The notes beneath the pieces are model-generated. The model was not told the origin of the DNA and did not search any database. It saw only the letters and a program-made list of their open reading frames with translations. This document shows positions 1-64,000 of a stretch of 64,000 nt of DNA, one piece after another (the first letter of the stretch is position 1; each line of letters starts with the position of its first letter). Made by a program: the position numbers and the translations under genes. This stretch comes from Microtetraspora niveoalba (GTDB taxonomy: Bacteria; Actinomycetota; Actinomycetes; Streptosporangiales; Streptosporangiaceae): assembly GCF_001570405.1 (NCBI RefSeq), contig NZ_BBYM01000012.1, positions 1-64,000 on the forward strand. Direction: 5' to 3'.

Positions 1-365
1 GGTCCGTGGGCCGCGGCGGGGCCGGGCGAGGGCGGCGCCTCCGGGTGTCCCGGCTCCCGCGTCGCCGCCTCTCGTTCCGCGGGCTCCGGCGCCCCGGCTC
101 CCCGCCGGCCCGCAGACGCGCCGGGCGCGCCCGTCTCGCCGGTGACGGCGGGGAAGGGCTGCGTGGACCTGTCCTCGTTCTCCGGCAGCGGCGGCCACAC
201 GCGAAGGTCGGTGAGGTCCCTGCGGAGCTGTCCCGGGATCGGGATCTGCGGGGCCTGCGGCGCGGCTGGACGGGAACGCTGCCGGGGCGGGGGCGAGAAC
301 CAGTCCCGCGCCTTGGTCCGCTCGCGCTGGCGGCGGCGCCGCCCCTCCATCGGGGTCTCACTCAT
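1..365 (-). CDS. Proline-rich protein, C-terminus beyond the window edge
   Basis: An open frame starts with ATG at 365 and runs without a stop off the left edge (121 codons visible). The start is preceded by AGGTGGAGAG, an acceptable ribosome binding site. The visible part is hydrophilic: Arg-rich residues 8-18 (GRRRQRERTKARDW), then a Pro/Ala/Glu-rich low-complexity stretch with no membrane segment. It looks like a disordered cytosolic N-terminal region. It lies 119 nt downstream of the DUF4352-like gene at 485-1156 on the same strand, so it may belong to the same unit. I do not recognise the family, and function cannot be assigned from this fragment. Confidence 0.6.
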   Translation of the reverse strand, partial: MSETPMEGRRRRQRERTKARDWFSPPPRQRSRPAAPQAPQIPIPGQLRRDLTDLRVWPPLPENEDRSTQPFPAVTGETGAPGASAGRRGAGAPEPAEREAATREPGHPEAPPSPGPAAAHG

Positions 366-484
366 CTCTCCACCTCGGCTGACGGGGCGGCCGGCCGCGG
401 GGTCGCCGGGGCGTGCCTGGGGCGGGACACCGGGCGTCTCGCGGGCCGGGCCCTGCCCGTGGGTTCGATCGTCTCGGCCGCGCA

Positions 485-1156
485 TCAGCTCGTGCCCACC
501 AGGGAGTGCAGCTTCTCCGCGCCGGCGACCAGGCGGGCGGCCGCGGCGTCCGTCAGGCCGAGGTCGATCTCCGCTTCGGGAACGAAGGTGTCGACGACGA
601 GGGCGCCCTGCGGTGGGACGACGACGAGCCGCAGGCCGGGCAAGACGTCCTCCGGGATCTCGAAGACCAGTACGCCCTTCGACCAGAGTCCCGGCTGCAA
701 CATCTTGTTGAACAGGGTGAGGCTGTCGGAGACCTTGTCCGTGGGCTTGTAGCGCCGGCCGTCCGCGGTCAGGAGGACGGGCGGCTGCAACCGGCTGAGC
801 TGCAACGGACGTTTGGGCGTGGTGGCCGTGACGTCGATCACGAGGAAGAGGTTGCTCGTCGCCACCTCGACGGTCTGTCCGGCGGTGTCCTGGGTGTTCA
901 CGGCGTGCGCGGCGGTCACCGACGTGACCTTCGCGCTGAACCTGTTCGTCTCCACCAGCTCGCCCGCCGCACCCTTGACCGTGAGGGCCGACCCGCGCTG
1001 CTCGTACGGCATGGTGAAGGTCTGGGCGTAGACGGCGGCGGCCGCGAGCGCGAGGCCGGCCACGATCCCCACGACGCGCATGACCACGCCGGGCCGCGGC
1101 TGGCTCGGGCCGGTCGCGGTCGCCTCGGGGGCGCCGGTCCCGGAGGTCGCGACCAT
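485..1156 (-). CDS. Membrane-anchored extracellular protein, DUF4352-like beta fold
   Basis: The 223-residue product has a short cytosolic N-terminus, one membrane segment at about residues 25-43 (VVGIVAGLALAAAAVYA) and an extracellular C-terminal domain. That domain has the layout of Ig-like DUF4352 proteins: beta-rich, with a late LQPG...GVLVFEIP motif. The ATG overlaps the stop of the upstream gene by one base (TGATG), and AGGAGGAGG lies just upstream, so the two genes are translationally coupled. An in-frame GTG directly before the ATG is an alternative start. The fold assignment is inferred from pattern. The role is unknown; the paired gene upstream encodes a similar topology. Confidence 0.75.
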   Translation of the reverse strand: MVATSGTGAPEATATGPSQPRPGVVMRVVGIVAGLALAAAAVYAQTFTMPYEQRGSALTVKGAAGELVETNRFSAKVTSVTAAHAVNTQDTAGQTVEVATSNLFLVIDVTATTPKRPLQLSRLQPPVLLTADGRRYKPTDKVSDSLTLFNKMLQPGLWSKGVLVFEIPEDVLPGLRLVVVPPQGALVVDTFVPEAEIDLGLTDAAAARLVAGAEKLHSLVGTS

Positions 1157-1815
1157 CACGCCTCCTCCTGGCGTACGGGGAGGGTGATCCGCGTGGCCAC
1201 CACGGGGACCGCGGGGTCGCTGTCCTCCTTCATCTCCAGTTGCCAGGCGTTGCCCTGGTCGCGCATCCCGATCTCCTGGTAGACGAAACGCCCCACGTCG
1301 AGGGTCACCGAGTCGGGGGCGACGGCGCCGGGGTCGAGCTCGTACTGCACGACGACCGTGGTGGTGATCCCGGGATGGAGCTGCTGGCTCTTCACGCCGT
1401 AGCTGAGGACGTGGACGCGGGGGGAGGGCTCCTGCCCGACCTTGGGCTCGATGGCGAGGAGCGAGCCCGCGAGGCCCGAGAACACGGACCACGGCCGGCC
1501 GGGTTCGTGCGCCACGCCGACACTGGCGGTCTCGTCGCCCATGTTGGTGACCTTGAGGACGAGGTTCAGATAGCGCTTCGTCCGGCCGAACTCGTTCCGC
1601 TCGACGGTGTCGACGGCCTTGATGAACTGGGTGTGGAACGCGCCCTGGTCGACGGTCTCTCCCGGCCGCGCGGTCGGCGGGGGCTCCTCCGGAGCCTCTT
1701 TCAGGCCGCCGAAGATCGCGGTGACGCCGATTCCCGCCGCGATCACCGCGAGGGCGACCGGGACGAGCACGGGGCGTCGTCGGCGGCGGCGTGCGTCACG
1801 GGGGGAGGACGTCAT
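1156..1815 (-). CDS. Membrane-anchored extracellular protein, DUF4352-like, paired with next gene
   Basis: This 219-residue protein begins with a basic cytosolic stretch (RRRRRRP, residues 10-16) and one membrane segment at about 18-36. An extracellular domain follows, with the pattern of DUF4352-type Ig-like folds (YLNLVLKVTNMGDETASVG; LHPGITTTVVVQYEL). I chose the ATG at 1815 because the basic residues follow directly; a longer ORF extends to 1875. There is no clear Shine-Dalgarno, but TAGCAT lies 8 nt before the ATG, which fits a leaderless transcript. The gene is divergent from the membrane pseudo-ATPase gene at 1963. Function is unknown. Confidence 0.75.
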   Translation of the reverse strand: MTSSPRDARRRRRRPVLVPVALAVIAAGIGVTAIFGGLKEAPEEPPPTARPGETVDQGAFHTQFIKAVDTVERNEFGRTKRYLNLVLKVTNMGDETASVGVAHEPGRPWSVFSGLAGSLLAIEPKVGQEPSPRVHVLSYGVKSQQLHPGITTTVVVQYELDPGAVAPDSVTLDVGRFVYQEIGMRDQGNAWQLEMKEDSDPAVPVVATRITLPVRQEEA

Positions 1816-1962
1816 GGCAATGGATGCTAGTACGACCACACTTGCACCATTAGCCGCATTGATCCTTGCGGCCAAGGCCGCAAATGTGTCCGAATGGCGA
1901 GAACGCCACCCTGATCGGCTTTCCAGCTCCTACGCTGTGATCCAGGCGGACATGGAGGGTCT

Positions 1963-4068
1963 GTGGGCGACCTGCACCCCGAGCATGGCCGGCTTCAGGC
2001 GGATCGGATCTACCTGGGCTGGCAGTACGCCCTGCTGCACCCTGACCCGGGGCCGCCGCCCAAACGCCCGGCGCGCGAAGACCTCACAAAGTCCGAAGCC
2101 GAGCTCGAACCCGGGTCCGCCGCAGGACACGGAGCCGAACCGGGCCCGGAGTGGGCCGTCCGGCAGCGGCTCCAGCAGGACCTGCTCAACCGCCCCGTCC
2201 GGATCTTCCGGATGCTCATGGCCGCGCTGGCCGCCGTCATCCTCGTCCTCGGGCTCGCCGGTCCGGTGACCTTGTCCTTCGTCCTCGTCGGCCTGGTCGC
2301 GACCGGCGGCGTCGCCGGCATCTGCACGTACGCGATCCGGCAGGGGGACCGGGCCGTCCGGCTCCGCGCCGAGGAGCGCCTGGAGCGGGCGCGGCGTGAG
2401 CGGGCCCGCCGCGAGCGCGAGATCGCCGCCGCGCAGGAGGAGCACGCCGCGCGATACCGCGAGTGGGCCGAGCGGAAGAACGCCTTCGACCGGCAGCTCA
2501 CCTGGTACGGCGTCGCCGTGCCGGACGACATCGACCGTGTGGACGTGGCCGGGGGGACGCTCCCCGGCTGGTCGGCCCTGGTCACCCTGATCGGCGCCAC
2601 CCGCCTGTACAGCGGCGGCCACCTGACCGTGCTCGACCTGTCCGAGGGCGCGATCGCCAAGGACCTCGTCGAGCTGGCCAGACGGGGAGGCGACGACCCG
2701 CTGGTGTGGGTGCTTCCCGTCGACCTGCCCCGGCTCGACCTGGGGGCGACGCTCCCGCCCGAGGCGTTCGCCGACGTGCTCGCCCACGTGGTCAGCGTCA
2801 GCGAGGAGACCGGCAGGGACGTCGGGTTCGACAACGCGATCCTGGAGCGGGTGCTGGAGGTCCTCGGCGAGAACGCGACGATCAACCAGGTCACCGCCGC
2901 GCTGCGGGCCCTCGCCCAGGTGGGCGACCCGCGCGACGACCTGAAGTGCGGCCTGCTCACCGCAACCCAGCTCGAACGCATCGGCACCCTGTTCGGCCGG
3001 GGCGTCGCCGACCGCGTCGTGATCGAGCGCGCCTGGGCGCTGGAGTCCCAGTTGCGCAAGCTGGAGACCCTCGGCTCCGAGGCCGTACGGCTCCCGCCCG
3101 CCCGCCTGCGTGTGGTCAGCATGGACCGGCAGGCCGGGGTGTTCGGCAACCGCGTCCTCGGCACGTACGTCGCGACCGCGCTGACGCACATCCTGCGCCA
3201 GTCGCCCGCGTCGGAGCGTCCCTGGTACCACACGATCATCGTGGCGGGGGCGGACAAGCTGCGCGGCGACGTGCTCGACCGGCTGATGGACGCCTGCGAG
3301 ACCTCGCGGACCGGGCTCGTCCTGACCTATCGCAGCCTCACCCCCACCGTGCGGGAGCGCCTCGGCCGGGGCCACGCCGCCGTCGCGTTCATGCGGCTCG
3401 GGAACGCCGAGGACGCCCGGGTCGCCAGCGAGCACGTCGGCACCGAGCACCGGCTGGAGCTGGCCCAGCTCACCGAGACGTTCAGCTCCGCCGTCAGCGG
3501 CACCGGCGGCCACTACACCTCGACCGTGGGCGCGGGCCGTACCGGCCCGGAGGCGAAGGGCGAGGGGGACCTCAAGGAGGACATCGCCGAGTCCACCCAG
3601 TGGGGGCGCAGCGCGACGACCGCGACCACGAACATGGCCGAAGGCGTGCTGCAGCGGTCACGCGAGTTCCTGGTCGAGCCGCACCAGCTCCAGCAGCTCC
3701 CGACGACCTCGGTCATCGTCACGCACGCCACCGCGGAGGGGCGGCAGGTCCGCCTCGCCGACGCCAACCCCGCGATCCTCGCGTTCCCGAAGACGACGCT
3801 GGGGGACTTCGAGGAGGTGCGGCGCGCCGCTCTCGCCGCCCCCGAGCAGGCCGAGCAAGCCGAGGGGGCCGGACATGCCGGACAGGTGGGCCAGGTGAGT
3901 CAGGCCGGGCAGGGGCAAACGGGACAACCAGGACAGGCAGGGCCTCCAGGGCCGGTCGGAAAGTCCGGGCACGCCCCCGCGGACGAGCCGCGGCCCGAGC
4001 CCGACGACGGCCCCCCGCCGAACCTCGGGCCGCCGCCGCCACGTCTCGACTGGCGAAAGACACGGTAA
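1963..4068 (+). CDS. Membrane protein with degenerate HerA/TraG-like ATPase domain
   Basis: This 701-residue protein starts with GTG, placed by GGAGGG 3-4 nt upstream. Two membrane segments (about 84-101 and 103-125) are followed by a highly charged coiled coil (128-178) and a soluble domain. The second half reads like the end of a HerA/VirD4-type P-loop ATPase: WYHTIIVAGADKL (421-433) sits where Walker B would be, followed by the FMRLGNAEDA...EHVG pattern seen in TraG/TraD C-termini. No GxxxxGK[ST] motif is present, and the Walker B acidic pair is replaced (GAD), so I infer a pseudo-ATPase. The tail (about 625-701) is Gln/Gly/Pro-rich. It lies 77 nt upstream of the intact HerA-like ATPase, so the two probably work together at the membrane. 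Confidence 0.8.
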   Translation: MGDLHPEHGRLQADRIYLGWQYALLHPDPGPPPKRPAREDLTKSEAELEPGSAAGHGAEPGPEWAVRQRLQQDLLNRPVRIFRMLMAALAAVILVLGLAGPVTLSFVLVGLVATGGVAGICTYAIRQGDRAVRLRAEERLERARRERARREREIAAAQEEHAARYREWAERKNAFDRQLTWYGVAVPDDIDRVDVAGGTLPGWSALVTLIGATRLYSGGHLTVLDLSEGAIAKDLVELARRGGDDPLVWVLPVDLPRLDLGATLPPEAFADVLAHVVSVSEETGRDVGFDNAILERVLEVLGENATINQVTAALRALAQVGDPRDDLKCGLLTATQLERIGTLFGRGVADRVVIERAWALESQLRKLETLGSEAVRLPPARLRVVSMDRQAGVFGNRVLGTYVATALTHILRQSPASERPWYHTIIVAGADKLRGDVLDRLMDACETSRTGLVLTYRSLTPTVRERLGRGHAAVAFMRLGNAEDARVASEHVGTEHRLELAQLTETFSSAVSGTGGHYTSTVGAGRTGPEAKGEGDLKEDIAESTQWGRSATTATTNMAEGVLQRSREFLVEPHQLQQLPTTSVIVTHATAEGRQVRLADANPAILAFPKTTLGDFEEVRRAALAAPEQAEQAEGAGHAGQVGQVSQAGQGQTGQPGQAGPPGPVGKSGHAPADEPRPEPDDGPPPNLGPPPPRLDWRKTR

Positions 4069-4145
4069 GGGCATCGTCAATATGACCGTGTGAACGTTAC
4101 CGGCGAAAGAGTCTCTCCCCTGTCAACCGTCAACCGAGGGGTCTC

Positions 4146-7100
4146 ATGCATCCGTTCCCCCTGAGCGGGCCCTGGTACCGGATCCAGGCCATCGCCGCGC
4201 CCTCACGGAGCTCGTCGGCGGAGTGGGACTTCGTCACGGTCCTCCCGGCCGTGCTGTCCGCCGCGCAGCGCAACCGGCCGTTCGTGATCGGCTGGTTGTC
4301 CCGGGGGGCGGGTGCGCCGCTCGAACTGATCACCAACGCCGGCCCGCTCACGCCGCCGCGCCCGCCGAAACGCGCCGTCACGTCGATCGACGTCACGCCC
4401 ACCGGGCCGCAGCCGCTGCTGTTCCCCGGCGGGGCCCGGGGCGTCGAGATCGGGGACGAGTGGCTCGACGACCTCGCCGACCTGGTCTGGACGCCCTGCC
4501 CCGGCCGCCAGGCGCCCCCGCTCAACGGCCGGAGGGAACCGGAGCCGGACGAGCCCAAGCAACCGACGCTGTTCGAGTCCACGCTGGTGACGCTGATGTC
4601 CCGGCCGTTCGGCTGGGTGGTGGTCGCCGAGCCCACCGACCTGCTCGACGCCGAGGTCGCCCACCTGCGCACCCAGCTCAACGTGCTGCGCCAGTACGGC
4701 GACGCCTCGGAACGGTCGCGGTTCGACGCGGAGCGGGCCGAGCGCAGGATGCAGGAGCTCGACGCCTTCCGCGAGGCCGGGTTGTGGAACGTCCGGGTCC
4801 TCGCCGGTGCCGCCGGACCGGACGAGCTGCGACAGATCGCCCCCGTCCTGGTCGGCTCCGTCGAGATGAGCCACCACCCGTACCGGCTGCGCAGCGCCAT
4901 GTCCGGGCCGCTGCTGTCCGAGCCGGTCCGTTCAGGCCCGCCCCACGGCTCATCGCCCGAGTCCGGGTACGGCTTCGCCGAGGCGCTCCACGTCTCTCTG
5001 CAGGACCCGGCGGACGGGGCCGCCGCGCCGTTCGCGGCCACGGCGGGCGCGCTGGCGGCGCTGGCCGGGCTGCCCCGCCGCGAGGTCCCCGGCGTACGCG
5101 TGCTCGACGCCGGGTTCTTCGACGTGACCAGCGAGGCGGACACCGCGAGCGGCGAGACGATCGACCTCGGCGCGATCGTGGACGGGCAGGACCGGGCGGT
5201 CGGCACCTTCCGGGTGCCCCTCGCCACGCTCAACCGGCACGCCTTCATCACCGGGGCCACCGGGTCCGGCAAGTCGCAGACCGTGCGCCACCTGCTGGAG
5301 GAGCTCACCAAGGCCGGCATCCCGTGGCTCGCCATCGAGCCGGCCAAGTCCGAGTACGCGGCCATGGCCGGCCGGGTCGAGCACCTGGCCCCGCTCACGG
5401 TGATCAACCCCTCGGCCCCGGACAACGTGCCGTTCAGCGTGAACCCGCTCGCGCCCGAGCCCGGCTATCCCGTGCAGGCGCACATCGACATGGTGCGCGC
5501 CCTTTTCATGGCGGCGTTCGACGCCGAGGAGCCGTTCCCGCAGATCATGTCCCTGGCCCTGCAGCGGGTCTACGAGGCCAACGGCTGGGACGTGGTCACC
5601 GGGGGAGGCATTCCGGGCGCCGCCGTCCAGCCCGCCGTGCCGACCCTGGAGCAGCTCCAGCAGCACGCCCTGGAGGTGATCCAGGAGATCGGGTACGGCA
5701 ACGAGGTCCAGGCCGACGTCGAGGGGTTCATCAGCCTCCGGCTGCGGAGTCTGCGGGTCGGCAGCGCCGGGCGGTTCTTCGAGGGCGGCCATCCGGCGGA
5801 CATCGGGGGCCTGCTCCAGCGGAACGTCGTGCTCGCGATCGAGGACGTGGCCAACGACGAGGACAAGGCGTTCCTCATGGGCACGCTGATCATCCGCATA
5901 GTGGAGCACCTGCGGATGCGGGCCCGCCAGGAGTTGTCCCACGAGGAGGGCGGCGGCGCGCTCAGGCACGTCATCGTGATCGAGGAGGCGCACCGGCTGC
6001 TGCGCGACCGCGGCTCCCAGCGCGCCTCCACGCACGCCGTCGAGCTGCTCGCCGGAATGCTCGCCGAGATCCGCGCGTACGGCGAGGGCATCGTCGTGGC
6101 CGAGCAGATCCCGACCAAGCTGGTCTCCGACGTGGTCAAGAACACGGCGCTGAAGGTCGTGCACCGGCTGCCCGCCGAGGACGACCGGCGGCTCGTCGGC
6201 GCCGCGATGAACCTCAGCGAGGACCAGTCGCGCCAGGTGGTCTCGCTCCAGCCCGGGTACGCGGCGGTGTTCGCCGACGGCATGGACCGCCCGCTGCGCG
6301 TCCAGGTCCCCCTGGGCGAGGGCCGCGAACGCGCCATGCTCGGCCCCATCCCGCCCATCTGCGGCCGCCGTTCCGCCGCCTGCGGGCGCGAGTGCCGTAC
6401 GGGGAAGGCGTGCACGCTCTTCGAGCTCCGCGAGGCGGACCTGCTCGCCGCCGCCCCCGAGTGGGCGTGGCTGCGCATCTGGACCGACACGGTCGTGCTG
6501 GCGTTCGTGACGAACCGGCCGCTGCCCGGCGTGCCGCGCATCCTCGCCGACATCTGGGCCGAGCTGCCGCCCAAGCGCCGCGAGTGCCTCCTCGCCACGC
6601 TGGTGGAACGTTGCGTCGCCCGCCGCGCCTGGTCCCTGCGCACCTGGTTCGACCCGGCGCTTCTCACGGAGAAGGCGGCGGAGGTGGCCGCCGCGCTGCT
6701 CGACACGGCCGCCGCGGCGTCGCAGGGCGCCCAGGAGCCGGTCTCCGCCTGCCCGGCGGCGCGTTCCGTACGGGCCGGAGCCGAGCCGGTCGCCTCCTCT
6801 GTGGCGGCCGCCTCGGCCGGCGGAGGGCCGGTGGCCGCCCAGTCGGCGGCGGCCGGGACGTCCGGCCAGGAGGCGCCCGCCGGAGCCTGTCTCGCGCCCT
6901 CACGGGAGCGCGAAGACGAGCCCGGCGAGCCTGGCGAGCCCGCGGACCCCGGTGACGGTGACGGGGCGGGGACGGCCGGGGGAGAGGACGACGGGTCCCG
7001 GCGGCCGGAGCCGGTGGTTCCCGCGCGGCCTCCGGGGCGGGCCGCCCCCTCCCAGGCGGGCGAACGACCGGGAGCCGCCTGGGTGATCCCCCAGGTGCGC

Positions 7101-7652
7101 TGGCTGCACGAGGTCGAGCGGCTGTTCCCCTTCGGGCACCCCGCGCCCAACCTGCGCAGCCCCGCCCCCGTCATGGAGTACGCGCTGTTCGGCACCGACC
7201 CCTCCGGCCGGCCGTACCCGCACCAGGGGGTCAACGGCGCGTACGGCGGGCGCGACGGCGACGAGAACGGAGCCGACGGCGCCGTGACGGGCGGCCCGGT
7301 GACGGCCGGGTCCCCGCCCCGCGGCGCCGCCGGCGCGCGGACGGAACTGCTCGGCCATCGGGCGAAGGCGCTGCGGCACCATCCGCTGTCCATGGAGGTG
7401 GACCGCAACCGCGCGCTCGCCTGGCGGGTCATCCTGGGCGACGACGAGCACGAGGGCATCCAGCGGGACATCACGACGGTCGCCATCGGCGTGGAGCCGC
7501 GCGAACGCCTCCGGTACGTCGCCCAGACCATGGGGGCGGGCTGGCTGGAGACGGTGTCGTCGTGGCCGCGCCGGTTCGTCCTCCCGTTCGACGGCGACAC
7601 CCCGGCCGAGCTCTCCTTCACCGACCAGCGGGACGACCACCCGGGTTCCTGA
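4146..7652 (+). CDS. HerA/VirB4-like P-loop ATPase (DUF87 type) with Cys cluster
   Basis: The 1168-residue protein starts with ATG after GAGGGG. An N-terminal domain (about 1-330) precedes a HerA-FtsK ATPase core. Walker A is GATGSGKS (370-377) and Walker B is VIVIEE (609-614) followed by AHRLL. A sensor-like segment, AEQIPTKLVSDVVKNT, follows, as in DUF87/HerA helicase-like proteins. Four cysteines after the core (C739, C746, C750, C756) may bind zinc. Residues about 845-985 are low-complexity, and a conserved-looking C-terminal domain ends at 1168. HerA-type ATPases pump DNA or protein and usually form hexamers. The preceding gene encodes a membrane protein resembling a dead relative. The exact role is unknown; defence, conjugation-like transfer and secretion are all possible. 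Confidence 0.85.
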   Translation: MHPFPLSGPWYRIQAIAAPSRSSSAEWDFVTVLPAVLSAAQRNRPFVIGWLSRGAGAPLELITNAGPLTPPRPPKRAVTSIDVTPTGPQPLLFPGGARGVEIGDEWLDDLADLVWTPCPGRQAPPLNGRREPEPDEPKQPTLFESTLVTLMSRPFGWVVVAEPTDLLDAEVAHLRTQLNVLRQYGDASERSRFDAERAERRMQELDAFREAGLWNVRVLAGAAGPDELRQIAPVLVGSVEMSHHPYRLRSAMSGPLLSEPVRSGPPHGSSPESGYGFAEALHVSLQDPADGAAAPFAATAGALAALAGLPRREVPGVRVLDAGFFDVTSEADTASGETIDLGAIVDGQDRAVGTFRVPLATLNRHAFITGATGSGKSQTVRHLLEELTKAGIPWLAIEPAKSEYAAMAGRVEHLAPLTVINPSAPDNVPFSVNPLAPEPGYPVQAHIDMVRALFMAAFDAEEPFPQIMSLALQRVYEANGWDVVTGGGIPGAAVQPAVPTLEQLQQHALEVIQEIGYGNEVQADVEGFISLRLRSLRVGSAGRFFEGGHPADIGGLLQRNVVLAIEDVANDEDKAFLMGTLIIRIVEHLRMRARQELSHEEGGGALRHVIVIEEAHRLLRDRGSQRASTHAVELLAGMLAEIRAYGEGIVVAEQIPTKLVSDVVKNTALKVVHRLPAEDDRRLVGAAMNLSEDQSRQVVSLQPGYAAVFADGMDRPLRVQVPLGEGRERAMLGPIPPICGRRSAACGRECRTGKACTLFELREADLLAAAPEWAWLRIWTDTVVLAFVTNRPLPGVPRILADIWAELPPKRRECLLATLVERCVARRAWSLRTWFDPALLTEKAAEVAAALLDTAAAASQGAQEPVSACPAARSVRAGAEPVASSVAAASAGGGPVAAQSAAAGTSGQEAPAGACLAPSREREDEPGEPGEPADPGDGDGAGTAGGEDDGSRRPEPVVPARPPGRAAPSQAGERPGAAWVIPQVRWLHEVERLFPFGHPAPNLRSPAPVMEYALFGTDPSGRPYPHQGVNGAYGGRDGDENGADGAVTGGPVTAGSPPRGAAGARTELLGHRAKALRHHPLSMEVDRNRALAWRVILGDDEHEGIQRDITTVAIGVEPRERLRYVAQTMGAGWLETVSSWPRRFVLPFDGDTPAELSFTDQRDDHPGS

Positions 7653-7708
7653 CCCGCCACGGCCGGGCGCACCGGTCGGTCGTCCCCATCCTGTGCGGGA
7701 GGGGCGTG

Positions 7709-8125
7709 TCACCGGTCTCTCTTGCGTTCGATCCGCTTGCGGCGGGCCACCTCCCGCCGCTGCTCGTCGGCGGCCCGCCTGAGGGCCTTGCGATCCGCCG
7801 CCGCCTCACGCTTGCGGCTCTCCAGCTCCAGCCGCATCGCCTCCTGCGAGGCGGTGCTCCGCATCGCCTTGACCGCGCGGCTCGCGAGCTTGGCCGCCCG
7901 CTTGGGGTTGGGCCGCCGGGCCTCCCGCGTCTCCGCGCTCACCGGCGGGGCGGCCTCGGCCCGCTCCAGCAGGGCCACGCCGTGGCGCATGAGGAACTCG
8001 TACAGCTCGGGATCGGTGGGCTCGGAGCCGAACACGAAACGGACCGCCCGAAGCTCCCCGTTCTCCTGGATCTCAAGTACGCCGACCCAGAACGGGGAAT
8101 CGAAGAAGACGGAAAGGGTGACCAT
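7709..8125 (-). CDS. yjdF: YjdF family protein (DUF2992)
   Basis: The 138-residue protein begins MVTLSVFFDSPFWVGVLE, the hallmark of the YjdF/DUF2992 family, and continues with the conserved VRFVFGSEPTDPELYEFL segment. The C-terminal half (about 70-138) is a long, highly charged Arg/Lys/Glu helix, as usual in this family. GGAGAG lies 6 nt upstream of the ATG. In Bacillus the homologue is controlled by an azaaromatic-sensing riboswitch; I saw no obvious equivalent in the 216-nt divergent gap before murT. The biochemical function of the family is not established. Confidence 0.85.
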   Translation of the reverse strand: MVTLSVFFDSPFWVGVLEIQENGELRAVRFVFGSEPTDPELYEFLMRHGVALLERAEAAPPVSAETREARRPNPKRAAKLASRAVKAMRSTASQEAMRLELESRKREAAADRKALRRAADEQRREVARRKRIERKRDR

Positions 8126-8341
8126 CGCTGCTCTCCAGTGCGTATGCCGAAGGACGGCCTGACGAGGCCGCTCACCGGCACACCGGACATCCCTGGAGAG
8201 GGCGGTTACGAGTGAGTCGCCCGGGCTACCGACCGGGCCGCGTTTTCGTGTGCGTCCCCGACCCTAGGCCAAGGCGGCGACCTGGACGAATCCGAATAGG
8301 ATCGAGCAGCGCATTATGGTGAGCGGCATGAGGAGGAGCGC

Positions 8342-9571
8342 ATGAGTCAGCTTCCGTTGCGGGCGCAGCTCGCCAGTGCTCTGGGGCGTACGGCCGCGAC
8401 TCTGTCCCGGGCCACCGGGCGCGGCGACGGCTCCGTGATCGGCGGCAGGGTCGGTCTGATGCTGGAGCCGGACCTGCTCCGCCAGCTCGCGGCGGACCGC
8501 AGGCTCGCGCTGGTGAGCGCCACCAACGGCAAGACCACGACCACGCGGCTGATCGCCTCCGCGCTGCGGCAGCTCGGCGAGGTGGCCACCAACGCCTTCG
8601 GCGCCAACATGCCCGCCGGCCACGTCTCGGCGCTCTCCAGCGCCAAGGACGCGCCGTACGCCGTGCTGGAGGTCGACGAGAAGTACCTCCCCGAGGTGCT
8701 CGACACGACGCGGGCCGGGGTGGTCTGCCTCATGAACCTCAGCCGCGACCAGATGGACCGCGCGGCGGAGATCTGGCTGCTCGCCCAGAAGTGGCGCCGC
8801 GCCCTCGCCGCGCAGCAGACGCTGGTGATCGCGAACTGCGACGACCCGCTGGTCGCCTGGGCGGCGTCCGGCTCGTCCAGGGTGAGCTGGGTGGCCGCGG
8901 GCCAGCGTTGGCGCGAGGACTCCTGGTGCTGCCCGGAGTGCGGCGGCCCGCTCGATCGCAAGGGCGCCGACTGGGCCTGCCGGGAGTGCGCGTTCCGCCG
9001 CCCCACGCCGTCCTGGGTCCTCGACGGCGAGGACGTGATCGACCCGCGCGGCCAGCGGTGGCGGCTGGACCTGCGGCTTCCCGGTCAGGCCAACCGGGCG
9101 AACGCGGCGATCGCGCTCGCGACCGTGGCGGCGTTCGGGCTCGAACCCGGCCACGCGCTCCTGGGGCTGCGCGAGGTGACCTCGGTCGCCGGGCGCTACA
9201 CCACGGTCGAGCGTGACGGCCGGTCGCTGCGGCTGCTGCTCGCCAAGAACCCCGCCGGCTGGCTGGAGGCGTTCGACGTCGCCGACCCGTCGCTCCCGAT
9301 CATCCTGTCGGTCAACGCGCAGGGCCCCGACGGCCGCGACACGTCCTGGCTCTGGGACGTGGACTACCGCATCCTGCGGGGGCGTCCGGTGCTGGTGACC
9401 GGGGAGCGCCGCCGCGATCTCGCCCTCCGCCTGTACGTCGCGGGCGTGCCGTTCCAGCTCTGCGACTCGTTCGGGCAGGCGGTCGCCGTGCTGCCGCCCG
9501 GCCGGATCGACGTGATCGCCAACTACACCGCCTTCCAGCAGATCCGAACGGAGTTCGGCCGTGCGGAGTGA
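8342..9571 (+). CDS. murT: Lipid II isoglutaminyl synthase, MurT subunit
   Basis: MurT is a Mur-ligase-like enzyme that, with GatD, amidates the D-Glu of lipid II to D-isoglutamine on the cytosolic face of the membrane. The 409-residue product has the ATP-binding loop ATNGKTTTT (60-68), the characteristic inserted zinc ribbon (C197, C200, C213, C216) and the C-terminal DUF1727 region with SWLWDVDY (335-342), where a conserved Asp is needed for catalysis. GAGGAGGAG precedes the ATG. gatD starts 33 nt downstream, the usual two-gene operon. A TAGGAT hexamer about 45 nt upstream could be the -10. Confidence 0.95.
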   Translation: MSQLPLRAQLASALGRTAATLSRATGRGDGSVIGGRVGLMLEPDLLRQLAADRRLALVSATNGKTTTTRLIASALRQLGEVATNAFGANMPAGHVSALSSAKDAPYAVLEVDEKYLPEVLDTTRAGVVCLMNLSRDQMDRAAEIWLLAQKWRRALAAQQTLVIANCDDPLVAWAASGSSRVSWVAAGQRWREDSWCCPECGGPLDRKGADWACRECAFRRPTPSWVLDGEDVIDPRGQRWRLDLRLPGQANRANAAIALATVAAFGLEPGHALLGLREVTSVAGRYTTVERDGRSLRLLLAKNPAGWLEAFDVADPSLPIILSVNAQGPDGRDTSWLWDVDYRILRGRPVLVTGERRRDLALRLYVAGVPFQLCDSFGQAVAVLPPGRIDVIANYTAFQQIRTEFGRAE

Positions 9572-9604
9572 CCACGGCCGCCGCCTGACGAGTGGAGTCC
9601 CGGC

Positions 9605-10312
9605 ATGACCTCTCACATTCGCCTTGTCTGGATCTATCCGGACCTGCTCAGCACGTACGGCGACCAGGGCAACGTGCTGGTCCTGGAGCAGCGGGCCCGC
9701 GCGCGCGGCCTGTCGGTCGAGACGGTCCACGTACGGTCATCCGACCCGGTGCCCGAGCAGGGGGACATCTACCTGATCGGCGGCGGCGAGGACCGGCCGC
9801 AGATCCTGGGCGCCGAGCGGCTGCGCAAGGACGGCGGCCTGCACCGCGCGGTCGCGCGCGGGGCGGCGCTCCTGGCCGTCTGCGCGGGCTACCAGATCAT
9901 GGGCTCGGTCTTCGGCGGAGAGGAGGGCCAGCCCGTGTCGGGCATCGGCCTGCTCGACATCAGTTCGGCCCGGGGGGAGCGTCGCGCGGTCGGCGAGCTG
10001 GCCGCGGAGGTGGATCCGGCGCTGGGCGTGCCCACGCTGACCGGCTTCGAGAACCACATGGGCGTCACCCGCCTGGGCCCCGGTGTACGGCCGCTGTCGC
10101 GGACGATCATCGGCACCGGCAACGGCGACGGCACGGAGGGCTGCTACGCGGGCAAGGTGATCGGCACGTACCTGCACGGCCCCGCCCTGGCCCGCAACCC
10201 GGCGCTCGCCGACCTGCTGCTCGCCTGGACGGTCGGGCCGCTCGCCCCGATCGACGACACCTGGTACCAGCGCCTGCGCGAGGAGCGCCTCGCCGCCGTG
10301 ATCCCCGGCTGA
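9605..10312 (+). CDS. gatD: Lipid II glutaminyl synthase, glutamine amidotransferase subunit GatD
   Basis: GatD releases ammonia from glutamine for MurT. This 235-residue class I (CobB/CobQ-like) amidotransferase has the nucleophile Cys93 in AVCAGYQIMG and the catalytic His191 in GTYLHGP, close to C94/H189 of the Staphylococcus enzyme. As in other GatD proteins there is no third Glu of the classic triad. It is co-transcribed with murT 33 nt upstream. A small palindrome at 10323-10337 (CGGCCC-GTC-GGGCCG) may end the transcript before the convergent dsrE-like gene. Confidence 0.95.
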   Translation: MTSHIRLVWIYPDLLSTYGDQGNVLVLEQRARARGLSVETVHVRSSDPVPEQGDIYLIGGGEDRPQILGAERLRKDGGLHRAVARGAALLAVCAGYQIMGSVFGGEEGQPVSGIGLLDISSARGERRAVGELAAEVDPALGVPTLTGFENHMGVTRLGPGVRPLSRTIIGTGNGDGTEGCYAGKVIGTYLHGPALARNPALADLLLAWTVGPLAPIDDTWYQRLREERLAAVIPG

Positions 10313-10426
10313 GCGCGCCCGCCGGCCCGTCGGGCCGAGACCGCCCGGGTGCCCCGCGGGCTCCTTGAGAGAGCCGCCTGCCAGGGGCCGGCGCGATCGT
10401 GCGTCAGCGGGTGGGCCGGGTCCCGG

Positions 10427-10789
10427 TCAGTAGACGAGCGCCTGGACGTCGTCGGCGAGGATCTCTTCGACGAACGTGGACGCGCCCGCGATCCGGACGC
10501 CGTCGATCACGTCGTCGATGGTGATGCCGCGCCGCGCCGCGCACTGGGTGCACAGCGTCACCCTGCCCCCGGCGAGCACCGCGTCGAGGAGGTCCGCCAG
10601 CGGGGCCGCCTCCTCCAGGGTGAACTCCTTGGCCCGCCCGGGCAGGGCGAACCAGGAGGATTCGCCGGTCAGCCACAGGGAGACCCGGACGCCGCTGACC
10701 AGGGCCGCGGCCGCGACCGTGAACGCCTGGTTGCACCGCTCCGGCGCGTCCGCACCGGCCGTGACCTTGATGACCAGAGATCGTGCCAT
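10427..10789 (-). CDS. DsrE-like family protein
   Basis: This 120-residue protein has the alternating alpha/beta pattern of DsrE/DsrF-like sulfur-relay proteins. LVIKVTAGADAPERCNQAF opens the fold, GVRVSLWLTGES is strand 2, and VTLCTQCAARRGI carries two cysteines (about 81 and 84) where active DsrE proteins bind persulfide. It is monocistronic and convergent with gatD. TAGGCT lies 6 nt before the ATG, suggesting leaderless transcription. The family call is firm; the substrate is unknown. Confidence 0.8.
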   Translation of the reverse strand: MARSLVIKVTAGADAPERCNQAFTVAAAALVSGVRVSLWLTGESSWFALPGRAKEFTLEEAAPLADLLDAVLAGGRVTLCTQCAARRGITIDDVIDGVRIAGASTFVEEILADDVQALVY

Positions 10790-10890
10790 GCCCGCAGCCT
10801 ACATCCGCCGCAAAGCCGTACAAGGTGGACATGGGGCGCGAGGCGGACGGCCGGGTCGCACGCCCGGAACACGCCCTAAGCTCGTGTCTC

Positions 10891-11388
10891 ATGGACGTAC
10901 ACCCTGACCTTGAGCCGATCGCCTTCCTGCTCGGCCGCTGGGAGGGAGCCGGCGTGGTCGGCTACCCCACGATGGAGAGCGCGAACTTCGGGCAGGAAGT
11001 CGTTTTCGGGCACAACGGCAAGCCGTTCCTGACGTACCAGAGCCGGACCTGGCTGCTCGACGGCGAGGGCAACAAGGTGCGGCCGCTGGCGACCGAGTCG
11101 GGCTTCTGGCGCATCCAGCCGGAGCGCCGGATCGAGGTCTGCCTCGCGCACCCGACCGGCATCGTGGAGATCTACCTGGGCGAGGTCGTCTTCCACAAGA
11201 TCGAGCTGCGCACCGACGTGGTCGCCCGCACGGACACCGCGAAGGACTACGCGGCCGGGCACCGGCTCTACGGCCTGGTCAACGGCAGCCTCATGTACGC
11301 GTACGACATGGCGGCCATGGGACACCCGCTCCAGTCGCACACCTCGGCCGAGCTGAAGAAGGTCGCCGAGTTCACGCCCGACGAGTAG
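10891..11388 (+). CDS. Nitrobindin-like heme-binding beta-barrel protein (FABP family)
   Basis: The 165-residue protein matches the bacterial nitrobindin/FABP-like family, a ten-stranded beta barrel that can hold heme and bind NO. LGRWEGAGVVGYPT (about 13-26) is the diagnostic GxWxGxG region, and the C-terminal HPLQSHTSAELKK contains the candidate axial histidine. I chose the ATG at 10891 because TAAGCT lies 8 nt upstream with no Shine-Dalgarno, typical of a leaderless gene, and because homologues start at this point. The longer ORF from 10783 has an atypical N-terminus. It is divergent from the DsrE gene. NO or peroxynitrite detoxification is known for relatives, not shown here. Confidence 0.85.
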   Translation: MDVHPDLEPIAFLLGRWEGAGVVGYPTMESANFGQEVVFGHNGKPFLTYQSRTWLLDGEGNKVRPLATESGFWRIQPERRIEVCLAHPTGIVEIYLGEVVFHKIELRTDVVARTDTAKDYAAGHRLYGLVNGSLMYAYDMAAMGHPLQSHTSAELKKVAEFTPDE

Positions 11389-11418
11389 ACCGGGCCCCGG
11401 CCCCGTCCACCGCGCTTC

Positions 11419-11451
11419 CGGCCCGCCGGTCGCTCCATGCCCGGCGGGCCG
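11419..11451 (+). terminator. Hairpin terminator after nitrobindin-like gene
   Basis: A perfect 11-bp stem (CGGCCCGCCGG / CCGGCGGGCCG) with an 11-nt loop lies 31 nt after the stop codon. It has no U-tract, which is common for actinobacterial terminators. Confidence 0.55.
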
Positions 11452-11588
11452 CCCGGAGTCACCCGCCCGCGCCGCCCCTGGGCCCGGTGGTGTCACACCG
11501 CGCCGCTTCCGGCCGATATCTACGCACCGATATCTACGGGCGGACCGTCCACGCGTGGACTGTCCCCGGGCGGAACGAGGAGCGGACG

Positions 11589-12650
11589 ATGAGGCCACGG
11601 GCGTTGGTGCTGGCGCCGATGCGGGGCCCCGCGTGGGCCCGGTTGCGTGAGCTGGCCGAGGTGATCTACGAGCCGGTCCCCGTACGGCGTTCGCCGCGCG
11701 GCCACTCGGCGGCGGAGCTGGCCGCCCGGTTGGAGGAGGAGCGTGCCCGCATCCTCATCACCGACGGCGACGAGGTCGGCGGGCCGGTACTCGACCTTCC
11801 GCTGATGGCGATCGGCTGCACACGGGCGGAGCCGGTCAACATCGACATGGCGGCGGCCACGGCCCGCCGGATCCCCGTGCTGTGCGCTCCCGGACGCGAC
11901 GCCGACGGGATCGCCGAGCTCACCCTCGCCCTGCTGCTGGCCGTGAGCCGCCGGCTGCTGGTGGCCGACCGGGACGTCAGGGCGGGGCGGGAGCGCGAGG
12001 AACGGGAGTGGCACCGGTCGTGGGAGCTCGCCGGCCGGACCTTCGGCATCGTCGGCGGCGGAGCGTCGGCCCGTGCGGTGACGTGGCGCATGAAGGGGCT
12101 CGGGATGCGCGTGATCGTCCACGACCCGGAGGCGCCCCGGGGGCGAAACGGCCTCGGCCGGCTGCTCGCCGAGGCGGACGTGGTCTCCATGCACGGGACG
12201 ATCGCCCACGGCGCCGGTCGGTACGGACCGGTCGGTGGCGCCGGTGCGGCTCCACGCGTCGGCGCGGGTCACGCCACGGGACCGGCCGGTGCCGCCGCCG
12301 CGGTGCCGGGCAACGGGCTCGTGGCCGTCATCGGCGCGGGCGAGTTCGCGGCGATGAAGCCGGGAGCGATCTTCATCAACACCGCCCGGCCGGAGTGGCA
12401 CGACGCCGACGCGCTGGTCGGGGCGTTGAAGTCGGGACATCTCGGCGGAGCCGCGCTCGACCACGCCCCCGCGGGCCCCGGGCACCCCCTGGCCGCCATG
12501 GACAACGTCGTCCTGACGCCGGGCATCGGCGGCGGGACGTACGACACCGAGGCGAACCACAGCCGGATGATCTGCGGGGACATCGTGCGCCTGCTCGGCG
12601 GAGAGACCCCGCTGCACTGTGCCAATCCCGAGGTCCTGCGGACCTCCTGA
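11589..12650 (+). CDS. D-isomer-specific 2-hydroxyacid dehydrogenase homologue, altered active site
   Basis: The 353-residue product has the fold order of D-2-hydroxyacid dehydrogenases: a substrate-binding N-half, a nucleotide-binding region GIVGGGASARAV (about 153-164), FINTARPEWHD carrying the conserved Arg, then GAALDH...LTPGIGG. Canonical enzymes have a Glu after the LDV motif and a His in TPHIGG. Here the Glu position reads APAGPG and the His is Gly (TPGIGG). A Gly/Ala-rich insert (about 205-240) replaces the usual HxPLT segment. It may therefore be inactive or do different chemistry. GAGGAG lies 7 nt upstream of the ATG. It appears monocistronic. Confidence 0.75.
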   Translation: MRPRALVLAPMRGPAWARLRELAEVIYEPVPVRRSPRGHSAAELAARLEEERARILITDGDEVGGPVLDLPLMAIGCTRAEPVNIDMAAATARRIPVLCAPGRDADGIAELTLALLLAVSRRLLVADRDVRAGREREEREWHRSWELAGRTFGIVGGGASARAVTWRMKGLGMRVIVHDPEAPRGRNGLGRLLAEADVVSMHGTIAHGAGRYGPVGGAGAAPRVGAGHATGPAGAAAAVPGNGLVAVIGAGEFAAMKPGAIFINTARPEWHDADALVGALKSGHLGGAALDHAPAGPGHPLAAMDNVVLTPGIGGGTYDTEANHSRMICGDIVRLLGGETPLHCANPEVLRTS

Positions 12651-12700
12651 GCCATCGCGGCTCCGCGCGTCCGGTACGTCGTCGCGCGGGTCCCCGATGG

Positions 12701-12923
12701 GGAGAAAAGAAGAACCCCGGGCTCGCTCCGCCTGGGTGAGGCGGGCCGGCTGGACCAAGGCGGGGGATGGCTCCCACGCCGCCGGCTGCCCGGGGTTCCG
12801 GTGTCTGTCGTGGATTCGCCGGACGTCGTACGACATCCGGACGGAGGTCCGAATGGACGGCGTCCTAGCGGACAGCCACCTCGCTAGTCCAAGAATGAAC
12901 CTTCATTGTTTGGACCACCTCCC
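12701..12923 (-). ncRNA. Candidate structured RNA ending in a terminator-like fold
   Basis: This segment of a 564-nt gene-free stretch is packed with nested inverted repeats. On the minus strand, in order: GGGAGGTGG; a hairpin at 12888-12914; a CTAGC/GCTAG stem at about 12866-12887; short GGAC palindromes at 12838-12864; then an 87-nt branched unit (12712-12798). That unit is closed by a perfect 11-bp helix (GAACCCCGGGC pairing with GCCCGGGGTTC) and encloses a 6-bp hairpin (12728-12744) and a second arm (GCCGGC/GCCGGC with inner GGCG/CGCC). On the minus strand the closing helix is followed by TTCTTTTCTCC, like an intrinsic terminator. I recognise no known RNA family, and no minus-strand gene follows for about 2 kb. 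Confidence 0.35.
12865..12906 (-). CDS. Possible 13-codon leader peptide
   Basis: ATG at 12906 follows GGGAGGTGG at an 8-nt spacing and opens a 13-codon frame (MKVHSWTSEVAVR) ending in TAG. The ATG sits in a hairpin (AATGAA/TTCATT). The strong ribosome binding site is the main evidence. It lies at the 5' end of the structured segment above, so it could act as a leader peptide for attenuation, but no downstream gene is visible. Confidence 0.3.
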   Translation of the reverse strand: MKVHSWTSEVAVR

Positions 12924-13142
12924 TTCTGCGTGCTTCGTACGCTATGCGACGCCGCAGAGTGCGGCAACCGAATTAATGGGCCCCCGCCTCACATCGCTTG
13001 ACCAGCGCTTTTCCCGCGGCACCGCGTGGGGCGCCCGTCCTTGTGCGATCCACTGACGATCACGTTCGCGGAGCGCCGTGCTCGCGTGGCGGACGTCCCG
13101 AGCCGGGGGCGCGGGGGAGCGCGGTCGCCGGAAGACGGCGGG

Positions 13143-13208
13143 CGAATCCATCGGCGATGTGATCGGCGATGGATTCGTACGAATCGGCGGCGCGGAGACT
13201 CGTACACT
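13143..13208 (+). promoter_or_regulatory. nur promoter with overlapping palindromes
   Basis: A 16-bp inverted repeat with one mismatch (CGAATCCATCGGCGAT, 3-nt spacer, then its mate at 13162-13177) overlaps the perfect 12-bp palindrome ATTCGTACGAAT (13173-13184). The -10 TACACT (13203-13208) lies 6 nt before the nur ATG. The palindrome sits where the -35 would be, fitting an operator, possibly autoregulatory. It does not match the TTGCAA-type Nur box. Confidence 0.5.
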
Positions 13209-13214
13209 CTGTGC

Positions 13215-13625
13215 ATGACCGACACTTGGCACGAGGAGTTGCGGGCGCGCGGCTACCGGGTCACACCTCAGCGTCAACTGGTGCTGGAGGCGGTCACCTC
13301 GCTCGGCCATGCGACGCCGGAGGACATCTGCTCGCGAGTCCAGGAGACGGCGCGCGGTGTCAACATCTCCACGGTCTACCGCACGCTCGAACTCCTGGAA
13401 GAGCTGGGCATGGTCACCCACACCCATCTGGGGCACGGCCCGCCCACGTATCACCTGGCCTCCGAGGCGGACCACGTGCACCTCGTCTGCCGTGGCTGCG
13501 GAGAGGTGACGGAGGTGCGGCCCGAGCTGGTGGAGGGACTGGTCCGCAGGCTGGAGGACGAGCTCGGCTTCGCCACCGACGTCCGCCACCTGACCGTCTT
13601 CGGCCGTTGCCGCGACTGCCGCTGA
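13215..13625 (+). CDS. nur: Fur-family metalloregulator, Nur-like (nickel)
   Basis: The 136-residue protein has the Fur winged helix (TPQRQLVLEAV; NISTVYRTLELLEELG) and C-terminal dimerisation domain. It most resembles Streptomyces coelicolor Nur. Its nickel-site histidines H70, H72 and H126 correspond to H69, H71 and H125 here (offset of one), within VTHTHLGHGPPTYHL. Of the second-site ligands, H33, H88 and H90 are conserved (H32, H87, H89), but H86 is Ala85. Two CxxC motifs (C92/C95, C132/C135) could hold structural zinc. Known Nur represses nickel uptake genes and, indirectly, Fe-SOD. The start is set by a leaderless -10 6 nt upstream; longer frames upstream look non-coding. Confidence 0.85.
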   Translation: MTDTWHEELRARGYRVTPQRQLVLEAVTSLGHATPEDICSRVQETARGVNISTVYRTLELLEELGMVTHTHLGHGPPTYHLASEADHVHLVCRGCGEVTEVRPELVEGLVRRLEDELGFATDVRHLTVFGRCRDCR

Positions 13626-13773
13626 CCCGTCGCGGCCCGAACGGCTACCGCCGGTCCGTGCGCGCTGCCTCCAGTCCTTCCCGCGGGCTGCGTTCGCGGC
13701 GCTCCCACACGTCGCCGCGGCCGCGGGGGCATCCCGGGCATCCGGGAGTGGCGGGCGGCAATAGCCTTGGGAC

Positions 13774-14793
13774 ATGCGCAGCCCTTTGCTGGACACACCC
13801 GGAGCCGTCGCCGCGGAGGCACCCGACGCGACGGTCGCCGCTCATTACGGAGAGCCCTTCGCCGAGCAGCGCGCGCTCGCGAGCGGCCGGGCCGTCGTCG
13901 ACCGGAGCGACCGCGAGGTCGTCCGCGTCTCCGGCCCCGACAGGTTGAGCTGGCTGAACAGCCTGAGCTCCCAGAAAATCGACAACCTCGCGCCCGGCAC
14001 TCCCGCCCAGACGCTGTTCCTGGATCTCCAGGGCCGGGTCGAGCACCATCTCGTCCTGGTGGACGACGGGGAGGCGGTCTGGGCGCACGTCGAGCCCGGC
14101 ACCGCCGCCGAGCTGGTCGCCTTCCTGGAGAAGATGCGTTTCATGCTCCGGGTCGAGGTCGCCGATGTGACCTCCGACTACGCCGTCGTCTCCGTCGCCG
14201 CCCCCGGCGGCGCCGTACACCTGCCGGAGGCCCTCCCCGAGGGGACCGTCGTCGTCGGCGGAGACCTGCTGATCCCACGCGTACGGCTGGCCACGGTGGC
14301 GGAGGACCTCGGGCTCCGTCCGGCGGGGCTGTGGGCATACGAGGCGTTGCGCATCGAGGCGCACGTGCCGCGGCTGGGGATCGACACCGACCACAAGACG
14401 ATCCCGCACGAGGTGGGCTGGATCGGCGAGGCGGTGCACCTGAGCAAGGGCTGCTACCGCGGCCAGGAGACGGTCGCCCGGGTCCACAACCTGGGCCACC
14501 CGCCGCGCCGGCTGGTCTTCCTGCACCTGGACGGCAGCGTCGACACGCTGCCGGGGCGCGGCGCCCCGGTGACGCTCCAGGACGAGGGCGAGGGGGCGCC
14601 GGTCGGCTACGTGGGCTCGGCGGCCCGCCACCACGAGCTGGGCCCGATCGCGCTCGCGGTCGTGAAGCGCACCGTCCCCGTGGACGCGGTCCTGCTCGCG
14701 GGCGGCGTGGCCGCGTCGCAGGAGGTCATCGTCCCGCCGGACGCGGGACGCAACGTGGAGATCGACCCGGCGCTGCGCCGCCGCATCCGCTGA
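13774..14793 (+). CDS. ygfZ: YgfZ/GcvT-like folate-binding protein
   Basis: YgfZ-type proteins bind tetrahydrofolate and help maintain or repair iron-sulfur enzymes. The 339-residue product has the GcvT fold and the diagnostic motif KGCYRGQE at 225-232, including the essential Cys227. GWIGEAVHLS and RVHNLGHPPRRL are typical flanking segments. TAGCCT lies 6 nt before the ATG, consistent with leaderless transcription. Its position 148 nt after the Fur-family regulator is common in actinobacteria. Confidence 0.9.
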   Translation: MRSPLLDTPGAVAAEAPDATVAAHYGEPFAEQRALASGRAVVDRSDREVVRVSGPDRLSWLNSLSSQKIDNLAPGTPAQTLFLDLQGRVEHHLVLVDDGEAVWAHVEPGTAAELVAFLEKMRFMLRVEVADVTSDYAVVSVAAPGGAVHLPEALPEGTVVVGGDLLIPRVRLATVAEDLGLRPAGLWAYEALRIEAHVPRLGIDTDHKTIPHEVGWIGEAVHLSKGCYRGQETVARVHNLGHPPRRLVFLHLDGSVDTLPGRGAPVTLQDEGEGAPVGYVGSAARHHELGPIALAVVKRTVPVDAVLLAGGVAASQEVIVPPDAGRNVEIDPALRRRIR

Positions 14794-14802
14794 CGCGCCC
14801 CC

Positions 14803-14827
14803 GGCCGCCGCGACTCAGGCGGCGGCC
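14803..14827 (+). terminator. Hairpin terminator after ygfZ
   Basis: A perfect 9-bp stem (GGCCGCCGC / GCGGCGGCC) with a 7-nt loop begins 9 nt after the ygfZ stop. Confidence 0.55.
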
Positions 14828-14888
14828 CATGCGAGGCGGCAGACCCCGCGGACCGGCCGGTCGGTTCCGGAGAGCGGGAAGCCCGGCA

Positions 14889-14913
14889 GCCGGCGTCTGT
14901 GTGTGACGCCGGC
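14889..14913 (-). terminator. Hairpin terminator for the BTRD-repeat gene
   Basis: A perfect 9-bp stem (GCCGGCGTC / GACGCCGGC) with loop TGTGTGT lies 26 nt beyond the end of the leftward gene at 14940. Confidence 0.55.
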
Positions 14914-14939
14914 GAGCCGCTCCCGATGGGAAGGATGTC

Positions 14940-15752
14940 CTACTTCGTCCAGATGGCGGCGTACTTGCCGTCCTCGCTGTTCACCTGGGCGGGGAAGTAC
15001 CCCTCGCTCCTGAGCTCGTTGAACCGGCTCTGGTAGCCGGAGCTCGACATCCCCGTGTACTCGAACCAGCCGTCGATCTTGTCGTTGCGCCAGACGGCCG
15101 TGTACGTGCCGCCGGGGCCCACCGCGACGTAACCGGGGCGGTAGCCGTTGGAGACGCGCGCCCTGAACTCGGCCTCGTGCTCGGTGAACGACTTGCCGAC
15201 GGTGACCTCCCACCGGACGCCCGAGGGGTTGGCCGTCCAGATCGCCGCGTACATCGGGGCGGCGGCGGTGCCGTACACGTCCACCGAGGCCGGCGCCAGG
15301 CCGTTGGCGACGGCGGAGGCGTTCGCGGAGGTGAACTGCGCGGCGGTCATGTTGTGCCGGGCGACGAACTTGCCGGACTTCTTCACGAAGACCGCCGCGA
15401 ACCGGGCGCCGTCGCCGCTGCCGGTCGCCGTGACCACCGTCGGCTGGTAGCCCTTCGCGTTGTACTCGTCGAACCGCTGCTGGTAGCCCTGGGAGGACAT
15501 GTCCTGGTACATGGCCCAGGAGACGCCGGGCGACTTGACCCACACACCGGCGTAGCTGGGGCCGGACGAGATGCTCAGGCTGACGGGCACGTATCCCTTG
15601 CCGCTGAGATCGTGGAACTTCTGCGCCTGCTGCGCCGCCGTGACGCCGTGATACGCGACGGACGCGGACGGCGCCTGAGCGTGGGCCGCGGCCGGCGTTC
15701 CCGCCACGGCCAGGGCGACAGCCGCGATGGCGAGCCTTCCAGTGGTACGCAT
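14940..15752 (-). CDS. Secreted protein made of BTRD1-type repeats
   Basis: The 270-residue protein has a Sec signal peptide (MRTTGRLAIAAVALAVAG..., cleavage near AAAHA-Q). About five repeats of 45-50 residues follow, each with an F/Y-x-x-x-GY-x-P core: GKGYVPVSL, AKGYQPTVV, ANGLAPASV, SNGYRPGYV and SEGYFPAQV. The units between them carry YAGVWVK, FAAVFVK, YAAIWTA, YTAVW and YAAIWTK. This matches bacterial tandem repeat domain 1, also found in front of fungal polyglycine hydrolases and bacterial beta-lactamase-like proteins, where it is thought to bind targets. Here it stands alone with no catalytic domain. GGGGAGGG precedes the ATG at 15752; the ORF extends slightly further upstream. Confidence 0.8.
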   Translation of the reverse strand: MRTTGRLAIAAVALAVAGTPAAAHAQAPSASVAYHGVTAAQQAQKFHDLSGKGYVPVSLSISSGPSYAGVWVKSPGVSWAMYQDMSSQGYQQRFDEYNAKGYQPTVVTATGSGDGARFAAVFVKKSGKFVARHNMTAAQFTSANASAVANGLAPASVDVYGTAAAPMYAAIWTANPSGVRWEVTVGKSFTEHEAEFRARVSNGYRPGYVAVGPGGTYTAVWRNDKIDGWFEYTGMSSSGYQSRFNELRSEGYFPAQVNSEDGKYAAIWTK

Positions 15753-15821
15753 GACCCTCCCCGGGGGTATGGACGCTCCGAACCTTGGGCGAGGCATGAC
15801 CCTAACAGAGGAAGATCCGCG

Positions 15822-16247
15822 TCAAACCTCGATCAGTAAGGTGATCGGCCCGTCGTTTGTCAGCGACACCTTCATGTCGGCGCCGAAGACCCCGGTCTCC
15901 ACGCGCGCGCCCAGCGACCTCAGCTCGTCCACCACCGCCTCGACCAGCGGCTCCGCCACCGGACCTGGGGCGGCCGCCTGCCACGTCGGCCGCCGGCCCT
16001 TCCGGGCGTCGCCGTACAGTGTGAACTGGCTCACTACGAGAAGCGGGGCGTCGACGTCGGAGCACGACTTCTCTCCGTGCAGGACGCGCAGCCCCCAGAG
16101 CTTGCCGGCGAGCCGGGCCGCCTCGGCCGGGCCGTCGGTATGCGTGGCTCCGACCAGGACGAGCAGGCCGGGCTCGTCGATCGCCCCCACGACCTCGCCG
16201 TCGACCACCACAGACGCGGAGCTGACCCGCTGCACGACCGCACGCAT
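15822..16247 (-). CDS. dtd: D-aminoacyl-tRNA deacylase
   Basis: Dtd hydrolyses D-amino acids from mischarged tRNAs. The 141-residue length, [18 protein letters not shown] start, [15 protein letters not shown] (about 73-87) and the C-terminal [10 protein letters not shown] carrying the Gly-cisPro motif all fit the family. I chose the ATG at 16247 from this conserved N-terminus. It is divergent from the asparaginase gene across a 287-nt GC-rich gap in which I see nothing else. Confidence 0.93.
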
Positions 16248-16534
16248 GGCCCCGCATTCTGCCATGTCCGCTTTCTCCCGGTGGACTCCGCGTACGGCGT
16301 GGGCCCGCCGGGCGCCCGAACGCCGAGGAAGCCGGAGCGGCGAGCCGGGTGAACCCGGCGCTGGGAAAGGCCGGGGAGGCGGGCCCGCCCACCCGGCGCT
16401 CGGGGCGGGCAGCGAGGCGGGGCCGGTGAATGCCGGGGATCGGGGCAGGGCGGGGAGGTATGCGCGGTGGACCGGGCGATCGGTACGAGTAGCGGCAGGT
16501 CGGGCATATCTCCGCTGATGCGTACACTCGCCGT

Positions 16535-17476
16535 ATGTCCGAACTGATCGTCGAGGTGGTCCGCTCCGGTTTCGTGGAGTCCGTCCACAGGGCACGCGTG
16601 CTCGCCGTGGACGCGTCCGGGTCTCCCGTGATGCGCCACGGGGAGGTCGACACCCTGGTGTCGCCGCGATCCTCGATGAAGCCGCTGCAGGCGCTGGGCA
16701 TGGTCCGGTCGGGGCTCCCGCTGGCGGACGAACTGCTCGCGCTCGCCTGCGCCAGCCACGCGGGCGAGGACTTCCACGTCGAGGGCGCGCGGAAGATCCT
16801 GGCGGAGGCCGGGCTGGACGAGAGCGCCCTCGGCTGCCCCGAGGCCCTGCCCGAGGACACCGCCGCACGGCACCGGGCGATCCGGGCGCACGCCGAGCCC
16901 GCCCGCGTCTTCATGAACTGCTCGGGCAAGCACGCCTCCATGCTGGCGACCTGCGTCGTGAACGGCTGGCCGGTCGGGACGTACCTCGATCCCGGTCACC
17001 CGCTGCAGCGGGCGATCCGGACGACCGTCGAGGAGTTCACCGGGGAGCGGGTGGCCGCCACCGGAGTGGACGGCTGCGGCGCCCCGTTGTTCTTCGTCTC
17101 GATGGTCGGCGTGGTGCGGGCCTTCCGGAGGTTCACGCTCGCCGCCGAGGGCACCCCCGAACGCCGGATCGCCGACGCCATGCGCGCCCACCCCGAGTGG
17201 ACCAGCGGTACGGCACGGCCCGAGGCGGCGCTGATGCGCGCGTTGCCCGGGCTCATGGTCAAGGCCGGCGCCGAGGCGTTCGACGCGTTCGCGTTCGCCG
17301 ACGGGCGGGCCGCCGCCGTCAAGATCGAGGACGGCGGGTCCAGGGCGCGGGTGCCGGTGACCGTCGCGGCCCTGCGCGCCCTCGGCCTGGACGCCCCGGA
17401 GCTGGACGGGTTCGCCGTCTCGCCCCTGCTGGGCGGCGGCAGGGAGGTCGGCGAGATCCGGGTCCGCCGCCCCTGA
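16535..17476 (+). CDS. Asparaginase, Rhizobium-type II family
   Basis: The 313-residue protein belongs to the serine/zinc asparaginase family typified by Rhizobium etli ReAV, unrelated to E. coli AnsA/AnsB. Catalytic Ser47 and Lys49 lie in PRSSMKP, and the metal-site residues Cys129, Lys132 and Cys181 lie in NCSGKHAS and VDGCGAP. These match the S-K tandem and C/K/C zinc site known for the family. It hydrolyses L-asparagine to aspartate and ammonia in the cytosol. TACACT lies 6 nt before the ATG (leaderless). Confidence 0.85.
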
Positions 17477-17515
17477 CAGCCACGCGCCGCTCCTCGCGCG
17501 GCCCCGGCGGCGGTC

Positions 17516-19138
17516 CTAGAACGACCGGAACAGGCGGGCGGCGGAGATCGCGCCGGACGTCGTCATCGTGAAGGTCCGCATCGAGTCGGCGAACTTCGAC
17601 AGGTCCCACTCCGCCGGGCCCTGGTACCAGTAGAGGTTGTCCGCCGGTCGGCCGTCGCCGTGGATGGAGGCCACCACGCGGGCCCACCGGTCCACGCCGT
17701 CGAAGACCACCGCGTACGGCAGATAGCGGGAGAACAGCTCGATCCGCTGCGCCGGGGGGATGTCGCCGATCTCCCCGGACGCGAGGTGCTCCCGGAAGCC
17801 GAGTGTGTGGGCGAGCACCGCCGCGCCCCTGGAGGTCTTCGCGGGCATGTACTGGCCGCCCACGGCGAGCGCGGCGCCCGCGATGATCAGAGCCAGGCCG
17901 ATCAGCGCGTACGTGGTGAACCAGGCGAGCAGCACGGTCGCCACGACGCCCGTCAGGGTCGCCGCGACGCCGACGGTCGTCCAGCGCGTCCTGACCGAGT
18001 CGGGCCGCCGGGCGAACCACCCCTGGGTCACCACGTCCTGGTAGAGCTCGTCGCGCACCTTGCTGAGCCCGGCGGTGAACGACCCGTGCAACTGCGACAA
18101 CAACACGGCGTCCCTGCCGTCGAAGACGGCGTCGTAGAGCGCCCGCTCGTACGGGAGCAGGGCGGCGACCGGCGCCGACGGCAGCCTGACCAGGAGCCAG
18201 TCAGGCGCGTCGTACGCCTGCCGGGGCTGCTCGTCGATCCGGAGGTAGCCGCGCACGGCGAGGTCCACGACGGTGGCGGTCACGTCGACCACGTCGGCCT
18301 GCTCGTCGATCAGCGTGCCGATCTGCCCGGGGCGCACGCCGTCCGGCGGGGTGAACTGGCCGTTCTGGTGCCCGACGACCACGCCGGACTGGGCGCCCAC
18401 CACGCGGGCGTCCCGGCCGCGCGTCCAGTAGAGCAGCCCGACGCCGCCGACCAGCAGGAGCAGCAGCAGCGCGAGCGCGCCTCCCGTCACGGCGTTCAGC
18501 GTGAACGCGTTGGCCAGCTCGAAGCGGCGCTCCAGGATCGGCCCGGCGCCGGTCGCGCCCTTGGGATAGCCGACGACGATCGTCAGCACCTCGCCGTCCC
18601 GCAGGCCCTGCTGCTCGAACGCGGCGGTCGCCCCGGTCTCGTCGATCGACGCGCCGGTGCAGCCGATCGCCGAGGCCGGCTCGCCGGCGAAGCAGGAGAG
18701 GTTCTCGGCCCGGCCCGGGCCGCTCACCGACACCGTCACGTGCTCGGCCGGCCCCGCCACGGCGTACCAGCGGAGCTCCTCGCCGCCGCCGAGGGGCGTG
18801 ACCGCGCCCTTCACGTCGTACTCGACCGTGCCGCTGCCGGTGAAGGTCATCGTCTCGCCGTCGAAGGAGGCGCCCCGGACGTTCGAGACGCGGTAGACGC
18901 GGTCGTTGCCGTCGTCGTGCCGCGTCCGGGTGAGGAACGTACGGCGCAGCGGCGCCCCGGAGAGCTCGATCTTCTCCACGACGTGGAGCGTGCCGTCCTT
19001 GCGCAGCTCCATCGTCACGTCGTCCTTGGTGACCGTCACCCGGTCCGCGTGGGCCGGTGTTCCTACGGCGCCGACCGTGACGAGCGCGAGCACCGTGAGC
19101 GTGACGGCCAAACCGAACCGGCGAGCGAGATCCACCAT
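17516..19138 (-). CDS. DUF2207 domain membrane protein
   Basis: The 540-residue product has a signal peptide (about 1-30, ending near AHA-D) and an extracellular beta-rich DUF2207 domain that starts VTMELRKDGTLHVVEKI. A membrane segment lies at about 232-252 (GGALALLLLLLVGGVGLLY). A cytosolic winged-helix-like segment follows (DVVDVTATVVDLAVRGYLRI), then a membrane hairpin near 390-435. TAAAGT lies 8 nt before the ATG. It shares a 60-nt divergent promoter region with corA. The family has no established function. Confidence 0.85.
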   Translation of the reverse strand: MVDLARRFGLAVTLTVLALVTVGAVGTPAHADRVTVTKDDVTMELRKDGTLHVVEKIELSGAPLRRTFLTRTRHDDGNDRVYRVSNVRGASFDGETMTFTGSGTVEYDVKGAVTPLGGGEELRWYAVAGPAEHVTVSVSGPGRAENLSCFAGEPASAIGCTGASIDETGATAAFEQQGLRDGEVLTIVVGYPKGATGAGPILERRFELANAFTLNAVTGGALALLLLLLVGGVGLLYWTRGRDARVVGAQSGVVVGHQNGQFTPPDGVRPGQIGTLIDEQADVVDVTATVVDLAVRGYLRIDEQPRQAYDAPDWLLVRLPSAPVAALLPYERALYDAVFDGRDAVLLSQLHGSFTAGLSKVRDELYQDVVTQGWFARRPDSVRTRWTTVGVAATLTGVVATVLLAWFTTYALIGLALIIAGAALAVGGQYMPAKTSRGAAVLAHTLGFREHLASGEIGDIPPAQRIELFSRYLPYAVVFDGVDRWARVVASIHGDGRPADNLYWYQGPAEWDLSKFADSMRTFTMTTSGAISAARLFRSF

Positions 19139-19198
19139 GAGCCAGCACTTTATCGGTCCGCGTTTGTCCGGATGTCGCCGTCGCTAGTCTGTGACGTC

Positions 19199-20170
19199 AT
19201 GGCTCGTACGCGTGTGTACCGGGACGGGGCGCTGGCAGCCGAGGGCTTCCCGGTCGCGGAGGTCTCCGACCACCTGCGCGACCCCTCGGCGGTGGTCTGG
19301 CTCGACATGTGCGCGCCGTCCGAGGAGGACCTGGCCGAGATCGGCGAGGAACTGGGCCTGCACGAGCTGGCCGTCGAGGGCGCCCTCGGGCACCGCCAGC
19401 GGCCCAAGCTCGACGTGTACGACAGCCACATGTTCCTCAGCGTCTACGCCGGGACGTTCGACCGGGAGACGGGACGCCTCGACGTGTGCGAGGCGTCCGC
19501 GTTCGTCACCGAGAACGTCCTCGTCACCGTCCGCAAGTCCGAGGGCTTCGCGATCGACGAGGTGGTCCGGCGCTGGGACTCCTCGTCCCGCCTGGCCGGC
19601 AACGGGGTGGCCTTCCTGCTCCACGGGCTGCTCGACTATGTGGTGGACAGCCACTTCGAGGCGGTCGAGGCCATGGACGAGCAGGTCGAGGCGCTGGAGG
19701 AGACGCTGTTCGAGGAGCGTCCGATCGGCCCGGACGAGCAGCGCCGCACCTTCGAGATGCGCAAGGGCCTCGCGGTCCTGCGCCGCATCGCCATGCCGAC
19801 GCGCGAGGTCGTGAACACGCTGCTGCGGCGCGAGGGCGACATCGCCGAGGGGGCGATGGCCCCCTACTACCAGGACGTGTACGACCACGTGCTGCGCGTC
19901 ACCGAGTGGGTGGACTCGCTGCGCGACCTCATCGCGAACATCCGCGAGGCGCATCTGACCATGCAGGGCAACCGGCTCAACCTGATCATGAAGCGGGTGA
20001 CGGGCTGGGCCGCCATCATCGCCGTGCCCACCTTGATCACCGGGTTCTACGGTCAGAACCTGCCGTTTCCCGGGTTCGAACGGCCATGGGGGTTCTGGGC
20101 GTCCACGGCCCTCATCGTGCTGGCGTCGGCCCTGCTGTACCGGCTGTTCCGCGGGCGCGACTGGCTCTGA
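19199..20170 (+). CDS. corA: CorA-family divalent cation transporter
   Basis: The 323-residue protein has the CorA layout: N-terminal alpha/beta domain (1-150), long stalk helix (EAMDEQVEALEETLF) and two C-terminal membrane helices. The signature loop after TM1 reads YGQNLPFPGF, not the canonical YGMN. Met-to-Gln at this position also occurs in some actinobacterial CorA-like proteins, as I recall. CorA channels are homopentamers carrying Mg2+ or Co2+/Ni2+. TAGTCT lies 8 nt before the ATG (leaderless). It is divergent from the DUF2207 gene. Confidence 0.85.
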   Translation: MARTRVYRDGALAAEGFPVAEVSDHLRDPSAVVWLDMCAPSEEDLAEIGEELGLHELAVEGALGHRQRPKLDVYDSHMFLSVYAGTFDRETGRLDVCEASAFVTENVLVTVRKSEGFAIDEVVRRWDSSSRLAGNGVAFLLHGLLDYVVDSHFEAVEAMDEQVEALEETLFEERPIGPDEQRRTFEMRKGLAVLRRIAMPTREVVNTLLRREGDIAEGAMAPYYQDVYDHVLRVTEWVDSLRDLIANIREAHLTMQGNRLNLIMKRVTGWAAIIAVPTLITGFYGQNLPFPGFERPWGFWASTALIVLASALLYRLFRGRDWL

Positions 20171-20456
20171 CGCCCTCCACCGAAAGGGTGTCCGAAACAA
20201 CAGAAACGGTGCGCCCGAAATCCGGTGCTGTCGGTGGTGGATTCCGGGAGGAAACCACCCCATCCGGTACGGCTAAAGCCCGCGTCGGAGCCCGCGCCGC
20301 CACGGAGTCGGCAGATCCCCGGGGACGGCCACGCCACGCTGGATAAACTGCGGGCCCGGCCGCCGGGCACGGGCCGGAGCCCCCGACGGGCCGGCGACGC
20401 CCGGGGCGCCGACTCCCGACCGTGGCAGGACGTCAGCAGATCCCACCCGAGGTGCC

Positions 20457-21203
20457 ATGCGCGAGCACAGGAAAGCCCGGCGTTCCCTGACCGTCTCGGC
20501 CGCGGCCCTGCTGGCCGCCTGCCCCCTGCTCACGGGATGCGCCCAGGCGGTGAGCCAGGCCGCACGGGTGGCGCCGCCGCCCGCGGGAAGGCCGCCGGTG
20601 GTGATGTTCCTCGGCGACAGCTTCACGGTCGGCTCCGGGCCGGTCGCCGAGTGGGACAGTTACGCGGCGGGGACGGCCAGGGCTCTGGGCTGGCAGCTCA
20701 TCACGGCCGGAGGCTCGGGCACCGGCTACGTCGCGACGGGCCGGGTCGGCCGCACGTTCGAGCAGTCCTTCACCCGGCAGCTCGCCTGGCGGCCGGCTCC
20801 GGATCTGGTCGTCGTCTCCGGCGGGCACAACGACCGGCGGGCCCGTCCCGCGACCGTCCGCGCGGCCGCGCTGCGCCTGGTGGCGGACGTGCGGAAGCGC
20901 TGGCCGTCGGTCAGGATCGTGCTCGTCGGGCCCATCTGGATCGACACGGCGCCGCGGTCGGCCCAGCACACCAGGGACGCCATCGCGAGCGCGGCCTGGC
21001 TGGCCGGTGTGCCGTTCCTCGACCCGCTGACCCAGCGGTGGATCACGGGTGACCGGGCCAGAGTGCTGCTGCCCGACGGCGTCCACCCCACGCTGTACGG
21101 CCATCTGCGGCTGGCCCGGTGGCTGGCGGCGAGCCTGCGTGCGCGCGGTCTCGCCGGCGACGAGGCCGCTCCGCCGGCCCTGATCGGCCCCGTGTCCTCG
21201 TGA
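20457..21203 (+). CDS. SGNH/GDSL-type hydrolase lipoprotein
   Basis: The 248-residue protein starts with a lipoprotein signal peptide (lipobox LLTGC, Cys at about 27). It has the SGNH blocks in order: GDSFTVGSG (block I, Ser nucleophile), GGSGTGY (block II), GGHND (block III) and DGVHPT (block V, Asp/His). It is probably an esterase or deacetylase at the outer membrane face. GAGG precedes the ATG. The 286-nt upstream gap holds no gene I can support; a riboswitch was considered and rejected. Confidence 0.85.
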   Translation: MREHRKARRSLTVSAAALLAACPLLTGCAQAVSQAARVAPPPAGRPPVVMFLGDSFTVGSGPVAEWDSYAAGTARALGWQLITAGGSGTGYVATGRVGRTFEQSFTRQLAWRPAPDLVVVSGGHNDRRARPATVRAAALRLVADVRKRWPSVRIVLVGPIWIDTAPRSAQHTRDAIASAAWLAGVPFLDPLTQRWITGDRARVLLPDGVHPTLYGHLRLARWLAASLRARGLAGDEAAPPALIGPVSS

Positions 21204-21221
21204 CCGGCCGATCGGCCCGGA

Positions 21222-21563
21222 TCACCAGGGGCCGTACGGGCCGTGGTTGCCGCCTCCGCGGTACTGGCTCACGGCCGGCTTCACGTCGGCGAGGTAGATG
21301 CCGGACGCGATGACCGCGGCGATCGTGAAAATGCTCGGCAGGCCCATCCCCATGCCCCCGTAGTTGACCGCGGCGGCGAACGTGAACAGCGTCGCGAAGC
21401 CCAGGATGATCAGCCACAGCTGCTTGGTCTGCTTGCCCGCGGCGGGGAAGGCGCGCGAGGGGATCCGGATCGCGTGGATGAATGCCCAGATCGACAGGAC
21501 GAAGGCCCCGATGGAGAGCAGCCAGAAGATGAGACTCAGGATGTTGTTGACGGGGCCGAACAT
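21222..21563 (-). CDS. DUF2516 family membrane protein
   Basis: This 113-residue protein has three or four hydrophobic segments (about 8-28, 48-68, 74-92) and IHAIRIPSRAF, typical of the DUF2516 family (Rv0476-like). It follows the HbhA-like gene in the same orientation, but a strong hairpin lies between them. GGGAGAG precedes the ATG. Function is unknown. Confidence 0.85.
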   Translation of the reverse strand: MFGPVNNILSLIFWLLSIGAFVLSIWAFIHAIRIPSRAFPAAGKQTKQLWLIILGFATLFTFAAAVNYGGMGMGLPSIFTIAAVIASGIYLADVKPAVSQYRGGGNHGPYGPW

Positions 21564-21652
21564 GGACTCTCCCAGGCGGTCACGGTCTCTGTCGCCCCCA
21601 GACTAATGCGGCCCGAGCCTGCCCGAGCTCTCCGAGCCGGCCCGGAAACCCG

Positions 21653-21688
21653 GCGGGCCCGCACCGGCCGGAACCGGTGCGGGCCCGC
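21653..21688 (-). terminator. Hairpin terminator after the HbhA-like gene
   Basis: A perfect 15-bp stem (GCGGGCCCGCACCGG and its complement) with a 6-nt loop lies 12 nt past the HbhA-like stop. It suggests that the DUF2516 gene is mostly transcribed from its own promoter. Confidence 0.65.
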
Positions 21689-21699
21689 GTGGTGGCGCC

Positions 21700-22143
21700 T
21701 CAGGCCTTGGGCGTGGTGCGGGGGCGGCCCGGCCTCCGCTCCGTGGTGGTGGTGGCGGCGACCGGCGGCTCGGCCGACTTGGAGACCTCCTCCAGCTCCA
21801 GCGCGGCCTCGCCGCTCACCTTGCTGACGATGCGGCGGCCGCGCACGGCCAGCTCGTCGTACAGCTCGTTGAAGCGGGCGGCGGCGGTGTCGGCGTACTC
21901 GCGGGCCTTGTTCGGGAAGTCCTTGGCGACGGCCTCGGCCCTGTCCTGGAACGTGGAGGCGGCCTCGCGGGCCCGGCCGGGGAAGTCCTTCGCGGTCTCG
22001 CGCAGCTCGCCCCTGCGGGCCTGCAGCTTCTGGAGCTGATCCGGCAGCTCGCGCAGCTTCTCGACGGCGTAGTCGCCGGCGCCCGCGACCGCGTAGAACG
22101 GCTTGGACTCGGTGATCTTCTTGACCTCGGTGGTGAGAGTCAT
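21700..22143 (-). CDS. HbhA-like helical protein
   Basis: The 147-residue protein is almost entirely amphipathic helix and coiled coil (about 25-105: LRELPDQLQKLQARRGEL; FQDRAEAVAKDFPNKAREYA), with a basic Pro/Thr tail (RRPGRPRTTPKA). This resembles mycobacterial heparin-binding hemagglutinin, whose tail is Lys-rich rather than Arg/Pro-rich. The ATG comes 3 nt after the stop of the XRE regulator, with AGGAAGG overlapping that gene. The order XRE, HbhA-like, DUF2516 is the same as Rv0474-Rv0476. A membrane-associated or adhesin-like role is inference only. Confidence 0.7.
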   Translation of the reverse strand: MTLTTEVKKITESKPFYAVAGAGDYAVEKLRELPDQLQKLQARRGELRETAKDFPGRAREAASTFQDRAEAVAKDFPNKAREYADTAAARFNELYDELAVRGRRIVSKVSGEAALELEEVSKSAEPPVAATTTTERRPGRPRTTPKA

Positions 22144-22146
22144 CGG

Positions 22147-22587
22147 TTACCCTTCCTTGGCATCCGGTGTGGCGGTGTTCTCCGTTGGAACCGCGTCACC
22201 AGGCGGGGGCTCGGCCGGTCGCGACGGCTGGGCCCCCGGATCCCCTGCGCGGTTCTCCTTGCGGAACGACTCGTAAATGTCGATCAACACCTGACGCTGA
22301 CGCTCGGTGATGGTGACATCGGCCCGGATCGCGGTCAGCACGTCGCTGTCCGGCTCGCGATCCTCGATCAGCCCGGCCTGCACGTACAGCGCCTGAGCGG
22401 AGATGTGCAGACCCTTGGCGATCTGGTTGAGGATCTCCGCGCTCGGCTTGCGCAGGCCGCGCTCGACCTGGCTCAGATAGGGATTCGAGACCCCCGCCTG
22501 CGCGGCGAGCTGGCGCAGAGAGATCTTCGCCTGCTGCCGCTGCTGGCGGATGTACTCGCCGATCGAGCCGACCTTGGGTAGTTCCAT
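22147..22587 (-). CDS. XRE-family HTH transcriptional regulator (Rv0474-like)
   Basis: The 146-residue protein has an N-terminal HTH_3 domain (about 8-65; IGEYIRQQRQQAKISLRQL, AAQAGVSNPYLSQVERG) and an acidic, Pro-rich C-terminal tail. The ATG at 22587 is preferred to the first codon of the longer frame because homologues begin MELPKVGSIGEYIR. It is the first gene of the XRE-HbhA-like operon. A dense set of inverted repeats lies directly upstream, so autoregulation is likely. Confidence 0.85.
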   Translation of the reverse strand: MELPKVGSIGEYIRQQRQQAKISLRQLAAQAGVSNPYLSQVERGLRKPSAEILNQIAKGLHISAQALYVQAGLIEDREPDSDVLTAIRADVTITERQRQVLIDIYESFRKENRAGDPGAQPSRPAEPPPGDAVPTENTATPDAKEG

Positions 22588-22606
22588 ACCCCCCAGTCTG
22601 CACACA

Positions 22607-22652
22607 CACTGCTTGCAATTGCAAACTCGGTGGCAAACACCTGCAAGCAGTG
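22607..22652 (-). promoter_or_regulatory. Inverted-repeat operator upstream of the XRE gene
   Basis: Perfect 11-bp arms (CACTGCTTGCA at 22607-22617, TGCAAGCAGTG at 22642-22652) flank 24 nt. The left arm overlaps the perfect palindrome TTGCAATTGCAA (22613-22624). The segment ends 20 nt before the XRE start codon, the place expected for an autoregulatory operator. Confidence 0.5.
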
Positions 22653-22657
22653 GAGTG

Positions 22658-23572
22658 TCAGGCGGGAAGCAGCCAGAGGAGCGGGGCCGAGACGGCCAGG
22701 GCGGCGGACGCGGTCAGGACGGCGTACCTGACGTGCGGAGGAAGGTCGATGTGGGGCTTGACGAGCCGGTCGACGCGGGCCATCACGTTCTGCCCCGACG
22801 TGGCGCCGAGCGCGCCGTGCGGCGTCGGGACGGCGGTGGCGGCGCCGAACCTGAGGAGGGCGGTGGCGAGCCGCTTCGGCGAGCAGTAGCGGCGGGCGCG
22901 GTCGTCGGCGGCCATCTCGATCAGCAGCGCCACGGACGCCTGCGTGTCCCGGACCACGGCCGACCAGGGAAGCGCCCGGAGCAGTGCCCCGAACGGCAGC
23001 AGCACCAGGTCGTGCCGCTCGCGCGCGTGCGCGATCTCGTGCGCGAGCATCGCGTCCAGCTCGTCCTGCGAGAGCAGGTCGAGCGTGCCCGCGCTGATGA
23101 CGACCTCGGACTTCAGCCCCGGCACGCAGTACGCCGCCGCTCCCGGGTGGTCCACCACGCGGACGCCCGGGACGGCGGGCTCCTCCCGCGCGATCAGCTT
23201 GAGCAACATGCGGTGGCGGCGCTGGGCGCGCAGCGTCTGGACGCCGGCCGCGACGAGCACGGCAACGAGCACCGCGAGAAGGGTGAATCCGCTGAGCAGC
23301 GCGCACAGCCGGATCACGTCGTGCGGCTCGCGCACGTCGAACTCGCCGCCGGTCAGCAGGATGGAGAGTCCGTGCACGACCCCGGCGCCGTAGGGGGCCA
23401 GGGCGTACGCGAGGAGGGCTCCGGTCGTGGCGAGTCCCCAGGTCACGCCGAGGGACTGCCACAGGAGGATGGCCGTGCGAGGGGCACGCCAGGTCCAACG
23501 CGCGGAGGTCAGGCGCCAGGCGCCGACCGCGCATGCCAGGGCGAGGGCCGCCAGGACAGCCGCCGCGATCAC
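22658..23572 (-). CDS. M56-family membrane metallopeptidase (BlaR1-like, no sensor domain)
   Basis: The 304-residue protein has membrane segments at about 1-18, 35-55 and 85-110, a cytosolic zinc peptidase core with HEIAHARERHD, and a last membrane segment at the C-terminus. There is no penicillin-binding sensor domain, so it is the short actinobacterial BlaR-like type. The GTG start overlaps the blaI stop (GTGA), indicating coupling. In the known BlaI/BlaR pairs the peptidase relieves repression by BlaI; that is inferred here. Confidence 0.88.
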   Translation of the reverse strand: MIAAAVLAALALACAVGAWRLTSARWTWRAPRTAILLWQSLGVTWGLATTGALLAYALAPYGAGVVHGLSILLTGGEFDVREPHDVIRLCALLSGFTLLAVLVAVLVAAGVQTLRAQRRHRMLLKLIAREEPAVPGVRVVDHPGAAAYCVPGLKSEVVISAGTLDLLSQDELDAMLAHEIAHARERHDLVLLPFGALLRALPWSAVVRDTQASVALLIEMAADDRARRYCSPKRLATALLRFGAATAVPTPHGALGATSGQNVMARVDRLVKPHIDLPPHVRYAVLTASAALAVSAPLLWLLPA

Positions 23573-23925
23573 TGCTCCTCCAGCTCCGTGAGGGCTCTTC
23601 GCAGGATCTCGGCCTCGGACCCGGAGACGGCCTGGGCGAAGCGCGTGAGCGCCGCGCTGCGGTCGCCCGTCAGGTCCAGGGCTTCGAGCATGAGCTCGGT
23701 GACGTAGGCGTCCCTGCTCTCGGCGGGCTCGTAGCGCCACGCGCGCCCGTCCCGGGTGCGGTTGAGGAACCCCTTGCGGGAAAGACGGTCGAGTACGGTC
23801 ATCACGGTCGTGGGTGCGAGGTCGCGGTCCTCGATCAGGCGGCCGACCTCGCGTGCTGTCAGGGGAGCGCTCTGCGCCCAGAGAATGTCCATGATGGTAC
23901 GTTCAAGATCGCCAAGTCCTTTCAC
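23569..23925 (-). CDS. blaI: BlaI/MecI/CopY-family repressor
   Basis: The 118-residue protein begins VKGLGDLERTIMDILWAQ and has the BlaI winged helix (LTAREVGRLI; LAPTTVMTVLDRLSRKGFL), then the dimerisation region. GTG at 23925 is chosen because TAGGCT lies 7 nt upstream (leaderless); a GTG two codons earlier is possible. It overlaps the M56 peptidase by 4 nt. Palindromes over its own promoter suggest autorepression. Confidence 0.9.
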   Translation of the reverse strand: MKGLGDLERTIMDILWAQSAPLTAREVGRLIEDRDLAPTTVMTVLDRLSRKGFLNRTRDGRAWRYEPAESRDAYVTELMLEALDLTGDRSAALTRFAQAVSGSEAEILRRALTELEEQ

Positions 23926-23935
23926 GCCCACAAGC

Positions 23936-23963
23936 CTACCCGGGGTAGTACTACGTCCCGTAG
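23936..23963. promoter_or_regulatory. Putative BlaI operator
   Basis: Three overlapping dyads built on GTAG/CTAC: CTACCCGGGGTAG (23936-23948), GTAGTACTAC (23945-23954) and CTACGTCCCGTAG (23951-23963). BlaI-type operators are TACTAC...GTAGTA palindromes. The site touches the blaI -10 and ends 13 nt before the macro-domain gene, so both directions could be controlled. Confidence 0.6.
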
Positions 23964-23976
23964 AGGGGAGCGTGTC

Positions 23977-24492
23977 ATGAGACTCACGCTGGTCCGGGGC
24001 GACATCACCGAGCAGAACGTGGACGCCATCGTCAACGCCGCCAACTCCTCGCTGCTCGGAGGCGGCGGGGTGGACGGCGCGATCCACCGGAAGGGCGGCC
24101 CGGAGATCCTGGAGGAGTGCCGGGCGCTGCGCGCGTCCCGGTACGGCGGCGGCCTTCCGGCCGGCCAGGCCGTCGCGACCACGGCGGGACGGCTGCCCGC
24201 CCGATGGGTGATCCACACCGTGGGGCCGGTGTATTCGCGAAGTGAGGACCGGTCTCACCTGCTGGCCTCCTGCTACCGGGAGTCGCTCAACGTCGCCGAC
24301 ACGCTCGGCGCGGCGACGATCGCGTTCCCCGCCGTGTCGACCGGTGTCTACCGCTGGCCGATGGACGACGCCGCCCGCATCTCGGTCACCACCGTGCTGC
24401 GGTCCGGGTCGAAGATCGACGAGGCGCGTTTCGTACTCTTTGACTTCGCAGCATATGAGATCTTCGACCGTGTTCTTCGAGAATTCGGGTGA
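23977..24492 (+). CDS. Macro-domain protein (O-acetyl-ADP-ribose deacetylase type)
   Basis: The 171-residue protein is a single macro domain. It has VRGDITEQNVDAIVNAANS (about 6-24), GGGGVDGAIH (29-38), the TVGPVY loop and PAVSTGVYRWP, which bind ADP-ribose. The Asn/Asp/Gly set of MacroD-type hydrolases is present. It probably removes ADP-ribose from O-acetyl-ADP-ribose or proteins. GAGGGGAG precedes the ATG. It diverges from blaI across a shared palindromic operator. Confidence 0.92.
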   Translation: MRLTLVRGDITEQNVDAIVNAANSSLLGGGGVDGAIHRKGGPEILEECRALRASRYGGGLPAGQAVATTAGRLPARWVIHTVGPVYSRSEDRSHLLASCYRESLNVADTLGAATIAFPAVSTGVYRWPMDDAARISVTTVLRSGSKIDEARFVLFDFAAYEIFDRVLREFG

Positions 24493-24551
24493 TTCGGCGG
24501 ATCCTGTCCACGGGTTTGCCGTTCCATGCGGAAAGCTTGGCGTCGAGCGGC

Positions 24552-25340
24552 TCAGGCGACGGCGGACCAGGGGATCGTCAGCTCGCCGAGACGCCAGCGG
24601 GACGGCCCGCCCAGAGGAGGCGCGACGGCCACCGGCCAGTCCCGCGCCAGCAGCTCGGCCGTCCTGATCCAGCGCTGGCGGGCGCCGTACGCCGCGAACG
24701 GCGCGCAGGTCGCCCAGGCGCGGTCCCACTGCCGGAGGAACTCGTGAACCGGCTCGCCGGGGACGTTCCGGTGGATCAGCGTCTTCGGCAGCCGTTCCGC
24801 CAGGTCGGAGGGGCGGTCGAACCCGCCGAACCTGGCGGCGAACGTCAGAGTGCGCGGCCCCTCCGCCCCGAGCGCCGCCCACACCGCGCGGTGGCCGACC
24901 TCCGAGCAGGTGCCCTCGACGATCAACCCGCCGGGGGCGATCCGTGAGCGCAGCAGGTCCCAGTACGCCCAGGCGTCGGCCTCGGCGTACTGCCTGAGCA
25001 CGTTGAACGCCCGCACGACCAGCGGCCGCCGCGGCACCGGCAGCTCGAAGCCGCCCCGCACGAAGGTCAGCCCCTCCCGCTCGTACGGCAGGGCCGCCGC
25101 CACGCGGGCCGGGTCGATCTCGACGCCCACGACCTCGACCCGCGGGCACACCGCGCGCAGCCGTACGAACAGCTCCAGGGTGGTGACGTGCGAGGCGCCG
25201 TAGCCGAGGTCGGCCACGAGCGGCGCCCCGGGAGCCGAACGGAGCAGGGGGGCGTGGACGGCGGCGAGCCAGCGGTCGGACCGGCGGAGCCGGTTGTGGC
25301 CCGTGGTGCCGCGGGTGATCTCGCCGACGGGTCTGCGCAC
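24552..25340 (-). CDS. Class I SAM-dependent methyltransferase-like protein
   Basis: The 262-residue protein has a Rossmann methyltransferase pattern: motif I reads [16 protein letters not shown] (about 43-58), followed by [11 protein letters not shown] with the acidic residue after strand 2. The substrate is not recognisable. GTG at 25340 is chosen because TACGGT lies 5 nt upstream and the frame beyond it is low-complexity; other GTGs lie upstream. It is convergent with the macro-domain gene. Confidence 0.7.
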
Positions 25341-25405
25341 GCCAGACCGTACTTCAGGCCGCGCACCGGAACGTACGTCAGACACATCGGACCCCACGCC
25401 GCACG

Positions 25406-26143
25406 TCAGACCCGGTGGACCTTGTGCTGGGCGGCCTGGGCGCGCGGCCGGATCACCAGGCGGTCGATGTTGACGTGCGCGGGGCGGGTGACGGCGAAGG
25501 CGATCACGTCGGCCACGTCGTCGGCGGTGAGCGGGTCGGGCACACCCTCGTAGACCTTGGCGGCCTTCTCCGCGTCCCCCCGGAACCGGGTGAGCGAGAA
25601 CTCCTCGGTCTGCACCATGCCGGGCGCGATCTCGATGACGCGGACCGGCTCGCCGCACAGTTCGAGGCGCAGCGTCTCGGTCATCGAGGTCTGGGCGTGC
25701 TTGGCCGCGCAGTATCCGCCGCCGCCCTCGTACGAGACCAGGCCGGCGACCGACGTGAGCATCAGGAGCACGCCGTCGCCGGAGGCGATCAGCTTGGGCA
25801 GCAGCGCGCGCGTCATGCGCAGCGAGCCGAGCACGTTGACGTCGTACATGCGCTGCCAGTCGTCCACCAGGCCCGAGGCCACCGGTTCGAGGCCGAAGGC
25901 GCCGCCCGCGTTGTTGATCAGGACGTCGCACCGGTCGAGCGCGGCGGCGAAGGCGTCGACGGAGTCCTGCGAGGTCACGTCGAGCGTCGCCGGGCGGATG
26001 GAGGGCACTTCGGCGGCGAGCTCGTCGAGCCGGTCGCGCCTACGTGCCGCGGCCACCACCTCGAACCCCTCCGCCGCGAGCCGCCGGGCCGTCGCCGCCC
26101 CGATGCCGCTGCTCGCTCCGGTCACCACCGCGGTCTTGGCCAT
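25406..26143 (-). CDS. Short-chain dehydrogenase/reductase
   Basis: The 245-residue classical SDR has TGASSGIG (9-16) for NADP(H), NNAGG (about 80-84) and the catalytic Ser and YxxxK set (TSVAGL...YCAAK). It resembles YdfG-type serine/3-hydroxy acid dehydrogenases. GAGCGAGGCG precedes the ATG at 26143. It is divergent from mshA. The substrate is not assigned. Confidence 0.85.
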
Positions 26144-26311
26144 CGCCTCGCTCGCCTCGCTCCAAAGAAGGTTTTCGCCCAGGTCTCGGCCCGGATCCTG
26201 ATCGCGGGCCGAGTTCTCATCTTTCCAGGAGCTCTGGAAGGCTGCGGAACCGGACGATTGGGGAATCTTGTCGGGTTTCTTGGGGTTGTTACCCTTCTGG
26301 AGGTGGTTCGG

Positions 26312-27595
26312 GTGGCGCTGAGGCGGCGTCGGGTCAACCGGGTGGCGACGATCAGCATGCACACGTCGCCGCTGGACCAGCCGGGTACGGGCGACGCCGG
26401 CGGCATGAACGTGTACGTCGTCGAGGTGGCCAAACGGCTGGCCGCCCTCGGCATCGAGGTCGAGATCTTCACCCGGCAGACGGCCAGGGACCTGCCGCCG
26501 ACGGCCGAGATCACCCCCGGCGTCTCCGTGCGGCACGTCACCGCCGGGCCGTACGAGGAGCTGGACCGCGCGGACCTGCCCGCCCAGCTCTGCGGCTTCC
26601 TGTCCGGCGTGCTGCGCACCGAGGCGATGTACGAGCCCGGCCGCTACGACGTCATCCACTCGCATTACTGGCTTTCCGGGCAGGTGGGCTGGCTCGCCAA
26701 GGAACGCTGGGGCATCCCCCTCGTGCACACCATGCACACCATGGCCAAGGTGAAGAACCTGCTGCTCGCCGAGGGCGACCGGCCCGAGCCCACCGCGCGC
26801 GTCCTCGGGGAGGAGCAGGTCGTCGGCGTGGCCGACCGCCTGGTCGCCAACACCGAGGCGGAGGCGCGCGAGCTGATCGAGCTCTACGACGCGCCCACGG
26901 ACCGGGTGGCCGTCGTCAACCCCGGGGTCAACCTCGGCGTCTTCCAGCCCGCCTCCAAAGGAGCGGCCCGCCGCCGCCTCGGACTCCCGCAGGACGCCCA
27001 CGTGCTGCTCTTCGTCGGCCGCATCCAGCCGCTGAAGGGCCCCGACGTGCTCATGAAGGCGGTCGCCCGGATGCTCGTGGCGGATCCGTCCCTGCGCTCC
27101 CGGCTCGTCGTGGCGTTCGTCGGAGGGCCGAGCGGCAACGGCCTGGCCCGCCCGTCGCTGCTCGCCGAACTCGCGGGGGAGCTCGGCATCGCCGACGTCG
27201 TACGGCTCTCGCCGCCCGCGCCGCAGCGCGAGCTGGCGGACTGGTACCGGGCGGCGGACGTGACCGTCGTCCCCTCGCACAACGAGTCCTTCGGCCTCGT
27301 CGCCCTGGAGTCCCAGGCGTGCGGCACGCCCGTCGCGGCCGCCTCCGTCGGCGGCCTGCGCACGGCGGTCGAGGACGGCGTGTCCGGCATCCTCCTCGAC
27401 GGGCACGACCCCGAGGAATGGGCGGTGGCGCTGCGCGGCCTCCTCGGCCACCCGGCCTGGCTCGAATACCTCTCCGGCAACGCCGTACGGCATGCGGCGG
27501 CCTTCGGCTGGTCGGCCACCGCGGCCCGGCTCGTCGACGTGTACGCGGGGGCGATGGCCCGGCTGCACCGTGTCCCGATCGCCGTCAACTCCTGA
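26312..27595 (+). CDS. mshA: D-inositol-3-phosphate glycosyltransferase MshA
   Basis: MshA joins UDP-GlcNAc to 1-L-myo-inositol 1-phosphate, the first step of mycothiol synthesis. The 427-residue GT4 enzyme has [19 protein letters not shown] (about 21-39), [16 protein letters not shown] and the donor-site [17 protein letters not shown], all typical of MshA. GTG at 26312 has GGAGG 8 nt upstream; GTG at 26303 is an alternative. It is followed by the YbjN-domain gene and gpm in the same order as in Streptomyces. Confidence 0.93.
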
Positions 27596-27683
27596 GACCC
27601 TGGGGAGTGTTGCCGGCGGATGCCGGGTTCGCGCGCCGCGCCCCGGGGCAGGGGCAGACGGTCGAGCCCGGCGAGGAGGAGAC

Positions 27684-28181
27684 ATGAGTGACCTCGAAGA
27701 AGTGATCGACGGCGCCTTGAAGGCCGCGGACCTCGCCTACGAGCGGCCGCGCCCCGGCGCGTTTTTGGTCAAACTGCCCGGCCAGCACAAGCTCGCCACC
27801 ATGACCTGGCTCGTCCTCGGCGACCAGGCGCTCAGCGTGGAGGCGTTCTTCTGCCGGCAGCCGGACGAGAACCACGCCGAGTTCTACCGCTGGCTGCTGT
27901 CCAAGAACGGCTCGATGTACGGCGTCCACTTCGCGCTGGACGGTGAGGGCGACGTCTACCTCGTCGGCCGGGTGCCGTTCGACGCGGTGACCGAGGCCGA
28001 GATCGACCGGGTGCTGGGCTGCGTGCTCACCTATTCCGACGAGTCCTTCGACCGCGCGCTCGAACTCGGGTTCGCCTCCTCCATCCGCAGGGAGTGGGAG
28101 TGGCGGGTCAAGCGGGGAGAGTCCCTCGCCAACCTGCAGGCGTTCGCGAGGTTCGCCGATCCGGCGCGGAACCCCGCATAA
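27684..28181 (+). CDS. YbjN-domain protein
   Basis: The 165-residue protein matches the YbjN/T3SS-chaperone-like fold: [38 protein letters not shown] and [13 protein letters not shown]. Actinobacterial mshA is often followed by such a gene, which suggests a functional link, but its role is unknown. GAGGAGGA precedes the ATG. Confidence 0.85.
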
Positions 28182-28207
28182 AACCGCACGGACTAAGCTT
28201 TCTGCCT

Positions 28208-28951
28208 ATGGCGACTTTGGTGCTGCTGCGGCATGGCGAGAGTGAGTGGAACGTCAAGGGCCTGTTCACCGGGTGGGTGGATGTCACGCTCTCCCCGGCG
28301 GGCGAGGACGAGGCGCGGCGCGGCGGGCAGCTTCTGCTCGACGCCGGTGTCCGCCCCGATGTGGTGCACACCTCCCTCCTGACCCGGGCGATCAGGACGG
28401 CCAACCTGGCGCAGGAGGTGGCCGACCTGCTGTGGCTGCCCGTCCACCGCTCCTGGCGGCTGAACGAGCGCCACTACGGCGCGCTCCAGGGCAAGGACAA
28501 GGCCCAGACCCGCGCGGAGTTCGGCGACGAGCAGTTCATGCTGTGGCGCCGCTCCTACGACGTCCCGCCGCCCCCCATCGCCGACGACGACGAGTTCTCG
28601 CAGGCCGGCGACCCCCGGTACGCCCTGCTCCCGCAGGAGCTCATGCCGAGGACCGAGTGCCTCAAGGACGTCGTCGACCGCATGCTCCCGTACTGGTACG
28701 ACCGGATCGTCCCCGACCTCGCGGCCGGGCGCACCGTCCTGGTCGTCGCGCACGGCAACTCGCTGCGCGCCCTGGTCAAGCACCTCGACGGCATCGACGA
28801 CGCGTCGATCGCCAAGCTCAACATCCCGACCGGCATCCCGCTGCGCTACGAGCTGGACGAGGACTTCCGCCCGCTGAACCCGGGCGGCGACTACCTCGAC
28901 CCGCAGGCCGCCGCGGCCGCCATCGAGGCCGTGGCCAACCAGGGCCGCTGA
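28208..28951 (+). CDS. gpmA: 2,3-bisphosphoglycerate-dependent phosphoglycerate mutase
   Basis: The enzyme interconverts 3- and 2-phosphoglycerate in glycolysis. The 247-residue protein carries the phospho-His motif [10 protein letters not shown] (His9), [20 protein letters not shown] and the second catalytic His in [17 protein letters not shown] lies 8 nt before the ATG, suggesting its own leaderless transcript only 26 nt after the YbjN gene. Confidence 0.95.
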
Positions 28952-28998
28952 CCCGTACGGGTGATCCCGCGAGCGCGGGCGACCCCCGGAGACACGAA

Positions 28999-29041
28999 CG
29001 CGGAACGGCGCGGCAGGGGAGACCTGCCGCGCCGTTCCGCG
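28999..29041. terminator. Bidirectional terminator between gpmA and phoU
   Basis: A perfect 19-bp GC-rich stem with loop GGAGA (29018-29022) lies between convergent genes. It has no U-tract. Confidence 0.8.
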
Positions 29042-29061
29042 TCATGTGAGGGATGCCGGGG

Positions 29062-29709
29062 TCAGTCGGGGTTCCGCGAGCCGGTGACGAGATAGACGAC
29101 GTCGCGCGCGACGCTGACGGCGTGGTCGGCGTACCGCTCGTAATAGCGGCCGACGAGGGTGATGTCGATCGCCGACTCGACGCCGTGCGACCACCCCTTG
29201 TCCAGCAGCACGCGGAAGAGCCGGCGGTGCAGCCGGTCCATGGCGTCGTCGTCGCTCTCCAGCTCCTTGGCAGTCTCGACGTCGCGCGAGACGATGCAGC
29301 TCCCGGTCTTGACGATCAGGCGTTCGGCGATGGCGCCCATCTCCACGAACGTGTCGCGCAGCTCGGCCGGGATCGCCGACTCGGGGTGGCGCATCCGGGC
29401 GACCTTCGCGATGTGCTCGGCGTGGTCGCCCATGCGTTCCAGGTTGGAGGCCATGCGCAGCGCGGTGATGACGGTGCGCAGGTCGACGGCCACCGGCTGC
29501 TGGGTGGCCATCACCTCGTAGATGGATGCCTCGATCTCGGCGTAGAGGCGGTTGACCTCCTCGTCCCGGGAGATCACGTTCTCCGCGAGCTGGAGGTCGG
29601 CGTCCAGCAGTGCGGTGGTGCTCCTCGACACGGCGGAGCGGACGAGCCGGGTCATCTCCACCAGGCGGTCGGTAAGGGCTTCCAGCTCATCGTGGTAGGC
29701 GTCGCGCAT
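29062..29709 (-). CDS. phoU: Phosphate signalling regulator PhoU
   Basis: PhoU dampens the phosphate two-component system in response to Pst transport. The 215-residue protein consists of two three-helix bundles, each with the metal-binding E/DxxxD pattern (RMASNLERMGDHAEHI; GRYYERYADHAVSVA). The ATG at 29709 is preferred because TAGCGT lies 7 nt upstream, with a PHO box just before it. It is divergent from senX3, so PhoU and the two-component system can be co-regulated. Confidence 0.95.
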   Translation of the reverse strand: MRDAYHDELEALTDRLVEMTRLVRSAVSRSTTALLDADLQLAENVISRDEEVNRLYAEIEASIYEVMATQQPVAVDLRTVITALRMASNLERMGDHAEHIAKVARMRHPESAIPAELRDTFVEMGAIAERLIVKTGSCIVSRDVETAKELESDDDAMDRLHRRLFRVLLDKGWSHGVESAIDITLVGRYYERYADHAVSVARDVVYLVTGSRNPD

Positions 29710-29728
29710 GCCGATCACGCTACGCGGG

Positions 29729-29761
29729 GTTCCGTGAACGAACCTCGACCGTCAGATGAAC
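29729..29761 (-). promoter_or_regulatory. PHO box, three 11-nt direct repeats
   Basis: On the minus strand: GTTCATCTGAC, GGTCGAGGTTC and GTTCACGGAAC, contiguous and exactly 11 nt each, matching the streptomycete PhoP direct-repeat unit (GTTCACC-type). It lies just upstream of the phoU -10 (29717-29722), an activator position, and 73 nt before senX3. Confidence 0.75.
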
Positions 29762-29834
29762 TTTTCCGGAAAAGCCATGGTCACGCCCCATCAGGGAGGA
29801 TATCCGGCGAGAAAGGCCGCCTACATTTGGAACC

Positions 29835-31004
29835 GTGAACGAGTTGCTGGCCAGCCTGGCGGCGATGGCGGGGTTCATCCTGGGGGCCGTCGTCATGCTG
29901 GCGATCAGCCGCCAGTCCGAACACGAGCAGCGGCCCGAACCCTCCGACGAGACGTTGTCGTCCGGCGTCGCCTCGGTCCTCGCGGTGCTCCCTTCGTCGG
30001 CGGTCGTACTCGACCGGGACGACCGAGTGTTGCGCGCGAGCTCCGCCGCACGCGCCTTCGGCCTGGTGCGGGGCGAGTCCCTCATGGCCGCCGAACTGCT
30101 CGCCCTGGCGAGGAAGGTCCGCAGGGACGGCGAGATCCGCGAGAGCGAGATCGAGACGGCCGGGCGCAGGTTCGGGCAGGAGTCCACCACCTTCGCCGTA
30201 CGGGTGGCCCCGCTGGGCTCACACGGCCAGGTGCTCGTCCTGGCCGAGGACCAGACCGAGAGCCGCCGGGTCGAGGCGGTGCGCCGCGACTTCGTGGCCA
30301 ATGTCAGCCACGAGCTCAAGACGCCGGTCGGGGCCCTGAGCCTGCTCGCCGAGACCATCCAGGACGCGGCCGACGACCCCGAGGCGGTGACCCGCTTCGC
30401 CGGCCGGATGCAGCACGAGGCCGCGCGGCTGACCTACCTGGTGCAGGACCTGATCACCCTCTCCCGGATCCAGGGCGCCGACCCGATCCCCACGCCCGGC
30501 GCGGTGGCGGTCGACGACGTCGTCCACGAGGCGATCGACCGGTGCAACACCAAGGCGTCGTCCAAGAACATCACCCTCGTCGCCGGGGGACGGGACGGCC
30601 TGCGCACCTGGGGCGACGAGGACCTGCTGGTCACCGCCCTGCACAACCTCATCGACAACGCCGTCGCCTACAGCCCCGAGCACACCCGGGTCGTGGTCAG
30701 CGTCCGGCCGGTCGGCGACTCGGTGGAGGTGAGCGTCAGCGACCAGGGCATCGGCATCCCCGAGTTCGCCCAGGAACGCATCTTCGAGCGCTTCTTCCGC
30801 GTGGACACCGCCCGGTCGCGCGCCACCGGGGGCACCGGCCTCGGGCTCGCCATCGTCAAGCACGTCGCCGCCGCCCACGGCGGCGAGGTCACGGTCTGGA
30901 GCAAGGAAGGCTCCGGATCGACCTTCACCCTCCGCCTTCCCGCATTCGGCGGCACGGCGGGGGCGCCAGCAAGCACAACGACCCCCATGGAGGCCGCGAA
31001 GTGA
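29835..31004 (+). CDS. senX3: Phosphate-sensing histidine kinase SenX3 (PhoR-like)
   Basis: The 389-residue kinase has one N-terminal membrane segment (about 8-26), a PAS-like region (45-140), HisKA with His159 in FVANVSHELKTP, and a HATPase domain (NLIDNAVAYSPEH; GIGIPEFAQERIFERFFR; GGTGLGLAIVKH). The short periplasm-less topology is typical of SenX3/PhoR in actinobacteria. The GTG start has TACATT 7 nt upstream. The stop overlaps regX3 (GTGA). Confidence 0.94.
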   Translation: MNELLASLAAMAGFILGAVVMLAISRQSEHEQRPEPSDETLSSGVASVLAVLPSSAVVLDRDDRVLRASSAARAFGLVRGESLMAAELLALARKVRRDGEIRESEIETAGRRFGQESTTFAVRVAPLGSHGQVLVLAEDQTESRRVEAVRRDFVANVSHELKTPVGALSLLAETIQDAADDPEAVTRFAGRMQHEAARLTYLVQDLITLSRIQGADPIPTPGAVAVDDVVHEAIDRCNTKASSKNITLVAGGRDGLRTWGDEDLLVTALHNLIDNAVAYSPEHTRVVVSVRPVGDSVEVSVSDQGIGIPEFAQERIFERFFRVDTARSRATGGTGLGLAIVKHVAAAHGGEVTVWSKEGSGSTFTLRLPAFGGTAGAPASTTTPMEAAK

Positions 31005-31690
31005 CCCGGGTACTCGTCGTCGAGGACGAGGAGTCGTTCTCGGACGCCCTGTCCTACATGCTCCGGAAGGAAGGCTTCGAGGTGGTCGTGGCGGCCACCG
31101 GCCCCGAGGCGCTGGACGCCTTCGACCGCAACGGCGCGGACATCGTCCTGCTCGACCTGATGCTTCCCGGCCTGCCGGGCACGGAGGTGTGCCGTACGCT
31201 CCGGCAGCGCTCCAAGGTGCCCGTGATCATGCTGACCGCCAAGGACAGCGAGATCGACAAGGTGGTGGGTCTGGAGCTGGGCGCGGATGACTACGTCACC
31301 AAGCCCTTCTCCTCGCGGGAACTCGTGGCCCGCATCCGCGCGGTGCTGCGCCGCCAGGGCGACGTCGAGGAACTGGAGACCGCGATCCTCGCGGTCGGCC
31401 CGGTCCGGATGGACGTCGACCGGCACATCGTGGCCGTGCGCGGGGAGCACGTACAGCTCCCGCTCAAGGAGTTCGAGCTGCTCGAAGTGCTGCTCCGCAA
31501 CGCCGGCCGGGTCCTCACCCGCGGCCAGCTCATCGACCGGGTGTGGGGCGCCGACTACGTGGGCGACACCAAGACGCTCGACGTCCACGTCAAGCGGCTG
31601 CGCGCCAAGGTCGAGACCGATCCCTCCAACCCGCGCTGCATCCTCACCGTGCGCGGCCTGGGCTACAAGTTCGACCCCGTGGACGCCTGA
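31001..31690 (+). CDS. regX3: Response regulator RegX3 (PhoP-like)
   Basis: The 229-residue OmpR-family regulator has a receiver domain with acidic pocket VVEDEE (7-12), phospho-acceptor Asp52, Thr79 and Lys101, and a winged-helix DNA-binding domain (about 130-229; KTLDVHVKRLRAKVE, RGLGYKF). The GTG overlaps the senX3 stop by 4 nt. It probably binds the PHO box at 29729-29761 and controls phosphate-starvation genes. Confidence 0.95.
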   Translation: MTRVLVVEDEESFSDALSYMLRKEGFEVVVAATGPEALDAFDRNGADIVLLDLMLPGLPGTEVCRTLRQRSKVPVIMLTAKDSEIDKVVGLELGADDYVTKPFSSRELVARIRAVLRRQGDVEELETAILAVGPVRMDVDRHIVAVRGEHVQLPLKEFELLEVLLRNAGRVLTRGQLIDRVWGADYVGDTKTLDVHVKRLRAKVETDPSNPRCILTVRGLGYKFDPVDA

Positions 31691-31697
31691 GCCGGTT

Positions 31698-31721
31698 CCC
31701 CCGGGGCGACCGCCCCGGGGG
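31698..31721 (+). terminator. Terminator after regX3
   Basis: An 11-bp palindrome (CCCCCGGGGCG and complement) with a 2-nt centre begins 7 nt after the regX3 stop. Confidence 0.6.
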
Positions 31722-31833
31722 ACCGCCCGGCCCTCGTGAGCCGTCTCGCGCCGTTCGCACCGGCGTCTCCCCGTGGCCGTGGCCTCGGGAGGCCATCGCA
31801 ACACGCGTGGAAACCCGGACCCGGAAGGACACA

Positions 31834-31868
31834 CGAACCCCTTGCCCTGTACGGGGGCAAGGGGTTCG
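31834..31868. terminator. Terminator downstream of the leftward lipoprotein gene
   Basis: A perfect 14-bp stem (CGAACCCCTTGCCC and complement) with a 7-nt loop lies between two convergent genes, 49 nt beyond the lipoprotein stop. Confidence 0.65.
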
Positions 31869-31917
31869 GGTCGTTCGTGTCGCGCCTCGGCGGGGACGCC
31901 GAGCCAGGGGGCCGGGA

Positions 31918-32646
31918 TCAGCCCGCGCTGGTCGTCTCGGCGCCCGTGTCGGTGCCGGTGGCCGTACCCGTGGTGCCGTCGGCGGCGGTGTCCGTGGCAG
32001 CCGTGTCGGTGGCGGCGGTGTCCGTGGCAGCCGTGTCGGTGGCGGCGGTGTCCGTGGCGCCGGCGTCGGTGGTCGTGCCGGTCGCGGCGGTGTCCGTCGC
32101 CGGAGCCTGCGCGTCGCCGGCGGGCGGCAGCGTGGCGAACTCGCGGCTGCGCGGGATGACCGGGACGGACATCGTGACGTCGCCCGCGTTCTTGAACTTG
32201 AGCGTCAGCTTCAGCGTCTCGCCGCCGAGAAGCCGCTGCTTGAGGCCCTCGACCGTGGTGTTGGGCGACTTCACCAGCGTGTCGGGCGCGAGCTGGAACG
32301 CGTTGGGGATCCGCACGGACGTGGCCTGGCCGCCGTCCGGGATGATCGCGGTGAGGGCGTCCGGGCCCGAGTTGGTGTTCACCATGGTGAGGTAGAGCGG
32401 CGCGGAGCCGCCGGCCGCGATCTGGGCGCCGGACTCCGGCCCCAGGACGAACGCCTGGGCGATCTTCACGCCGTTGTGTCCGTAGTCCATGTCCACGCCG
32501 CTGCCGGTGATGTGGACGCCCGCCTCGGTCGGTGCGTACGGGACGTTGACGTTGGCGTCGAACCCGGCGCCGCACGCGGCCAACGCAGGAGCGACAGCGA
32601 GGAGCGCGGCGACGGCGATCGCCCTGCGGCGGCTGGTGCTGCTCAC
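31918..32646 (-). CDS. Lipoprotein with PCuAC/DUF461-like domain and Thr/Asp repeat tail
   Basis: The 242-residue protein has a lipoprotein signal (lipobox ALAAC) and a beta-rich domain (about 35-165). Its PLYLTMVNTNSGPDALTAI segment resembles copper-chaperone-like DUF461 proteins, but the Met/His copper ligands are not evident. The last ~65 residues are repeats of ATDTA. GTG at 32646 is chosen for AAGGAG 9 nt upstream. It is divergent from carD; a similar lipoprotein sits next to carD in Streptomyces. Function is unknown. Confidence 0.75.
   Translation of the reverse strand: MSSTSRRRAIAVAALLAVAPALAACGAGFDANVNVPYAPTEAGVHITGSGVDMDYGHNGVKIAQAFVLGPESGAQIAAGGSAPLYLTMVNTNSGPDALTAIIPDGGQATSVRIPNAFQLAPDTLVKSPNTTVEGLKQRLLGGETLKLTLKFKNAGDVTMSVPVIPRSREFATLPPAGDAQAPATDTAATGTTTDAGATDTAATDTAATDTAATDTAATDTAADGTTGTATGTDTGAETTSAG
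31981..32058. repeat. 30-nt in-frame tandem repeat in the lipoprotein gene
   Basis: Two identical 30-nt copies (31981-32010, 32011-32040) and a partial third (to 32058) encode ten-residue blocks of the ATDTA tail. Copy number may vary by slippage. Confidence 0.85.
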
Positions 32647-32903
32647 GGTTCGAATCTCCTTGGTATGCACGTTTTTGAGCAGCAAACACCATATCCGCGT
32701 CTCACCGTGGTCACGGACGCGGCCTCCTCGTAGCGGGACCTGGTTTTGCAGGTCACCCGGTATGTCCTACTTTGCCATTCACAGAGTCGACTGCTTGTCA
32801 AGTCCTAAAATGAGGGCTTGACCTGCAGTTATGTTCATTTCACTGTTCCGGGAGCCTGGAAGCGCGTGGTACTCTGGAGTACAGCGGAAGGGGTACTTGT
32901 CAC

Positions 32904-33386
32904 ATGACTTTCCAGGTCGGCGACACTGTCGTCTACCCCCACCATGGGGCTGCTCGGATCGAGGCCATCACGACCCGAACCATCAAGGGTGAGGAAAAGA
33001 CCTACCTGGTGTTGAAGGTCGACAAAGGCGACCTCACCGTCCAGGTGCCAGCGGAAAACGCCGAACTCGTCGGTGTGCGTGATGTCGTCGGCCAGGAAGG
33101 CCTTGAGCGTGTCTTCGACGTCCTGCGCATGCCGCACACGGAGGAGCCGACCAACTGGTCCCGCCGCTACAAGGCCAACCTGGAGAAGCTGGCGTCCGGT
33201 GACGTCAACAAGGTGGCCGAGGTCGTCCGTGACCTGTGGCGACGCGACAAGGAGCGCGGGCTCTCCGCCGGTGAGAAGCGGATGCTCGCCAAGGCTCGGC
33301 AGATCCTGGTGAGCGAGCTGGCGCTGGCGGAGAAGACCAACGAGGACAAGGCCGAGGCGCTGCTCGACGAGGTGCTGAACTCCTGA
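32904..33386 (+). CDS. carD: RNA polymerase-binding transcription factor CarD
   Basis: CarD binds the RNA polymerase beta subunit and stabilises open complexes, including at rRNA promoters. The 160-residue length, N-terminal Tudor-like RID ([20 protein letters not shown]) and C-terminal helical DNA-binding domain with the conserved Trp ([20 protein letters not shown]) fit exactly. GGAAGGGG lies upstream of the ATG. A TACTCT hexamer (32870-32875) could be a proximal -10. ispF starts 18 nt after its stop. Confidence 0.96.
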
Positions 33387-33403
33387 ACACGACATCACCA
33401 AGG

Positions 33404-33859
33404 GTGGGCATCGGTGTCGATGTCCACCCTTTCGCATCCGGTCGTACGCTCCACCTCGCCGGACTGCACTGGCCTGGGGAGACGGGGCTCGAGGGACACT
33501 CCGACGGGGACGCGGCGGCGCACGCCTGCTGTGACGCCCTCCTGTCGGCGGCCGGCCTCGGCGACCTCGGCGGTCTCTTCGGCACCGCCGATCCCCGGTG
33601 GGCCGGAGCCGCCGGAGCCGTCCTGCTGGAGGAGGCGGCCCGCCAGGTGCGGGCCGCCGGCTTCGAGATCGGCAACGTGGCTGTCCAGATCATCGGAAAC
33701 CGGCCCAAACTCGCGCCTCGCCGTACGGAGGCGGAGAAGGCCCTGGGGGCCGCCGTGGGGGCTCCTGTGAGCGTGAGCGCCACCACCACGGACGGGCTGG
33801 GGCTCACGGGACGCGGAGAGGGCGTCGCGGCGATCGCGACCGCCATCGTCTTCGGCTGA
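33404..33859 (+). CDS. ispF: 2-C-methyl-D-erythritol 2,4-cyclodiphosphate synthase
   Basis: IspF forms the cyclodiphosphate in the MEP isoprenoid pathway. The 151-residue protein has zinc ligands Asp6, His8 and His40 ([15 protein letters not shown]), equivalent to D8/H10/H42 of E. coli, and [18 protein letters not shown] near the end. The GTG at 33404 lacks a clear ribosome binding site, so it probably depends on coupling to carD. The carD-ispF-cysS-rlmB order is conserved, although other genes separate them here. Confidence 0.94.
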
Positions 33860-34068
33860 CCCGTACCGGATTCCTCCGCCGAAGGGACGGCCGTCTCCCA
33901 AAGGGACATGCAAACCTGGATGCGGACGAGGGCGTCCTATTCATCGCGGGGGCGGCGACCCGGAATCCGGGCGCGGAAAGGGTCGCCGTCCCATTTCCGA
34001 TGATTCGTCAGCTAACCGGGTAAAACCCAGTCGGACGTGAAAGACGTCACTTCGACGGGGGGCTGGCA

Positions 34069-34332
34069 ATGATCGGAGCGGTCGTCGGTGCCATCATCAT
34101 CGGCATCATCATCGGGGCGTTGGCGCGGCTGATACTTCCGGGCCGCCAGAACATCAGCATCGGTCTCACGATCATCGTCGGCATCGTCGCCGCGCTGATC
34201 GGTTCGCTGATCGCCAGCGTCCTCGGTGTCGCGAACACTCGGGGCATCGACTGGGTCGAGCACCTCATCCAGTTGCTCCTCGCGATCGTCGGCGTGTACG
34301 CGGTCACCCGGGCTCGGGGAAGCAGCCAATGA
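34069..34332 (+). CDS. GlsB/YeaQ/YmgE-family membrane protein, copy 1
   Basis: The 87-residue protein has three membrane helices with the family signature GALARLILPGRQNISIGLTI between TM1 and TM2. The family (transglycosylase-associated, Pfam PF04226) is often stress-induced. GGGGGGC lies upstream of the ATG. A paralogue with about half its residues identical begins 87 nt after this stop. Confidence 0.85.
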   Translation: MIGAVVGAIIIGIIIGALARLILPGRQNISIGLTIIVGIVAALIGSLIASVLGVANTRGIDWVEHLIQLLLAIVGVYAVTRARGSSQ

Positions 34333-34419
34333 GTGGCCGGAAAGTAAACGAATATCTTCCGGACAATGGGTAGTGATCTCCCTTGACGGTGAATGTGTCA
34401 CCCTCAAGGGAGGTCGGTC

Positions 34420-34689
34420 ATGACCATCGAATCCATTCTCGGCGCCATCGTGATCGGTGCGGTGATCGGTGCGCTGGGGCGCCTGTTCCTCCCCGGCAGG
34501 CAGCCGATCGGCTGGATCCTCACCATTGTCGTCGGCATCGTGGCGGCTCTCATCGGCACCGCCATCGCCCAGGTCCTCGGAGTCGATACCACGCCCGGCA
34601 TCGACTGGATCGAGCTGGTCATGCAGGTCGTGCTCGCCGTCGTCGGCGTCGGGATCGTCGCCGGCATCCGCGGCCGAACGAGCGTCTAG
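34420..34689 (+). CDS. GlsB/YeaQ/YmgE-family membrane protein, copy 2
   Basis: The 89-residue paralogue of the preceding gene has the same GALGRLFLPGRQPIGWILTI signature, and VGIVAALIG is shared by both copies. The ATG at 34420 follows GGGAGG at 6 nt; the longer frame from 34393 lacks this. It is a tandem duplication that ends at a very strong terminator. Confidence 0.85.
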   Translation: MTIESILGAIVIGAVIGALGRLFLPGRQPIGWILTIVVGIVAALIGTAIAQVLGVDTTPGIDWIELVMQVVLAVVGVGIVAGIRGRTSV

Positions 34690-34762
34690 CCGTCCCGGGA
34701 ACGTCCCGGCCACGAGCGGCCGCCTGACGCGCACCACGCGCCGGGCGGCCGCGCCCGAGCAG

Positions 34763-34815
34763 GAGAAGGCCCGTACGGCCCTCCGGGAGTACCGGAGGGC
34801 CGTACGGGCCTTCTC
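34763..34815. terminator. Bidirectional terminator, 24-bp perfect stem
   Basis: Left arm 34763-34786 and right arm 34792-34815 are perfectly complementary around loop GAGTA. It separates the convergent GlsB and DUF2637 genes. Confidence 0.85.
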
Positions 34816-34831
34816 GCGCGTCCTGGGCCGG

Positions 34832-36022
34832 TCAGTCCGGCGGGAGCGGGGTGCTGCGCATCCGCCCGGACGGCGGGTCGGCCGGCATCGGCTCGTCCGC
34901 CTCCTCCGCCGTGCCGTACGGCCGGCGATCGGCCTGCCGGATCTCCTCGTCGTCCGCGGCCTCGGATCCGTGGGCCGGGTCGGGGACGTCGGAAAGCCTG
35001 CGGAGCGGCTGGGTGTCCACCTCCGCCTCCGTCCCGCGGGTCTCCTCGCGCGCGCTTCCGTTCTCCTGCCCGGGCTGCTCGCCCGGACCCGCTTCGCCGC
35101 CGGGCTCGGTGGTCTCGTCGGGGTGCTTCTCGGCGGGCGTGTCCTCGGGGGCGTCCCGCCGCGCCTCCGGCTCCGCGGAAGGGGCGCTGTTCGGGAGCGG
35201 ATGGACGAGGACGTCGCCGGTGTGCGGCCGGACGAGGTCGCCCCACCGCACCGGCCGGCCGCGCCTCTCCGCCTCCGGCTCCGCATCCGGCTCAGCATCC
35301 GCGCGCGATGCCTCCGGCTCCGCGTCCGCGGTCGGTGCCTGCGGCTCCGCATCCGCGCTCGGCGCGGGCTCCTCACGGGGCTCGGGGCGTACGCGTGTCT
35401 CGGCCCGGGTCTCCGGCGTGAGCCGTACGGGCGGGGCGGGGGGCTCCGCGCGGTCGACGGCGGGAGCGTCCGCGACCGTGACGGGCCGCTCGTCGGCCTC
35501 GAAGGGGACGATCTCGGCGGCGTCCGCCGAGGGGTCGCGGTCGGACCAGTACGCCTGAGCCTGCTTGGCGAGGATCAGCAGCAGCCACAGCCCGACGCTC
35601 AGCATCACCCACGGGAGCAGGGCCACCACGATGGCGGCCTGCCTCGGGTCGGGAATGGCCCCCGTCGCCGTGGCGGCGGTAATGGTCGCGGCGGCGGCCA
35701 TCAGCAGGGCCAGGATGAGGCCGGCCTGTACGCGGAGCAGCGGCCGGGCGGTGCGCACCAGCGGAACGCTGATCAACCCGACGGCCAGCAGCGCGTCGAA
35801 GGCGGCGGGGTACAGGTAGGCGAAACGCGGCTCCGCCTGACCGGCGATCGCCAGATCACGCATGTCGTCGAAGGAGAGCACGCAGGCCGCCGCGGCGAGC
35901 AGGGCGACCGCGAGAGCCGCGACGGCGACCGCCAGGCGGCGAAGCGCGAGCGAAAGACCCCCGGATGGGGATGCGGGCGGGCGGGAGGCGGGGCCTGCCG
36001 CCGAGGGGGGAGAGGCGTCCAT
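34832..36022 (-). CDS. DUF2637 membrane protein with long acidic tail
   Basis: The 396-residue protein has four membrane helices in the first 155 residues (about 25-50, 70-92, 98-120, 128-152), matching DUF2637 (SpdB-like), a family linked to plasmid transfer and Wbl-like context in actinomycetes. Residues 160-396 are disordered, rich in Pro/Glu/Ala with repeats of DAEP. TAGGCT lies 9 nt before the ATG. Function is unknown. Confidence 0.8.
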   Translation of the reverse strand: MDASPPSAAGPASRPPASPSGGLSLALRRLAVAVAALAVALLAAAACVLSFDDMRDLAIAGQAEPRFAYLYPAAFDALLAVGLISVPLVRTARPLLRVQAGLILALLMAAAATITAATATGAIPDPRQAAIVVALLPWVMLSVGLWLLLILAKQAQAYWSDRDPSADAAEIVPFEADERPVTVADAPAVDRAEPPAPPVRLTPETRAETRVRPEPREEPAPSADAEPQAPTADAEPEASRADAEPDAEPEAERRGRPVRWGDLVRPHTGDVLVHPLPNSAPSAEPEARRDAPEDTPAEKHPDETTEPGGEAGPGEQPGQENGSAREETRGTEAEVDTQPLRRLSDVPDPAHGSEAADDEEIRQADRRPYGTAEEADEPMPADPPSGRMRSTPLPPD

Positions 36023-36115
36023 GGCATTTCGAGCCTACAGAATGGGAGCACCCCGCCGATCTCGGACGACAAGTAACATGATCGGCAAATCATGCCAGGA
36101 GGACCGGAGGAAACG

Positions 36116-36496
36116 ATGTTGCCTGACGGGGTGCGCGAGCTTTTCGACGGAAAGAACTTCGCGACGGTCGTGAGCCTCAACCCCGACGGCGCGCCGCAGG
36201 CGTCGGTCGTCTGGGTCAGGACCGACGGGGACGACATCCTCTTCTCCACGGTGAAGGGCCGCCGCAAGCACCGGAACTTCGAGCGCGACCCGCGGGCCAC
36301 CATCGTCGTGATCGACCCGGCGAACCCGTACAGGTACGCCGAGGTCCGGGGCACGGTCGAGATGGAGGACGACCCTTCGGGCGCGTTGATCGAGGAACTG
36401 TCCCTCAAGTACGCCGGACGCTCCTGGGAGGAGCCGCACCCGGACAACGAGCGGGTGATCATCCACATAAAGCCGCAAAAGGTGTATCTCCGCTGA
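36116..36496 (+). CDS. PPOX-class F420-dependent oxidoreductase
   Basis: The 126-residue split-barrel flavin/F420 protein (Rv1155-like, TIGR03618 pattern) has FATVVSLNPDGAPQASVVWV (about 16-35) and KGRRKHRNFERDPRATIVV. It probably reduces or binds F420-linked substrates. The ATG at 36116 has GGAGGA 4 nt upstream; a start at 36092 is possible but less likely. Confidence 0.88.
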   Translation: MLPDGVRELFDGKNFATVVSLNPDGAPQASVVWVRTDGDDILFSTVKGRRKHRNFERDPRATIVVIDPANPYRYAEVRGTVEMEDDPSGALIEELSLKYAGRSWEEPHPDNERVIIHIKPQKVYLR

Positions 36497-36615
36497 GCGT
36501 TTTCCGGCTTATGCCGGGGTGTCCCCTGGTGCGACCGAGACGCCGGTTCACTCGGGCCGGCTTCACCGGTCCACAAGTCGGCCTCTGGTGCGGCGTGAGG
36601 CATTAGCCTTGCTTC

Positions 36616-38010
<1,395 letters not shown>

Positions 38011-38026
38011 GTCGTGTCCCACAAAT

Positions 38027-38060
38027 GGCTGCCCGGCCGCTCGGGGTGGGGCAGCCTTTT
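38027..38060 (+). terminator. Rho-independent terminator after cysS
   Basis: Stem GGCTGCCC/GGGCAGCC with a 14-nt loop, followed by TTTT. Confidence 0.75.
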
Positions 38061-38098
38061 GTCAGACGCTCCCCCGTCGTGCCCCTACCCTAGACAGC

Positions 38099-39046
38099 AT
38101 GGCGGGTAAGGGTTCTGGTCGGCGGCAGGGTGCGACCAAGGGAACGGGCGGCAAGGGCAAGCGTACGCTGCAGGGCAGGGGCGCGACGCCGCCCGCTCAC
38201 ATGCGCCACTGGTTCAAGGACAAGTCGCGTGCGGAGCGGATCGAGCGCGAGGCCGCCGGCATCGCGCGTCCCGGCCGTCCGCAGCCGAAGGCGCGCCGCG
38301 AGGACGCGCCGGAGGTCATCGGCGGCCGTAACCCGGTGGTGGAGGCGCTGCGCGCGGGCGTTCCCGCGAACGCCCTCTACGTCGCGCAGCGCATCGAGAA
38401 CGACGACCGGGTCCGCGAGGCGATCAAGATCGCCGCTGATCGGGGCATCGCGCTCCTGGAGGTCTCCCGGGAGAAGCTCGACCGGCTGACCGAGGGCAAC
38501 GTCCACCAGGGGCTGGGGCTGCAGATCCCGGCGTACGAGTACGCCCACCCGTCGGACCTCGTGGAGCGGGCGCAGGACGCGGCCGAGGTGCCGCTGATCG
38601 TCGCCCTCGACGGCGTGACCGACCCGCGCAACCTCGGCGCCATCGCCAGGTCGGCCACCGCGTTCGGCGCACACGGCCTGCTCGTGCCGGCCCGCCGTTC
38701 CGCCGGTGTCACGGCCGGGGCGTGGAAGACGTCGGCCGGCACGCTGGCCAACCTGCCGGTCGCGCGCGCCTCCAACCTCACCCAGGCGCTCCAGACGTAC
38801 CGCGAGAGCGGCCTGTTCGTCATCGGCCTCGACGGCGACGCGTCCATCGATGTCGGCGATGTCGAGCTGGCCGCGGAGCCGCTGGTCGTGGTGGTCGGCT
38901 CCGAGGGCAAGGGGCTGTCCCGCCTGGTGCGCGAGTCGTGTGACCAGGTCGTCCGCATCCCGATGAACGCCGCCGCCGAGTCGCTCAACGCGGGCGTCGC
39001 CGCCGGCATCGCCCTCTATGAGATCGCCCGCAACCGTCGCCGGTGA
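38099..39046 (+). CDS. rlmB: 23S rRNA 2'-O-methyltransferase, TrmH/RlmB family
   Basis: The 315-residue SPOUT enzyme has a basic N-terminal extension (1-60), a substrate-binding L7Ae-like domain (about 70-140) and the knotted SPOUT domain with DGVTDPRNLGAIARSA, VVGSEGKGLSRLV and IPMNAAAESLNAGVAAGI (motifs 1-3). It methylates G2251-type positions in 23S rRNA, by homology. TACCCT lies 7 nt before the ATG. It directly follows cysS, as in most actinobacteria. Confidence 0.92.
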   Translation: MAGKGSGRRQGATKGTGGKGKRTLQGRGATPPAHMRHWFKDKSRAERIEREAAGIARPGRPQPKARREDAPEVIGGRNPVVEALRAGVPANALYVAQRIENDDRVREAIKIAADRGIALLEVSREKLDRLTEGNVHQGLGLQIPAYEYAHPSDLVERAQDAAEVPLIVALDGVTDPRNLGAIARSATAFGAHGLLVPARRSAGVTAGAWKTSAGTLANLPVARASNLTQALQTYRESGLFVIGLDGDASIDVGDVELAAEPLVVVVGSEGKGLSRLVRESCDQVVRIPMNAAAESLNAGVAAGIALYEIARNRRR

Positions 39047-39061
39047 AACGTCGGTGACGGT

Positions 39062-39083
39062 TGGGCCTTCGGCCCACTAAACT
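39062..39083 (+). promoter_or_regulatory. rlmB terminator hairpin and tRNA-Thr -10
   Basis: The hairpin TGGGCC-TTC-GGCCCA (39062-39076) may end rlmB. TAAACT (39078-39083) is a good -10, 13 nt before the tRNA, with TGACGG 17 nt further upstream as a weak -35. Confidence 0.5.
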
Positions 39084-39095
39084 CGTGGGCGGCAC

Positions 39096-39168
39096 GCCGC
39101 CTTAGCTCAATCGGCAGAGCATCTGTCTTGTAAACAGAAGGTCTGGGGTTCGATTCCCCAAGGCGGCT
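39096..39168 (+). tRNA. tRNA-Thr (TGT anticodon)
   Basis: All arms fold: acceptor GCCGCCT/AGGCGGC, D-arm GCTCAATCGGCAGAGC, anticodon stem TCTGT/ACAGA around loop CTTGTAA (anticodon TGT), T-arm GGGGTTCGATTCCCC, and discriminator T. CCA is not encoded. Its 3' half is duplicated at 41206-41246, so it has served as an integration site and stayed intact. Confidence 0.96.
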
Positions 39169-39250
39169 CTTGTAGTGAAGGCCCCTGACCAGCGGGTTCG
39201 CGGTCAGGGGCCTTGTGCTTTCGCGGCTCATCTGGTCTCTTCGGCGTCGT

Positions 39251-39275
39251 TGGGAGCCACCCTGGGAGCCACCCG
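39251..39275. repeat. Putative arm-type site, left copy
   Basis: TGGGAGCCACC occurs twice in tandem within 25 nt. The same block, with one base changed, lies at 41080-41104 near the other end of the island. Confidence 0.7.
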
Positions 39276-39429
39276 CTTCCGTTGCCCCAACAGGGCGCCG
39301 GAAATGGCCTCCGTCGCCGCCCGCCGGTCACTGCAGCCCTACGATCGCCACAGCATGGCTGGACGCCGCACATGGTTGGGGGCGATCGACGATCCAGGGT
39401 TCGTTCCTCACCCTGGCTCACCGAGGAAC

Positions 39430-39592
39430 GTGTCTGATCACCGCGTGCAGTCGCCCGGCTCAGCCCGCCCACGTGAATTTCCTGGGCCGCTATGCCATCG
39501 CTTCGCCCGGGCCTTCCGAGGGACTGCGCGAACTCGGCGAGATCCCCGATCTTCCCGAGATCGACAGCGGCGCGGTACGAAGGGAGAGCTGA
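39430..39592 (+). pseudogene. 3' scar of a Tn3-family transposase
   Basis: The frame ending at 39592 encodes PAHVNFLGRYAIASPGPSEG followed by LRELGEIPDLPEIDS. This resembles the C-terminus of Tn3-family transposases (H-x-N-x-LGRY...LRPL-D). Upstream the reading frame is disturbed (CSRPAQ where RLSP would be expected) and the rest of the gene is missing. Confidence 0.5.
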
Positions 39593-39662
39593 CGGACAGC
39601 CTTCCCCGTGGGAGCCGATCAGCGAGTCAGGTCTGTGTCGCGTTCAACGAGGTAGACATTCG

Positions 39663-40097
39663 TCAGCTCAGGCAGAACTCGTTGCCCTCGATGTCCTGCA
39701 TCACGAGGCACGACTCGTTTTCTTCATCGGCGGGCAGGAGCCGCACGCGTTTCGCGCCGAGAGTGATCAATCGTGCGCATTCGGCCTCGAGGGTTGCCAG
39801 GCGCTCTGCACCGACGAGTCCGGTGCCGACCCGCACGTCAAGGTGCAGCCGATTCTTGGCGACCTTGCTTTCGGGAACGCGCTGGAAGTACAGCCGCGGA
39901 CCGACACCCGAGGGGTCGCTGCATGCGAACCATGAGTCCCGCTGCTCGGGCGGCAGCGTGCGATTGAAGTCGTCCCAACTGGCGAACTCCTCAGGCGGTG
40001 CCGGCGCGACATACCCCAACACCTCGCACCAGAAGCGACCGACACGCTCAGGTGAAGCGCAATCGAAGGCGACTTGAATCTGCTTAACGGATGCCAT
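39663..40097 (-). CDS. VOC-family (glyoxalase-like) protein
   Basis: The 144-residue protein has a vicinal oxygen chelate fold: QVAFDCASPERVGRFWCEVLGY (about 6-27), LHLDVRVG and VMQDIEGNEFCL at the end. It is typical of actinobacterial VOC proteins often annotated as glyoxalase or bleomycin resistance, but the substrate is unknown. The ATG at 40097 follows GGAAGGA. It lies inside the tRNA-Thr island and is a likely cargo gene. Confidence 0.82.
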   Translation of the reverse strand: MASVKQIQVAFDCASPERVGRFWCEVLGYVAPAPPEEFASWDDFNRTLPPEQRDSWFACSDPSGVGPRLYFQRVPESKVAKNRLHLDVRVGTGLVGAERLATLEAECARLITLGAKRVRLLPADEENESCLVMQDIEGNEFCLS

Positions 40098-40552
40098 GGG
40101 AAAATCCTTCCATAGATCACCACGCATACCGAAATCGCCCACCGTGCACCCCAGCCGGATTGGCGAAGTCCTGAAAAGATCCACAGCTCCAGCCTGAACG
40201 CCTCGCCCGCCGAAGGGTTGCGAGATAATCTTCATCATCTGGCAAGACCAAGATCGAAGGGCCGTGGTGAGCAGGGCATCATCCCTCGCCTTGCGCGATC
40301 CTGACGCCGACGACTCCGACGACGAGGATTGATGGGGATGCCCCCGCGCCGGGTCCCGAACATCTCCGCGCCCAGGGGGTGCCCGTCAAGGACGAGGACG
40401 TATGGGCAGTTCCATCAGGGTCGGGTGCGCGCCCAAGGCGGTCGTCCAGGTAAGCAAGATCCGGAACATGTGCGGATTGTGACCAGCAGTCGACCAGGAC
40501 TACGGCACGAAACCCAAGGTCATAGCCGCAGCGGCCCGAAGATGGACCTCCA

Positions 40553-40596
40553 CTTTTAATCCGTAGGTTCCAGGTTCAAGCCCGGGCGCCCTACCA
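40553..40596 (+). repeat. tRNA-like 3' fragment (Lys, TTT?), possible second att scar
   Basis: The sequence runs CTTTTAATCCGTAGG, a T-arm-like GGTTCAAGCCC, then an acceptor-like end with CTACCA. The 5' half cannot pair: the bases before CTTTTAA do not complement TCCGT, so this is only a 3' half. It looks like an attachment core left by a different integrative element. Confidence 0.4.
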
Positions 40597-40619
40597 GTCA
40601 AAGCGTTACCCTGATCGTC

Positions 40620-40641
40620 GGGCCATTAGCGGGCCATTAAG
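40620..40641. repeat. Tandem GGGCCATTA repeat
   Basis: GGGCCATTAGC and GGGCCATTAAG are adjacent 11-nt units, 24 nt after the tRNA-like fragment. The arrangement parallels the GGGAGCCACC repeats beside the tRNA-Thr att site. Confidence 0.5.
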
Positions 40642-40760
40642 GGGGTAACGAGGGGTCAACCACGGTCACTCAGGACCGGCCTTCCGACCAGCTCAGCGCC
40701 TCAACGGGCCGTGATCGATGCAGTTCCCAAGCTGACAGCCCGCCCTTTACCCTCGTCGTC

Positions 40761-41072
40761 ATGACACCGCCGCGTGAGCTACCCGTAAACGTCGCGCGCG
40801 TTCATGACGTACGTGATTTCGCCGCCTACCTGAAGAGTATGGCGGATGACTTCGATGCAGACCGCGCAGAGTGCGAACGGCAAGTCCGTGAAGGTAAGCG
40901 GTTCGTCGAAAGCCGCTGGAGCAGCACGGACATCGGCGATTTCCTTCGAGCCTGGGCCCGATGGCTTCAGGACGGCTGCATCCGGGAAGGTGCTCCGTTC
41001 GCGGAAGATGTCGACCCTCTGAAATGGCAGTCGCTCGCTCTCCAGATCCACGCCGCCCATCTGTACGAGTAG
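40761..41072 (+). CDS. Small acidic protein, DUF7660-like
   Basis: The 103-residue protein has VRDFAAYLKSMADDFDADRA followed by RWSSTDIGDFLRAWARWLQD, the layout of the DUF7660 family (a short helical protein with W...F-L-A-W). Such genes occur singly in actinomycetes, sometimes near toxin/immunity loci. There is no strong Shine-Dalgarno. It lies within the tRNA-Thr island, 132 nt before attR. Function is unknown. Confidence 0.65.
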   Translation: MTPPRELPVNVARVHDVRDFAAYLKSMADDFDADRAECERQVREGKRFVESRWSSTDIGDFLRAWARWLQDGCIREGAPFAEDVDPLKWQSLALQIHAAHLYE

Positions 41073-41079
41073 GCCGTTC

Positions 41080-41104
41080 TGGGAGCCACCTTGGGAGCCA
41101 CCCG
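41080..41104. repeat. Putative arm-type site, right copy
   Basis: A near-identical copy of 39251-39275 (one C-to-T change), again two tandem GGGAGCCACC units, 101 nt before attR. Confidence 0.7.
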
Positions 41105-41205
41105 GGAGGACGATCACGAACTGAGCCGAACGAACTTGAACAGCCAGACCTCTGCCACCCAGCACGGCGAACGGTTCTGAACGATCTTGGAGATCGTTTG
41201 GGGAC

Positions 41206-41246
41206 CTTGTAAACAGAAGGTCTGAGGTTCGATTCCCCAAGGCCGC
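41206..41246 (+). repeat. attR: duplicated 3' half of tRNA-Thr
   Basis: Identical to 39127-39167 except for G-to-A in the T-arm and G-to-C in the acceptor end. It starts in the anticodon loop, so it is not a functional tRNA. Confidence 0.8.
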
Positions 41247-41257
41247 AAACGCGAACA

Positions 41258-41286
41258 CCCCGGAACCGGCGGCGGCGGTTCCGGGG
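41258..41286. terminator. Terminator after the DUF2306 gene
   Basis: Perfect 10-bp stem CCCCGGAACC/GGTTCCGGGG with a 9-nt loop. GTTCCGGGATC is repeated directly next to it. Confidence 0.6.
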
Positions 41287-41326
41287 CGGGCGGTCGTTCC
41301 GGGATCGGCCCGGGATCGTTCCGGGA

Positions 41327-42046
41327 TCAGGTCGCGAGAGCGGTGCGGCGGCCGCGGCGGGCCACCTCGCGCTCCAGGTACCACTCCACGGCCAGCAGCG
41401 GGATCGTCCAGCCGAGCCAGCCGGACAGCCCGGAGATCGTCCACGCCATCAGGTCGGGGTCGCCGTGGAAGACGGTGTCCTGCAGCGGGGGCAGGGCGAT
41501 GATCAGGATCCCGGTCCACACGCGGTTGGTGATGATGGAGTAGGTCAGCACGGCGCTGCGCAGCATCCAGCGCCGGTGGTCGGCGTACCGGCGGGCGCGG
41601 GCGGCGCGCCAGCCCGCCACGGTGAAGGCGAGCCACAACAAGGCGAGGAGCACGTCGCTGACCGCGAGGAACGGCCCGAACGGGGTGCGCGCCCCGATGA
41701 CCAGGCCGGTCAGCCCGGCCGGCAGCACCCCGGCGAACACGTAGACCCGCCCGGCGCGCCGGTGCCACACCTGGTGTCGCCGGCGGAACCACGGCCACAC
41801 CTGGAAGAACGCGGTGACCATGGCGACCGAGGCGAACAGCACGTGCGCCACGAGCAGCGGGTAGTGCAGGCCGAACCCCTCTGGCTGCGGCACCCGGGAC
41901 AGCGACGGGTCTCCGGTCAGGTACGGCGGCAGCGAGAACGCGAGGAACCCGGCCGTGACCAGGCCGAGCGGCACCGTCCAGCGGCGCCGCCACCACGGAC
42001 GCCGGCGGGCCGGTACCGGCGGAGGACTGTCGATCGTCGTGTGCAT
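41327..42046 (-). CDS. DUF2306 membrane protein
   Basis: The 239-residue protein has six or seven membrane helices, with the DUF2306 pattern (HYPLLVAHVLFASVAMVT; HRRAGRVYVFAGVLPAG; DHRRWMLRSAVLTY). The conserved His residues may bind heme, as proposed for the superfamily. GGGAGCC precedes the ATG. It is divergent from a TetR regulator, with three operator palindromes between, so it is the likely regulated target. Confidence 0.85.
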   Translation of the reverse strand: MHTTIDSPPPVPARRRPWWRRRWTVPLGLVTAGFLAFSLPPYLTGDPSLSRVPQPEGFGLHYPLLVAHVLFASVAMVTAFFQVWPWFRRRHQVWHRRAGRVYVFAGVLPAGLTGLVIGARTPFGPFLAVSDVLLALLWLAFTVAGWRAARARRYADHRRWMLRSAVLTYSIITNRVWTGILIIALPPLQDTVFHGDPDLMAWTISGLSGWLGWTIPLLAVEWYLEREVARRGRRTALAT

Positions 42047-42076
42047 GACGGCTCCCGGGGGGACGGTCGAGTGGAT

Positions 42077-42129
42077 GCGTATGTCATACGCTCAATGCGT
42101 ACTATATACGCAACGCGTAGGCCATACGC
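42077..42129. promoter_or_regulatory. Three palindromic operators between DUF2306 and tetR genes
   Basis: GCGTATGTCATACGC (42077-42091), GCGTACTATATACGC (42097-42111) and GCGTAGGCCATACGC (42115-42129) share GCGTA-N5-TACGC. Centres are 20 and 18 nt apart. They cover the whole promoter zone of both genes and fit TetR-type repression. Confidence 0.8.
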
Positions 42130-42149
42130 AAACTGGTAAGCTCCCTGGA

Positions 42150-42890
42150 ATGCCGGACGAAATCGGAGACGAGCTGCCGCACGCGCTGAACGTGCTGTGG
42201 GGGCGGGCCAAGCCGAAGGGGCGGGGACGCACGCCCGCGCTCAGCCTGGAGCGGATCGTGGCGGAGGCCGTCGCCCTCGCCGACGAGGAGGGCCTGGCCG
42301 CGCTGTCCATGGCTCGGCTCGCCGAACGGCTCGGCTGCGCGCCCATGTCGCTGTACCGGCACGTGGCCGGCAAGGACGACCTGCAGCTGTTCATGCTGGC
42401 CGCCGCGCCCGGCCCGCCGCCGGAGTTCGGCACGGCGCCGGCCGACTGGCGCGGCTCACTCACCCGGTGGGCCGTCGAGCTGCTCGGCGTCTACCTGCGG
42501 CATCCGTGGATCATCCAGCTGGTGAACTCCCCGCCGGTCGACCCAGGCCAGCTCGCCTGGCTGGACGCCGCGCTGCGGTCCCTCGGCGGCACGCCGCTGG
42601 ACCCGCGGGCCCGGTTCTCGGTGGTCATGCTGGTGCTGCACTACGTGCGCGGCGCGGCCCAGCTCCTGACGTTCATGACCGCCGAACCAGAGGAGAGGGC
42701 CGATGAGGCGTACGCCGCGCTGCTCGCCGAGCTCGCCGACCCCGGCCGGTTCCCAGCGCTGGCCCGCGCCGTCGAGGCCGGGGTGTTCGCCCCCCACCCG
42801 GGGGCCGGTCCGGACGACGACTTCCGCGCCGGCCTGGACCACCTGCTCGACGGGGTGGAGGTGGCGATCGAACGCGCCGCCCGGGCCTGA
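42150..42890 (+). CDS. TetR-family repressor
   Basis: The 246-residue protein has the TetR HTH (about 28-75: RIVAEAVALADEEGLAALSM, LAERLGCAPMSLYRHVAGK) and a TetR_C-type ligand domain. The ATG at 42150 follows TCCCTGGA and leaves a natural N-terminus; the longer frame crosses the operator region. It probably represses itself and the divergent DUF2306 gene through the GCGTA-N5-TACGC sites. Confidence 0.88.
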   Translation: MPDEIGDELPHALNVLWGRAKPKGRGRTPALSLERIVAEAVALADEEGLAALSMARLAERLGCAPMSLYRHVAGKDDLQLFMLAAAPGPPPEFGTAPADWRGSLTRWAVELLGVYLRHPWIIQLVNSPPVDPGQLAWLDAALRSLGGTPLDPRARFSVVMLVLHYVRGAAQLLTFMTAEPEERADEAYAALLAELADPGRFPALARAVEAGVFAPHPGAGPDDDFRAGLDHLLDGVEVAIERAARA

Positions 42891-42895
42891 GCCGG

Positions 42896-43087
42896 TCAGC
42901 CGGCCGGTGCGGCGCCGCGGGAGGCGCGGACCTTCGGCTCGGGCAGCAGTTCGACGTGGCGGACCGGCAGCGCAGGCGCGCTGCGCGGGCGGCGCAGCAG
43001 GAGTTTCACGGCCATCGCGCCGACGGCTCGCTTGGGCGGGGCGACGGCGGTCAGCGGCGGGGCGCCGAGCGTGGCTCCGCCCGCACA
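42896..43087 (-). pseudogene. C-terminal fragment of a LacI-family regulator
   Basis: About 63 codons encode PPLTAVAPPKRAVGAMAVKL and VELLPEPKVRASRGAAP, the typical last segment of LacI/GalR regulators (PPLTTV-P...A---LL...L-PELV-R-S). The rest of the gene is missing; the DHFR-like gene begins directly beside it, so the break is likely a deletion or insertion junction. Confidence 0.6.
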
Positions 43088-43092
43088 TCTGG

Positions 43093-43692
43093 TCAGCGGG
43101 TCTTCTGGGGCGACCCCGTAACACGGAAGGTCAGGTGGGTGACCGCCGGTGATTCGACCAGCCTCGTGCGCTCCAGTTGGAGGCGGGGGCCACTGTCGAA
43201 GAGCCGAGTGCCGGCGCCGAGCAGCACCGGCATCAGGTGGATGCGTACCTCGTCTATGAGACCGGCCGCCAGGTACTGCCGAGCAACCTCCGCCCCGCCG
43301 ATCACGATGACGTCCTTGTCGCCGGCCGCCGCCCTGGCCTGTTCGAGCGCGCTCTCGATGCCGTCCGTGACGAAAGTGAAGGTCGTGCGACCCTTGACCA
43401 GCTGTTCCCGGGGGCGGTTGGTGACCACGAAGCACGGCATGCCGAAAGTGCCGTCGTCGCCCCACGGGCCTTCACCCACATCGAACGTACGCCTACCGAA
43501 GATGAACGCTCCCGTATCGGTGAACATCTCGGCAGAGATCTCGCGGTCTGTTTCGCTTACCGGGCTTCCATCGATGCCCAGCCAGCCGTGTAGGCGTTCA
43601 CCGTCCTCGCCCAAGGGGTGGTCGACGCTGACCTTCGGCGCTGCGGTCAAGCCGTCCAGCGACATGGTCATTTCCAGGATCAGTTTTCCCAT
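43093..43692 (-). CDS. Dihydrofolate reductase-family (RibD C-terminal-like) protein
   Basis: The 199-residue protein has MGKLILEMTMSLDGLTA, FIFGRRTFD, FVVTNRP and VIVIGGAEVARQYLAAGLID, all typical of the RibD_C/DHFR-like reductase family common in actinomycetes. It probably uses NADPH; the substrate is unknown and is not expected to be dihydrofolate. GGGGAG precedes the ATG at 43692. Confidence 0.85.
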   Translation of the reverse strand: MGKLILEMTMSLDGLTAAPKVSVDHPLGEDGERLHGWLGIDGSPVSETDREISAEMFTDTGAFIFGRRTFDVGEGPWGDDGTFGMPCFVVTNRPREQLVKGRTTFTFVTDGIESALEQARAAAGDKDVIVIGGAEVARQYLAAGLIDEVRIHLMPVLLGAGTRLFDSGPRLQLERTRLVESPAVTHLTFRVTGSPQKTR

Positions 43693-43974
43693 CGGTCTCC
43701 CCGGTTCGTGGGCTGCTCTGATGATGGCAGTCGCCTCCGACAAAAGCCTGACCACGAGGCGCAAGGACGACTGCTGTACAGCAGCCCGTACAGCAACGTC
43801 GTCTCACACGGGCACAGCCCACCGGTCCGCCTCCCCCACCTGAGCAGGCCGGGACACCGCCGACGAGTTGTCGCGGGCGCTCCTGCCAGGTGCAAGTGGT
43901 CCACAAGTGATCGAAACAAGGCTGCGGGTGCCGAGAAGAGCTGATGCTCTCGAATCGTGCGCCCAGGAGGATTG

Positions 43975-44373
43975 ATGACCGTGCCTCAGAGCGAGCCCGA
44001 GGACGAGCCCTTCGTGCCCGCGAGGCTCCGTGAGCCTGAGCCGCCGCCGGAGTCGCCGCCACTGCACCCCCGCACCCGCAGAATTTTGCGCAGCTTGCTG
44101 GTCTTCGTGGCTCTTGCCGTGGCCGTCGTGGTGGGAATCTCCCTGTCCACGAAGCGCGACTACCCGCGCGGGAGCGCCCAGTGCGTGGACACGAGATCGT
44201 GGCAGCCGGACGGCACGCACCTGGTCGTCGACCACCGCAAGTGCGCAGGCGACGACGGCGAGGCCGACCGCCGCTACCGCTGGAAGAACTCCCAGTCATC
44301 GGCCCATCGTGCCCGCAGGATCCTGGACGTGATCCGGGACATCGTGGACGTGTTCGACGGACGCCGGAGGTGA
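43975..44373 (+). CDS. Single-pass membrane protein of unknown function
   Basis: The 132-residue protein has a Pro/Glu-rich cytosolic N-terminus (1-35), one membrane helix (about 41-60: LLVFVALAVAVVVGISL) and an external part with two cysteines (CVDTRSW; HRKCAGD). CAGGAGG lies 4 nt before the ATG. I do not recognise the family. Confidence 0.6.
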   Translation: MTVPQSEPEDEPFVPARLREPEPPPESPPLHPRTRRILRSLLVFVALAVAVVVGISLSTKRDYPRGSAQCVDTRSWQPDGTHLVVDHRKCAGDDGEADRRYRWKNSQSSAHRARRILDVIRDIVDVFDGRRR

Positions 44374-44681
44374 TCTCGTCCCGGCGTTGTGATCGGGCGG
44401 CTCTGCGGACGCCGACGCGCATCCGGCGCGGGCGCCGGCCTTATGCCGTACGACGCTTCCGGCCTGCGGCCGGCTCGCCGAATGCCGCCTGGTGTACGGC
44501 CAAGGACTTGGGGCGAACACCGCGACCGTCCGTCCTCGCGGCGACTCCGCCTATCCGATTCCCCGGCGCCTCTACCGCGGCCTCGGCTTCAAGCCGCACG
44601 ACCGTACACGTACGTGCGCCAAAGCCGGTTAGTGGCGGACCCGGACGGCGAGAACCGCTCCTGTGACAGTGATCGCCTCGG
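44374..44681. other. Gene-free stretch
   Basis: About 308 nt between an orphan membrane protein gene and a VOC gene. Short open frames exist on both strands, but none has a ribosome binding site or recognisable motif. I see no repeats. Confidence 0.5.
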
Positions 44682-45029
44682 TCATCGGTGCGCCAGGACG
44701 TTGACCACACGGCCGTTCGGGTCCCGGACGAAGAACCGGCGCACTCCCCACTCCTCATCCTGGAGGGGATGCACGATCTCCGCGCCGCTCTCCCGCACGG
44801 CCGCGTAGGCGGCGTCCACGTCGTCCACCTCGATGCTCATGTCGGGGATGACGGGTGCCGTCTTGTCGCCGGTCATGACGCTGACCTGTGCCGTGGGAGC
44901 GGACGGAGAGGCGAAGGTCCTGATCCAGCCGAGGTTCATGACTTCCTCCAGGCCCAGGAGCCCGTAGAACTTCGCGCTCTCCTCCAGGGCTTCGGACTGG
45001 ACGTTGGGGACGATTCGGCGGACCGACAT
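44682..45029 (-). CDS. VOC-family (glyoxalase-like) protein
   Basis: The 115-residue protein is a single VOC domain: MSVRRIVPNV, ESAKFYGLLGLEEVMNLGWI, and FFVRDPNGRVVNVLAHR at the end. The metal-ligand set is incomplete at first sight (no obvious N-terminal His), so a binding rather than catalytic role is possible. GGGAGC precedes the ATG at 45029. Confidence 0.82.
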   Translation of the reverse strand: MSVRRIVPNVQSEALEESAKFYGLLGLEEVMNLGWIRTFASPSAPTAQVSVMTGDKTAPVIPDMSIEVDDVDAAYAAVRESGAEIVHPLQDEEWGVRRFFVRDPNGRVVNVLAHR

Positions 45030-45197
45030 CAACAGCTCCCATGAGTAGAAAGAGGATGTGCGTTTCGATCGTGTCGCCTGGCAGGGCCTCTGTGTTCCAG
45101 ATCCCGGGTACGCGACGGAATCCAACGAGGTCTGTACGGCGGAGGGTTCGGCGGGGGCCCGCACGAGCTTCGCCGGCTCCACTGCCCAGCCGCCGGG

Positions 45198-45845
45198 TCA
45201 GCTCAACCTCGGCGCCCGGCTGACGCAGCGTTGTTCTCGCATGAACCAGCTCGCCTCCAGCCGTACCCCGGTCATCGCCTCCACGGTGGCGAGGGCGGTG
45301 GGGTGGTCGGGGTAGGTCATGCCGTAGTCGCCTGCTTCGTCGTCCTCGTGTTTCTCCTCAGCCAAGGCCTGCAAGCCGTCCAGGTGCGAGTCCAGGGCCC
45401 GAGGGTTCTCGCCTCCGCAGGGGACGGACCTGTCGAAGTCGGGAATGCGGACCGTGGTGATCAGCCGTCCGTCCGCCGAGTAGAACAGCTCGTGCGCGTT
45501 GTTGACCAGCCACCAGAAGCCCCACGCCTGCGCGCCCTCTGTCAGCGCGGCCAGCACGTCCGGACGGCTGAAGCCGTAGGTGTTGGACGCGACGATCAGC
45601 ACATCGTCGCCGCGCTGCTCGAAAGCCGCGGCCCCTGAATCCCCCGCGAGCGGCAGCGGCGGGCGTCGCGTGACGGTTCCGGGGTCGCCGCCGAGCCGGC
45701 TCACCACATCGTCGACCGTCAACGGCGCGTCGCGTCCCCGCACCACGACCCACGCCATCGCCTCGGTGATGTAGGGATCCATCTGACGCAGCTCGTCCAG
45801 CAGTTCGTCGTAGTGGGCGACCATCACGCCGGTGACCGAACTCAT
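45198..45845 (-). CDS. DUF6461-like protein
   Basis: The 215-residue soluble protein has WVVVRGRDAPLTVDDVVSRL, ASNTYGFSRPDVLAAL, WWLVNNAHELFYSADGRL and DSHLDGL, the layout of DUF6461 proteins frequent in actinomycetes and sometimes next to polymorphic toxins. No toxin gene is adjacent. The ATG at 45845 follows AAGGGA at 7 nt. Function is unknown. Confidence 0.65.
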   Translation of the reverse strand: MSSVTGVMVAHYDELLDELRQMDPYITEAMAWVVVRGRDAPLTVDDVVSRLGGDPGTVTRRPPLPLAGDSGAAAFEQRGDDVLIVASNTYGFSRPDVLAALTEGAQAWGFWWLVNNAHELFYSADGRLITTVRIPDFDRSVPCGGENPRALDSHLDGLQALAEEKHEDDEAGDYGMTYPDHPTALATVEAMTGVRLEASWFMREQRCVSRAPRLS

Positions 45846-46288
45846 CCGAGATCCCTTCGCCGGAGCCGACCGGTTGGAATTGAGATCATCCTCCCATGCG
45901 CCGGGGGAGTCGCCGTCCATTGTTTTTCGAACCCATCGGCCGGAAGGGCCGTCCACAGCACGCCCGAAGAGAAGCTCCGGGTTCGATTTTCCCGGTGGGG
46001 GCCGGGCTTACGGCGTCGCGACATCGGCGATTTCCTCTGACACTTGTTTTCACCGTCGAGGGCGTCGCGTCCGGCCTCCGGGAGGAAATCTCCGTGCTGG
46101 CACGTATTCACTTCAGTCGTCCCCGGGACCTACCGTTCGGAGGTGGCACTCCCCTCGCCTGCCCGCGTCGGCCGTGCCGGTGGGGTACGCGGTGACGGGC
46201 ATCGGACCTCGTGGTCCTTCCCTTCCTTCCACCGGTGACGGGTGTCACGAATGACACGCCTCCGCCGTACCGAGAGGGGAGAAGAGGC
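45846..46288. other. Gene-free stretch
   Basis: About 440 nt of lower GC than the flanks, between the DUF6461-like gene and the lectin-like gene. No ORF with start signal or family motif was found on either strand. The last 60 nt should hold the lectin-like gene's promoter. Confidence 0.5.
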
Positions 46289-46873
46289 ATGAGCGGTCGC
46301 ATTCTCAGCGTGAAGTTCACGCGGATCCTCGCCGTCGTCATGATTCTCGCGGCCGGACTCGTCGTCCCCATGGCGACACCCGCGAACGCCTTACCCGCGG
46401 GGTACTTCCACCTTCAGGGGATCACGAGGGACAAGAAGGGCAGCCTCCGCACCATCGACGTGCAAATGAGCGACGGGACCATTCCCGGCTTCATCCGGTT
46501 GAACTGCTGCTCGTATCACAAGGATTCACAGTATTGGAAGGAGGTGTTCCCCAGGGTCGGCAGAATGGATGTCATCAAGTTGCAGAACAAACTGACGGGG
46601 CAATGCCTCGCGGATTCCGCTTCGCAAGCGCCCGGCGGCCTGGCCGTCGCTACTCTCCGGCCCTGCGGCGACGAAATCGCCCTGTGGCAGAAGATCTCGG
46701 TGCCCGGCAAGGGGACGGTGTTCCGGCGGACGCACCGTATGCCCTCCCCGTTCGCCGACACCCAGGTATGCCTGGGCAAAGACGGCAGATCCCCGGAGGT
46801 CCTCCTCACCGTTGTCTGCAGCGGTGGTTACACCGCCGACATGATCTGGCAGGCGAACTTCCTCTGGCGCTGA
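46289..46873 (+). CDS. Secreted ricin-B-like (beta-trefoil) protein
   Basis: The 194-residue protein has a Sec signal peptide (about 1-34, cleavage near ANA-L). Its second half resembles an R-type lectin repeat: KLQNKLTGQCLADSAS, LRPCGDEIALWQKI and QVCLGKDG...ADMIWQ. Paired cysteines may form disulfides. GAGGGGAGAAGAGG precedes the ATG at 46289. Sugar binding is inferred. It is shorter than a full three-lobed trefoil. Confidence 0.65.
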   Translation: MSGRILSVKFTRILAVVMILAAGLVVPMATPANALPAGYFHLQGITRDKKGSLRTIDVQMSDGTIPGFIRLNCCSYHKDSQYWKEVFPRVGRMDVIKLQNKLTGQCLADSASQAPGGLAVATLRPCGDEIALWQKISVPGKGTVFRRTHRMPSPFADTQVCLGKDGRSPEVLLTVVCSGGYTADMIWQANFLWR

Positions 46874-46921
46874 TGTCCGCGGTCAGCCCACAGGAACCGC
46901 GCGGTGCGGCGCCTTCGACCG

Positions 46922-47488
46922 TCATGGCCGCCAATCGGTGCGCTCGGCCCATTCTTCGGCGGCCACGATGACGAGGTCCACCACCGGGTCTTTCACGTCG
47001 GCGTAGGTGCCGACGTCGGGGGTGACCCCCGCCAGCAACCGCTTGAAACGCGCATAGGCCGCCACCGCCTGCGGTCGCGCTCGGAACCAGTCGCGGAACA
47101 GCAGGGCCAGGCGTTCGTTCGGTGAGCCGAGAAGCCTGACGTGCAGGTTGACGTCCGGCCCGGGGCCTCCACGCCGGATCCACAAGCGCTTGGTCCAAAG
47201 TTCTCGCGGGTCGTCGCGACCGGCCGGCACATGGTCGAAGCGATACGGCGAGAGCGTGAACCCCTGCGCCGCGAGGACGGGGGCGAACTCGCGTTCCGCC
47301 TTGTCCAGGTCCGCCACGCTCACCTGCAGATCGAAGATCGGCTTGGCGTCCATGGCGGGGATCGAGGTGCTGCCGATGTGCTCCACGCGCGACGCGGCGT
47401 CACCGAGGACATCTTCGATCGTCCGCGTCAGAGTCCGTCCTGCCGGCAGCCAGTCGTCGTGGTGCCGCTCGATGATCACATCCGCCAT
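46922..47488 (-). CDS. GrpB-family nucleotidyltransferase-like protein
   Basis: The 188-residue protein shows the GrpB (UPF0157) pattern: VEHIGSTSIPAMDAKPIFDL (about 36-55) and VNLHVRLLGSPNERLALLFR. The GS-x5-D core resembles minimal nucleotidyltransferases. The ATG at 47488 follows CGGAG; a TTG 18 nt upstream is possible. Function is unproven. Confidence 0.88.
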   Translation of the reverse strand: MADVIIERHHDDWLPAGRTLTRTIEDVLGDAASRVEHIGSTSIPAMDAKPIFDLQVSVADLDKAEREFAPVLAAQGFTLSPYRFDHVPAGRDDPRELWTKRLWIRRGGPGPDVNLHVRLLGSPNERLALLFRDWFRARPQAVAAYARFKRLLAGVTPDVGTYADVKDPVVDLVIVAAEEWAERTDWRP

Positions 47489-47725
47489 GCTCCGAAGAGT
47501 AGCCAAGCCTTCGGAATGCCTTCCCCCTGCCGAGCAGAGGCTCCGGGTTCGTCCCCGGCCGGGCGGCTGCTGGGGGTGACGTCGTTGTCAGGCGTGTGGG
47601 CCGAGGAGGGGTGGAAGGCCAAGGCCTCCGCTTCGTGACGACGCCGCCGGGCCGTGTGGTGGCGGCGGCGACGACGCTCGCGGTGGCCGAATCTGTCGTA
47701 CCCCTCTGCCACACTGGACAGCATT

Positions 47726-47881
47726 GTGATCATCTCTCCGCCCCGCCCAGACACCATCGCCACCGTCCTGCCCAGCGCCGACGGTGATGTCCTCGTCATC
47801 CCGTACGTCCTGCCCTTTCGCGTCCCCGCGGAGGCGCTCACCATGACCGTGGCCGAGTGGCTCGGCCTGGACACGCCCTGA
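47726..47881 (+). CDS. Possible 51-residue protein
   Basis: GTG at 47726 opens a frame that reads VIISPPRPDTIATVLPSADG then PFRVPAEALTMTVAEWLGLD. CACACT lies 10 nt upstream. The codon pattern looks coding (strong third-position GC), but there is no recognisable family and no ribosome binding site. Confidence 0.35.
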   Translation: MIISPPRPDTIATVLPSADGDVLVIPYVLPFRVPAEALTMTVAEWLGLDTP

Positions 47882-48041
47882 TCGGCGTCCATCGAGCGGC
47901 AGGCTGAGCGAGCCGGGTCGTTCGCGGGCGACGGCGATCAGCCGCCCGACCGACCCCGTCCCGCGTCCCGGCCCCCTGTCAGTCCCGGCCCCCTGCCATA
48001 CGGCTTGCGCCTCCACCAAGGGGAGATACGAGGCTGGGGGC

Positions 48042-48323
48042 ATGGACGGCGACGCGCTCTACTCGATCGGCGATCTGGCCCGGCGGACCGGGTTGACGGC
48101 GGTGGCCAGGCGCGGGTCCACACCTGAGGAGATCGATCTCATGCGCAGGCTGGCCAGGCTTTCCGAGGGCGAACGTCGGCGTCTGATCGAAGCCTGCTGC
48201 CGGTGCTCGGCTGGTTCATCACGGCCCTGCCCGCCCGGATGCCCGCCTAGCCCGGGTCACTCGGCGCAGCCTTTGGCCGCGCGTCTCGCGGCGGCCATCT
48301 GGTCGACGGTCTCGGACCTGTAG
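48042..48323 (+). pseudogene. MerR-family regulator with internal deletion
   Basis: The frame begins MDGDALYSIGDLARRTGLT, the start of a MerR HTH domain, and jumps at residue 19-20 to AVARRGSTPEEIDLMRRLAR and ERRRLIE. That is the segment normally found about 100 residues later in this MerR subgroup. The intervening wing and effector region are missing, and homology stops near 48191, followed by unrelated residues. This is an in-frame deletion followed by decay. Confidence 0.6.
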
Positions 48324-48847
48324 GCCGCCTGCGCCTGCTCGTCGGGGATGTACCTCCAGCGGCCGCCTTCGTACGCGAACTGATAGGTGAACGCGGAGAA
48401 CAAGTGGGCCACCTGGACGTCGGCGATGTCGCCGTCGAGCGTCACGCCCTTGATCTCGAACGGGATGTTCTCGGCGATCGGCCTGCACAGCTCGAACAGG
48501 CGCAGGTAGTCGTCCCGCGAGATCAACCTCCGCGCGTCGGCCGTCCAGGCGTCCCAGAACTGCCCGTACGCCCCGGACGAGTAGAGGTCCAGCGTGGTCT
48601 GGGCGGCCTGCCGGAGGCCGGCCTCGGTCCGTTCCTCGACGGCTCCCGAGGCGTCGGCGGGCGGGGGCGGTTCCTCCATCACGAGGTTCGGGCGGTCGCT
48701 CTCGCCGCCGTCCCCCCGGGCGACGGGCGGGGTGGCCGGCGGAGCGGCCGACCGCGGGTCGAGTACGAGCACGATCGCGAACACGGAGACGGCGATGATC
48801 GCGCCGGAGATGAGCGAGACGGCGATGGCGGCGAGGCGCGGCGACAC
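48257..48847 (-). CDS. Membrane-anchored protein with NTF2-like domain
   Basis: The 196-residue protein has an N-terminal membrane helix (about 5-28), a Pro-rich linker (30-70) and an external domain (LDLYSSGAYGQFWDAWTADA, FTYQFAYEGGRWRYIP) with the alpha+beta layout of NTF2-like/DUF4878 proteins. GTG at 48847 has GGAG 5 nt upstream. It overlaps the MerR remnant on the opposite strand. Function is unknown. Confidence 0.65.
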   Translation of the reverse strand: MSPRLAAIAVSLISGAIIAVSVFAIVLVLDPRSAAPPATPPVARGDGGESDRPNLVMEEPPPPADASGAVEERTEAGLRQAAQTTLDLYSSGAYGQFWDAWTADARRLISRDDYLRLFELCRPIAENIPFEIKGVTLDGDIADVQVAHLFSAFTYQFAYEGGRWRYIPDEQAQAAYRSETVDQMAAARRAAKGCAE

Positions 48848-49225
48848 GATGGCTCCACAACGATCAAGGGGGTGCGAGTGAGACGCACGAAACCACCGGA
48901 TGGTTCGCGACCCGCTGTCTGTTATCCACCCTGACCTCTCCGGGAGTGCTCGTCGAGGGCCTCCGCCGCCGTCGGGACGTTGCGAACCCGGCCACATACC
49001 AGGTGAGGGGAGCCCGGGAAGGTGTTCCGGTGACGGCTCGCCGTCTTCACGCGCCGTACGGCGGTGACCCGACGGCCGCGGGCCTCCGGACGGGAACCGG
49101 CACCCGTTCGTACGGCATCCGGACGGCGACCGGTCGGCCGCTGAAACCCGCGGGATGGGGGCGAAGGGTCAAGAGCTTGCCATTGGCCCCTTATGGAGCG
49201 GGCTGCCGTCACATAATGATTCGTG
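48848..49225. other. Gene-free upstream region of the glycosyltransferase
   Basis: About 378 nt with no convincing ORF. CATAAT/TAATGA at 49213-49219, 7-8 nt before the glycosyltransferase ATG, is the likely -10. Confidence 0.5.
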
Positions 49226-51037
49226 ATGGAGACGGAGAGTGAGTGCCCGGTCGACGTCAGCATCCTGGTGCCGACGTACAACTGCCGCGCGTATCTCGAC
49301 CGATGTCTCGTCTCGCTGCTGATCCAGCGCGTCAGTAAGGAGATCGTGGTCGTCGACGACGGGTCGAGCGACGACACACGGTCGCTCCTGGACCTCTACG
49401 CGGCCTACCACCCCGGTGTGATCCGGGTGGTCCACCAGGAGCATTCCGGCACTCCCGGCAGCCCGCGCAACCGTGCTCTCGCCCACGCGCGCGGGCGGTA
49501 CGTCTTCTTCTGCGACTCCGACGACTACCTGGGGCCGGAGGCGCTGAGCCGGATGCTCGCGGCGGCCGACCGCAACGGGTCCGACATCGTCCTCGGCAAG
49601 ATCGTCGGGCACGGTCGCCGGGCGCCGGAGTCGATGTTCCGCGAGAGCGCCGACCAGGTCACCCTGCTGGGGAGCACGGTCTACAACAGCCTGCTCTGTT
49701 TCAAGCTCTTCCGCAGGGAGATGCTCGACCGGCACGGCATCCGGTTCGACGAGACGTTGCGCGTGGGCGAGGACATGGTCTTCACCGCCCACGCCTACTG
49801 CCACGCGGACGTGATCTCGGTCGTGTCCGACTACGACTGCTACCACCTGGTCTCCCGTCCCGACGGCAGCAGCGTCATGCAGGAGCAGGGCAGCCGCGAC
49901 CCGCTCGCCTGGCTGCGGATGGCCCGCGTCCCCATCGGGCTCATGGCGCGGCACATCCCACCCGGCCCGCTTCGCGACCATCTGCTGCTGCGGCACTTCA
50001 GGCTCGACGTGTTCGACCAGCTCGGCGCTCCCTTCCTCGCCGCGGACGAGGCCGACCGCGAGAAGATCGCGTTCGAGGCCGCCGACATCTGCGCCGAGTG
50101 GCTCACCGAGGGCGTGATCGAACGGCTCGGCGCGGCCGACCGGATACGCGCCGAGTCCCTGCACGACCTCGACCGGCTCGTACGGCTGGCCCGCGTCGAG
50201 ACGGCCACCCTCCACCACCGGCTGACCGCGCTCGAATGGGACGGAGACCGCCTGATGATCGGCGGGCACGTCTCCCTGGACGGCTTCGAGGGGGACGCGT
50301 CCCTCCTGCTGCGCGAGCGCGCCTCGCGCAGGGAGAGGCGCGTCCCGATCACCAGGGTGGCCGACCTGTTCAGCGTGTCGATCCCGGTGGCCGCGCTGCC
50401 GTCGGGGATGTGGGACGTGTACGCGGCCGTGGACTGCGAGGGCGTGCGCAGGCTGGCCCGGCTCGGGAGCGAGCGGGCGCCCGGCGTGGACCGTCCTGAG
50501 CCGCGTTTCACGTGCGGGGTAGTCACCCTGCCGTACCTCACCCGGCAGTACGGCAACCTCAGCGTCGACGTCGGCGGGCACCTGGCCCGGGTCCCGGTGT
50601 CCGTACGGCTGGCGGGGGCGGGCTGGGGACGCGACGGGCTGCGCGTGGACGGCGTGGTCGAGGTGGCCGGCGAGCCCGCCGCGGTGGCGGTGCGCCACCT
50701 GGTCTGGCGGGAGCGGCGTTCGGGGCGGGAGTGGCGGGTGGCGGCCCGCCCCACGACGGTGAGGGCGTTCCGGGCGGTGACACGATGGCCCGCCGCCGGC
50801 ACCTGGGACTCCTATCTGGAGCTCGACGTGGGCGGACCGCCCGTCCGATTCCCCGTCAAGATCGGCGACCTGGGGCGACTGCCCGCCCTCGCGACCTGGT
50901 GGAGCGGCCCGGTCCGATGGAGCGCCCGGCCGTACGCGACGGCGGTCAACCGCCGGCTCAGCGCCTCGGTGCGCGTCGTCACCCCACTCACGTACTTGCG
51001 CACCGTCCTGCGTAGACTCCTCCGCGGAAATCGCTGA
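49226..51037 (+). CDS. Family 2 glycosyltransferase with C-terminal accessory domains
   Basis: The 603-residue protein starts with a GT-A domain: VSILVPTYNCRAYLDRCLVS (11-30), VVVDDGSSDDT, and the DxD-like FFCDSDDY. A catalytic base segment, RVGEDMVF, follows. Residues ~330-570 form two beta-rich repeats (LMIGGHVSLDG, WDVYAAVD; VDGVVEVAG, WDSYLELDVGG) like those after the catalytic domain in wall-polymer transferases of the TarS/TarP type. It may decorate a cell-wall glycopolymer. It appears monocistronic; the next gene, cbiM, has its own promoter. Confidence 0.8.
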   Translation: METESECPVDVSILVPTYNCRAYLDRCLVSLLIQRVSKEIVVVDDGSSDDTRSLLDLYAAYHPGVIRVVHQEHSGTPGSPRNRALAHARGRYVFFCDSDDYLGPEALSRMLAAADRNGSDIVLGKIVGHGRRAPESMFRESADQVTLLGSTVYNSLLCFKLFRREMLDRHGIRFDETLRVGEDMVFTAHAYCHADVISVVSDYDCYHLVSRPDGSSVMQEQGSRDPLAWLRMARVPIGLMARHIPPGPLRDHLLLRHFRLDVFDQLGAPFLAADEADREKIAFEAADICAEWLTEGVIERLGAADRIRAESLHDLDRLVRLARVETATLHHRLTALEWDGDRLMIGGHVSLDGFEGDASLLLRERASRRERRVPITRVADLFSVSIPVAALPSGMWDVYAAVDCEGVRRLARLGSERAPGVDRPEPRFTCGVVTLPYLTRQYGNLSVDVGGHLARVPVSVRLAGAGWGRDGLRVDGVVEVAGEPAAVAVRHLVWRERRSGREWRVAARPTTVRAFRAVTRWPAAGTWDSYLELDVGGPPVRFPVKIGDLGRLPALATWWSGPVRWSARPYATAVNRRLSASVRVVTPLTYLRTVLRRLLRGNR

Positions 51038-51068
51038 TACGAGCCGTTCGATCGCTAATGCGAACCAT

Positions 51069-51096
51069 TTGCAACTGCTAGGCCATGTCCTAAAGT
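51069..51096 (+). promoter_or_regulatory. cbiM promoter
   Basis: TTGCAA (51069-51074), 16-nt spacer, TAAAGT (51091-51096), 30 nt before the ATG. TTGCAA equals one half of the Nur box as I recall it (TTGCAA-N5-TTGCAA), but the second half is absent. No cobalamin riboswitch fits in the space. Confidence 0.5.
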
Positions 51097-51126
51097 TGTG
51101 GCAGTCGCGCATTTCGGAGGCTTGCC

Positions 51127-52149
51127 GTGCATGTACCCGATGGGTTCTTCAATGCTCCCGTTTCCGTCGCGGCAGGAGCCTTCGCCGCCGCCGGTGTGGC
51201 CGTCTGCCTCAAACGCGCGCGAAACGAGCTGAACGACCGCACGGCCCCGATGGCGGGCCTCGTCGCGGCGTTCATCTTCGCCGTCCAGATGCTCAACTTC
51301 CCCGTCGCCGCCGGCACCAGCGGTCACCTGCTCGGAGGGGCGCTGGCCGCGATACTCGTCGGGCCGTACACGGCGGTCCTGTGCGTGGCGGTGGTCCTGC
51401 TCGTGCAGGGTTTCTTCTTCGCCGACGGAGGGCTCACCGCGCTCGGCATCAACATCACCCTGATGGCCGTCGTGACCTCGGTCGTCGGCTGGGCCGTCTT
51501 CCGCCTGATCACCCGGGCCGCGCCGCGCAGCCGGGGCGCCGTGGTGGCCGGCTCGTTCGTCGCCGCCGCGGTGTCGGTGCCGGTCTCGGCGCTCGCCTTC
51601 ACCCTGCTGTTCTGGATCGGGGGGACGGCGCCGATCGACGTGGCGGCGGTGGCCGCCGCGATGGGCGGCGTACACGTCCTGATCGGCCTGGGCGAGGGCC
51701 TGATCACCGCGCTGACCGTCAGCAGTGTCCTCGCCGTGCGGCCCGACCTGGTGTACGGCGCGGCCGGGCTGCGCCGCAACCTGGTGCTGCGGACCGCCGA
51801 CGGCGAGGTCCCGGTCGAGGAGCCCGCGCCCGCCCCGAAGGGCGGCCTGCGGCCGATCCTGGTCGGCGGCGGGCTGATCGCGGTGCTGCTCGCCGGGGTG
51901 GTCTCCTTCTACGCCTCCGGCTCCCCGGACGGCCTGGAGCGGGTGGCCGCGGACAAGGGCTTCAACGCGGGCGAGCAGGAGAGCGGCGTCGCGAACTGGC
52001 CGCTCGCCGACTACGCCGTCAAGGGCGTGGAGAACGAGCGGCTGTCCCTCGGCGTCGCGGGCGTCGCCGGGGTCGGGCTGACCGTCGTCGCCGGAGGGGC
52101 GGTCTTCTACGCGGTGCGGCGACGCAACCGGGTGAAGGCCGACGCGTGA
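51127..52149 (+). CDS. cbiM: CbiM-CbiN fusion, cobalt/nickel ECF transporter S component
   Basis: The 340-residue protein starts MHVPDGFFN, the conserved metal-binding N-terminus of CbiM/NikM (Met1, His2). It has about six membrane helices to residue 220. A linker leads to a second part with a membrane segment, SGSPDGLERVA (PDGLE motif of CbiN/NikN) and a last membrane helix (about 305-328). CbiM and CbiN are thus fused. Together with CbiQ and CbiO it forms an ATP-driven Co2+ or Ni2+ importer. GGAGG lies 8 nt upstream of the ATG. Confidence 0.93.
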   Translation: MHVPDGFFNAPVSVAAGAFAAAGVAVCLKRARNELNDRTAPMAGLVAAFIFAVQMLNFPVAAGTSGHLLGGALAAILVGPYTAVLCVAVVLLVQGFFFADGGLTALGINITLMAVVTSVVGWAVFRLITRAAPRSRGAVVAGSFVAAAVSVPVSALAFTLLFWIGGTAPIDVAAVAAAMGGVHVLIGLGEGLITALTVSSVLAVRPDLVYGAAGLRRNLVLRTADGEVPVEEPAPAPKGGLRPILVGGGLIAVLLAGVVSFYASGSPDGLERVAADKGFNAGEQESGVANWPLADYAVKGVENERLSLGVAGVAGVGLTVVAGGAVFYAVRRRNRVKADA

Positions 52150-52231
52150 AAGGCGTCCTGCCCGCCGCAGGCACCAAGGCCGCGCCGGAAGCGGTCGAAG
52201 CGGCCGGACGTCCGGAGCGGGCGGCCCGGCC

Positions 52232-52996
52232 GTGAGCGCGGGCCATCACCACCAGCTCTATCGGCCCGGCGACACGGTGGTCCACCGGTTGCCGCCGCAG
52301 TGCAAGCTGCTCGCCGCGGCGGGGTTCGCCGTCGCGGTCGTCGCCACGCCGCGCGAGAGCTTCTGGGCCTTCGCCGCGTACGCGGTCATGCTGGCGGCCG
52401 TCGCGGCGGCGGGGCGGGTGCCGCCGGGCTTCGTCCTGCGCCGCATGGTGATCGAGGTGCCGTTCGTGCTGTTCGCCGTCGCGATCCCGATCATCGGGCT
52501 GGGCGAGCGGGTCGAGGTCCTCGGCGTGTCGCTGAGCGTCGAGGGGCTCTGGGCGGGGTGGAACATCCTGGCCAAGGCCACCCTCGGCGTCGTCGCGTCC
52601 ATCCTGCTCGCGGCCACCACGGAGCCGCGGATGATGCTGCTCGGCGCGCAGCGGCTGCGGTTGCCGCAACTCCTGGTGCAGATCGCCATGTTCATGCTGC
52701 GCTACATGGACGTGATCATGGACGAGATGCGCCGGATGCGGGTCGCCCGCGAGTCGCGCGGGTTCGTCGCCAGGGACGTCCGGCAGATCCCGGTGCTGGC
52801 CAAGTCGGCCGGCGCGCTGTTCATCCGCTCGTACGAGCGGGGCGAGCGGGTGCATCTGGCGATGCTCAGCCGCGGGTATACCGGAGAGATGCCGATAATC
52901 CGTGACATGTCGGCATCGCTTCGGCAGTGGGGGGCCGCGGGGCTGCTCCCCGGCCTCGCCGCGGCGACGGCCGTACTCTCCTGGAGTCTCACGTGA
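52232..52996 (+). CDS. cbiQ: CbiQ, ECF transporter transmembrane (T) component
   Basis: The 254-residue protein has five or six membrane helices and the coupling motifs MRVARESRGF and ERVHLAMLSRGY, which contact the ATPase. It starts with GTG 83 nt after cbiM. The stop overlaps the cbiO GTG (GTGA). The stretch MSAGHHHQLY near the start is His-rich, which may help metal handling. Confidence 0.92.
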   Translation: MSAGHHHQLYRPGDTVVHRLPPQCKLLAAAGFAVAVVATPRESFWAFAAYAVMLAAVAAAGRVPPGFVLRRMVIEVPFVLFAVAIPIIGLGERVEVLGVSLSVEGLWAGWNILAKATLGVVASILLAATTEPRMMLLGAQRLRLPQLLVQIAMFMLRYMDVIMDEMRRMRVARESRGFVARDVRQIPVLAKSAGALFIRSYERGERVHLAMLSRGYTGEMPIIRDMSASLRQWGAAGLLPGLAAATAVLSWSLT

Positions 52997-53742
52997 CATC
53001 TCACCCGGTTCCGTCGCTGGAGGTCAGCGGCCTGGCCTACGCGTACCCCGACGGCACCCAGGCGTTGTTCGGGGTGGACCTGACGATCGGGCGGGGGGAG
53101 CGGGTCGCCCTGCTCGGCCCCAACGGCGCGGGCAAGACGACGCTGGTCATGCACCTCAACGGCATCCTCGCCGCCGGGCACGGCTCGGTCCGCGTGGCCG
53201 GGCTCGACGTGCGCGCGGACACGATGAAGGAGATCCGCCGCAGGGTCGGGCTGGTCTTCCAGGACCCCGACGACCAGCTCTTCATGCCGACCGTGCGCGA
53301 GGACGTCGCGTTCGGCCCGGCCAACCTCGGGATGCGCGGCGCCGAGCTCGACAGCCGGGTCAGGGACGCGCTCGAACGCGTCGGCATGCTGGACGCGATC
53401 GACCGGCCGCCGCACCACCTCTCGTTCGGCCAGCGCAGACGGGTGGCGGTGGCCACGGTGCTCGCGATGGAGCCGGAGATCCTCGTGCTGGACGAGCCGT
53501 CGTCCAACCTCGACCCCGCCGCCCGCCGCGAGCTGGCCGAGATCCTGCGGAAGCTGGACGTGACGGTGCTGATGGTCACGCACGACCTTCCGTACGCGCT
53601 GGAACTGTGCGAGCGGTCGCTCATCCTGTCCGCCGGGGTGATCGCGGCCGACGCCCCCACCCGCGACCTGCTCTCCGACGCCGATCTGCTCTCCGCCCAC
53701 CGGCTCGAGTTGCCGTACGGCTTCGCGGTTCCGGCCGTTTGA
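52993..53742 (+). CDS. cbiO: CbiO, ECF transporter ATPase
   Basis: The 249-residue ABC ATPase has Walker A GPNGAGKTT (about 38-46), Q-loop FQDPDDQLFMPTV, signature LSFGQRRR, Walker B ILVLDEPSSNLDP and the H-loop His (MVTHDLPYA). FQDPDDQLF is typical of CbiO/EcfA. GTG at 52993 overlaps cbiQ by 4 nt with GGAG upstream. Only one ATPase gene is present, so the motor is probably a homodimer. Confidence 0.95.
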   Translation: MTSHPVPSLEVSGLAYAYPDGTQALFGVDLTIGRGERVALLGPNGAGKTTLVMHLNGILAAGHGSVRVAGLDVRADTMKEIRRRVGLVFQDPDDQLFMPTVREDVAFGPANLGMRGAELDSRVRDALERVGMLDAIDRPPHHLSFGQRRRVAVATVLAMEPEILVLDEPSSNLDPAARRELAEILRKLDVTVLMVTHDLPYALELCERSLILSAGVIAADAPTRDLLSDADLLSAHRLELPYGFAVPAV

Positions 53743-53749
53743 TCACGAT

Positions 53750-53784
53750 GGTGAACTTCACCCACGGTGATGTCGAAGTAAAGT
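53750..53784 (+). promoter_or_regulatory. Promoter region of the STAS gene
   Basis: Palindrome GGTGAACTTCACC (53750-53762) overlaps a possible -35 TTCACC; TAAAGT (53779-53784) lies 16 nt further on as the -10. It may be an operator site. Confidence 0.4.
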
Positions 53785-53806
53785 GGCCTCGCTGAGGAGG
53801 TCCACC

Positions 53807-54151
53807 ATGAAGCTGCGGCTCGCGCGTCGATCGCTCTCCGGCGCCGTCGTCGTGGTGGTCGCGGGAGAGCTCGACCTGTTCACCGCACCGATACTGCGCG
53901 ACGAGATACGCGACGCGATCATGCAGGACGGCGCGACCGTCGTCCTCGATCTCGCCGACCTGTCCTTCATGGACTCCAGCGGGCTGAGCGTGCTGATCGA
54001 GGCGTGGCGGCTCGCGACGAGCGAGGGCGGGGGCGTGTGCCTGGCCGCGCCGCAGCCGCCGGTGGCGCGCATCCTGCGGACGACCGGCCTCGACCGGCGC
54101 ATGAAGGTCTACCCCGACGTGGACACCGCGATTTTGACCCACCCTGAGTAG
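53807..54151 (+). CDS. STAS-domain anti-sigma factor antagonist
   Basis: The 114-residue protein is a single STAS domain with the phosphorylatable serine motif FMDSSGLSVLI (about 56-66). In SpoIIAA/RsbV-type switches the unphosphorylated form binds an anti-sigma kinase. No partner kinase or sigma factor gene is adjacent, so the partner is unknown. GAGGAGG precedes the ATG at 53807. Confidence 0.9.
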   Translation: MKLRLARRSLSGAVVVVVAGELDLFTAPILRDEIRDAIMQDGATVVLDLADLSFMDSSGLSVLIEAWRLATSEGGGVCLAAPQPPVARILRTTGLDRRMKVYPDVDTAILTHPE

Positions 54152-54184
54152 AACTTCATTCGGTTGGCGCGTTAAGGTCCGGCT

Positions 54185-54964
54185 ATGGATCTCAACGGAG
54201 CAGCAGCGATCATCTCGGGCGGTGCCAGCGGCCTCGGCGAGGCGACGGCACGCGAGCTGGCGGGCGTCGGCGCGACGGTGGTCATCGCCGACCTCAACGC
54301 GGAGCGGGGCAAGGCGATCGCCGACGAGCTCGGCGGCGTGTTCGCGCAGACGGACGTGTCCGACGAGGCGTCGGTGCAGGCGGCGGTCGACGCCGCGGTC
54401 GCCACCGGCAAGCCCCTGCGCGCGGTGATCAACAGCGCCGGCATCGGCTGGGCCTCCCGTACGGTCAACCGGGACGGCTCCCCGCACGACCTGGCGTCCT
54501 ACCGCAAGGTCATCGAGGTCAACCTGATCGGCACCTTCAACCTCATGCGCATCGGCGCGGCGGCGATGGCGAAGACCGAGCCGGTGGACGCCGACGGCGC
54601 GCGCGGCGTGGTCGTCAACACCTCCTCGGTCGCGGGCATCGAGGGCCAGACCGGCCAGGTGGCCTACTCCGCGTCCAAGGGCGGCATCATCGGCATGACC
54701 CTCCCGGCCGCCCGCGACCTCGCCGCGATCGGCGTGCGCGTGCTCACGATCTGCCCCGGGATCATCGACACCCCGATCTACGGCAAGATCGGCGACAAGA
54801 ACGCCGATGAGTTCAAGGCCAAGCTGGCCGCGCCGGTGCCGTTCCCCAAGCGCATGGGCCGGGCGTCGGAGTTCGGCCACCTCGTCCGCAGCCTGATCGA
54901 GAACGACTACATGAACGGCGAGGTCATCCGGTTCGACGGCGCCATCCGCTTCCAGCCCAAGTGA
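54185..54964 (+). CDS. Short-chain dehydrogenase, 3-hydroxyacyl-CoA dehydrogenase type 2-like
   Basis: The 259-residue SDR has SGGASGLG (11-18), VINSAGIG, catalytic Ser in NTSSVAG and YSASK (YxxxK), and [11 protein letters not shown]. The acidic DL after strand 2 (VVIADLN) indicates NAD+. It resembles HSD17B10-type enzymes. The enoyl-CoA hydratase gene follows with overlap or a 14-nt gap, so it probably acts in fatty-acyl or branched acyl-CoA oxidation. TAAGGT lies 6 nt before the ATG. Confidence 0.87.
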
Positions 54965-54978
54965 GCAAGGTGGATCAC

Positions 54979-55743
54979 GTGTCTGACGAGGTTCTCGTAG
55001 AGGTCGACGGCGGCGTCGCCGTCGTCACGATCAACCGGCCCCAGGCCAGGAACGCGATCAACGGCCCGGTGGCCCGCGGGCTCGCCGCCGCCATGGACGA
55101 GCTGGACGAGCGCAAGGACGTCTCCGCCATCGTGCTCACCGGAGCGGGCGGCACGTTCTGCGCGGGCATGGACCTGAAGGGGTTCCTCAGCGGCGACATG
55201 CCGGTCGTCGAGGGCCGCGGCTTCGGCGGTCTCACCGAGAACCCGCCGAAGAAGCCCCTCGTCGCGGCGGTCGAGGGGTACGCCCTGGCCGGCGGCTTCG
55301 AGCTGGTGCTGTCGTGCGACGTCGTCGTCGCGTCGGAGGCGGCCAAGTTCGGGCTGCCCGAGCCCAAGCGCGGCCTGGTCGCCGCCGCGGGCGGGATCAT
55401 GCGGCTGCCCCGGCGCATCCCGTTCCACGTGGCGATGGAGATCGCCCTGACCGGTGACCACTATCCGGCGGCCAGGCTGTACGAGCTGGGCCTGGTGAAC
55501 CGGGTCACCCCGGAGGGCGGCGCGCTCGCCGGAGCCCTGGAGCTGGCCCGTTCGATCGCGGCCAACGCGCCCCTGGCGCTGGCCGCCACCAAGAGGATCG
55601 TCGTCGAGTCGGCCGACTGGTCGCGGGAGGAGATGTTCGCCAAGCAGGGCGAGATCGCCAACCCGGTGTTCGGCTCCGCCGACGCGATGGAGGGCGCCGC
55701 CGCGTTCGCGGAGAAGCGCGCGCCCAAGTGGACCGGCGCCTGA
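54979..55743 (+). CDS. Enoyl-CoA hydratase/isomerase (crotonase family)
   Basis: The 254-residue crotonase has the oxyanion segments FCAGMDLKGF and GYALAGGFEL and both catalytic glutamates (in GGFEL and in LPEPKRG), equal to E144/E164 of the rat enzyme. GTG at 54979 is preferred (AAGGTGG upstream, homologues start SDEVLVE); GTG at 54961, overlapping the SDR stop, is an alternative. It hydrates 2-enoyl-CoA, with the SDR doing the next oxidation. Confidence 0.9.
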   Translation: MSDEVLVEVDGGVAVVTINRPQARNAINGPVARGLAAAMDELDERKDVSAIVLTGAGGTFCAGMDLKGFLSGDMPVVEGRGFGGLTENPPKKPLVAAVEGYALAGGFELVLSCDVVVASEAAKFGLPEPKRGLVAAAGGIMRLPRRIPFHVAMEIALTGDHYPAARLYELGLVNRVTPEGGALAGALELARSIAANAPLALAATKRIVVESADWSREEMFAKQGEIANPVFGSADAMEGAAAFAEKRAPKWTGA

Positions 55744-55758
55744 CGCCGTCGTCGCCCG

Positions 55759-55795
55759 CCCCGTCCCCTCTCCCGAGCCCGGGGAGGGGACGGGG
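55759..55795 (+). terminator. Terminator after the SDR-hydratase operon
   Basis: An 11-bp outer stem (CCCCGTCCCCT / AGGGGACGGGG) continues with a CCC/GGG inner pair. It starts 16 nt after the stop. Confidence 0.75.
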
Positions 55796-55885
55796 AGCCC
55801 GCGACCGCCTGGGGGCCGTCCTGAGCCCGTGGGATCGTGCCCCGCGAGGTCCGCACCCGCGGCTTCCAGTGCGTAGCGTGAAGTG

Positions 55886-56518
55886 ATGAACGAGTCCGGA
55901 GCACCGGTTCCCCCTGCCGGACGGTCGGCCCGCGACCGCGTGGTCGGTCTCCTGAGCGGAGCCCTCGGCAGCGCGATCGTCATGACCGTCCTCCTCGGCG
56001 CCATGTGGGCGGTCGAGGTCGTGGACTACGTCGAGGACGGCGCGCTCGACCGGTACGGCATCGTCGCGCACGACCCCGACGGCCTGGTCGGCATCCTGTT
56101 CGCCCCGTTCCTGCACGACGGGTTCGGCCATCTGATGGCGAACTCGCTGCCCCTGCTCATCCTCGGCTTCGTCGCCGCCATCCGCGGCGTCGGCCGGTTC
56201 CTGGCGGCCAGCCTCGTCATCGTCCTGGTCAGCGGCGTGGGCGTCTGGCTGACCAGCCCGCCGGGGACGCTCACGGTCGGCGCCAGCGGCCTCGTCTTCG
56301 GCTACTTCGGGTACGTCGTCGCGCGCGGCCTGTTCGACCGGCGCGCACTCGACATCGTGCTCGGGGTCGTCGTGGCGGTCCTGTACTACTCGATCCTGTG
56401 GGGAGCGCTGCCGAGCGAGCCCGGGATCTCGTGGCAGGGCCACCTCTTCGGCCTCGTCGGCGGGGTCGTCGCCGCCTGGTTGCTCCGCCGCCGCCGCGCC
56501 GTGCGGGAAGGGGCGTGA
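55886..56518 (+). CDS. Rhomboid-family intramembrane serine protease
   Basis: The 210-residue protein has about six membrane helices. Rhomboid motifs are HDGFGHLMANS (H-x-x-x-N type loop), nucleophile Ser in GASGLVFG (GxSG) and the catalytic His in WQGHLFGL. It cleaves membrane proteins within the bilayer; the target is unknown. TAGCGT lies 6 nt before the ATG at 55886 (leaderless). Confidence 0.9.
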   Translation: MNESGAPVPPAGRSARDRVVGLLSGALGSAIVMTVLLGAMWAVEVVDYVEDGALDRYGIVAHDPDGLVGILFAPFLHDGFGHLMANSLPLLILGFVAAIRGVGRFLAASLVIVLVSGVGVWLTSPPGTLTVGASGLVFGYFGYVVARGLFDRRALDIVLGVVVAVLYYSILWGALPSEPGISWQGHLFGLVGGVVAAWLLRRRRAVREGA

Positions 56519-56687
56519 CGCGGGACCGCCCGCGACGGTGCCCCTGAGCGCCTGTCCGCGTCCAGGAGCGCTCGTTCCCCCGTACCGCATCAAAGGGGTG
56601 AGAGCCGGGCGATCGGTCCGCTGCGGCGCTCCTGGGGCCTCTCCCGGCGGGTCCGTACGGCCTGGCGGCAGGGCCGGCGGGCGGAGG

Positions 56688-57239
56688 TCAGTGGTCGTGG
56701 TTCTGCGCCGACGCGTTGAGCATCCGGTCGATGAGGGCCAGCCCGACCGCGGACACGATGAAGACCAGGTGGATCAGGGTCTGCCAGAGCATCGTGTCGG
56801 TGCTCATCTCGCGGGCCCTGATGAACGTCTGCAGCAGGTGTATCGACGAGATGCCGATGATCGCGGTGGCCAGCTTGACCTTGAGCACGTTCGCGTTGAC
56901 GTGCGAGAGCCACTCCGGCTCGTCGGGATGCCCCTCAAGGTTGATCCGCGACACGAAGGTCTCGTATCCGCCGACGATCACCATGATGAGCAGGTTGGAG
57001 ATCATCACGACGTCGATCAGCCCGAGCACGCTGAGCATCACGGACTGCTCGACGTTCATGCCGCTGGCGCTGAAGTCGCCGGTGAGCAGATGCCACAGCT
57101 CGACCATGAACTGCCAGACGTAGACGCCCTGGGCCACGATGAGCCCGAGGTAGAGGGGCACCTGCAGCCACCTGCTGGCGAACATCACGTAGCCCAGGCT
57201 GCGCTGCCGTGCCCGCAGTTCCCCCGAGGTCGAACTCAC
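56688..57239 (-). CDS. YqhA/UPF0114-family membrane protein
   Basis: The 183-residue protein has four membrane helices (about 18-40, 62-90, 115-135, 148-168) and matches the YqhA (TIGR00645) pattern: ASRWLQVPLYLGLIVAQGVY, MISNLLIMVIVGGYETFVSR and LKVKLATAIIGISSIHLLQ. GTG at 57239 follows AGGAG at 6 nt; a GTG 15 nt upstream is possible. Function is unknown. Confidence 0.87.
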   Translation of the reverse strand: MSSTSGELRARQRSLGYVMFASRWLQVPLYLGLIVAQGVYVWQFMVELWHLLTGDFSASGMNVEQSVMLSVLGLIDVVMISNLLIMVIVGGYETFVSRINLEGHPDEPEWLSHVNANVLKVKLATAIIGISSIHLLQTFIRAREMSTDTMLWQTLIHLVFIVSAVGLALIDRMLNASAQNHDH

Positions 57240-57364
57240 CGTCGCTCCTGTCACATGTCGTACGTGCGGGAGAAAACTTTACGGAGGTCCGGCGACCGCT
57301 TGGGCACACGGGTTTCCCGGAGTGCCCCACGGGCTGCTCCGGGGGAGCGAGCCCGGACACGCCG

Positions 57365-57396
57365 CGGGCCGGCACGCCTCTCGGCGTACCGGCCCG
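57365..57396 (-). terminator. serC terminator
   Basis: An 8-bp outer stem (CGGGCCGG/CCGGCCCG), one mismatch, and a 5-bp inner stem (ACGCC/GGCGT) with loop TCTC, 70 nt past the serC stop. Confidence 0.6.
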
Positions 57397-57466
57397 GTCA
57401 CGGTCACGGTCTCGGTCTCGGATCGCCCCGACCCGATCGGATCACGGCAGATCAGGTCGGATCAGG

Positions 57467-58609
<1,143 letters not shown>

Positions 58610-58705
58610 CTAGACCCAGGTCCGCAATGTGAGACATCATGGTGTGCCCGCTTCATTGATCATGAACTGAGCCGAATCAGCGTTTCCGTTCCGGGAGACA
58701 ACCGC

Positions 58706-61435
58706 GTGGCCAGTCCGCATGACGCGATAGAGGAACTCGTCCGCCGACCGGCGTTCTGGCGGACCGATCAGCCGCTGCCCGTCATCGTCGTCACCGGCTC
58801 GGACGGCGCCGCCTTCGAGGCGGCGAGACGGCTCGCCGCCCCCTTCCAGGACGTCCTGCCCCACGCGACCGTGGAGTCCGGCGAGTACGGCACGCTCCGT
58901 GAGCTGGTGGCCGGTCTGGCGGGGGAGCAGGGGCAGCTCGGCAAGCCGGTGGGCGGGTCCTTCCTCCCTCCGCCGCGGTTCTCGCTCGTCCAGTTCGTCC
59001 TGTGGGCCAGACGCCAGCGCGACGAGCCGCCGTCGGACGACGGGACCGCCGGACGCTGGCCTCCCGACCCCCGGTCGCGCAAGGGCCAGGACGAGTTCAA
59101 GCAGCGCGTCAAGGAGTGGCGCAGGGCCAGGTACGGCGGGGACCGGGGGCGGCGCACGTCGGCCGACTTCATCGGGCGGGCGGCCACCACCTGGGTGCCG
59201 CTGGGCACACTCGCGGTGTGGCTGGCCGGAGGCGCCTCCGACCTGGTCGGGCTGATCCCGTGGGCGTTCGGCATCCTCGTCGCCCTCGCCGGCACCGCCG
59301 GCCAGGCGGTGCTCTCGATCAGGGGGTCGTACTTCAACGTCTGGTTCAGGCGGCAGCCGTACGTCACCCGGCGGCGTTTCGAACGCCTTCCGAGGTACGC
59401 GCTGCGGCTGGCGAACGCGAGCGACGACGAGATCGACCGCCTGCTCGTCCACGCCTTCTGCCAGGACCTACGGCAGGCGTACAAGAAGTGGATCATCCCT
59501 CAGCCGGGCTGGGGCCGGGGCCTGTACGGCATGCTCGTCCTGGAGGCGCGCGGCCCGGGCGAGGCCACCGAGCGGTTTCTCCAGATCTTGGAGGAGACCG
59601 GGGAGGACACCGGGCTCCTCGCCCCGATCCTGGTTCTGGTCGCGCTGCCGGAGGAGTTGCGGGAGGAGCGGACGCGGGCCGTCCCGACCCACCGGCTCGC
59701 CCGCCTTCCCGCGCTGGTCGCCGACTGGCGCGGGCGGGTGCGGCGGAGGGTGCCCCGGCTGCGGCTGGTCGTCGAGGCGGACGGCCCGCTCCCCGACACC
59801 GATCACCGGCCGCGGCTGCTGGGCAGTCGGATGCGGTCGCTTGGCTACTGGTCGGTGGTCGCGCTGCTGCTCGTCGGCCCGGCCGCCTGGGCGGTGCAGC
59901 ACCAGCGGGACCGGCAGGCGCACTGCGGCGGTCTGGCCTGGGCCGAGCGGGTCGACGGGGAGTGCGTGGGCGTCGTCAACGCCTCCGGCCCCGCGCCCCG
60001 CGACCTGTTCCGGCCGGAGGTGACGAGGCTGATCGCGGAGATCGACAAGAACAACGCCTCCGCCGGACCCGACTCCGTCAGCGTGGTGCTGTTCGGGGAG
60101 TACTCCATCAGGGACCCCGAGCTGCCGGCCGACGAGGAGGACGGCGAGGGAGGCGGCAAGGCCGTCAAGCTGGAGGACAGCCGGTGGGCGGGCGCGCTGG
60201 CCGAGCTGACGGCGGTCGGCGAGTACCAGCGCACGGTCAGGTCCAACCCCCGCCTCCGCGTCCTGGTCGCGAACTCCGGCGACAACCTCCGCCAGGGGCG
60301 GCGCGGCGCGGAACTGATCAGGGAGCTGGCGGAGCACGACCCCCACGTGGTGGGGGTGATCGGCTTCCCGCGGAGCGTGGAGGGCGTCCGGGAGGCCATC
60401 CAGGTGCTGCACGAGGCCAAGATCCCGATGGTCGGCACCACCGGGACGGCCGACGAGCTCGGCTACGTCAGGGACGGCCCGGCCGAATCGACCAAGCTCA
60501 AGAAGGGGCCGTCCCGCTACTACTTCCACGTCGGCCCGACGAACTTCCGCGAGGCCACCCTCATGGCGCGGTTCGCCCGCCGCGCGCTCCGGAGCGGCTC
60601 GGCGGTGATCGTGCGGGACAAGTCGTCCGGCGACCAGTACACGGACAATCTGGCGGAGGACCTGGACGCCGCGCTCAAGCGGGAGAGCGTCGACGTCCGG
60701 CCCGGTGTCGAGTACTCCGTCCCCGACGGAGGCATCACCGACGCGGCCGGGGAGGCCTGCGACGAGAGCCCCGACGTCTACCTCTACGCCGGCCGCGCGC
60801 CGGAGTTCCTCGACTTCCTGCGGGCGCTGGAGAAGACGCCGTGCGGCGCGCGAACGGTGCGGGTCATCGCGAGCGACGACGTCATCAAGGTCGTCACCGA
60901 CCACGGGGAGCAGATCACGAACATGCCCCGCATCGAGGTCTACTACGCGGCGCTGGCGAGCCGCACCATGTGGACCCTCGACGGGGACCCCAAGCCCACG
61001 GAGTTCGTCGCCGCCCTGCTGAAGGGCGCCCACGAGAACGCGTCCGACGACAACCTGATCATCACGTACGACGCGGCCGACGTGATCTACCAGGCGGCGA
61101 ACCGGGCCTACTCGGCCGAGGGGTCGCCCAGCAAGGGCGACATCCTCTACGAGCTGGCCTTCACGTCGGGGAGCGCGGCGTTGAACGGGGCGAGCGGGGT
61201 CGTCGACTTCGCGGACGTGAAGCGGCACGACCCCGCGGACAAGGCCATCGCCATCATGCGGGTGGTCGGCGCCGCCCCGGCGCATTCGAAGGTCGAGGTC
61301 CGCTGCGGACGGCTGGCGACGGCGGGGTCCTCCGTGGCCGTCGACTCCGCCCAGGCGGGCGGCCTGTCCGGGCTGCGGGCTCTCTGCCAGAACCTCCCGG
61401 ACGCGCCCCCGGGAGAGTCCGCGCCGCGCCCCTGA
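58706..61435 (+). CDS. Chimeric membrane protein with C-terminal periplasmic-binding type 1 domain
   Basis: The 909-residue protein has four parts. (1) A cytosolic region (1-160) opening with VIVVTGSDGAAFEAARRLA, like a P-loop NTPase strand but lacking GK[ST]. (2) A membrane hairpin (about 162-205). (3) A cytosolic module (about 206-375) with RYALRLANASDDEIDRLLVH and LLAPILVLVALPEEL. (4) A third membrane helix (about 377-397) and an extracellular region. That region contains a leucine-binding-protein-like domain (about 460-890: VSVVLFGEYSI, HVVGVIGFPRSVEGVREAI, VGTTGTADEL, IITYDAADVIYQAANRAY). Transporter genes are absent, so it is probably a ligand-sensing receptor. GTG at 58706 follows GGGAGA; the open frame further upstream is a serC shadow. 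Confidence 0.75.
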   Translation: MASPHDAIEELVRRPAFWRTDQPLPVIVVTGSDGAAFEAARRLAAPFQDVLPHATVESGEYGTLRELVAGLAGEQGQLGKPVGGSFLPPPRFSLVQFVLWARRQRDEPPSDDGTAGRWPPDPRSRKGQDEFKQRVKEWRRARYGGDRGRRTSADFIGRAATTWVPLGTLAVWLAGGASDLVGLIPWAFGILVALAGTAGQAVLSIRGSYFNVWFRRQPYVTRRRFERLPRYALRLANASDDEIDRLLVHAFCQDLRQAYKKWIIPQPGWGRGLYGMLVLEARGPGEATERFLQILEETGEDTGLLAPILVLVALPEELREERTRAVPTHRLARLPALVADWRGRVRRRVPRLRLVVEADGPLPDTDHRPRLLGSRMRSLGYWSVVALLLVGPAAWAVQHQRDRQAHCGGLAWAERVDGECVGVVNASGPAPRDLFRPEVTRLIAEIDKNNASAGPDSVSVVLFGEYSIRDPELPADEEDGEGGGKAVKLEDSRWAGALAELTAVGEYQRTVRSNPRLRVLVANSGDNLRQGRRGAELIRELAEHDPHVVGVIGFPRSVEGVREAIQVLHEAKIPMVGTTGTADELGYVRDGPAESTKLKKGPSRYYFHVGPTNFREATLMARFARRALRSGSAVIVRDKSSGDQYTDNLAEDLDAALKRESVDVRPGVEYSVPDGGITDAAGEACDESPDVYLYAGRAPEFLDFLRALEKTPCGARTVRVIASDDVIKVVTDHGEQITNMPRIEVYYAALASRTMWTLDGDPKPTEFVAALLKGAHENASDDNLIITYDAADVIYQAANRAYSAEGSPSKGDILYELAFTSGSAALNGASGVVDFADVKRHDPADKAIAIMRVVGAAPAHSKVEVRCGRLATAGSSVAVDSAQAGGLSGLRALCQNLPDAPPGESAPRP

Positions 61436-61457
61436 CGGCCGGGCCTCCCGTACGCGC

Positions 61458-61561
61458 CGGGAAACGAGCCCGGGAAGCGGGCCAGGGAAGCGGACCGGGA
61501 AACGAGCCCGGGAAGCGGGCCAGGGAAGCGGACCGGGAAACGCGTCGGGGAAGCGGGCCGG
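61458..61561. repeat. 38-nt tandem repeat, 2.7 copies
   Basis: Two identical 38-nt copies (61458-61495, 61496-61533) and a diverged partial third. Each unit is itself three ~12-nt GGGAA(A/G)CG-type subunits. It lies between convergent genes, 22 nt after the receptor gene stop. Confidence 0.85.
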
Positions 61562-61571
61562 AAAAGGAGAC

Positions 61572-61594
61572 GGCCCGCACCGGATGTGCGGGCC
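61572..61594. terminator. Terminator between receptor gene and citrate synthase
   Basis: Perfect 9-bp stem GGCCCGCAC/GTGCGGGCC with loop CGGAT. Confidence 0.7.
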
Positions 61595-61643
61595 GAATCA
61601 GGGGACGGCCGACGGGAGTCGGCGCGCGGTCAGGTCGAGTCGG

Positions 61644-62750
61644 TCAGATCCTGCCGATGACCTCGGCCGCGCCGGGGACGTCGTTGATCGAACGCTGCGA
61701 GGGGCCGACGTAGTTGGCGCTGGGGCGGACCAGCCTGCCCGTGCGCTTCTGCTCAAGGATGTGCGCGGCCCAGCCGGCGGTGCGCGCGCAGGTGAACATC
61801 GAGGTGAACATGTGCGACGGGACCTCGGCGAAGTCGAGGACGACCGCGGCCCAGTACTCCACGTTGGTGGCCAGCACCCGGTCGGGCTTGCGGGCGTGCA
61901 GCTCCTCCAGAGCGGCCTGCTCCAGAGCGGCGGCGACCTCGTAGCGCGGGGCGCCCAGCTCCTTGGCCGTACGGCGCAGCACCCGGGCGCGGGGGTCCTC
62001 GGCCCGGTAGACGCGGTGGCCGAAGCCCATGAGCCGCTGGCCCTTGTCCAGCTCCGCCTGGACGTACTTCTTGGCGTCGCCGACCTGCTCGACACCCTCG
62101 ATCATGTGCAGCACGCGGGCGGGGGCGCCCCCGTGCAGCGGGCCGGACATCGCGCCGACCGCGCCCGACAGGGCGGCGGCGACGTCGGCGCCGGTGGAGG
62201 CGATCACACGGGCGGTGAACGTGGAGGCGTTCATCCCGTGCTCGGCCGCCGAGGTCCAGTACGCGTCGATGGCCTTGACGTGCTTGGGGTCGGGCTCGCC
62301 CCGCCAACGGATCATGAAACGCTCGACGATGCTCTCGGCCTCGTCCACGCGCTTCTGGGGGACCATCGGCAGGCCGAGGCCGCGCGCGGACTGGGCCACG
62401 AACGACAGCGCGGTCACCGAGGCGCGGGCGAGGTCGTCGCGCGCCTGGGTGTCGTCGATGTCGAGAAGCGGGCGGAAGCCGTACGCGGGGGCGAGCATCG
62501 CGAGGGCGCTCTGCACGTCGACGCGGATGTCACCGGAGTGGACAGGAACGGGGTACGGCTCGGCCGGAGGCAGCCCCGGCTGGAACTCGTTGTCGACGAG
62601 CAGGCCCCAGACGTGCCCGTACGAGACACGGCCCACGAGTTCTTCGATGTCGACGCCCCGGTAGCGAAGGGCGCCCCCCTCTTTGTCCGGTTCCGCGATC
62701 TCCGTCTCGAAAGCCACCACACCTTCGAGTCCGGGTTTGAAGTCGGACAC
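61644..62750 (-). CDS. Citrate synthase (type II/CitA-like)
   Basis: The 368-residue enzyme condenses oxaloacetate and acetyl-CoA (or propionyl-CoA). It has the catalytic residues in SGPLHGGAPARV (His), MGFGHRVYRAEDPRA (His) and the Asp region before FAEVPSHMFTSMF. ALRYRGVDIEELV is typical of the short Gram-positive and methylcitrate-synthase-like enzymes. GTG at 62750 follows GGGAGG at 8 nt; the TTG upstream at 62780 is less likely. It is divergent from pdxH, as in Streptomyces. Confidence 0.92.
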   Translation of the reverse strand: MSDFKPGLEGVVAFETEIAEPDKEGGALRYRGVDIEELVGRVSYGHVWGLLVDNEFQPGLPPAEPYPVPVHSGDIRVDVQSALAMLAPAYGFRPLLDIDDTQARDDLARASVTALSFVAQSARGLGLPMVPQKRVDEAESIVERFMIRWRGEPDPKHVKAIDAYWTSAAEHGMNASTFTARVIASTGADVAAALSGAVGAMSGPLHGGAPARVLHMIEGVEQVGDAKKYVQAELDKGQRLMGFGHRVYRAEDPRARVLRRTAKELGAPRYEVAAALEQAALEELHARKPDRVLATNVEYWAAVVLDFAEVPSHMFTSMFTCARTAGWAAHILEQKRTGRLVRPSANYVGPSQRSINDVPGAAEVIGRI

Positions 62751-62920
62751 TTCGGCCGCCTCCCTCTCTTGTGAAGTCAAAAGCCTTGATGTCGAGATAC
62801 CGGCGGGTCAATTTAACCCGCAGGGTTCCAGTGGGTTCCCGCCGGTCCCTATGAAACGCCGTTGTCCCTGGTAGGGGGCAATGCGGGCGTCCTCTGTCAA
62901 GCGCGCAACAATACCGTTCC

Positions 62921-63565
62921 GTGGACACCGCTTCTCATCTGCCCGGGCTCCGGCACAGCTACGAGGGCGAACCCCTGCTCGAATCCGGCCTCCGCGACGA
63001 CCCGGTGGCCCAGTTCGCCGTGTGGTTCGCCGACGCCGTCGAGGCCGGGTTGCCCGAGCCCAACGCCATGATCGTGGCCACCAGCTCCGCCGGTGGCCGA
63101 CCGTCCGCGCGCACCGTTCTCCTCAAGGGCTTCGACGAGCGCGGCTTCGTCTTCTTCACCAACTACGAGTCCCGGAAGGGGCGCGACCTCGGCGAGAACC
63201 CGCGGGCCTGCCTGCTCTTCCCGTGGCATCCGATCCGCCGCCAGGTCCGCGTCGAGGGCCGGGTCGTACGGGTGTCCCGCGAGGACTCCGACGCCTACTT
63301 CCGCTCCCGCCCGTACGGCTCCCGCGTGGCGGCGTGGGCGTCGCGGCAGTCGGCGGTCGTACGGTCCCGTGAGGAACTGGACGAGAGGTTCGCGGCGCTG
63401 GCCGAGCGCTGGCCGGAGGACCCGCCGACACCGGACTTCTGGGGCGGTTTCCGGGTCATCCCCTCCGAAGTGGAGTTCTGGCAGGGGCAGACCGACCGGA
63501 TGCACGACCGGCTCCGCTACCGGCGGGCCGGCGCGACGTGGGTCCTGGAGCGTCTCGCGCCCTGA
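62921..63565 (+). CDS. pdxH: Pyridoxamine 5'-phosphate oxidase
   Basis: PdxH makes PLP from PNP/PMP with FMN. The 214-residue protein has SARTVLLKGFDERGFVFFTN (about 62-81), SRKGRDLGENP, RQVRVEGRV, SRPYGSRVAAWASRQS and the C-terminal FWQGQTDRMHDRLRY...W-LERLAP, all family hallmarks. It starts with GTG; there is no clear Shine-Dalgarno. Confidence 0.94.
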   Translation: MDTASHLPGLRHSYEGEPLLESGLRDDPVAQFAVWFADAVEAGLPEPNAMIVATSSAGGRPSARTVLLKGFDERGFVFFTNYESRKGRDLGENPRACLLFPWHPIRRQVRVEGRVVRVSREDSDAYFRSRPYGSRVAAWASRQSAVVRSREELDERFAALAERWPEDPPTPDFWGGFRVIPSEVEFWQGQTDRMHDRLRYRRAGATWVLERLAP

Positions 63566-63591
63566 CCGCGGCGGCCCGGCGGACCCGGCCG

Positions 63592-64000
63592 TCACGGCAG
63601 CGCGGCGGCGACCCGCAGATCGGAGAGGAAGCCGGCGTAGGCCGCGTCCCTGTCCGGCGCCCGCAGGATCGACGAGGGGTGCACGGTGGCGATGAAGAAA
63701 CCTCCCTCGGAGCGGGGGAGGGGGCGGCCCCGCTCCCTGCTCACCCGGAAGGCCGGGCCGAGCAGCGCGCGCCCGGCCGTCGCGCCCAGGATCACCGTCA
63801 CCTCCGGGTCCACCAGGCGCATCTCCGCGTCGAGCCACGGGTGGCACGCGTCGATCTCGGCCGCGGTCGGCTTCTGGTGGATCCTGCGCTTGCCGCGCGG
63901 CTGGAACTTGAAGTGCTTGACGGCGTTGGTCACGTAGACGGCGTCGCGGTCGATGCCCGCCTCCTCGAGCGCGCGGTCGAGCACGCGGCCGGCGGGCCCG
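63592..64000 (-). CDS. udgX: UdgX-type uracil-DNA glycosylase, N-terminus beyond the window edge
   Basis: About 135 C-terminal residues are visible. YVTNAVKHFKFQPRGKRRIH contains the KRRIH loop that distinguishes UdgX from family 4 UDGs. In UdgX the His of this loop forms a covalent bond with the DNA after uracil removal. VILGATAGRALLG and ATVHPSSILR (the usual HPS motif) follow. The N-terminal [4Fe-4S] cysteines and GEAPG motif are off the window. It is convergent with pdxH. Confidence 0.88.
   Translation of the reverse strand, partial: GPAGRVLDRALEEAGIDRDAVYVTNAVKHFKFQPRGKRRIHQKPTAAEIDACHPWLDAEMRLVDPEVTVILGATAGRALLGPAFRVSRERGRPLPRSEGGFFIATVHPSSILRAPDRDAAYAGFLSDLRVAAALP

What the first reader, a model, noticed from the sequence alone, without database searches (positions are those of the whole stretch)
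1..7652. HerA-like ATPase paired with a membrane pseudo-ATPase and divergent exported proteins
Seen: an intact HerA/DUF87 ATPase (Walker A 370-377, Walker B 609-614) follows, 77 nt downstream, a two-helix membrane protein whose C-terminal half resembles the same ATPase class but lacks Walker A and has GAD in place of the Walker B acids. Divergently lie two coupled membrane-anchored DUF4352-like proteins and a Pro-rich protein. Inference: the dead ATPase anchors or caps the active one at the membrane, and the exported proteins form the outer part of a DNA- or protein-moving machine, possibly for defence. I know no named system with this composition.
Basis: partly seen in the sequence, partly recalled or inferred. 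Interest (0 to 1): 0.72.

Follow-up and report, generated by a model that had tools for sequence, protein, structure and literature searches.

The report
Dead coupling protein paired with HerA
A membrane protein that looks like a burnt-out pump subunit sits beside a working pump ATPase in most sampled members of one actinobacterial family, and in other actinomycetes the same pair is followed by toxin genes, which suggests an undescribed machine for handling or delivering toxins.

Summary
The anatomy is real: a 701-aa membrane protein lies 77 nt upstream of an intact 1168-aa HerA-type ATPase, divergent to DUF4352/Ig-like membrane proteins. 'Dead ATPase' holds up: the Walker A Lys position is Trp in 72 of 74 relatives (Arg in 2), and both Walker B acids are lost in 72. 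But it does not match HerA. Profiles place it, moderately, with VirD4/TraG coupling proteins (score 39.3; best of 40 decoys 23.4). AlphaFold failed for both proteins.

HerA follows it in 57 of 58 loci of the window's family, usually beside murT; it is as conserved as MurT, so here it is a fixed chromosomal locus, not a defence island. Pairing is not obligatory: three near-complete relatives keep only the dead protein.

New: in six of seven pair loci read outside the window's order, a polymorphic-toxin-like gene follows HerA: disordered leader plus ADP-ribosyltransferase (2), RelA/SpoT-like, lipase-like, RHS or calpain-like part, each followed by a small immunity-like gene. I read the pair as an effector-handling, probably exporting, motor. 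The window copy has no adjacent toxin; its cargo is unknown. Nine paper searches showed no description.

The parts
1963..4068 (+). Dead (pseudo-) ATPase: N-terminal membrane segment(s) and long helix, C-terminal VirD4/TraG-like region, 701 aa
2551..2574 (+). Degenerate Walker A, GGTLPGWS (residues 197-204); Trp where the P-loop Lys would be
   Evidence: Trp in 71 of 71 aligned; with three later loci placed by motif, 72 of 74, Arg in 2
3232..3255 (+). Degenerate Walker B, TIIVAGAD (residues 424-431)
   Evidence: Gly429 in 71 of 71; two later loci read GEQ/GEH, i.e. keep one acid
4015..4056 (+). Conserved C-terminal tail PPNLGPPPPRLDWR after a variable linker (residues 685-698)
   Evidence: not seen in the toxin-linked relatives
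4146..7652 (+). HerA/DUF87-type ATPase, 1168 aa
5253..5276 (+). Intact Walker A GATGSGKS (residues 370-377)
5970..5987 (+). Intact Walker B VIVIEE (residues 609-614)
6381..6413 (+). Cys cluster C746, C750, C756 after the ATPase core; metal site inferred only
   Evidence: Invariant in 9 of 9; missing in the Nocardia relative
1156..1815 (-). Bitopic exported Ig-like protein (memB); start inferred from relatives; Ig-like is my reading, no Pfam match
485..1156 (-). Bitopic DUF4352 protein, coupled to memB by a 1-nt overlap
3..365 (-). Pro-rich bitopic protein, 5' part only (cut by the contig end); start inferred from relatives
8342..10312 (+). murT (8342-9571) and gatD (9605-10312), conserved neighbours; names are my recall, not from a family scan

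Best explanation
The pair is a two-part membrane motor. The 701-aa protein is a catalytically dead, coupling-protein-like platform (membrane segment, long helix, VirD4/TraG-like domain that has lost ATP binding). The HerA-type ATPase docks on it from the cytoplasm and provides the force. The window family's copy is a fixed chromosomal form without an adjacent toxin; its fast-evolving exported proteins would form the outside part. Shown: gene order, conservation, loss of catalytic residues, adjacent toxin-like genes. Inferred: contact between the two proteins, cargo recruitment, direction of movement, the role of the small genes, and that the window copy moves protein at all.
For: Pairing in independent contexts: 57 of 58 loci of the window's family; an unnamed distant genome with HerA first (G054); 19 of 19 plasmid-collection records with a substantial match to the dead protein have HerA beside it, four organisms in all, 16 records being one species; three of three f20 genomes read. 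Dead site. VirD4/TraG link: 39.3 against a decoy maximum of 23.4, and 36.0 over 368 columns against 23.5. Toxin genes after HerA: ADP-ribosyltransferase 2e-24 and 3.5e-28, calpain-like protease 7e-11, RHS repeats 4e-87, RelA_SpoT 4e-4, lipase-like 1e-4 (the last two below curated cut-off). Spacing after the HerA stop: 4-nt overlap in 4 of 6, gaps of 24 and 283 nt in two. A small gene follows the toxin in 6 of 6, overlapping it by 1 or 4 nt in five; the two that follow ADP-ribosyltransferases are related (30% over 127 aa, single-pair E 1e-12); one locus also has an HD_4 hydrolase, one an ankyrin protein.
Against: No toxin-like gene was recognised between HerA and murT in the window's family: the distance is 317 nt or less in 49 of 56, and the seven longer gaps hold DUF2992, a DinB_2 gene or no clear gene; so function is carried over from relatives 26-45% identical. 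G054, the seventh outside locus, has the pair but no toxin. Three relatives 99% complete keep the dead protein without HerA, and Embleya NBC_00888 has HerA alone. No channel was identified. No fold was obtained (the models covered residues 1-631 and 1-874). Without the bridging 619/639-aa family the VirD4 comparison is weak (28.7, E 0.014; no decoys run for it). The two toxin-linked copies with Arg and one Walker B acid may be less dead.
Confidence: 0.53

Rival explanations
1. The mobile versions are abortive-infection or anti-phage systems: HerA senses or grips foreign DNA and releases the adjacent toxin inside the cell; the small following genes are antitoxins.
For: HerA ATPases occur in known defence systems, and PADLOC gives weak mad8/HerA matches; patchy distribution, 3 of 61 genomes of family f20; a RelA/SpoT-like part with an HD_4 protein looks like a toxin-antitoxin pair.
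Against: RHS repeats and long leaders are, from recall, typical of exported toxins; dead partners carry membrane segments; in the window's family the dead protein is in 13 of 13 genomes and the pair is very conserved.
Confidence: 0.21
2. It is a DNA-moving machine, related to conjugation, that moves chromosomal or plasmid DNA between hyphae.
For: HerA and VirD4/TraG proteins are DNA pumps; NCBIfam CedD and HerA are the closest models; in G033 the dead protein lies beside conjugation-like genes.
Against: No relaxase or pilin was noticed in the translated or annotated loci (no dedicated search); toxin genes are coupled to HerA.
Confidence: 0.12
3. In the window's family the locus is a housekeeping envelope system working with lipid II amidation, and the toxin link belongs only to distant relatives.
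For: murT is found at the locus in 56 of 58, with a HerA-murT gap of 85 nt or less in 28 of 56; the dead protein stays beside murT where HerA is absent; median best-segment identity of HerA 88%, MurT 83%.
Against: Exported partners diverge fast (medians 44-56%) and are doubled in five Sphaerisporangium loci, unlike a typical housekeeping complex.
Confidence: 0.14

Closest known systems
VirD4/TraG type IV coupling proteins
   Same: N-terminal membrane segments; C-terminal profile similarity, including the tail after the last RecA strand
   Different: No Pfam T4SS-DNA_transf or TraG match; Walker A Lys and Walker B acids lost; partner is a HerA-type ATPase
HerA helicases (HerA-NurA; anti-phage HerA; CedD)
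   Same: DUF87/HerA_C core with intact Walker motifs
   Different: NCBIfam HerA and CedD models score 16-65 bits against cut-offs of 600-970; own N-terminal region and Cys cluster; no NurA, SIR2 or DUF4297 product name among annotated neighbours of the plasmid pairs; not searched in the window
Type VII secretion ATPase EccC/EssC/YueA
   Same: Membrane pump combining dead and live ATPase domains for toxin export (Zhang 2012, PMC3482391: a footnote read describes mobile versions with three HerA/FtsK domains, only the middle one active)
   Different: Two separate proteins; FtsK_SpoIIIE match below cut-off; WXG100 substrates were not searched for
Polymorphic toxin systems
   Same: In relatives: leader, RHS repeats, variable C-terminal toxin, small following gene
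   Different: The Zhang 2012 passages read name only the type VII FtsK/HerA pump; the window locus has no recognised toxin

Membership tests
VirD4/TraG coupling proteins | Match to Pfam family models (T4SS-DNA_transf, TraG-D_C) | tested here: not met
VirD4/TraG coupling proteins | Two N-terminal membrane helices | tested here: inconclusive
   One strong segment in the window protein, two in some relatives
VirD4/TraG coupling proteins | Active Walker A and B | tested here: not met
VirD4/TraG coupling proteins | RecA-like fold | tested here: inconclusive
   Profile score above 40 decoys; AlphaFold pLDDT 46.5
HerA/FtsK superfamily (1168-aa protein) | DUF87/HerA_C core with Walker A and B | tested here: met
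HerA-NurA, anti-phage HerA or CedD equivalogs | Curated NCBIfam cut-off | tested here: not met
Known HerA defence systems (PADLOC) | Strong match of HerA and of a partner gene | tested here: not met
   Core-region matches only, best 66 bits; no match for the three neighbours scanned
Type VII secretion | FtsK_SpoIIIE domain | tested here: not met
   16.3 bits, cut-off 24
Type VII secretion | WXG100 substrate | not tested
   No search was made
Polymorphic toxin system (relatives) | Variable toxin parts and a small following gene beside one conserved machine | tested here: met
   6 of 7 pair loci read outside the window's order; the seventh, G054, not
Polymorphic toxin system (window locus) | Toxin and immunity genes at the locus | tested here: not met
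   Only DUF2992 between HerA and murT

The most novel reading that the evidence does not exclude
A previously undescribed protein-translocation system of actinobacteria: a VirD4-like platform that has permanently lost ATPase activity plus a separate HerA motor exports polymorphic toxins with disordered leaders, and the Streptosporangiaceae have made it a core envelope machine with its own exported outer parts.
Probability: 0.28. Interest if true: 0.9.

Novelty: new variant of a known kind. Interest (0 to 1): 0.69.

Why it matters
If true, toxin delivery would have another engine besides the known secretion systems, built from split live and dead ATPases as in type VII, and a family of actinomycetes would carry it as a conserved chromosomal gene set of unknown role beside cell-wall genes. 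The toxin-linked copy on S. clavuligerus plasmid pSCL4 makes it directly testable in a laboratory strain.

Tried and rejected
Direct homology of HerA and the dead protein: profile-profile null; HMM scores about the level of shuffled and reversed decoys in most regions, one marginal 5.7 against a decoy maximum of 2.2. PDB profile hits of the dead protein (ABC exporter at 7e-4 and 1e-3, covering the membrane/helical part; MuB-like at 0.11) were set aside. Phage origin: two unannotated records match, over about 31-35% of HerA. NCBIfam 'serine-rich' NF033849 as a natural fusion of the two proteins: looked at, not established; the script stopped with an error, so its last search did not run. Polymorphism of the toxin within E. 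coli: only 1 of 5426 genomes carries that HerA. Literature: 9 accepted searches in an open-licence library; passages read in PMC3482391, PMC7159879 and PMC12857230; all other papers seen as listings only. Rows dropped: a weak hit (G043, E 7e-4) was read as chance after viewing its locus; a match covering 12% of the query in Streptomyces sp. NBC_01717 was not followed. An error of mine, found on checking: I had concluded that G112 lacks HerA; searches show a full HerA there, followed by a leader-bearing protease gene. I raised confidence slightly (0.50 to 0.53, novel case 0.27 to 0.28) for that reason.
Full report
What is there. The window is the first 64 kb of contig 12 of an 8.47 Mb genome; its best named matches are Microtetraspora (84-90% best-segment identity for the 701-aa protein). 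The Pro-rich gene is cut by the contig end; a relative shows a 310-aa bitopic protein and, beyond it, a 432-aa polytopic membrane protein facing it. Neither has a Pfam or NCBIfam match.

Conservation. A scan with the 701-aa protein found 58 loci; by title 57 belong to genera I recall as Streptosporangiaceae, and one is an unplaced actinobacterial MAG (L056) (the query biases the sample towards that gene). HerA is present in 57 of 58, murT and gatD in 56, the exported cassette genes in 54-55. The locus without HerA is a 6-kb contig that ends inside the 701-aa gene (L019). L022 has HerA but no murT in the 6.5 kb held after it. Median best-segment identity to the window: HerA 88%, GatD 85%, MurT 83%, dead ATPase 79%, exported proteins 44-56% (HerA segments often cover about 850 of 1168 residues). 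HerA to murT distance is 9-820 nt, and 85 nt or less in 28 of 56. Seven gaps exceed 317 nt: two hold DUF2992, three a 184-aa gene (DinB_2 in the one scanned), two no clear gene. Two exported genes (polytopic and DUF4352) are doubled in five Sphaerisporangium loci, memB in four of them. This is a vertically kept locus with a fast-changing outside part.

Limits of the pairing. In 21 whole genomes the dead ATPase is in 14: 13 of 13 of the window's family, 1 of 1 of a second family in the order, 0 of 7 others. Of the 14, 10 have HerA beside it, one has a divergent HerA on another contig (G005) and three, each 99% complete, have no HerA match (G009-G011), although the dead ATPase still lies beside murT. 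In 50 genomes across the class the dead ATPase is in 5 (one weak hit set aside) and HerA (E up to 1e-30) in 3, all 3 with the dead ATPase; G033 and G053 have the dead ATPase only. In 61 genomes of family f20 (unnamed; I take it for Streptomycetaceae from genome size only) the dead ATPase is in 3, and all 3 loci also hold HerA. Embleya NBC_00888 has a full HerA with no match to the dead ATPase in its locus or whole record. So in these samples HerA of this kind seldom occurs without the dead protein, while the dead protein does occur without HerA.

What the dead protein is. Across 71 aligned sequences the P-loop Lys position is Trp in 71 and the Walker B stretch ends G-A/G/C-D/E in all. Three later sequences, placed by motif, give Trp once (with GAD) and Arg twice (with GEQ and GEH, so one acid is kept there). 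Direct comparison with HerA is null. Comparison with seven VirD4/TraG proteins plus two 619/639-aa proteins found upstream of the dead ATPase in G013 and G005 gives score 39.3, pairwise E 5.5e-4, against a maximum of 23.4 in 40 column-permuted decoys; the two alone give 36.0 over 368 columns (decoy maximum 23.5), with GGTLPGWS on their P-loop stretch. One of the two matches a TraD model at 5e-9, far below its curated cut-off. Without them the score is 28.7. The HerA family itself matches the same VirD4/TraG set at 5e-9. The assignment is moderate, not proven, and these E-values are for single comparisons.

Toxin link. Outside the window's order I read seven loci with both genes. On plasmids of S. 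clavuligerus (pSCL4), S. antimycoticus and Nocardia sp. the order is dead ATPase, HerA, toxin-like gene, the last starting 4 nt inside the HerA stop. In G081 both junctions overlap by 4 nt. In G124 HerA converges on the dead ATPase and its toxin gene follows after 24 nt. In G112 HerA is divergent from the dead ATPase and its toxin-like gene follows after 283 nt. The seventh, G054 (Frankia-like; my recollection from its size), has the pair with no such gene. The six third genes have long disordered Pro/acid-rich leaders (my reading of the sequences) and different C-terminal parts: ADP-ribosyltransferase (2e-24; 3.5e-28), calpain-like protease (7e-11), RHS repeats (4e-87), RelA/SpoT (4e-4) and a lipase-like part with a GHSLG motif (NCBIfam SA1320, 1e-4); the last two are below curated cut-offs. 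Each is followed by a small gene: 134 aa (pSCL4), 94 aa then an HD_4 protein (S. antimycoticus), an ankyrin protein (Nocardia), 147 aa (G081), 134 aa (G124) and 87 aa (G112). The pSCL4 and G124 134-aa proteins, both after ADP-ribosyltransferases, are related (30% over 127 aa); the 147-aa, 87-aa and 94-aa genes have no known match (the 87-aa one was not scanned).

Wider HerA relatives. Of twelve more distant loci or fragments opened, two have a recognised toxin after HerA: LHH nuclease then a SUKH immunity gene on an E. coli plasmid, WHH nuclease on a Lactococcus plasmid. The others are followed by hypothetical genes, or none of the kind; two of these genes were scanned with Pfam without a match, the rest judged by product name or translation only.

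Reading. A membrane-anchored dead coupling-like protein, a live HerA motor and variable toxins beside them are most simply an effector-handling motor, probably exporting. The window's family keeps the motor and its exported partners but no adjacent toxin, so its cargo is unknown. A defence reading of the mobile versions and an envelope-housekeeping reading of the window copy remain open. Not tested: protein contact, fold, cargo, direction.

Noticed in passing
L098 1350-9749 and L104 921-9704: HerA relatives on an E. coli and a Lactococcus plasmid sit in similar operons: two dynamin genes, small gene(s), HerA, a polymorphic-toxin nuclease (LHH or WHH), then a small gene (SUKH immunity in E. coli).
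   Followed up: partly
L099 6518-8059: A Streptomyces plasmid gene annotated 'zeta toxin family' has a Zeta-toxin N-terminal part running in frame into the C-terminal part of this HerA family, followed by a leader-like gene.
   Followed up: no
L074 11128-12987 (-) and L070 7407-9326 (+): A second membrane VirD4/TraD-like protein with a degenerate P-loop (619/639 aa) lies just upstream of the dead ATPase, in place of the exported cassette.
   Followed up: partly
window 4015-4056: The C-terminal tail PPNLGPPPxRLDWR is conserved even at 35-38% overall identity, like a docking peptide; it is not seen in the toxin-linked relatives or in L069.
   Followed up: partly
window 7709-8125: A DUF2992 gene lies on the opposite strand between HerA and murT in the window and in 2 of 58 loci (L003, L060); three Microbispora loci have a DinB-like gene at that place.
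   Followed up: partly
L089 about 4305-8960 (+): In G033 the dead ATPase, without a HerA match in the genome, lies beside conjugation-like genes (a VirB4-like ATPase and a protein recalled as SCO6880-like; names recalled).
   Followed up: no
L126 8561-8962 and L094 15301-15705: The small genes after the two ADP-ribosyltransferase effectors are related to each other and to nothing in Pfam: candidate cognate immunity family.
   Followed up: partly
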